Of a stretch of DNA of 20,687 nucleotides, positions 1-20,687 are shown one piece after another. Made by a program: the position numbers and the translations under genes. Origin of the DNA: a virus. The notes below the pieces were generated by a model, which was given only the letters and a program-made list of their open reading frames with translations, did no database searches and had not been told where the DNA came from. The stretch covers positions 1 through 20,687 of IMG/VR virus record IMGVR_UViG_3300027708_000340. One strand, written 5' to 3'. The stretch's first letter is position 1. Each line of letters opens with the position of its first letter.

Positions 1-73
1 CCCCCTGAGAGACTCGAACTCTCACTAAAACATCGTTCTAAGCGATGCGCGTCTGCCTATTCCGCCAAGGGGG
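1..73 (-). tRNA. tRNA-Leu(TAG), 3' end cut by window edge
   Basis: Read on the minus strand this is a Leu-type tRNA with acceptor CCCCCTT, anticodon stem CATCG/CGATG, loop CTTAGAA (anticodon TAG), a short variable region and a T arm GAGAG-TTCGAGT-CTCTC. The last acceptor base and the discriminator lie outside the window. The 3' end of the HNH endonuclease gene overlaps its first 17 bases, so the gene and the tRNA are probably on one transcript that is cut at the tRNA 5' end. Confidence 0.93.
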
Positions 74-719
74 TATTTAAAACTTCTTTTTCGTAAAATT
101 TAACCCATTTACGAATTGCATTATCACTAACATTATATTTTCTACCAATCGCACTATATCCAAATTCATTAATCTCGTCAATTAACTTTTGGTGGGGTGG
201 TCTTTCAACTTTTCTCGGTCTTTCTTTTTTTATTTTAACTTTTTTGACTTTGTCTTTTTTATGTAATTTTTTTGTATTAGAGTAATTGTGAGTCTGCATA
301 TGACAATTAGAACATAATATCTGTAAATTTTCTAACCGGTTGTTGAATCTGTTTTCGTCAATATGATGTAGTTCTAATGGTATTGGTTTATCCATCCAAC
401 TATCTAATCCACAAATCTCACATTTTTTTTCTTTAACACCCTGTCTAATTAACTTTATTCTTAATTTAGACGCGATTATATTCTTACCATTCTCAGTATA
501 TTCAGTATAATGAGTCATTTGTTCGTAATGTGGAATACCTTTACGATTCCGATTCCCTACATAGACGATATCATACTTTTTCAAATAACGATTAAGAGTG
601 TCTTGTTTAATACTAAGTAAACGACACATATTTGTTTTTGGTTCGTTATTTTCAATCATTTCTAAAATTTTAGAAAGATTTTCTTTAAATTTTTTTTCAG
701 TCTTATTCATAATACTCAT
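57..719 (-). CDS. HNH homing-type endonuclease
   Basis: A 220-residue free-standing HNH endonuclease, expected to cut double-stranded DNA at a target in related phages and so spread its own gene. The zinc-stabilised HNH core is clear: C100 and C103, then LELHHID with H118-H119, N131 in RLENLQ, and C136-x2-C139-H140-x3-H144. Residues about 22-50 look like a small DNA-binding helix-turn-helix, and residues about 180-212 (GYSAIGRKYNVSDNAIRKW) form a second one, as in many phage HNH proteins. A class B promoter motif lies directly before the ATG (721-732) with no Shine-Dalgarno sequence. The gene ends inside the tRNA-Leu gene (17-bp overlap), like the GIY-YIG gene at 3523, which ends at another tRNA. 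It is probably a mobile insertion in the tRNA array. Confidence 0.93.
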   Translation of the reverse strand: MSIMNKTEKKFKENLSKILEMIENNEPKTNMCRLLSIKQDTLNRYLKKYDIVYVGNRNRKGIPHYEQMTHYTEYTENGKNIIASKLRIKLIRQGVKEKKCEICGLDSWMDKPIPLELHHIDENRFNNRLENLQILCSNCHMQTHNYSNTKKLHKKDKVKKVKIKKERPRKVERPPHQKLIDEINEFGYSAIGRKYNVSDNAIRKWVKFYEKEVLNTPLAE

Positions 720-720
720 T

Positions 721-732
721 TATTATAAATAT
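721..732 (-). promoter_or_regulatory. class B promoter-like motif before HNH gene
   Basis: Minus-strand ATATTTATAATA, one base before the HNH ATG. It is identical to the motif before the GIY-YIG gene (4211-4222) and matches about ten others in the window. It sits directly downstream of a terminator hairpin, so it would start a new transcript for the HNH gene and tRNA-Leu. Confidence 0.5.
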
Positions 733-742
733 CACGAAAATT

Positions 743-792
743 AAAAAAGGAAGACACAGAGTGAAAAAAAACTTTGTGTCGTCCTTTTTTTT
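743..792. terminator. bidirectional intrinsic terminator after tRNA-Ser
   Basis: A 13-bp imperfect stem (749-761 with 772-784, one mismatch and one G-U pair), an A-rich loop, and T runs on both strands. On the minus strand it would end the transcript that carries the tRNA-like elements and tRNA-Ser. Confidence 0.8.
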
Positions 793-793
793 G

Positions 794-880
794 AGGAAAG
801 AGAGGGATTTGAACCCCCGGACCTTTTACAGTCTTCGGTTTTCAAGACCGATGCAATAAACCAAACTCTGCCATCTTTCC
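794..880 (-). tRNA. tRNA-Ser(TGA)
   Basis: An 87-base type II tRNA with acceptor GGAAAGA/TCTTTCC, anticodon loop CTTGAAA (anticodon TGA), a long variable arm and a T arm closing TTCAAAT. CCA is not encoded. Confidence 0.92.
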
Positions 881-1141
881 AAGTTCCCCACCTGAGATTC
901 CAGTGAGTAGATTTTAACGGGTTTCTCTCTGTTTCGAGAACCATATCCCCTTCTGCCTTTCGCTCAGTAGGTCTTTTTCATTAGTGTCTTACCACATAAA
1001 AACTTGTCAATCCTTTACGTCGGAGCTGCGGATATGCCTCACTTTAACCCGAATCGATTCCCCATTAAGGTCGGGGGCTTTTTACTACCACTACTTTTTT
1101 ACAGAATGTAGCCAATCTTACTGAGTATCTCTTACTCATTG
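881..1141 (-). other. 261-nt gene-free, probably structured spacer
   Basis: No open frame with a convincing start. On the minus strand there are several hairpins: TGAGTA/TACTCA with loop AGAGA near 1117-1136, GGTT..AACC around a CTC/GAG pair near 935-960, and an ATCC/GGAT closure near 1013-1040. It lies between two tRNA genes and looks richer in G+C than nearby coding DNA. It may be part of a processed transcript or the remains of degraded tRNAs. Confidence 0.4.
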
Positions 1142-1237
1142 CAATCAGGACAGGATTCGAACCTGTAATACCGGTTTGGGTCAACCTTAACGTTTCAGCG
1201 ACTACCTCTCCGAGTGTTACCATTACACCACCTGACT
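1142..1237 (-). tRNA. tRNA-like element 1 (enlarged central region, anticodon unclear)
   Basis: Acceptor AGTCAGG/CCTGATT, D arm GTGT-AATGGTA-ACAC and T arm ACAGG-TTCGAAT-CCTGT are all canonical. The segment between position 26 and the T arm is 46 nt instead of about 22, and I cannot place a 5-bp anticodon stem with a T33 loop. It contains GGTT..AACC and CGG..CCG pairings. Its sequence CTGAA..GTTAA..ACAAACCG-like matches the centre of tRNA-like element 2. It could be a degenerate tRNA, an interrupted tRNA, or a tRNA-shaped RNA with another role. Confidence 0.6.
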
Positions 1238-1346
1238 ATTTGTTTTTCCACGGATTGTCTTTATCAGTATCATAACCCCCAACCAATCCAATCGTAATAT
1301 ATACTACAAATATAAACGCAATTCCATAAATTAATATCTCTTTCAT
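1236..1346 (-). CDS. 36-aa single-span membrane peptide
   Basis: A small frame that starts ATG AAA GAG after an A-rich leader (AATAAAAGTT). The product begins MKEILIYGIAFIFVV, has one hydrophobic segment (about residues 4-24), and ends in a charged tail DTDKDNPWKNK. It resembles the 30-aa peptide at 1583-1675: both start after AAAGTT-ATGAAA, both have a G-x(2-3)-FIFV core, and both stop with a TAG whose last two bases are the first two bases of a tRNA-like element. No family recognised. The parallel with the second copy makes chance unlikely. The N-in/C-out orientation is not decided. Confidence 0.6.
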   Translation of the reverse strand: MKEILIYGIAFIFVVYITIGLVGGYDTDKDNPWKNK

Positions 1347-1351
1347 AACTT

Positions 1352-1456
1352 TTATTTCAATAACCTAGACCAAATCTTAATTACCATATCTCTTTGTGGT
1401 GATGGTTTTAGTTTCGACCACCTATCTATCCAATTCTTTATTTGTTCCTGTGTCAT
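1352..1456 (-). CDS. 34-aa hypothetical peptide
   Basis: A small frame immediately upstream of the 36-aa membrane peptide (5-bp gap). The product starts MTQEQIKNWIDRWSKLK and is basic and probably helical. Its first residues resemble the start of the 61-aa membrane protein at 12919-13104 (MTQEKLKELV). The leader is A-rich (AAATTAAATAAGA), as for other starts here. No family recognised; it could be a small host-takeover peptide or an accidental frame. Confidence 0.5.
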   Translation of the reverse strand: MTQEQIKNWIDRWSKLKPSPQRDMVIKIWSRLLK

Positions 1457-1471
1457 TCTTATTTAATTTTG

Positions 1472-1584
1472 TAGTCAGGACAGGAATTGAACCTGCACGT
1501 GGACCTTGTGTGTATCTCAACTATATTGCGGTTTGTCCCACTCCGTTTAACTATTCAGTGCGTTTACCATTCCGCCACCTGACT
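1472..1584 (-). tRNA. tRNA-like element 2 (113 nt, anticodon unclear)
   Basis: Acceptor AGTCAGG/CCTGACT, Leu/Ser-like D arm GCGGAATGGTAAACGC and T arm GCAGG-TTCAATT-CCTGT are sound. Between them lie 62 nt where a type I tRNA has about 22. Visible pairings are CACT/AGTG around a 14-nt loop and GTGGgAC/GTCCAC around a 30-nt insert. No standard anticodon arm can be drawn. The 3' half of the acceptor and the T arm are almost identical to elements 1, 3 and 4. Confidence 0.6.
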
Positions 1585-1675
1585 ATTGTTCATCTTTTCC
1601 GTGTATAGTTATTTTAATTCCGAAGAATGTAAAAAATACTATAACAAAAATAAATCCTATAATTATTAATTTCAT
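1583..1675 (-). CDS. 30-aa single-span membrane peptide
   Basis: The product begins MKLIIIGFIFVIVFFTFFG, almost wholly hydrophobic to residue 24, then a polar tail HGKDEQ. The leader AAAAAGTT-ATGAAA matches that of the 36-aa peptide at 1236-1346, and the TAG stop again overlaps the first two bases of a tRNA-like element. The two peptide-plus-tRNA-like units look like copies of one ancestral unit. No known family; phage peptides of this kind can be membrane effectors, but function is not shown here. Confidence 0.6.
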   Translation of the reverse strand: MKLIIIGFIFVIVFFTFFGIKITIHGKDEQ

Positions 1676-1692
1676 AACTTTTTAATTTTTTG

Positions 1693-1768
1693 AAGTCAGG
1701 ACAGGATTTGAACCTGTGAATCACTCTCTTTCAAAGAGAGTTGTGTTTCCCTATCTCACTACCTGACT
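1693..1768 (-). tRNA. tRNA-like element 3, near-normal (anticodon TGA or TTG)
   Basis: 76 nt with acceptor AGTCAGG/CCTGACT and T arm ACAGG-TTCAAAT-CCTGT. The anticodon hairpin ACTCTC-TTTGAAA-GAGAGT has a 6-bp stem. Centred strictly, the loop gives TGA, but without a Ser-type variable arm. Shifted one base, loop CTTTGAA gives TTG (Gln) at the cost of a mismatch. A clean tRNA-Gln(TTG) already exists at 3241. The D stem has only 3 bp. Confidence 0.7.
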
Positions 1769-1985
1769 ATATTAAAACACCCTTATCTATCCAACTTACA
1801 GGTGTTATGGCTGTCCTCATTGCTGAGTTAGGAATAAACTGTCTTGCTCCCCTTCGTGATGGGTTTTACCGACCTTAGTAGTCAACTAGAAGGTAATATA
1901 TATACAAACCTTCAACTCTCCCCTATGGTTATCATACCATTTCTCATCGTATGGGACATACTATCTGATGATTAGTCAGAACGTG
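1769..1985 (-). other. 217-nt gene-free, probably structured spacer
   Basis: No credible coding frame (the longest from ATG is 15 codons). On the minus strand hairpins can be drawn: CATAC/GTATG near 1930-1950, GAAGGT/ACCTTC around a 13-nt loop near 1890-1915, CCC/GGG around ATCACGAA near 1850-1865, and AACACC/GGTGTT near 1777-1807 just before tRNA-like element 3. Confidence 0.4.
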
Positions 1986-2052
1986 TAGTCAGAACAGGAT
2001 TCGAACCTGCAATCTTCCTTGTTAGGAGCTCTGCCAATTGAGTTACCTGACT
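1986..2052 (-). tRNA. tRNA-like element 4 (67 nt, anticodon arm too short)
   Basis: Acceptor AGTCAGG/TCTGACT, D arm ACTC-AATTGGCA-GAGC and T arm GCAGG-TTCGAAT-CCTGT are good. Only 17 nt separate position 26 from the T stem instead of 23, and the central hairpin is TCCT-AACA-AGGA with a 4-nt loop. It therefore has no normal anticodon loop. Either a decayed tRNA or a tRNA-shaped element that does not decode. Confidence 0.6.
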
Positions 2053-2243
2053 ATATTACTATCAGCTCTTCGGCATTCTACTCCCCGCAACACGGAATTG
2101 TATCTTACTTAGCCCATCGTCAGCGGTATGGGTACCGAAGTTCACTAATAGTTTGAGGATGAGAAGTCCTCTGTGTTGTTGATGAAAGAACGTTATCCGT
2201 TCACACACTCCTTCACTCCTTTCTCAAGGGAACAACACGTTTG
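2053..2243 (-). other. 191-nt gene-free spacer with an anticodon-arm-like hairpin
   Basis: No gene seen. The minus strand holds GAGGA-CTTCTCA-TCCTC (2155-2171), a 5-bp stem with a 7-nt loop and U33, exactly the form of an Arg(TCT) anticodon arm, but without D or T arms around it. GAAC-GGATAAC-GTTC-like and GAAGAGC/GCT pairings also occur. Confidence 0.4.
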
Positions 2244-2358
2244 TAGTCAGGGCCGGACTCGAACCGGATAAGTAACCTTACTTCTAATGGAATCTCCAAG
2301 TGTCGAGAACCACTAGCTCTATGGATTTGGGACCGTCCCTCATTACACCCACCTGACC
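2244..2358 (-). tRNA. tRNA-like element 5 (115 nt, anticodon unclear)
   Basis: The most diverged copy: acceptor GGTCAGG/CCTGACT and T arm CCGG-TTCGAGT-CCGG. The interior carries a perfect AAGTAA-GG-TTACTT hairpin where a type II variable arm would sit, plus GGGAC/GTCCC and TGGA/TCCA pairings. A 7-nt loop CTAGTGG with U33 can be drawn but its stem is weak. It is the first element after the class A promoter at 2450-2480. Confidence 0.5.
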
Positions 2359-2449
2359 CAAGATATGACGAACCCATCTGTCATTTACGCCTCTTGTAGC
2401 CTACTTATCTAGATTCATACCGTTACTACTGGGGCATCGTCTTGTTTTT
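2359..2449 (-). other. 5' leader of the tRNA-like transcript
   Basis: The 90 nt between the class A promoter and tRNA-like element 5. No gene. ATGAC/GTCAT hairpin around a 10-nt loop near 2365-2384. Confidence 0.35.
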
Positions 2450-2480
2450 CAAAGATACAACAACTTTCTTATTCTACCAA
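2450..2480 (-). promoter_or_regulatory. class A promoter for the tRNA-like cluster
   Basis: Minus strand: TTG (2478-2480), 20 nt, then TATCTTTG (2450-2457). This matches the Bacteroidota -33/-7 promoter and is the same arrangement seen five more times here. No start codon follows closely, so the product is the RNA reading through the tRNA-like elements to the terminator at 743-792. Confidence 0.7.
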
Positions 2481-2774
2481 ATCTTTTTCCACATCTTCGT
2501 ACCATTCTTCAACCGCAAACATTAATTGAATAAACTCGCCTCCATTAGCGTCCGAATCATATCTTACGTGGAATCCACCTGTTGATGTGTTTGTTTTTTC
2601 TTGGAACGCCATCTTCAATAAACGTCTAGCTTGTTGTCTTAATTCAGGAAGAGTTGGGATGCCTTCTTCAGCATCCTGCCACTCCCATTCCAATAGTTCC
2701 ATTACTTTTAGGACTTTTTCAAAATTGAAGTAATCCATTATACCGTCAATCGCGTCTTGTTGTTTCTGTGTCAT
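2469..2774 (-). CDS. conserved-looking hypothetical protein
   Basis: A soluble acidic protein of about 101 residues (108 if it starts at 2795). It begins MTQKQQDAIDGIMDYFNFEK, contains LLEWEWQDAEEGIPTLPELRQQARRLL, and ends with a Glu-rich helix. I recognise the style of a small phage protein but can name no family. The start at 2774 is chosen because it follows the upstream stop directly (TAAT-ATG); the 2795 start would overlap the upstream gene by 20 nt. It is probably co-transcribed with the gene at 2776-3198 from the class A promoter at 3203-3233. Its last codons contain the -33 element of the next promoter. Confidence 0.82.
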   Translation of the reverse strand: MTQKQQDAIDGIMDYFNFEKVLKVMELLEWEWQDAEEGIPTLPELRQQARRLLKMAFQEKTNTSTGGFHVRYDSDANGGEFIQLMFAVEEWYEDVEKDLVE

Positions 2775-2775
2775 A

Positions 2776-3198
2776 TTATTTATCTTTATCGTCATTATCC
2801 AAATTCATTAAATCAATAAGAATCTCCTTTTGTTTCTCTTTCTTCACCATCTCAATCATCTTCTTGATAACCTCAATGTTTCCTTCTCTCTTATCTTTGA
2901 AGAAATCAAAATACATCGGTGGAAACTTCCAACTCTTAATCGTATAATCAAATCCCAAAATCTCATTTGGTGTGGTGTCAGTTTTAATATCCACAAAATA
3001 TGAATAATTCTCTTCAAACCATCTAAATGCCTGTGAGAAGATTGGTGCCGCAATATTTTCAGATACTCCGTTGGTGTATACTCTACTTGTCCGCAACTCC
3101 CTGTTGTCCAAATGACTGAAACATCCATAACAACGCTCGTTAAATCCAAGATTCTTGAGTTCTAAACCAATTTCGTATGTTACAAATTCTTTTTCCAT
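2776..3198 (-). CDS. hypothetical protein, probably early
   Basis: 140 residues, MEKEFVTYEIGLELKNLG..., with the run FSQAFRWFEENYSYFVDI (about residues 54-71), a pattern I associate with small uncharacterised proteins common in Bacteroidota phages and prophages, and a Lys/Glu-rich C-terminal helix. The start at 3198 is preferred to an in-frame TTG at 3216, because a class A promoter ends exactly 4 nt before this ATG and would overlap the longer version. The mRNA may be leaderless. First gene of a two-gene unit. Confidence 0.85.
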   Translation of the reverse strand: MEKEFVTYEIGLELKNLGFNERCYGCFSHLDNRELRTSRVYTNGVSENIAAPIFSQAFRWFEENYSYFVDIKTDTTPNEILGFDYTIKSWKFPPMYFDFFKDKREGNIEVIKKMIEMVKKEKQKEILIDLMNLDNDDKDK

Positions 3199-3202
3199 AG
3201 GA

Positions 3203-3233
3203 CAAAGATAAAGCAAGTTTATTAATAAAACAA
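3203..3233 (-). promoter_or_regulatory. class A promoter, 4 nt before ATG at 3198
   Basis: Minus strand TTG (3231-3233), N20, TATCTTTG (3203-3210), N4, ATG. One of three sites with identical spacing on both sides, which predicts a transcript starting at or next to the start codon. Confidence 0.75.
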
Positions 3234-3240
3234 AAAAAAG

Positions 3241-3311
3241 TTATCCCGTCTGGACTCGAACCAGAAATACAACAGTCAAAGTGTTGTGTGATGCCATTTC
3301 ACTACAGGACA
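3241..3311 (-). tRNA. tRNA-Gln(TTG)
   Basis: Acceptor TGTCCTG/CGGGATA, anticodon arm CAACA-CTTTGAC-TGTTG (anticodon TTG), T arm TCTGG-TTCGAGT-CCAGA, discriminator A. Confidence 0.93.
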
Positions 3312-3371
3312 ATATGGAGCGTAGTGGGGCTGCAGTCCCCTGAGGCACCTACGCAAGTTATTCCTCTTTAG
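3312..3371 (-). other. hairpin spacer between tRNA-Asp and tRNA-Gln
   Basis: A compact two-part stem on the minus strand: outer GCGTAG/CTACGC, inner GGGG/CCCC with loop ACTGCAG, joined by an asymmetric 8-versus-1-nt internal loop. There is no T run, so it is more likely a processing or structural element than a terminator. Confidence 0.4.
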
Positions 3372-3444
3372 CGGCTCCAACGGGATTCGAACCCGTACCA
3401 CACGGCGTGACAAGCCGGCATTGTAGCCATTCAACCATGGAGCC
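3372..3444 (-). tRNA. tRNA-Asp(GTC)
   Basis: Acceptor GGCTCCA/TGGAGCC, anticodon loop TTGTCAC (GTC), T arm with TTCGAAT, discriminator G as expected for Asp. Confidence 0.94.
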
Positions 3445-3450
3445 AAAAAG

Positions 3451-3524
3451 AGAGGGTAGTCGGTCTCGAACCGACCCTATTTCACATTGGAAGTGTGATG
3501 CCATACCTACTAGGCGATACCCTC
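3451..3524 (-). tRNA. tRNA-Gly(TCC)
   Basis: Acceptor GAGGGTA/TACCCTC, anticodon arm TCACA-CTTCCAA-TGTGA (TCC), T arm GTCGG-TTCGAGA-CCGAC. The stop codon of the GIY-YIG gene overlaps its first two bases. Confidence 0.93.
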
Positions 3525-4200
3525 ATTTTAACATTGTTCTCCCTAATTTCCATTCGGGGTACAAATGTATGTCATTTTTTTTGATTTTAATATTCTTCTC
3601 ACCATTAGTTAACCAACAAGTACCAAATTGTGAATTCTTTTCACCTTTTTGGTTTATTGAATTTTTCATTCCTATAATTTCTTTACTCTCTTCAGTATGT
3701 GTTCTCCCATAAAAACCCCAAGGACCTTCGTTCTCATATTTATCTTTAAGAGTTTTAGATATCTTATCATAATATTTCTTCTTATCTTCTTCACTTAAAC
3801 CATTATGGAATTTTTTAGATATCTCACTTTTAAAGTTTTTACCATATTTTTGTAGTAATATCTCATCCGTCTTTCTTCTACCCTTTTTAACCCCATCAGG
3901 ACTTATAAATCCACCTGACCCTCCAAAGGCAATATTAAGACACTTTTCGTCATTTAGTAATTCTTGATTAACAATCTCTTTTTCTTTTTCCTTTAAAATT
4001 TCTCTGTTTGGGTAAAAATCAATTATTTCCATTTTGAAGTTTTCTTTACCATATTTCTTCAAACTTCTTTTAATTCTGTAACCACTACCCATATAACCAT
4101 CATTTAGGTCATTTGTCGAGTGCATTCCAACATAAAATTCGTCATTTAATAAATTTACAATTTTATAAATGTAATGGGTTTTGTAAGGTTTTCTCGGCAT
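3523..4200 (-). CDS. GIY-YIG homing-type endonuclease
   Basis: 225 residues. The N-terminal GIY-YIG nuclease core is present in variant form: HYIYKIVN (Y10-I-Y12) and FYVGMHST (Y23-V-G25), then KKYGKENF. The middle is Lys-rich and low in complexity, as in DNA-binding linkers. The C-terminal stretch QFGTCWLTNGEKNIKIKK...YPEWKLGR resembles the conserved tail found in T4 Seg-type and related phage endonucleases. It should act as a free-standing mobile endonuclease. It sits inside a tRNA array, and its TGA stop shares two bases with the 5' end of tRNA-Gly(TCC), paralleling the HNH gene. Class B motif 10 nt before the ATG. Confidence 0.9.
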   Translation of the reverse strand: MPRKPYKTHYIYKIVNLLNDEFYVGMHSTNDLNDGYMGSGYRIKRSLKKYGKENFKMEIIDFYPNREILKEKEKEIVNQELLNDEKCLNIAFGGSGGFISPDGVKKGRRKTDEILLQKYGKNFKSEISKKFHNGLSEEDKKKYYDKISKTLKDKYENEGPWGFYGRTHTEESKEIIGMKNSINQKGEKNSQFGTCWLTNGEKNIKIKKNDIHLYPEWKLGRTMLK

Positions 4201-4210
4201 AATCTTGTTT

Positions 4211-4222
4211 TATTATAAATAT
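4211..4222 (-). promoter_or_regulatory. class B promoter-like motif before GIY-YIG gene
   Basis: Minus strand ATATTTATAATA, identical over 12 bases (and followed by AA) to the motif before the HNH gene; 10 nt before the ATG. Confidence 0.5.
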
Positions 4223-4248
4223 CACAAGTAGGAACAAAATCAAGCAAG

Positions 4249-4321
4249 AGCGGTGAAATGGAATCGAACCATCGTTTCTGAATTGGCAATCCAGTGTAAT
4301 AAACCTCTATACGACCACCGC
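4249..4321 (-). tRNA. tRNA-Gly(GCC)
   Basis: Acceptor GCGGTGG/TCACCGC, anticodon arm CTGGA-TTGCCAA-TTCAG (GCC), T arm GATGG-TTCGATT-CCATT. Confidence 0.92.
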
Positions 4322-4478
4322 AGTTTGGGTGGAATCAGAGGCCTTCTGTCCACCGAGACCTCGTCGTTGACTTTCGTCAGAGCGTACCGAGACACATTTT
4401 AAAAACCCCATCTTCGTCGGATTAACGGACCGACTGCCATATCGGAGGTGGGGGTTGTCCTGTTAATTCAGGACCTCG
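4322..4478 (-). other. 157-nt structured spacer between tRNA-Phe and tRNA-Gly
   Basis: No gene. The minus strand folds readily: GTCCTG/CAGGAC around AATTAA, then CCCC..GGGG enclosing GTCGG/CCGAC and followed by TTTTT (possible weak terminator near 4400), then CTGAC-GAAA-GTCA with a GNRA loop, and GGTGGA/TCCACC enclosing GAGG/CCTC. It looks like a small structured RNA excised between tRNAs. Confidence 0.5.
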
Positions 4479-4554
4479 TGGGGTGAGTGGGAATCGAACC
4501 ACACATCTTCGGTTTTTCAGACCGACGCGAACTGACCGCCTGCGCTATCACCCC
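4479..4554 (-). tRNA. tRNA-Phe(GAA)
   Basis: Acceptor GGGGTGA/TCACCCC, anticodon arm TCGGT-CTGAAAA-ACCGA (GAA), discriminator A. The T stem pairs only as GTGG/CCAC, leaving an 8-nt T loop, a slight departure from the norm. Confidence 0.9.
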
Positions 4555-4560
4555 ATTATA

Positions 4561-4637
<77 letters not shown>

Positions 4638-4642
4638 ATTAA

Positions 4643-4719
4643 GTTCTCACGGTTGGAATCGAACCAACGACCTTTTGTGTATCAGACAAATGCTCTAAGC
4701 CAACTGAGCTACGTGAGAA
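4643..4719 (-). tRNA. tRNA-Ile(GAT)
   Basis: Acceptor TTCTCAC/GTGAGAA, anticodon arm TTTGT-CTGATAC-ACAAA (GAT), T arm GTTGG-TTCGATT-CCAAC. Its D arm is nearly identical to that of tRNA-Pro next to it. Confidence 0.93.
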
Positions 4720-4725
4720 TGTTAG

Positions 4726-4796
4726 CACAACAGCAGGGATTTGAACCCCGAACAACGGTTTTGGAGACCGGTATGATACCATTTCACCACTGATGT
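4726..4796 (-). tRNA. tRNA-Trp(CCA)
   Basis: Acceptor ACATCAG/CTGTTGT (one T-T mismatch), anticodon loop CTCCAAA (CCA), T arm CGGGG-TTCAAAT-CCCTG, discriminator G as usual for Trp. Confidence 0.92.
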
Positions 4797-4803
4797 GTTT
4801 AAG

Positions 4804-4891
4804 TGACCCCGGTGGGACTCGAACCCACAACGGCTATACAGCTTCCCTACTGATTAAAAGTCAGTTGCGCTACCAATTGCGCCACGAGGTC
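4804..4891 (-). tRNA. tRNA-Lys(TTT) with enlarged variable region
   Basis: Acceptor GACCTCG/CGGGGTC, anticodon arm ACTGA-CTTTTAA-TCAGT (TTT), T arm GTGGG-TTCGAGT-CCCAC, discriminator A. The variable region is about 20 nt instead of 5; an extra segment of about 15 nt with a GCT/AGC mini-hairpin makes it resemble a type II tRNA, unusual for lysine. Confidence 0.9.
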
Positions 4892-4900
4892 ATTAAATTG

Positions 4901-4972
4901 CGGTGATGGGGAATTTCGAAATCCCGACCCTCTGATTAACAATCAGAAGCTCTCCCTCTGAGCTACATCACC
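4901..4972 (-). tRNA. tRNA-Asn(GTT)
   Basis: Acceptor GGTGATG/CATCACC, D arm GCTC..GAGC, anticodon arm TCTGA-TTGTTAA-TCAGA (GTT), T loop TTCGAAA, discriminator G. First tRNA after the candidate attenuator at 4997-5081. Confidence 0.92.
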
Positions 4973-4996
4973 ATTTTCCCAATATGTCAAAGAACC

Positions 4997-5035
4997 AAAA
5001 AAAAACCCTGAACTTTTTGTAGTCCAGGGTCTCTT
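4997..5035 (-). terminator. intrinsic terminator before the tRNA operon (candidate attenuator)
   Basis: Minus strand stem ACCCTGGACT (5021-5030) with AGTTCAGGGT (5005-5014), 6-nt loop, then nine T (4997-5005 on the complement). I see no promoter between it and tRNA-Asn, so the array seems to need readthrough. A second copy of the 3' arm (AAGTTCAGGGTTCTT, 5067-5081) lies upstream and could pair with the same 5' arm over more bases, preventing the terminator. Confidence 0.75.
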
Positions 5036-5054
5036 TATATATTTGATGATACGA

Positions 5055-5168
5055 TTACATCTTATTAAGAACCCTGAACTTACGGCAATCCTGCCCCTTA
5101 ATCGTAAACCATGATTGGTCCACGTTTGTCGGGAGATTACTTACGTTATGTGTTGAGTTCTGTTTCAT
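5055..5168 (-). CDS. possible 37-aa leader peptide
   Basis: A 37-codon frame starting MKQNSTHNVSNLPTNV and ending KFRVLNKM. It lies about 25 nt downstream of a class A promoter and just ahead of a terminator, and the anti-terminator segment (5067-5081) is within its last codons. Five of its 37 residues are Asn, and the first tRNA downstream is tRNA-Asn. This position and make-up would suit a leader peptide whose translation controls termination, but conservation is untested. The alternative is that the whole 5000-5194 stretch is a short non-coding RNA and the frame is accidental. Confidence 0.4.
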   Translation of the reverse strand: MKQNSTHNVSNLPTNVDQSWFTIKGQDCRKFRVLNKM

Positions 5169-5197
5169 TGTTTTCTTATTAAATATCAATTGTTTTA

Positions 5198-5228
5198 CAA
5201 AAGTACTGCTATTTTTGAGTTATGTCAA
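5198..5228 (-). promoter_or_regulatory. class A promoter upstream of leader and tRNA operon
   Basis: Minus strand TTG (5226-5228), N20, TACTTTTG (5198-5205). Same spacing as the other class A sites; expected start near 5192. Confidence 0.72.
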
Positions 5229-5264
5229 GTTTTTTTTCATTTTAGTTTCAAATTTTAAATAAAA

Positions 5265-5283
5265 TTATTACTATTTACATAAT
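5265..5283 (+). promoter_or_regulatory. class B-like motif before the plus-strand gene at 5284
   Basis: CTATTTACATAAT immediately before ATG, a variant of the class B motif (compare AATATTTATGTAAT before the gene at 6497). Confidence 0.35.
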
Positions 5284-5949
5284 ATGAACACTAGTGAATT
5301 ACAACTAAAAAGATTAATGGACACTGTTGTTAAAATGTTATCTGTAATTAATGCAGATGGTATAACATTGCGTTTAACAGGTGAATATAAAAAATCATTT
5401 CATTACAAAAAAGCACCTGTCTATACAATAGAAAACCCTAAAAACTTATCATACACCCATGAAGCTCTCTCAGGTTACATTGATGAAGAAATACATTCGT
5501 TAAGAAAATTTTTTCCTGAGGTTAACATCGCTCCACAATTTTTATATTATTTAGATTGCGATGGTTTATATATCCCACAAAAAAGTTTAAATGAAATTAG
5601 TAGTTGTCTTGTGGGAAAACCATTTAAATTAGATACTCAATATGAACGTAAAAAAATAACGATTGAAGGTCGTTTTTCTAAAGACTTTTATATTCAAGTT
5701 GATGCCGAAATGATTGTCATAGACGTTAATTTATTAGTTAAATCTATGGAAATAACATTAGATGGTGAAGTTTACGATGAATTTGATGAAGATGAAATAC
5801 TTGATATACTTCACGATATGTTTGACCAAGATATTGATGAACTAATTTGGGGATGTCTAACTGATGATATAAGAAACAACAAATCTTTTGTTGATTTTAA
5901 CTGGATGGGTTGGCATGTGAATACTAACTATATGTTACCTTACTCCTGA
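5284..5949 (+). CDS. hypothetical acidic protein
   Basis: 221 residues, MNTSELQLKRLMDTVVKML..., soluble, with a strongly acidic region EFDEDEILDILHDMFDQDIDELIW (about 160-190) that looks helical. No signal peptide, membrane segment or catalytic motif that I recognise. It is one of only two complete plus-strand genes and ends in a 10-bp overlap with the convergent gene at 5940-6497. Its first 200 bp upstream hold the divergent class A promoter of the tRNA operon. It may be a structural or regulatory phage protein; I cannot say more. Confidence 0.88.
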   Translation: MNTSELQLKRLMDTVVKMLSVINADGITLRLTGEYKKSFHYKKAPVYTIENPKNLSYTHEALSGYIDEEIHSLRKFFPEVNIAPQFLYYLDCDGLYIPQKSLNEISSCLVGKPFKLDTQYERKKITIEGRFSKDFYIQVDAEMIVIDVNLLVKSMEITLDGEVYDEFDEDEILDILHDMFDQDIDELIWGCLTDDIRNNKSFVDFNWMGWHVNTNYMLPYS

Positions 5950-6497
5950 ATAATAAGTGTTTCTAAATCCACAACAACACCAGTCCTATAGGTAATTTCT
6001 TCTGTGAAAATTTCATCAATAATTTCCTTCACTTCTCTTTCAATTTCAAATCCAATAGATTGGTCGTTAAGAGCTTGTTTTAAATCACGAACTCCGTCAC
6101 CTGTCATTATTAAATCCACCTCACTACCCGGTAAAATATAAACGTCTACTTTAATATATTCTCCATCTTCTTGGTCTATTATTTCAGCTTTGAAATCAAA
6201 TCTGTATCCACCTGAAAAGTTATATCGGTCTGTTTTGAAGGTTTTCTGTAATAGTTCTTCAGTCAATTTAACCGATTGTTCCCTACCCAAGAAATCCCTT
6301 AACGATTCAATCAGGATATTAAAATCTCTTTCCCACACATCAACTTCAAAAAAATCCATAATCATATTATCAATATGTGGTTGTTCACCTCTACTAACTT
6401 GTTTCTCAAACAATTTCTTAGCCAACCTTTCAAAGTTTGGTCTATCCAACTCTTCCTTCAAAAATTTATTTTGTTCCTCAGATATTAGGTATTTCAT
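5940..6497 (-). CDS. hypothetical protein with N-terminal ISEEQ tag
   Basis: 185 residues beginning MKYLISEEQNKFLKEEL. The first nine residues match the tag found at the start of several unrelated proteins in this window (ITEEQ, ITKEQ, ISEGG). The rest is acidic with helices (NFERLAKKLFEKQVSR) and a hydrophobic C-terminal part rich in beta-type residues (EITYRTGVVVDLETLIIQE). No family recognised. A class B motif (AATATTTATGTAAT) lies directly before the ATG. I infer a late-expressed protein, perhaps packaged in the virion. Confidence 0.88.
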   Translation of the reverse strand: MKYLISEEQNKFLKEELDRPNFERLAKKLFEKQVSRGEQPHIDNMIMDFFEVDVWERDFNILIESLRDFLGREQSVKLTEELLQKTFKTDRYNFSGGYRFDFKAEIIDQEDGEYIKVDVYILPGSEVDLIMTGDGVRDLKQALNDQSIGFEIEREVKEIIDEIFTEEITYRTGVVVDLETLIIQE

Positions 6498-6498
6498 A

Positions 6499-6511
6499 TT
6501 ACATAAATATT
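6499..6511 (-). promoter_or_regulatory. class B motif before gene at 6497
   Basis: Minus strand AATATTTATGTAA, 1 nt before the ATG; the upstream HAD gene ends inside it. Confidence 0.45.
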
Positions 6512-7082
6512 ACCCTTCCAAAAAGGACAATACCTTTTCTTTAACTCCAAGTTGTTTGATACCCTCATTGTTCAAAGATGTTAAGACAAAGTTATCAAGT
6601 CCCCATTCGTGTTCATATTCCATTGAGTAACGTAGTCCAGTCTTTCCCATCTCCAAATCATCAATTGCCACCCAATGTGTTACCTCAGGATGGTTTGATA
6701 ACCAATCTTGGATTTCCAAACTTCTTGTTCCTTCTAAATCCCAATTACGATGCCAAGTAACTCTTGACCCATCAAGTAAAGTATCTGTAAAGTCAATTGG
6801 TCGTTTGATGATACCCTGTTTTTCGTAGTAATCACCCATTTCTTTAACATTAGCCCAACGTTTCCAATCAGAAGATACAACGATTTCAGCACCTGTCTGT
6901 TCCAAGATTTCATTTAATACCTTGATTGCCTTCTTGTCAAAGTTGTCAAAACGAGAATCAACAGGTAAAGTCATCACATCTTGACTTAATTTTCTTTTAG
7001 CCTTTGTTTGTTTTTTAAATCGTGACCCCCAGTTACCTGATAAACAGATAACTCCATCGTGGTCTAAAAATATTACTTTCAT
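6510..7082 (-). CDS. HAD-superfamily hydrolase
   Basis: 190 residues. It starts with the HAD nucleophile motif MKVIFLDHDGVI (D7 and D9 of DxD), has motif II VVSSDWKR (S70-S71), and motif IV WVAIDDLEM (D141-D142). This is enough for a phosphatase or polynucleotide 3'-phosphatase-like fold; it resembles the short HAD domains found with RNA-repair proteins more than sugar phosphatases. The substrate is not evident; a nucleotide or nucleic-acid end is plausible in a phage that also carries tRNAs and a Nudix enzyme. The start overlaps the stop of the gene at 7079-7249 as ATGA, so the two are translationally coupled, under the class A-like promoter at 7257-7287. Confidence 0.88.
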   Translation of the reverse strand: MKVIFLDHDGVICLSGNWGSRFKKQTKAKRKLSQDVMTLPVDSRFDNFDKKAIKVLNEILEQTGAEIVVSSDWKRWANVKEMGDYYEKQGIIKRPIDFTDTLLDGSRVTWHRNWDLEGTRSLEIQDWLSNHPEVTHWVAIDDLEMGKTGLRYSMEYEHEWGLDNFVLTSLNNEGIKQLGVKEKVLSFLEG

Positions 7083-7249
7083 TTTTTCTTTGAGTATTTT
7101 TCCCTGTTGGAAAGTTTCCTGTCAGGGTCGTATTTGTATTTGATGTCAACAGAAATCGGGCCGTTCTTGAACTTATCCAAATCATAAGTCCAAACAGCAA
7201 TGGTCTCGTCCGTTTCGTAGGTTCTTGTAAATTTAGTTTTGTCGCTCAT
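7079..7249 (-). CDS. 56-aa hypothetical protein
   Basis: Starts MSDKTKFTRTYETDE, then IAVWTYDLDKFKNGPISVDIKYKY, and ends in a Lys-rich tail; probably a small beta-rich protein. The ATG at 7249 is chosen over a TTG at 7267 because the longer version would overlap the -7 element. It overlaps the HAD gene by 4 nt. This short protein with a Lys-rich tail before a nucleic-acid-type enzyme is not one I can name. Confidence 0.8.
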   Translation of the reverse strand: MSDKTKFTRTYETDETIAVWTYDLDKFKNGPISVDIKYKYDPDRKLSNREKYSKKK

Positions 7250-7256
7250 AAGGGAG

Positions 7257-7287
7257 CTAAGATACAAAATTATTCCTTATCTTCCAA
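7257..7287 (-). promoter_or_regulatory. class A-like promoter for the 7249/HAD pair
   Basis: Minus strand TTG (7285-7287), N20, TATCTTAG (7257-7264; one mismatch to TAnnTTTG), 7 nt, ATG. It lies in the last codons of the upstream gene. Confidence 0.5.
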
Positions 7288-7683
7288 ATTAATTAATGGA
7301 ACAAAATCTTTTGACGGGGCAAATTCAAAGTTATCTACAACAACAGGCATATCAATACTAAAGAATTTAAGAAAATTCTGAATATCGTCCCCAATTTGAA
7401 TTGAAAACTCAAACCATTTTTTATTAACAATGTCTCTTCCAAAACACTTTTCTTTATTACCAAAAGCACATAAATAATAATTAACCATCCCTTCACCATT
7501 AACCAATTTAACCGAAACAAAAAGATGGTCATTCATCTCACCAATACTTCTTAACAGAGCAACTTTATCAATATGAAACTGATAGTAAGCCTTTACAGGT
7601 TTTTCACTGAAACTAACACGATGGTCGTAAACAAAAGTTTTACCATCAATGAATTTATTTATCCCGTTAAGTTGTTTATTCAT
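7270..7683 (-). CDS. hypothetical protein
   Basis: 137 residues, MNKQLNGINKFIDGKTFVYDHRVSF..., soluble, with alternating hydrophobic segments suggesting a beta-sheet protein (HLFVSVKLVNGEGMVNYYLCAF). No motif recognised. The ATG overlaps the TGA of the lipoprotein gene by 4 nt (ATGA), so it is probably the last gene of the run starting at 10312. Confidence 0.85.
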   Translation of the reverse strand: MNKQLNGINKFIDGKTFVYDHRVSFSEKPVKAYYQFHIDKVALLRSIGEMNDHLFVSVKLVNGEGMVNYYLCAFGNKEKCFGRDIVNKKWFEFSIQIGDDIQNFLKFFSIDMPVVVDNFEFAPSKDFVPLINLEDKE

Positions 7684-8090
7684 CGTCTCACACCAGGTTT
7701 AGTATTATCTCTCTGTGGTTCATTAGTTCTATGATAATGAGTTACATTTGGTTTAGGAGTGTTAATAGTCGGTGAAGGGTTGTTGTGTTGTGGTGGTGTT
7801 TGTTGTTGATAGTTATACGTTGGGTAATAATTGTTGTTTCTATTATAGTAGTTATAATCAGGATAGTTGTTGTAATATGTTACAGGTAATACAGTTCTGT
7901 TACCGTAATAATCCTCACTTGATACTGGTCTTGCTTTAGGTTCGTGATGTGTTACCCAAAACTCTTCAGTCCTGTTCCAATACATCTCATCATCCTCAGG
8001 TCTTGTTCTGTCATCAGTTAGATTTTCAAAACTAGTACAAGATGTGAATAGTAAGATAAAAAATAATATGTTAAGATTTTTCAATTCCAT
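7680..8090 (-). CDS. small lipoprotein with Tyr/Asn/Pro-rich tail
   Basis: 136 residues. Residues 1-17 are a signal peptide (MELKNLNILFFILLFTS) ending at C18 in a lipobox-like FTSC, so the mature protein should be lipid-anchored in the host envelope. After an acidic stretch the protein is low-complexity, rich in Tyr, Asn, Pro and Gln (about residues 65-130), and basic at the end, so probably unstructured. The ATG at 8090 is preferred to a GTG six bases upstream. The gene overlaps the end of the metalloprotease gene by 20 nt. Phage lipoproteins can block superinfection or assist lysis; either is only an inference here. Confidence 0.82.
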   Translation of the reverse strand: MELKNLNILFFILLFTSCTSFENLTDDRTRPEDDEMYWNRTEEFWVTHHEPKARPVSSEDYYGNRTVLPVTYYNNYPDYNYYNRNNNYYPTYNYQQQTPPQHNNPSPTINTPKPNVTHYHRTNEPQRDNTKPGVRR

Positions 8091-9114
8091 AAACACGACC
8101 TAAATTTCTTTTTAATTTTTTACCAGCTTTGTTAATTCTTGGTTCATACATTTTAAACAAATCGTAGATACTATTTGTTTTCTCTATGTCCTTTGGCACT
8201 GGTTTATTATTTTGTTTAGCAATTTGTCTATACTGTTTCATATAGAACTTATGTAAATTACTTAAATGATAAACAAGAGTATCCTCACCACTTCTTTGTT
8301 TGATAACATCTACCAACCCATCAAAGAACTGGTCAGCGTTAAACTTTTCCATTTTATCTGCAGCAATCCAATAAGGTGATTTTGTAAACTCTTCAGGTGT
8401 CATCTTAAATGATTTTGAATAAGCCTCTTGTGACATTGCGTTTAATTCATATGGTTCAGAATAATAAACCAAATCTAAAAAATCACTATAATATTTGAAA
8501 ATCTTTTTAGGGACATTTGGGTTAATTCCACCAGCAAATGTTTTAGTTAAATCAATCTCACCCTTACCCGTTGACTCCCATCTTTTATAGAACTCATATA
8601 GATGTAACATTTCATGAGTAATACTATCTCTTAAATCATCAATCAAATCATCAATATCTTTAGGTTCAAATGTTGGGGTAATTAAAACTTCAACCTCCAT
8701 TTTACCTATGATAGTTTTATTAATTTCTTTCAGTATTTTTTCAGGTATTTCAAGTGAGGGAAGTTTCATGTAAGATTCACCATTAGATTCTTTCTTAATC
8801 TGATACATCGCCCCACCTGTTTTAAACTTAGCATTACTATTAGGTTTTTTCACATAACCAAATTTAATTTCAATATCCATTCCTTCAACAGGAAACTCAA
8901 TAAATGAATCAGGTTCTGACTTAACAACTTGTTTCATTGTGTTGTAGTCTAAATTAATTGTCTCCAAATCATTTTTTTTATTGAATGTCATGTCTTCAAC
9001 AATTGGTGTAACCTCATTAAGGACAATATTAATAAAAGGAATTGTCGCACGACTAACACCCAAATCTTCATTTAACATTTGTTTGTATTGTTCTTCGGTA
9101 ATTACTACTTTCAT
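8071..9114 (-). CDS. predicted HExxH zinc metalloprotease with ITEEQ tag
   Basis: 347 residues. The start MKVVITEEQYKQMLNED carries the recurrent N-terminal tag. A zinc-protease motif HEMLH (H167, E168, H171) lies in ITHEMLHLYEFYK, and a plausible third ligand is E223 in EPYELNAMSQE, about 52 residues later, as in gluzincin-type enzymes. The C-terminal third is basic and helical. There is no signal peptide, so it would act in the cytoplasm or be carried in the virion and delivered with the DNA. The start overlaps the upstream stop (TAATG), and the downstream lipoprotein gene overlaps its end; the operon starts at the class B motif before 10312. Target unknown. Confidence 0.83.
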   Translation of the reverse strand: MKVVITEEQYKQMLNEDLGVSRATIPFINIVLNEVTPIVEDMTFNKKNDLETINLDYNTMKQVVKSEPDSFIEFPVEGMDIEIKFGYVKKPNSNAKFKTGGAMYQIKKESNGESYMKLPSLEIPEKILKEINKTIIGKMEVEVLITPTFEPKDIDDLIDDLRDSITHEMLHLYEFYKRWESTGKGEIDLTKTFAGGINPNVPKKIFKYYSDFLDLVYYSEPYELNAMSQEAYSKSFKMTPEEFTKSPYWIAADKMEKFNADQFFDGLVDVIKQRSGEDTLVYHLSNLHKFYMKQYRQIAKQNNKPVPKDIEKTNSIYDLFKMYEPRINKAGKKLKRNLGRVYGIEKS

Positions 9115-9998
9115 TATAACAATGTATTAACTAAATTTTTAAATTCTTCTTTATTTTGTTGAATCCAATTTAAAATATCAGGTCTAATCTTTTCACCATA
9201 AGGACCAAAAATTTTAGCAACTTCTATATCTCTTTGGGTAACATTCATATATTCTTCATATTCTTCTGGTTTTACTTTTGCTTTAATAATGTCGAAAGAA
9301 TTTCCATCATTAATAAAAACATCAGAAGACGCTCTTAACTCATTGGAACTTAATTTTCTTGGTTTTCTTATGTTATTAGCGTCTGAAAATAATTCAACAG
9401 CGTTTTCTTTTGTTAAATAATATGTTTTTAATCTATCTACAGAATCAAATGTAATACATGTAATATCAACAAGTATCTTTCTTAAAATTTCTCTCTTATA
9501 TTCAGTTAAACTATCGTCATTTATCAAAAATAAATTGGTCCCTGTTATCCCATAATTTGATAGGGTATTTTTAATATCTTTAACCGCATCTGTTCCCAAA
9601 CTATTTAAAGCATTTGTAAAACCTCCTATTGACGGACTTTCTTGACTATCATTTAAAAATTTCTGTTCAACTTGTCCTTGTCTAATTTCGTAATCCCATA
9701 CCCCACTTTTACTTTCATTAAGAACCCCTCCAAATAAACCAGCCATTAATCCTTCAATCGCATGTCCTCTAATCTCTTTATACTTAACGACACGATTAAT
9801 ATAATCTTTAAACCTCATTCGGTTAACCACATCAAAAGTATTTAAATCAACATTTTCCCCCCATTCAAAATTCAAATTGCGACTTTTTAAAATTTCTTGA
9901 ATAACAAATACTGCCTCCTGTTTAACAATAGGAATAGGATTGTATAGGTAAAATTTATTTTTACCTTCTTCAGTTATAAGTTTTTTATTTTTCATCAC
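9114..9998 (-). CDS. possible PD-(D/E)XK-type nuclease with LITEEG tag
   Basis: 294 residues beginning MMKNKKLITEEGKNKF, a form of the tag. In the first third there is an arrangement like a restriction-enzyme-fold nuclease: E82 in GHAIEGLMAGLFGG, D102 in GVWDYEI, and E111-x-K113 in QVEQK. The rest is helical and charged and unfamiliar. The nuclease call is an inference from spacing only. It overlaps the gene upstream by 4 nt (ATGA) and the metalloprotease gene downstream by 1 nt, so three genes are tightly coupled. If the tag marks packaged proteins, this could be an injected nuclease. Confidence 0.8.
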   Translation of the reverse strand: MMKNKKLITEEGKNKFYLYNPIPIVKQEAVFVIQEILKSRNLNFEWGENVDLNTFDVVNRMRFKDYINRVVKYKEIRGHAIEGLMAGLFGGVLNESKSGVWDYEIRQGQVEQKFLNDSQESPSIGGFTNALNSLGTDAVKDIKNTLSNYGITGTNLFLINDDSLTEYKREILRKILVDITCITFDSVDRLKTYYLTKENAVELFSDANNIRKPRKLSSNELRASSDVFINDGNSFDIIKAKVKPEEYEEYMNVTQRDIEVAKIFGPYGEKIRPDILNWIQQNKEEFKNLVNTLL

Positions 9999-10312
9999 TT
10001 ACCAATAACAATATCATTGTAGTTTAAGGTTTCCATACCTTTCATATTGTCAACCACTTCGTCATACATATATGCTTTAACTACTGAGGTAATTGATTGT
10101 TCCGCTTGAGCAATTTTAGATTCCATCCAGTCATCCAACTGTTCATCATCTTCCATAATCTCCCACATTTGTAATGCTAAAGTACCAATGGTAAATAACT
10201 GTTGTTTTGCCATATAGTTACCATCTTTATCTTCTGTAATTGATTTAACATCTTCAGACAAAGTGTTTTTCAATTTTTTCAATTGTTCTTTAGTTATAAT
10301 AATTTTAGACAT
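9995..10312 (-). CDS. small helical protein with ITKEQ tag
   Basis: 105 residues, starting MSKIIITKEQLKKLKNTLSED. After the tag comes an acidic helical domain (MAKQQLFTIGTLALQMWEIMEDDEQLDDWMESKI...) ending in YMYDEVVDN. The pattern 'ALxMxxMxxDDxQLxxWxxxKI' is one I associate with small proteins repeated in T4-like phages of unknown role, often near structural genes. A longer in-frame start at 10414 would read through a terminator hairpin, so the ATG at 10312 is chosen. Class B motif at 10324-10336. First gene of a probable four- to five-gene unit. Confidence 0.85.
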   Translation of the reverse strand: MSKIIITKEQLKKLKNTLSEDVKSITEDKDGNYMAKQQLFTIGTLALQMWEIMEDDEQLDDWMESKIAQAEQSITSVVKAYMYDEVVDNMKGMETLNYNDIVIGK

Positions 10313-10323
10313 AGTAATAGTTT

Positions 10324-10336
10324 TATATATAAATAC
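10324..10336 (-). promoter_or_regulatory. class B motif before gene at 10312
   Basis: Minus strand TATTTATATATAAA, 11 nt before ATG, just after a terminator. Confidence 0.45.
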
Positions 10337-10340
10337 AAAT

Positions 10341-10417
10341 AAAAAGAAAAAAGGGAACACTAATGTTCCCTTTTGAGCCCAACCCGGAAGTTGGTCCACC
10401 ACTTTGTTTAACAAAGA
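10341..10417 (-). terminator. terminator with stacked hairpins after gene at 10418
   Basis: Perfect stem AAGGGAACA/TGTTCCCTT (10351-10372) followed on the minus strand by a T-rich run. Two further hairpins lie between it and the stop codon (CTTTGTT/AACAAAG and CCAAC/GTTGG), so the 3' untranslated region has three successive stems. Confidence 0.85.
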
Positions 10418-10678
10418 TTATTTAACCTCACCTACTTTAGCCAATACTTGTTCAGAAAATGTCACAAACTCCATTTCAGTCGTGATTAAAGATTCAACTA
10501 AAATCTTGTTAGGAATATGTACTAATGTATCAGTCACGTTGAAGTATCTGAACGCGACTCCGTTATCAATAGCATCATTCACAAGTTTTAAAAATAACTT
10601 TGTCTGAATTGCGTCAACAAAAGACATTGTTAATACTTTACCGAATTTTTCGTGTTGGATGTTTAATGTTACTTTCAT
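10418..10678 (-). CDS. 86-aa hypothetical protein, probably early
   Basis: Starts MKVTLNIQHEKFGKVLTMSF; a compact alpha/beta protein by composition, with IPNKILVESLITTEMEFVTF near the end. No family recognised. A class A promoter ends 4 nt before this ATG and a strong terminator follows, so it is a single-gene, possibly leaderless unit. Confidence 0.85.
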   Translation of the reverse strand: MKVTLNIQHEKFGKVLTMSFVDAIQTKLFLKLVNDAIDNGVAFRYFNVTDTLVHIPNKILVESLITTEMEFVTFSEQVLAKVGEVK

Positions 10679-10682
10679 AACA

Positions 10683-10713
10683 CAAATATAGTCAGACTAT
10701 TCCTCATTTCCAA
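10683..10713 (-). promoter_or_regulatory. class A promoter, 4 nt before ATG at 10678
   Basis: Minus strand TTG (10711-10713), N20, TATATTTG (10683-10690), N4, ATG; the same geometry as at 3198 and 18513. It lies in the last codons of the upstream dehydratase gene. Confidence 0.72.
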
Positions 10714-11665
10714 ACTTTTTGAAATAAAAATCAATCGTTCTATCTAACCCTTCATCAAAATTAACTTTAGGTTCCCACCCAATTTGTTCTTTTACCTTGG
10801 TTGAGTCAATAGAGTATCTAAAATCATGTCCTTTTCTATCTTCAACAAATGTAATTAAGTCCTGTGAGTTTTGTTCCCATTGTTTAATATTGTCAATCTT
10901 ATCACAAATCAACCTAACCAGTCTTAAATTGTTTAGTTCATTACGTCCACCGATACAATAGGTTTCACCCACCTTACCTTTGTGGAATATCATATCAATT
11001 GCATCCACATGGTCCTGAACATATAACCAATCCCTCACATTCTGTCCGTTACCATAAACTGGTATTGGTTTGCCATTAAGGATACTTTTAATGATTGTAG
11101 GAATTAATTTTTCTTGGTGTTGGTTTGGCCCAAAGTTATTTGAACAGTTTGATATCACAACAGGTAATCCGTAAGTGTGATAATACGCTCTAACAAAATG
11201 GTCGGATGATGCCTTTGATGCTGAGTAAGGACTTCTTGGGTCGTAAGCAGTTTTCTCATCAAAAGAACCCACCGCTCCTAAATGTCCGAAAACCTCATCA
11301 GTTGATATGTGATAGAATAATTTAATACCATACTTAATTGAAGCATCCAACAAATTCAACGTTCCAATAATATTTGTTTGAACAAACTCCATCGGATTTA
11401 ATATTGAGTTATCAACATGTGATTCAGCTGCGAAGTGTATTACCGAGTCAAACTTGTAATTTTCAAATAACTCAAATAATCTTTCTCGTTCAGTAATACT
11501 GAATTTGATTATTCTAGAACTTCTAACATCTTCAATGTTATCTTCATCCGCTGCGTATGTCTCACTATCAAGGATGACTAAATTATAGTCAGGATATTTC
11601 TTTTTAAAGGTATTATAAAAATTAGAACCAATAAAACCTAATCCACCAGTTATTAATATATTCAT
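10697..11665 (-). CDS. rmlB: dTDP-glucose 4,6-dehydratase-like NAD(P)-dependent enzyme
   Basis: 322 residues of the short-chain dehydrogenase/epimerase family. The nucleotide-binding GGLGFIG is at 7-13, FAAESHVDNSI near 79-88, catalytic T122-D123-E124 in HISTDEVFG, and Y147-xxx-K151 in SPYSASKAS, followed by NNFGPNQ. These residues are those of dTDP-D-glucose 4,6-dehydratase (RmlB/RfbB), which makes dTDP-4-keto-6-deoxyglucose for deoxysugar synthesis. At 322 residues it is slightly short for the family (about 340-360) but complete in motifs. No other rml gene is in the window. It could modify host surface glycans or supply a sugar for phage DNA or virion. The start overlaps the upstream gene as ATGA. 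Confidence 0.93.
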   Translation of the reverse strand: MNILITGGLGFIGSNFYNTFKKKYPDYNLVILDSETYAADEDNIEDVRSSRIIKFSITERERLFELFENYKFDSVIHFAAESHVDNSILNPMEFVQTNIIGTLNLLDASIKYGIKLFYHISTDEVFGHLGAVGSFDEKTAYDPRSPYSASKASSDHFVRAYYHTYGLPVVISNCSNNFGPNQHQEKLIPTIIKSILNGKPIPVYGNGQNVRDWLYVQDHVDAIDMIFHKGKVGETYCIGGRNELNNLRLVRLICDKIDNIKQWEQNSQDLITFVEDRKGHDFRYSIDSTKVKEQIGWEPKVNFDEGLDRTIDFYFKKFGNEE

Positions 11666-11925
11666 TTCTCTATTTCTATTTTAAATTCAGTCTTGTTTTT
11701 ACTGAAGTTTTCTTTAATTATGGAATTCCAACTCAATTCTGTTATAAATTTTTTGAACTCTTCGTCTTTAATTTTCTTAATATAAGAAAGTAATTCTTGT
11801 TCAGTACAATTAGGGTTTACATCCATATATTGTTTGATTATTGGAAACTTTTCTAAATCAATTTCCTCAAACTCTCTAACTCCCTCATAGTAGTGTTTCT
11901 CAACTACACCTAATTTAATTTTCAT
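11662..11925 (-). CDS. 87-aa hypothetical protein
   Basis: MKIKLGVVEKHYYEGVREFEEI..., charged and helical, ending in a Lys/Glu-rich tail (FKIEIEK). No family recognised. Translationally coupled (4-nt overlap) to the rmlB-like gene that follows. An imperfect -7 element (TATATTGG) lies near the ATG, without an obvious -33 TTG, so its promoter is uncertain. Confidence 0.8.
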   Translation of the reverse strand: MKIKLGVVEKHYYEGVREFEEIDLEKFPIIKQYMDVNPNCTEQELLSYIKKIKDEEFKKFITELSWNSIIKENFSKNKTEFKIEIEK

Positions 11926-12016
11926 ATCCCAATATAAAAATTATAATCCCCATGTTTTATGTTTTTTTGTTTAAATAATGATAGAATAATTGAATTATAT
12001 AATCAACACATTAATC

Positions 12017-12041
12017 AAAAACCCCCTGTTTAGAGGGGGCT
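12017..12041 (-). terminator. intrinsic terminator after endolysin gene
   Basis: CCCCC/GGGGG stem (12022-12039) and five T on the minus strand, a few bases after the endolysin stop. Confidence 0.85.
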
Positions 12042-12045
12042 TAGA

Positions 12046-12879
12046 TTATTTAAGTAAGTTGTAATACTCATTAAAGTGTTTTATTCTGTCATTAAGACCC
12101 AAAATTCCACCATTTACTCTCTTTGTAACTGCCGTGACTGTTGCTTCATCATCCCCCTTATCACAGATTGACCAAAGTTTATTTGAATCAAAGAAGAAAG
12201 CTGCCGATGCCAAAGGATATTTGGTAGCAACCAAGTCAGGATTGGATACAGTATCTTCACCAATGAACTTAGCGAAGTTTGTATAGTTTTGTTTTCCTGT
12301 CAATTGGATATATCCTCTTCCTCGGAATTTAAAACCTTCACCAGTTGATTCATCACCATTACCCATTCTACTTCCGTAAACACGTGAAGCAATCTTTTCA
12401 GGTTGTTTAGCGTATGATTCATTTAGATTACCAGGGAAATACTTACCAAAGATTTTCTTAAGTCCGTCAGCAGAATAGTTAAGGTTCTCAGAAACAGATT
12501 TAAACCCACCTGACTCGTGACCACACTGAGCCAAGAAATGAGCTAATCTTAATGGGTTAGTAATATTGAATTTTTTAGCAGTGTCAGGGATTTGAGCAAT
12601 TACTGCGTCAGGAACATGTCCTTTTAGATTTTGTAATTTGAATTCAGAACTTGTTGGTATAACAACATCTTCTTTAACTACTTGAACTGGTTGAGTTGTT
12701 GGAAACATTTTAGACCAAGTACCATCACCAACGATACCGTCAGCAGTTAGTCCGTTAGCCGATTGCCATTCTTTAACTAATTTTTCTGTACCAGGACCGA
12801 AACTTCCGTCTGCAGTGGTACCTAATTTTGATTGGAGTTTTTTAACGTCTTCTCCTTTTGACCCAATTTTTAGTAACAT
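12046..12879 (-). CDS. endolysin: peptidoglycan-binding domain plus GH19 hydrolase
   Basis: 277 residues. Residues 1-60 are a PG_binding_1 domain (KGEDVKKLQSKLG, DGSFGPGTEKLVKEWQ, GLTADGIVGDGTW), then a linker, and from about 80 a glycoside hydrolase family 19 chitinase/lysozyme domain. Visible GH19 features are HFLAQCGHESGGFK with the likely acid E122, and FRGRGYIQLTGKQNY (185-199). It should cleave the glycan backbone of peptidoglycan at lysis. No signal peptide, so a holin or other export route must exist elsewhere. A class B motif precedes the gene and a terminator follows, which suits a single late gene. Confidence 0.95.
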   Translation of the reverse strand: MLLKIGSKGEDVKKLQSKLGTTADGSFGPGTEKLVKEWQSANGLTADGIVGDGTWSKMFPTTQPVQVVKEDVVIPTSSEFKLQNLKGHVPDAVIAQIPDTAKKFNITNPLRLAHFLAQCGHESGGFKSVSENLNYSADGLKKIFGKYFPGNLNESYAKQPEKIASRVYGSRMGNGDESTGEGFKFRGRGYIQLTGKQNYTNFAKFIGEDTVSNPDLVATKYPLASAAFFFDSNKLWSICDKGDDEATVTAVTKRVNGGILGLNDRIKHFNEYYNLLK

Positions 12880-12889
12880 AATTTATAAT

Positions 12890-12902
12890 TTACTATAAAT
12901 AT
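12890..12902 (-). promoter_or_regulatory. class B motif before endolysin
   Basis: Minus strand ATATTTATAGTAA, 10 nt before the ATG. Confidence 0.5.
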
Positions 12903-12918
12903 GTTTGAAGTCAGGAAA

Positions 12919-13104
12919 TTAAACGGTTACAATCCAAGTTAGAAGTGAAGCAAATATGAAAAAGAATAAAATTCCTATCCACAGAACACCAGAATTAAAA
13001 TTTTTTTGTTCTTTATTTTTATAATAAATTTTTTTAACTTCCTCACCCAACTCGTAACTGTTAGGGTATTTGTTAACCAATTCTTTAAGTTTTTCTTGTG
13101 TCAT
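12919..13104 (-). CDS. 61-aa protein with C-terminal membrane segment
   Basis: Starts MTQEKLKELVNKYPNSYELG; a charged helical N-terminal half and one membrane span at about 40-60 (VLWIGILFFFIFASLLTWIV) with almost no tail. This tail-anchored form next to an endolysin makes a lysis accessory or pinholin-like role possible, but nothing proves it. It follows the gene at 13107 by 2 nt. A class B motif (13113-13126) lies inside the last codons of that gene, 8 nt before this ATG. Confidence 0.8.
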   Translation of the reverse strand: MTQEKLKELVNKYPNSYELGEEVKKIYYKNKEQKNFNSGVLWIGILFFFIFASLLTWIVTV

Positions 13105-13106
13105 GA

Positions 13107-13331
13107 TTACTTTTTAGTATAAATATAAAAGTGTTCACCAATATCCACAGTATATCTTTCCATAAACTTACCCTGACAAGCCTCCTTAAGTTTTGGTGTT
13201 AACGCAAAATGTTCATCTTCATCCAAAGTAGGTTGAAGTCTAATCTCATACTCCATCTTATATGGTAGTTCCTTTTGTGTTACCACCGCCCATGATGGTA
13301 ATACCTCTTTAAGATTTTCTAATATTGTCAT
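13107..13331 (-). CDS. 74-aa hypothetical protein
   Basis: MTILENLKEVLPSWAVVTQKELPYK..., ending EHFYIYTKK; a small alpha/beta protein by pattern, unknown family. A class B-like element TATTTACAGATA lies upstream, right after the terminator of the large RNA. The last five codons (IYTKK) double as the class B motif for the next gene. Confidence 0.82.
   Translation of the reverse strand: MTILENLKEVLPSWAVVTQKELPYKMEYEIRLQPTLDEDEHFALTPKLKEACQGKFMERYTVDIGEHFYIYTKK
13113..13126 (-). promoter_or_regulatory. class B motif embedded in coding sequence
   Basis: Minus strand ATATTTATACTAAA, within codons for IYTK of the 74-aa gene, 8 nt before the next ATG. Confidence 0.4.
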
Positions 13332-13351
13332 AGTTCATAAGTATCTGTAAA

Positions 13352-14424
13352 TAAAAAAACCTGTCAATTGACAGGTCAAATTAGAAAAGCCTGAGATTAT
13401 AGCTTATGTTAAGAAACTTTTGAAGGATTATTGTTTCCCTTCGTATCCACCACCTTTTGGGTAGTATTTCTTAGTGACGGTATTTTAGGTGTACCACTCC
13501 TTAAGGTTTGAATTACTCTATCAATACTTAACTCTTTCCGAGGTTGCCACCCCAGTTCGTCCTTGCGGGACTAAAGGTTTTTCTTAACAATACACATTGA
13601 CTTGGGGTCTCTGTATGCAATGAACGGCTCATTACTATGTAGTCACCTTTCACTCAAACCTGATGGACACTTTTCCTTTGTTATTTTGTAATAATTTTAG
13701 GTTTGTGTTGTAGATGTGTCAGAGTAGTGGTCCAACGTAAGCTCCGTCTCCTTTTGAGAAACGAAATACTAAACTACTCCGTGAAGTGTCCCCACCTCCA
13801 TATTCCAAGATTACTTCATAAAGAGACCTTGGTAGGTCTTCCTTAGGGATAGTAGCGGCACCACTCGTTCTCTATCTTACCTTTCGGTTTTAAGTCCTCT
13901 ATCATATTGGGACCCGCAATTATGTAACTGGATGGTCACATTTCTTACAGAGTTCCTATGGGTTATTCTTATCGTTCTTCCGAACTCAACCTGACAATCT
14001 ACTTTGCCATGTCACCCTACCATTTTCCCTACGAAGTTATCCTCGGTACTAAAGGTTTGGTGATATCCCACTTGTGTACTTGAGTTCAATCACCCTTACG
14101 GGGTTTCAAACCGCAGTTTCCTCAACACGAGGGAAACCACTTTATCCTACTTTCGTAGTTTATTTAAGGACCATACACGGCCCATTATCATTTATCAGAT
14201 TAAATGTCTCATAATCAACCCGAAGGTTTCATAATCAACTACTGAATGGATAATCTTTTTGTTTCAAAGAACGTTTCGGACATTTCCGATTTGTTTTACA
14301 AATTTACGACTTTTTTTTCTTTCTGTCAAGTAGTTTGTAAACTTTTTTTTTGATTTAACTACCGAGTATCTTTCATTCCCTATGAGTGTTAAATCTTTTA
14401 CAAACTTACGGCAAATATTCCGTA
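13352..14424 (-). ncRNA. large structured non-coding RNA (about 1.07 kb)
   Basis: All six frames are broken by stops and no small gene is convincing, yet the stretch is clearly organised and by eye richer in G+C than its neighbours. Read on the minus strand it begins after a class B motif (14430-14441) and ends at a perfect hairpin with a T run (13353-13376). Near the 5' end two nested long helices are exact: 14397-14405 with 14333-14341 (9 bp) and 14388-14395 with 14352-14359 (8 bp). Many local hairpins carry stable loops: CUAC-GAAA-GUAG (14148-14159), CCC-GUAA-GGG (14093-14102), GUUC-GGAA-GAAC (13975-13986), ACC-GAAA-GGU (13880-13889), ACC-UUCG-GGU (14218-14227), GACCU-ACCA-AGGUC (13825-13838) and GUCC-CGCAA-GGAC (13559-13571). 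The loops are GNRA or UUCG when read on the minus strand, which fixes the orientation. Size, ornate folding and a phage setting with tRNAs recall GOLLD and ROOL RNAs; I cannot confirm membership, and it may be a new class. Confidence 0.8.
13353..13376 (-). terminator. terminator of the large RNA
   Basis: Perfect palindrome ACCTGTCAATTGACAGGT (13359-13376) followed by seven T on the minus strand. Confidence 0.9.
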
Positions 14425-14429
14425 GTGTC

Positions 14430-14441
14430 AAATAAATATAT
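14430..14441 (-). promoter_or_regulatory. class B motif before the large RNA
   Basis: Minus strand GATATATTTATTT, directly after the Nudix stop codon; transcription would start near 14424. Confidence 0.45.
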
Positions 14442-14449
14442 CAAAAAAA

Positions 14450-14860
14450 TCAAAAGTTTAATACATCAGTTAAAACTTCCTTAATACCTGATGACATAGT
14501 AAGCCCTTTAATTTGGTCTAAAGTCATATACTCACATTCTGTGTGTTCAAAACCATCCACAGCACCATCTAAATCAGGAATGATTTCAGTATCGGTTTTA
14601 AAAATAAAAACATGTAAAATACTTTTTATGTTTCCCAACTTATTATAACGATTAATCCTAACTAAAGGTTTAATAACGCCATCAACTGAAACACCCATCT
14701 CCTCATAGAACTCTCTGTAAGCAGCCTCTTTAGGGTCTTCACCCTCATCTATCCCACCCATAGGTATCGCCCACTTTGCCGGTTCATTAACATCTGAAGC
14801 CCTCTTACAAACCAGACATTTATCATTTACTTTCACAATAATTCCCGCACTTTCTTTCAT
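14450..14860 (-). CDS. Nudix hydrolase
   Basis: 136 residues. A perfect Nudix box GX5EX7REUXEEXGU occupies residues 35-57 (GGIDEGE...REFYEEMGV), within the normal alpha/beta/alpha fold, and WAIPMGG precedes it. Nudix enzymes hydrolyse nucleoside diphosphates linked to another moiety; phage members act on (d)NTPs, dinucleoside polyphosphates, ADP-ribose or NAD-type RNA caps, and the sequence alone does not choose. The gene is divergent from the DUF192 gene, 20 bp away, with a shared AT-rich region between them. Confidence 0.93.
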   Translation of the reverse strand: MKESAGIIVKVNDKCLVCKRASDVNEPAKWAIPMGGIDEGEDPKEAAYREFYEEMGVSVDGVIKPLVRINRYNKLGNIKSILHVFIFKTDTEIIPDLDGAVDGFEHTECEYMTLDQIKGLTMSSGIKEVLTDVLNF

Positions 14861-14880
14861 AGAAATATTTATTAATAAGT
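14861..14880. promoter_or_regulatory. compact divergent promoter region
   Basis: Only 20 bp separate the two ATGs. On the plus strand AATATTTATTAATAA is a good class B motif 2 nt before the DUF192 ATG; its partly palindromic complement may serve the Nudix gene. Confidence 0.45.
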
Positions 14881-15228
14881 ATGTTATTAAAAATAAAAAA
14901 AAATAGTTTCAATGTCAAAGTATTAATTGAAAGTTCTGAGACCAGTCAAGGTATGATGAACAAGACTTTTGACGATTTTGACGGTATGTTGTTCATCATG
15001 GGTGATGGTTCACATAGTTTTTGGATGATGAATTGTATCATTCCTTTAGACATTATCTTTATTGATAAGAATTTTAAAATTAATAAGATACACCACTACT
15101 GTGAACCATGTGAGGTTCAACCTTGTGAAAGGTTTGTCGGTAAAGGAATGTATGTATTAGAACTTGAAGGTGGTACCTGTGAAGATTTAGATATCAGAGA
15201 AGGACAAGTTTGTGAGTTCTTTAAATAA
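14881..15228 (+). CDS. DUF192-family protein
   Basis: 115 residues. The family signature is clear: GMMNKTF...DGMLFIM, then SFWMMNCIIPLDIIFIDKNFKINKIHHY (about 46-73), and a terminal VLELEGG...GQVCEFF. DUF192 proteins are small single-domain beta barrels of unknown function, frequent in bacteria and some phages. Unusually Cys-rich for this window (five Cys, including CEPCEVQPC). On the plus strand, convergent with the DHH gene, leaving only one base between the two stops. Confidence 0.9.
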   Translation: MLLKIKKNSFNVKVLIESSETSQGMMNKTFDDFDGMLFIMGDGSHSFWMMNCIIPLDIIFIDKNFKINKIHHYCEPCEVQPCERFVGKGMYVLELEGGTCEDLDIREGQVCEFFK

Positions 15229-15229
15229 A

Positions 15230-16633
15230 TTACTTACTTTCCTCAATCTTTTGTTGTAAAACATTCACAAATTTATTCTGTAACATCTTTAAAAACTTGA
15301 TGTAAGGTGAGTCATCTTTTTCAGAATCGTATTTAGGTTTACCCTGAGGTGGTCTTTTACTTCTTCCGATGTAATTCAAACCTGAAATATTTGTAATACA
15401 CTTGTGTCCACCTGAATTTGCTTGGATAACTTCCCATACAGGAACTGAAACACCATCTAACACACTCCATTCTTCTTCAGTCAGTTCAGTTGATTTCTTT
15501 TCCATTAAAGATTTAATATCCATAAGTGTCTCAACACCATCTTTCTTATCCAAGTATTTGTCTCCGTATATTGCTGCGAAATCCTTAAAGGTAAATCCAA
15601 CTGACTCTTCTTTTGCAGCAGTTTCAGATACCCATTTAATCGTTGAAAGTGGTATTTGTTTTTCTTTAAGTTGTCCTTCCCAATGTGATAATACCTCTTG
15701 AGCAATCTCACCCAAGTTAACACCTTTAAGTTCTCTTTCTTTTTTAAATGGATTACATGATGCCTGTAATAAACCAAGTGGCCAAGCAATAACAAGGAAG
15801 TCAGCCTCAGGGTTGTTTCTAAATGGCGTATATCTGTCATAAGACCCAGGTCTCATCATACTTCCACCACCATACTGAACGATGATATTATCTTTAACCT
15901 GAACATTTTGATTTCCTTTCATCGTCTGAACATAATCTTCTTTGTTCTTTTCTAATGAAGATATGTCAGCATATCTATTTGTCTTCATTAGTTCTTTAAT
16001 CTTATTAAAGATTGAAAGGATTGAAGGTTTACAATTTAATACCAACGTCTCTAAAAACCCTGGTTTGTTTTTAAACGCCAACAATAACTTGTTAGTAACC
16101 AAACCTAATAACATTCTATTTTCTTTAGCACTCTTTTCTTTTGACGTACCATACACATAATTCATCACCATTTCAGGTGTAATGTTTTTGGAAGCGTAAT
16201 CAGCACTATCTACCATAGATATTGTCGCTACGTCTTCCGGTGTAAAAATCTCTGATGCCGGAACAATCTGTGATAGAGTTTCAACATTAGAACGAGCTCC
16301 TCTGAACTGAGTTGATTTAGTTTCGTCAGCTCCGGCTTGTCTATCGTGGTGGTCTGTATGAACTACGAACATTGGTTTTCCGTGAGCAAAATCAACAAGA
16401 ACTGGCATTATCTCACCTTCAGCATCCGCTTTCTTAACTGCAAATTCCTTATCTCCGTATTGTATTATCTCAACATCAACAACTTTGATTCCGTTGTCTT
16501 CCAAATACTTCTTCATCGCCAATGCTGTCGCAACACCATCTAAATCCTGGTGAAAGTATATCTTTGCTTTTTTGTATCTATCAGAAAGTTCTCTTATGTT
16601 TCTAATACCACCTTCGGAAATTATCTTTTTCAT
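15230..16633 (-). CDS. DHH/DHHA1 phosphoesterase with ISEGG tag
   Basis: 467 residues. The N-terminal DHH domain has all its metal motifs: FHQDLDGVA (H28, D30, D32), LVDFAHG (D81), VVHTDHHD (D94-H95-H96), and MVDSADYA (D142). The C-terminal DHHA1 signature SGGHKCITNISG is at 407-418. Relatives are RecJ-type exonucleases, nanoRNases and cyclic-dinucleotide phosphodiesterases, so it may degrade short nucleic acids or signalling dinucleotides; degrading host cyclic nucleotides in defence signalling is possible but unproven. The start MKKIISEGG (16633) carries the recurrent tag and follows a class B motif. The seven residues upstream of it lack an ATG. Confidence 0.92.
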   Translation of the reverse strand: MKKIISEGGIRNIRELSDRYKKAKIYFHQDLDGVATALAMKKYLEDNGIKVVDVEIIQYGDKEFAVKKADAEGEIMPVLVDFAHGKPMFVVHTDHHDRQAGADETKSTQFRGARSNVETLSQIVPASEIFTPEDVATISMVDSADYASKNITPEMVMNYVYGTSKEKSAKENRMLLGLVTNKLLLAFKNKPGFLETLVLNCKPSILSIFNKIKELMKTNRYADISSLEKNKEDYVQTMKGNQNVQVKDNIIVQYGGGSMMRPGSYDRYTPFRNNPEADFLVIAWPLGLLQASCNPFKKERELKGVNLGEIAQEVLSHWEGQLKEKQIPLSTIKWVSETAAKEESVGFTFKDFAAIYGDKYLDKKDGVETLMDIKSLMEKKSTELTEEEWSVLDGVSVPVWEVIQANSGGHKCITNISGLNYIGRSKRPPQGKPKYDSEKDDSPYIKFLKMLQNKFVNVLQQKIEESK

Positions 16634-16647
16634 TAATAATAAATATT
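16634..16647 (-). promoter_or_regulatory. class B motif before DHH gene
   Basis: Minus strand CAATATTTATTATTA, adjoining the ATG, a few bases after the preceding terminator. Confidence 0.45.
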
Positions 16648-16652
16648 GTAAC

Positions 16653-16684
16653 AAAAAAAAAGTTCATCATTATGATGAACCTTT
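16653..16684 (-). terminator. intrinsic terminator after Dps-like gene
   Basis: Stem GTTCATCA/TGATGAAC (16662-16680) followed by nine T on the minus strand. Confidence 0.88.
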
Positions 16685-16707
16685 TAAAGTAAAAAAGTAA
16701 TATACCT

Positions 16708-17082
16708 CTATTTTAAAGTTAACAAGTATTTCAATCTGTTAACTTGTGCTAATATTTCGTCTCTAATGTTTAATAAATCGGAATCCATCTTTGGGTCGTA
16801 GTCTTCAGACAATCCAACCAAGTATTCACATACTGAATTAATAAACTCAGTTAAATCAAGTTCTTCAATATCACTACCCAATAAAGTGTAACCACCTGTA
16901 AAAGTTGGTCTTCCGTGTTTACCCATACAAACTTCAACAAACTTATCAATTGAATCATCAAGTGAGTCATATATTTTACCATAGGCTTTATGTCTAGCAA
17001 ATGATTTTGTTTGCCAATGTAATACTCTAAACTGAGTTTGTGTCTCTAATAAAAATTTAATAATCTCTGAATTTTTCATCAT
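16708..17082 (-). CDS. Dps/ferritin-like phage protein (DUF5856-like)
   Basis: 124 residues, all helical. The pattern LHWQTKSFARHKAYGKIYDSLDDSIDKFVE (about residues 20-49) recalls the metal-binding helices of Dps/ferritin-like proteins (HW...H...YD...D..ID.F.E) and matches a small family I know from large phages and giant viruses (DUF5856). Function is not established; DNA protection or iron binding is an inference from the fold. Two ATGs stand in tandem; the first is used here. A strong class B motif (17089-17101) precedes it and a terminator follows, so it forms a single-gene late unit. Confidence 0.85.
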   Translation of the reverse strand: MMKNSEIIKFLLETQTQFRVLHWQTKSFARHKAYGKIYDSLDDSIDKFVEVCMGKHGRPTFTGGYTLLGSDIEELDLTEFINSVCEYLVGLSEDYDPKMDSDLLNIRDEILAQVNRLKYLLTLK

Positions 17083-17088
17083 AATATT

Positions 17089-17101
17089 TTATTATAAATA
17101 T
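17089..17101 (-). promoter_or_regulatory. class B motif before Dps-like gene
   Basis: Minus strand ATATTTATAATAA, the same 13-mer as before the HNH and GIY-YIG genes; about 8 nt before the ATG. Confidence 0.5.
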
Positions 17102-17111
17102 ACAAATAAAT

Positions 17112-17139
17112 AAAAAAACGGAGTTTACTGAACTCCGTT
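17112..17139 (-). terminator. terminator overlapping the methyltransferase C terminus
   Basis: Stem AACGGAGTT/AACTCCGTT around CAGTA, then seven T on the minus strand. The 5' arm encodes the last residues (ENGV) and the loop contains the stop codon. Confidence 0.88.
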
Positions 17140-17982
17140 TTCAAATTGTAACTTCTGTTGGTTCTTTTGGTCAACAAAACTTTGTATTCTTCGTTTAGCA
17201 ATTTCACAATAGTTCTCACTCAATTCAATACCAATCCATCTTCTATCATGAACAACCGCCGCCACACAACTGGTCCCTGAGCCATTGAAGGGGTCTAATA
17301 CCACATCATTTCTGTATGACAATATCTTGATTGCCTTTTCGGGAATATCCATGGAGAACGTCGCCTTTGTTAGTGTACGGGTGTCAGCAAAATACTTCCA
17401 TTGTCCAAACACCAATTCCATAAACTCTTTCTTATCTTGTTCAGAATAAGCAACTTTATTCTTCCCTTCTTCAGTTAGATAAGGTACTCCTTTCCATTGG
17501 GGTTCACCTTTTACTTTCTTAATATGAACTTTCTTGTACGCCAAGATAACACATTCTTTTGGGTTATAAATATATGGCGAAGACGGACTCATCCAAGAAC
17601 CCCACGCAGTTGTTTTACTTCTATGTGGTGAGTCCTCTTCAAGGTCAACAACACCAAAGAACTTAAAACCAACTTGTTTCATTATCTGATAAAACTCAGA
17701 AACAAAAAAAACTCTACCACCTCTATCTTGTACATTAACCTCATAGGGAATATTAATTGCTACCCTACCATCGTCTTTTAATAGTCTAAACGCTTCAATT
17801 AACCAATGTTTAGTCCAAATCCAGTAATCTTCCATATTTGTATTATCAATATGTGTATCATATGGGATATTACAGTTGTAAGGTGGGGATGTTACAATTA
17901 AATCCACCCATCCTTCGGGCATATCTTTCATCACCTCAATACAATCTCCGGTAATAACTTTATTAATATAATTTTCAATCAT
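17125..17982 (-). CDS. DNA methyltransferase (N4/N6 type, beta class)
   Basis: 285 residues. The catalytic motif TSPPYN is at 31-36 and the AdoMet-binding motif DPFNGSGT at 230-237; this order (IV before I) defines the beta class of amino-methyltransferases, which methylate adenine N6 or cytosine N4. VLDPFNGSGTSCVAA followed by IGIELSENYCEIAKRR is typical. No restriction enzyme is adjacent, so it is probably an orphan that protects phage DNA from host restriction or alters regulation. The recognition sequence cannot be read from the protein. Its ATG lies within the end of the DUF3310-like gene (8-nt overlap); last gene of the class A operon starting at 18513. Confidence 0.95.
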   Translation of the reverse strand: MIENYINKVITGDCIEVMKDMPEGWVDLIVTSPPYNCNIPYDTHIDNTNMEDYWIWTKHWLIEAFRLLKDDGRVAINIPYEVNVQDRGGRVFFVSEFYQIMKQVGFKFFGVVDLEEDSPHRSKTTAWGSWMSPSSPYIYNPKECVILAYKKVHIKKVKGEPQWKGVPYLTEEGKNKVAYSEQDKKEFMELVFGQWKYFADTRTLTKATFSMDIPEKAIKILSYRNDVVLDPFNGSGTSCVAAVVHDRRWIGIELSENYCEIAKRRIQSFVDQKNQQKLQFENGVQ

Positions 17983-18202
17983 TCTGTAATTTTTCTATCT
18001 TTTTTTCAATATACCATATAGCCTTCTTCAGGTCCTGAACCACGTTTTCTTTCTTACCAGCACGTGATAAGTATTTAACAGCATTACCCAAATAAAAATC
18101 TTTATCTAAACCCCAAGCATCAATGACTTTTATCGCTTCGTAAACATTTGACGCACCCCCATAATGGTCGGGATGATTAACCATTTCTTTTTGTTCTGAC
18201 AT
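17975..18202 (-). CDS. DUF3310-family protein
   Basis: 75 residues from MSEQKEM (an upstream ATG at 18217 would add five). The family pattern is plain: NHPDHYGG (9-16), YEAIKVIDAWGL, GNAVKYLSRAGKKENVVQDLKKAIWYIEKKI. DUF3310 proteins are small phage proteins found with nucleotide-metabolism genes; the activity is unproven. It overlaps the preceding gene by about 26 nt and the methyltransferase gene by 8 nt, so the operon is very compact. Confidence 0.92.
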   Translation of the reverse strand: MSEQKEMVNHPDHYGGASNVYEAIKVIDAWGLDKDFYLGNAVKYLSRAGKKENVVQDLKKAIWYIEKKIEKLQND

Positions 18203-18377
18203 AATATTCTTTTCCATATTTACTTTCTTCAAGAATACCCTCACTTACAAGTTTTTCGATTCGTTTTCTTGTTTCGTCAATTCCAACTCGTAGGATATAA
18301 TCACAAATGTAATTAATATGAACTGGTTTTTCAAGTTTTCTTAACAGAACTTCATTGGGGTCTATATTGTTTCTCAT
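18177..18377 (-). CDS. small winged-helix-like protein
   Basis: 66 residues from MRNNIDPNEVLLRKL. The pattern VHINYICDYI..IGxDETRKRIEKLVSEGILEESKYGKEYYVR has the look of a winged helix: a recognition helix (ETRKRIEKLVSEG) and a beta wing ending in YYVRTKRNG. It may bind DNA and regulate its own operon, but this is a shape argument only. The start at 18377 is chosen inside the end of the 53-aa gene (26-nt overlap); a frame extension to 18425 starts with a less likely codon. Confidence 0.75.
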   Translation of the reverse strand: MRNNIDPNEVLLRKLEKPVHINYICDYILRVGIDETRKRIEKLVSEGILEESKYGKEYYVRTKRNG

Positions 18378-18513
18378 ATTCTTTAAATTTAATTTCAATT
18401 TCTTTAGATGAAAATAATATAGCATCAGCTTTAAGATAATACTTAATATTTTCGGGGTTCATTTCTATTTCATGTATTTGTAAATCACCTACAATCTTTT
18501 TGTTGAATCCCAT
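18352..18513 (-). CDS. 53-aa hypothetical protein, first gene of methyltransferase operon
   Basis: Starts MGFNKKIVGDLQIHEIEM and ends in a charged helix (EIKFKEYEKQYRPQ). Unknown family. Support comes from position: a class A promoter lies exactly 4 nt upstream of its ATG, and it overlaps the next gene as the other members of the operon do. Probably early and leaderless. Confidence 0.75.
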   Translation of the reverse strand: MGFNKKIVGDLQIHEIEMNPENIKYYLKADAILFSSKEIEIKFKEYEKQYRPQ

Positions 18514-18517
18514 ATTA

Positions 18518-18548
18518 CAAAAGTATTAATTTTTTTTTAGATTAACAA
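18518..18548 (-). promoter_or_regulatory. class A promoter, 4 nt before ATG at 18513
   Basis: Minus strand TTG (18546-18548), N20, TACTTTTG (18518-18525), N4, ATG. The site lies within the last codons of the upstream gene. Confidence 0.75.
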
Positions 18549-19287
18549 TTGTTTTTTTCTGTACTATGTAACTTAATACCTTTCTTTTAAAGATTGGTAG
18601 GAGTGTATTCTCAAATGGTAGGTCGTTGGATGACATTAATTCAAAGATAGGTAAACTGATATCTTGACTTAAATCATTTAATATAGTTTTAATAACCTTT
18701 TTACTTTCACCATCAAATAATAATTGAGCAACAAATTTACTGTCGTGTTTAACCGTATCAATACCACCAGTTGTATACTTCCAAATCTTTTTGTTGTTCC
18801 CCTTAAGTGTAAAGAAGTATCCTGTTTCTAAACTTTGATATTTATTCTCGTTGGTATGTTTGATTGAAACTGAGTCGTATGTTAATGTCCAAAGAGCTTT
18901 GATAACATTAAAATATTCAAAAAACTTCGGTCCGGCATATTTTAGAACCTTATTTAGTTCCTCTAACTCATCGTCACCTAACTTTGGGATTGGTGTAAAT
19001 TTAAGTTCATTGATTAGTATTTCATCATCAATTACTTCAAATTTTTTGTTAACCATGATGTATTTGAACTCTGAAGATATCGTTTGTAGATTTGCTAAGT
19101 GTAACGACATTTCACTGAATAACGGATACAACTCAAACTTTTCAATCTTATCGTCACAGAAATTTAAGAAGTCCATCAACATATAATACTTATGTTCGTA
19201 GTCAACTGGTTCTGTTAACAACCAATCTGTTGATAACTTAAAATGATTGTCTTTTTTTGATTTTCTTCTTTTTGGTTTTGTTTCCAT
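18526..19287 (-). CDS. conserved hypothetical phage protein
   Basis: 253 residues from METKPKRRKSKK, a basic start. It then has DHFKLSTDWLL-like and EPVDYEHKYYMLMDFLNFCDDKIEKFELYPLFSEMSLHLANLQ; I recall this 'DWLL.EP.D.EHK.Y.LL.(L)...L.....YP...E..LHL.NL' arrangement from uncharacterised proteins of large T4-like phages. The rest is helical with no catalytic motif. The ATG follows the stop of the 432-aa gene by one base (TAA-A-ATG), so they are co-transcribed. A class A promoter for the next operon sits in its C terminus. Confidence 0.87.
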   Translation of the reverse strand: METKPKRRKSKKDNHFKLSTDWLLTEPVDYEHKYYMLMDFLNFCDDKIEKFELYPLFSEMSLHLANLQTISSEFKYIMVNKKFEVIDDEILINELKFTPIPKLGDDELEELNKVLKYAGPKFFEYFNVIKALWTLTYDSVSIKHTNENKYQSLETGYFFTLKGNNKKIWKYTTGGIDTVKHDSKFVAQLLFDGESKKVIKTILNDLSQDISLPIFELMSSNDLPFENTLLPIFKRKVLSYIVQKKTIVNLKKN

Positions 19288-19288
19288 T

Positions 19289-20587
19289 TTACCCTTGTGT
19301 TTGTAAAATGTAATATGTTTCATCATTAAATTCAATAGTATCGTAATCACCATCGTAAGAGTTCAGTGTGTGACCAATACCGTCAGTTTGAATTAACCCT
19401 TCTTTAAATCCTTTTATATCTATAAAGTTTTCAATATTCAAACCATATTCTTCAATTACGTTCGCAGGGTCATCAACCAAATCATTAATTAAATCTTCAA
19501 CCTTTTCCTCAATTAAATTTTCAGGGACAGTTTTATCACTATCTCTTAACTCATCAAGTTCTTCATTTAATTCATCCTCTTTTTCTTGGTCTATTTCAGA
19601 ATCTTCCAAAAATAATTCAATTTCATCAATTCTTTTTTGAACTGCCGGGTCGGAATATTCAAAATCTTCCTCGTCAAAATAATCTTCAAGGTTTTCTCTG
19701 ACATTATGTTCTTCATCGTCTCTGAAAGTTTCCTTAAGTTCTTCAATATCAATATAATCTTCAACAAAACTTGAATTAAAACCTTTTATTCCGATATCAT
19801 CAATCAATTCATCAATTTTTTCATATGCCGACATGTGGGTGTCGTAATTATCACCAACCGCCCATCTTTCTTTTGATTCTTCTAATTCGTCAGTTAACAC
19901 ATAAAAAGTTCTCATACTATAATATTTGTAATCATAAACCAAATTATATAAGTCAATTCTTTTTTCAAGTTCTTCAATTTCTTCTTCAACAGCCTCTAAA
20001 TCCATCAAATTTTCATTATCTTCTGTTTCTTTCTCAATTTCCTCCATCCTTTCCTTCGCAGTATAGAGTTCCTGTAACCTTGCATCATGATTAGGCTCTT
20101 TAGCCTCATAATCACCAGAAGATGAAGTTAAAAATTCAAATAAAACATTTGCTAAAATTGCAATATCATTATTTGCAGTTTCTAAATTCCATTCATCATC
20201 TTGTCGTAAAACGTTTTGTTTTTCAAATTCAATCTGTCTTTGTTTTTTGATTTGAATTTGTTCATATGGTGTACCATATGTTGAAATATATTTGGTTTCA
20301 ATCCCCTCAATAGAGTTAATTTTGGTGTATGTTAGGTCTAAACTACCATTAACTGTGATATTTGTGATGTTATTAGCATCCGTACCTCTCAAACTTAAAT
20401 CACCATCAATAACAATTCGTTTACCTCTGAATTGTTTCATATTTTGAACCAATCTACCGTTATAATTAGTAAACTTTAATAAATCAATATATTGTTCAGG
20501 TGTTATAACAACACTCTCTTGACCTTCTTCCTCAACCAACATTTGAACAACCTTTTGTATTTGTGATATATCTATATTAACTCTCAT
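19289..20587 (-). CDS. large acidic coiled-coil protein with internal ITPEQ tag
   Basis: 432 residues. After a short start comes SVVITPEQYIDLLKF (about 24-38), an internal version of the recurrent tag. Residues about 54-105 (GDLSLRGT...NGSLDLTYTKINSIEGIE) look like a short leucine-rich or beta-solenoid run of the type found in large phage proteins. From about 150 it is highly acidic with long helices (RMEEIEKETEDNENLMDLEAVEEEIEELEKRI and several DDE/EEL runs), suggesting coiled coils. Perhaps a structural or scaffold protein; I recognise no enzyme. A class B motif (20596-20612) precedes the gene. Confidence 0.87.
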   Translation of the reverse strand: MRVNIDISQIQKVVQMLVEEEGQESVVITPEQYIDLLKFTNYNGRLVQNMKQFRGKRIVIDGDLSLRGTDANNITNITVNGSLDLTYTKINSIEGIETKYISTYGTPYEQIQIKKQRQIEFEKQNVLRQDDEWNLETANNDIAILANVLFEFLTSSSGDYEAKEPNHDARLQELYTAKERMEEIEKETEDNENLMDLEAVEEEIEELEKRIDLYNLVYDYKYYSMRTFYVLTDELEESKERWAVGDNYDTHMSAYEKIDELIDDIGIKGFNSSFVEDYIDIEELKETFRDDEEHNVRENLEDYFDEEDFEYSDPAVQKRIDEIELFLEDSEIDQEKEDELNEELDELRDSDKTVPENLIEEKVEDLINDLVDDPANVIEEYGLNIENFIDIKGFKEGLIQTDGIGHTLNSYDGDYDTIEFNDETYYILQTQG

Positions 20588-20595
20588 GATAAAAA

Positions 20596-20612
20596 TTATA
20601 TTAATAAATATT
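20596..20612 (-). promoter_or_regulatory. class B motif before the 432-aa gene
   Basis: Minus strand AATATTTATTAATATAA, 8 nt before the ATG. Confidence 0.45.
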
Positions 20613-20650
20613 AAAATAACTATATTATTTACTATTAAATCACATGTGGT

Positions 20651-20666
20651 AAATATTTATAATAAA
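20651..20666 (+). promoter_or_regulatory. class B motif, plus strand, at right edge
   Basis: AAATATTTATAATAAA on the plus strand, 11 nt before an ATG at 20678; divergent with the minus-strand motif 40 bp away. Confidence 0.5.
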
Positions 20667-20677
20667 ATACCAACAAT

Positions 20678-20687
20678 ATGGGATGTG
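20678..20687 (+). CDS. start of a plus-strand gene cut by the window edge
   Basis: ATG at 20678 follows a full class B motif, as at other genes. Only three codons are present (M-G-C), so the product is unknown. Confidence 0.45.

Follow-up and report, generated by a model that had tools for sequence, protein, structure and literature searches.

A GOLLD gene of two domains, with its own promoter-like site, leader hairpin, boxA-like element and intrinsic terminator, was shown by computation to lie on the minus strand of the window, by which is meant the whole stretch of DNA analyzed, a 20,687-base IMG/VR virus record corresponding to a phage contig with an endolysin and a tRNA cluster. At a probability of about 0.75, this arrangement is read here as a two-domain GOLLD led by an rrn-type boxA, through which host NusB-NusE would antiterminate the synthesis of this RNA in a large phage of Bacteroidota, and the RNA would then assemble into a cage. 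Such an rRNA-type leader of GOLLD, which a large set of phage contigs has conserved, appears to be unreported in the literature searched: no report joining GOLLD and boxA was found in a search that was thin on subscription papers and did not include bioRxiv preprints, and the sole match for ROOL or GOLLD together with antitermination concerns, in the part of that source available, another matter.

The body of the RNA is of a known kind, GOLLD. A preliminary description of this DNA, made from the sequence alone, had proposed a member or a new class of giant RNAs such as GOLLD and ROOL, and had called for an Rfam search and a covariation check. A cmscan search of the window matched the Rfam GOLLD model (RF02032) on the minus strand at 13781-13388, over model positions 1-416 of 416, with a score of 318.9 bits (E 5.4e-91) against a cut-off of 150. 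Because the full model is matched above its cut-off, the stretch first described is a GOLLD gene; membership of GOLLD thus stands, and ROOL, for which the covariance-model search gave no window match at the gathering threshold, drops out. The claim that no gene lies there in any frame also held, since the longest open stretch in the six frames of 13388-14272 is 60 aa and just one ORF of at least 50 aa lies within the stretch, at 14264-14431 (55 aa), where it takes in nothing but the leader. The fold has a minimum free energy of -253.3 kcal/mol (z -3.1), and none of 20 shuffles was as good. The minus strand was favored when one alignment was folded both ways, giving -341.6 kcal/mol for the minus and -227.0 kcal/mol for the plus strand; G-U against A-C cells numbered 3920:318 on the minus strand and 832:1298 on the plus strand. 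The length of about 1.07 kb given at first needs correction: the structured RNA is real, but its main transcript probably runs from about 14290 to 13350 (approximately 0.94 kb), a longer transcript starting at a distal promoter-like site being possible.

Relatives were kept if they covered nearly the whole profile, measured 700-1300 bases and contained no N; 205 fetched loci, some sharing contigs, yielded 144 unique cores and, at 93% identity, 99 representatives. The 3' domain (13388-13781) corresponds to RF02032 positions 1-416, and the 5' domain of about 390 nt (13798-14186) falls outside the Rfam model. For this second part, an alignment was built from 45 of the 99 representatives, picked for diversity, of which 44 were aligned after one (L115) was left out because of an insertion of about 150 nt. 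Among these 44 divergent sequences, 97 consensus pairs are predicted and 78 of them show compensatory double changes, and 14186-13798 is a conserved second GOLLD domain. The insertion in the relative left out (L115, 2406-3394) is A/T-rich and located in its 5' domain.

Over all 99 representatives, the RNAalifold consensus comprises 237 pairs. The covariation check, an R-scape-like test whose null was a GTR+G simulation of 20 replicate alignments (not R-scape itself), found 44 of 423,660 column pairs reaching E 0.05, 37 of which belong to the 237-pair consensus. The seven significant pairs outside the consensus are base-pair compatible in 93-100% of sequences and include one pair of a GGUGAC x GUCAC pseudoknot, as well as a contact between a loop and a junction. 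In the pseudoknot helix, GUGAC at 13642-13646 faces GUCAC at 13478-13474 (columns 659-825 significant, neighbors compatible). In the loop-junction contact, the loop base 13605 covaries with 13675 (columns 627-697: GC 41, CG 52, AT 5), and this loop is a candidate for the intermolecular kissing contact L20-J13/15, bridge B7, an assignment of our own. The solved GOLLD homologue, env-38, is a homo-14-mer cage whose bridge B8 has GC or CG loop centers (PMC12286853), and the loop taken here for L21a likewise has GC or CG centers among relatives. Contacts like B7 and B8 look to be kept at the sequence level, consistent with the homo-oligomeric cage that homology to env-38 suggests for the RNA of the window.

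A further contact is predicted between the two domains, from complementarity among relatives. The 5'-domain hairpin loop GUAG (13999-14002) and the 3'-domain junction CUAC (13710-13713), read as 14002-13999 and 13713-13710 on the minus strand, are complementary at four of four bases, G-U allowed, in 97 of 98 sequences, and 95 sequences achieve this by six fully Watson-Crick sets, though E is no better than 3.5 for the best single column pair. An A/U-rich variable linker can be placed at approximately 13681-13704 from the sequence and the RF02032 match; in the cryo-EM structure of the GOLLD homologue, the linker is disordered and lies inside the cage (PMC12286853). The 3' domain also contains a Shine-Dalgarno-like segment, AAGGAGUG (13502-13495, minus strand), largely kept in these GOLLDs and in the Rfam consensus, and ribosomes are described as binding GOLLD in pull-downs (PMC12286853).

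Upstream of the RNA, the promoter-like motif noted in the preliminary description proved to be two minus-strand sites of the form TTTG/TTG-N20-TANNTTTG, which we take to be a Bacteroidota-type promoter motif. The distal site, TTTG-N20-TAAGTTTG, spans 14432-14401 and the proximal one, TTG-N20-TAAATTTG, spans 14329-14299. Sigma-70-like sites in the region were at chance level (12 found, 11.5 expected), and that scan was dropped for this reason. The TANNTTTG box was seen upstream of 16S in most of the Bacteroidota 16S leaders inspected; among the 98 representatives with a boxA, it precedes boxA in 66, by 26-28 nt in 45. The two nested long-range helices described earlier are probably those found at 14406-14332, an outer one of 10 bp (14406-14397 with 14341-14332) and an inner one of 8 bp (14395-14388 with 14359-14352). 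Both are exact, but they sit in the distal leader, upstream of the proximal promoter, so that placing them as two helices of the 5' domain was rejected; because the outer arm and the -7 box of the distal promoter share bases, the outer helix may never be transcribed whole. The inner pairing corresponds to a leader hairpin element, GATTTAAC...GTTAAATC (8 bp, 14352-14395), after the distal promoter, and a similar element directly precedes boxA in several relatives.

In the window, the position just before boxA is occupied by another leader hairpin, UCGGAAAUGUCCGA (14276-14289), which has hairpin counterparts in relatives; in the E. coli rrn leader, this place is held by boxB. Of 98 representatives, 77 have a hairpin whose end lies no more than 14 nt from boxA, compared with a mean of 37.4 and a maximum of 50 in shuffles. 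Because shuffles often form a hairpin too, this is a weaker point, although stems whose sequences vary among relatives while their pairing is kept do support the hairpin. After boxA comes a variable arm paired by eye, UUAUCCAUU...AAUGAUAA (14187-14259), which holds the UUCG hairpin and, as had been claimed, two copies of TTGATTATGA flanking it. Hairpins with GAAA, GUAA, GGAA and UUCG loops could indeed be read by eye on the minus strand, and the terminator described as perfect was found again as an 8-bp stem (13377-13358) with a T tract after it.

The boxA-like element itself, GTTCTTTGAAA (14262-14272), stands directly before the RNA. Its core, GTTCTT[TA][GA], occurs within the 160 nt preceding the first 5'-domain helix in 98 of the 99 representatives (50 shuffles: mean 2.8, maximum 6) and in none of the 99 within the first 160 nt of the RNA; the one representative without it is L092, from the megaphage LR756502. 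The element is kept while the sequence upstream varies widely, consisting of a promoter-like site, a tRNA or other hairpins, and 8-122 nt separate it from the first helix among relatives. It was considered whether these are ordinary GOLLDs in which the conserved GTTCTTTGAA serves the RNA structurally, by pairing or by a protein contact inside the cage, and is no transcription signal. Such a role would fit the fact that in 98 of 99 representatives it stands on the RNA's own transcript, at the 5' end, and RNAalifold pairs the motif with a conserved AAGGAGU of the 3' domain (93% of cells paired). However, no significant covariation was seen for this pairing, and the motif is retained where its proposed partner has changed, so that the pairing was rejected as the cause of boxA conservation; with the variable spacing, and with the same motif found before tRNA clusters and tmRNAs and upstream of 16S, a structural role is considered unlikely.

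The Lactobacillales GOLLDs bear on the same question. Three Streptococcus loci (L319, L322 and L324, the last ending at a contig edge) share the 3' domain at 211-275 bits. Their 5' domain is different and shorter, at about 310 nt as judged by eye, and the RNA has no boxA-like motif nearby; a loose form was seen a single time, in L322, where the 3' domain begins 778 nt further downstream. GOLLDs that lack the motif speak against its being a structural part of the RNA. They also rule out boxA as a trait of all GOLLD: given their other 5' domain and the missing nearby boxA, the element is a trait of the clade of the window, and the boxA-led form is a variant within GOLLD.

Outside the GOLLD leaders, 13 of 16 Bacteroidota records have the exact nonamer GTTCTTTGA contained in the boxA-like element upstream of their 16S, against a maximum of 1 in 200 shuffle rounds, and 8 of 11 do when counted by genus, several records being close relatives; in one example (L340), it lies about 154 nt upstream of the 16S start (532). 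These 16 leaders come from at least 21 Bacteroidota records with a 16S start in a plasmid collection, the match in the other five lying at or near the record end. The exact nonamer is missing upstream of 16S in the remaining three, Flammeovirga and the only Flavobacterium and only Chryseobacterium sampled, although named phages with related endolysins include Flavobacterium and Cellulophaga phages. The phage nonamer is thus that of 13 of 16 leaders from the phylum at large, which may not be the host's own, and several of the matching leaders also have a TANNTTTG box upstream.

Within the 99 phage loci (974 kb), 109 strict sites of the motif were counted, whereas whole-locus shuffles gave 7-17 in all. 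Most are at GOLLD (71), a tRNA follows within 200 nt in 16 cases, a tmRNA stands downstream of 3, and the remaining 19 lie elsewhere, several of these last resembling, by eye, tmRNA starts missed by ARAGORN. In three tmRNAs of the 99 loci, the boxA-like motif is 14 nt upstream. The window itself has two sites against 0.25 expected (at least two in 3 of 100 shuffles), the second being GTTCTTTGACA at 4985-4995 on the minus strand, directly before the tRNA cluster. Since several stable-RNA units of these phages bear the motif, and since a protein encoded by the phage itself acts at the nut sites of lambdoid phages (PMC10250234), it could be a phage-specific signal, such as the site of a phage antiterminator or late transcription factor, that merely resembles boxA. 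This is distinctly unlikely, because 13 of the 16 Bacteroidota records show the identical nonamer upstream of 16S, several of them with the TANNTTTG box as well. In E. coli, NusB together with NusE (S10) binds boxA, which is both necessary and sufficient for the rrn antitermination complex to form (PMC10250234).

The GOLLD gene is preceded by a Nudix gene and followed by two small ORFs and a GH19 endolysin gene, which begins 0.5 kb downstream on the same strand. The preliminary description had the RNA transcribed late together with the lysis region, and a role in lysis as part of a late lysis transcript would agree with this position, with the rise of GOLLD RNA in lytic infection (PMC12286853; PMC7567579) and with the noncoding RNA of about 800 nt that also adjoins the lysis cluster of ICP1 (PMC7567579). 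Joint transcription was not borne out, as GOLLD has its own promoter-like site and terminator, a blastn match to the RNA was obtained in only 23 of 80 loci of endolysin relatives (the best 80 of 489), and in three records (G029, G031 and G049) GOLLD lies at least about 20 kb from the endolysin. Many endolysin loci are short, so that a missing RNA match is weak evidence of absence. In Lactobacillus brevis, moreover, GOLLD is reported as dispensable for phage production (PMC7567579), and a lysis transcript is on balance very unlikely.

As to the proximity to tRNA genes, also mentioned at first, a tRNA or tmRNA was located within 1.5 kb of GOLLD in 47 of the 99 representatives, and a tmRNA in 9 of them (for example L090, 948-1344), but the 12 ARAGORN tRNAs of the window are about 8 kb away. 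Unusually long variable regions were noted in a tRNA-Lys of 89 nt (window 4803-4891, minus strand) and, in a relative, a tRNA-Trp of 86 nt (L039, 19194-19279). The tRNA region of the window also contains HNH and GIY-YIG endonuclease genes (57-719 and 3523-4200, both minus strand), likely homing endonucleases. In two megaphages (L095 and L096), tRNA-like genes with D-loop insertions flank GOLLD, and a similar tRNA starts after its terminator, as judged by eye.

Many environmental phage contigs bear GOLLD relatives, and near-identical copies occur on other contigs. When whole records were searched, RF02032 was matched in 7 of 50 records (8 matches) and in 20 of 34 records. Among 50,697 records of named phages, blastn found the RNA in only two, the freshwater megaphages LR745206 and LR756502, both confirmed by the Rfam model, and the exact 5'-domain pattern had no match in the contigs of 84,980 prokaryote species. 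One contig of 58,992 bases (G004) has two GOLLD genes, at 36280-36673 and 19736-20149 (loci L084 and L090), 89% identical in the 3' domain, one beside an endolysin and the other beside a phage tmRNA; mixed cages from this pair are conceivable. That the gene of the window is a non-functional or decaying remnant is hardly credible: the structure is full-length and shows compensatory changes, the signals are intact, other contigs have near-identical copies, and no evidence was found in support of decay.

Compared with known systems, the RNA of the window agrees with RF02032 and env-38 in having the 3' domain over all 416 positions and a variable linker, in being phage-borne and often near tRNAs, and, likened by length, in a separate 5' domain (residues 1-420 in env-38, about 390 nt here); it differs in its rrn-type leader with boxA. 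ROOL is likewise a giant phage RNA that forms a cage (PMC12286853), but the window has no match at the ROOL cut-off. The ICP1 RNA is similar in size and in its place beside lysis genes, but in the available text it is likened to GOLLD and ROOL by length only, and ICP1 is described there as having no tRNAs (PMC7567579). The rrn leader with boxA and Nus factors shares the order of a promoter-like site, often a hairpin, and GTTCTTTGA, then a long structured untranslated RNA, whereas the putative boxA here precedes not rRNA but a phage GOLLD, and also tRNA clusters and tmRNAs. A boxA is also found upstream of some bacterial CRISPR arrays, where it is thought to block Rho (Stringer et al. 2020, via PMC7862264); these too are long untranslated RNAs, but belong to host arrays and not to an ornate phage RNA.

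Taken as a transcription signal, boxA would act as follows. Host RNA polymerase would start near 14290, and host NusB-NusE(S10) would bind the boxA of the emerging leader as it does on ribosomal RNA. The resulting antitermination complex may then keep the polymerase going along about 0.9 kb of untranslated RNA, which Rho would otherwise attack, so that, in this proposal, recruitment of NusB-NusE would make its transcription processive. The RNA would fold during synthesis and, like the solved homologue, form a closed homo-oligomeric cage around its linker, and the published guess for the role of such a cage is that it encloses the linker or another molecule. The host would be a member of the Bacteroidota, judging from the promoter form, boxA and distant protein matches only, and the phage is presumably large. 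A bolder version, which can be held only tentatively and is on the improbable side, makes GOLLD a ribosomal-RNA mimic: its abundant boxA leader would take over rRNA antitermination and may also titrate NusB-S10, lowering the synthesis of host rRNA and favoring the phage tRNA, tmRNA and GOLLD units, which bear the same boxA.

Few known structured RNAs are as large as the GOLLD RNAs, and the short signal that the leader in this family of phages shares with the rRNA leaders of many related bacteria suggests how the phage gets a long untranslated RNA made. The conserved host-type boxA names candidate factors (NusB-S10 with NusA and NusG) and a mechanism for GOLLD synthesis. For the megaphage LR745206, boxA further hints at a host among the Bacteroidota; its sister, Mar_Mega_1, has no host assigned with certainty (PMC9723777). 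Finally, the set of 99 representatives extends the covariation evidence to the 5' domain and to the interdomain loop contact, in a clade that is scarce among named phages.
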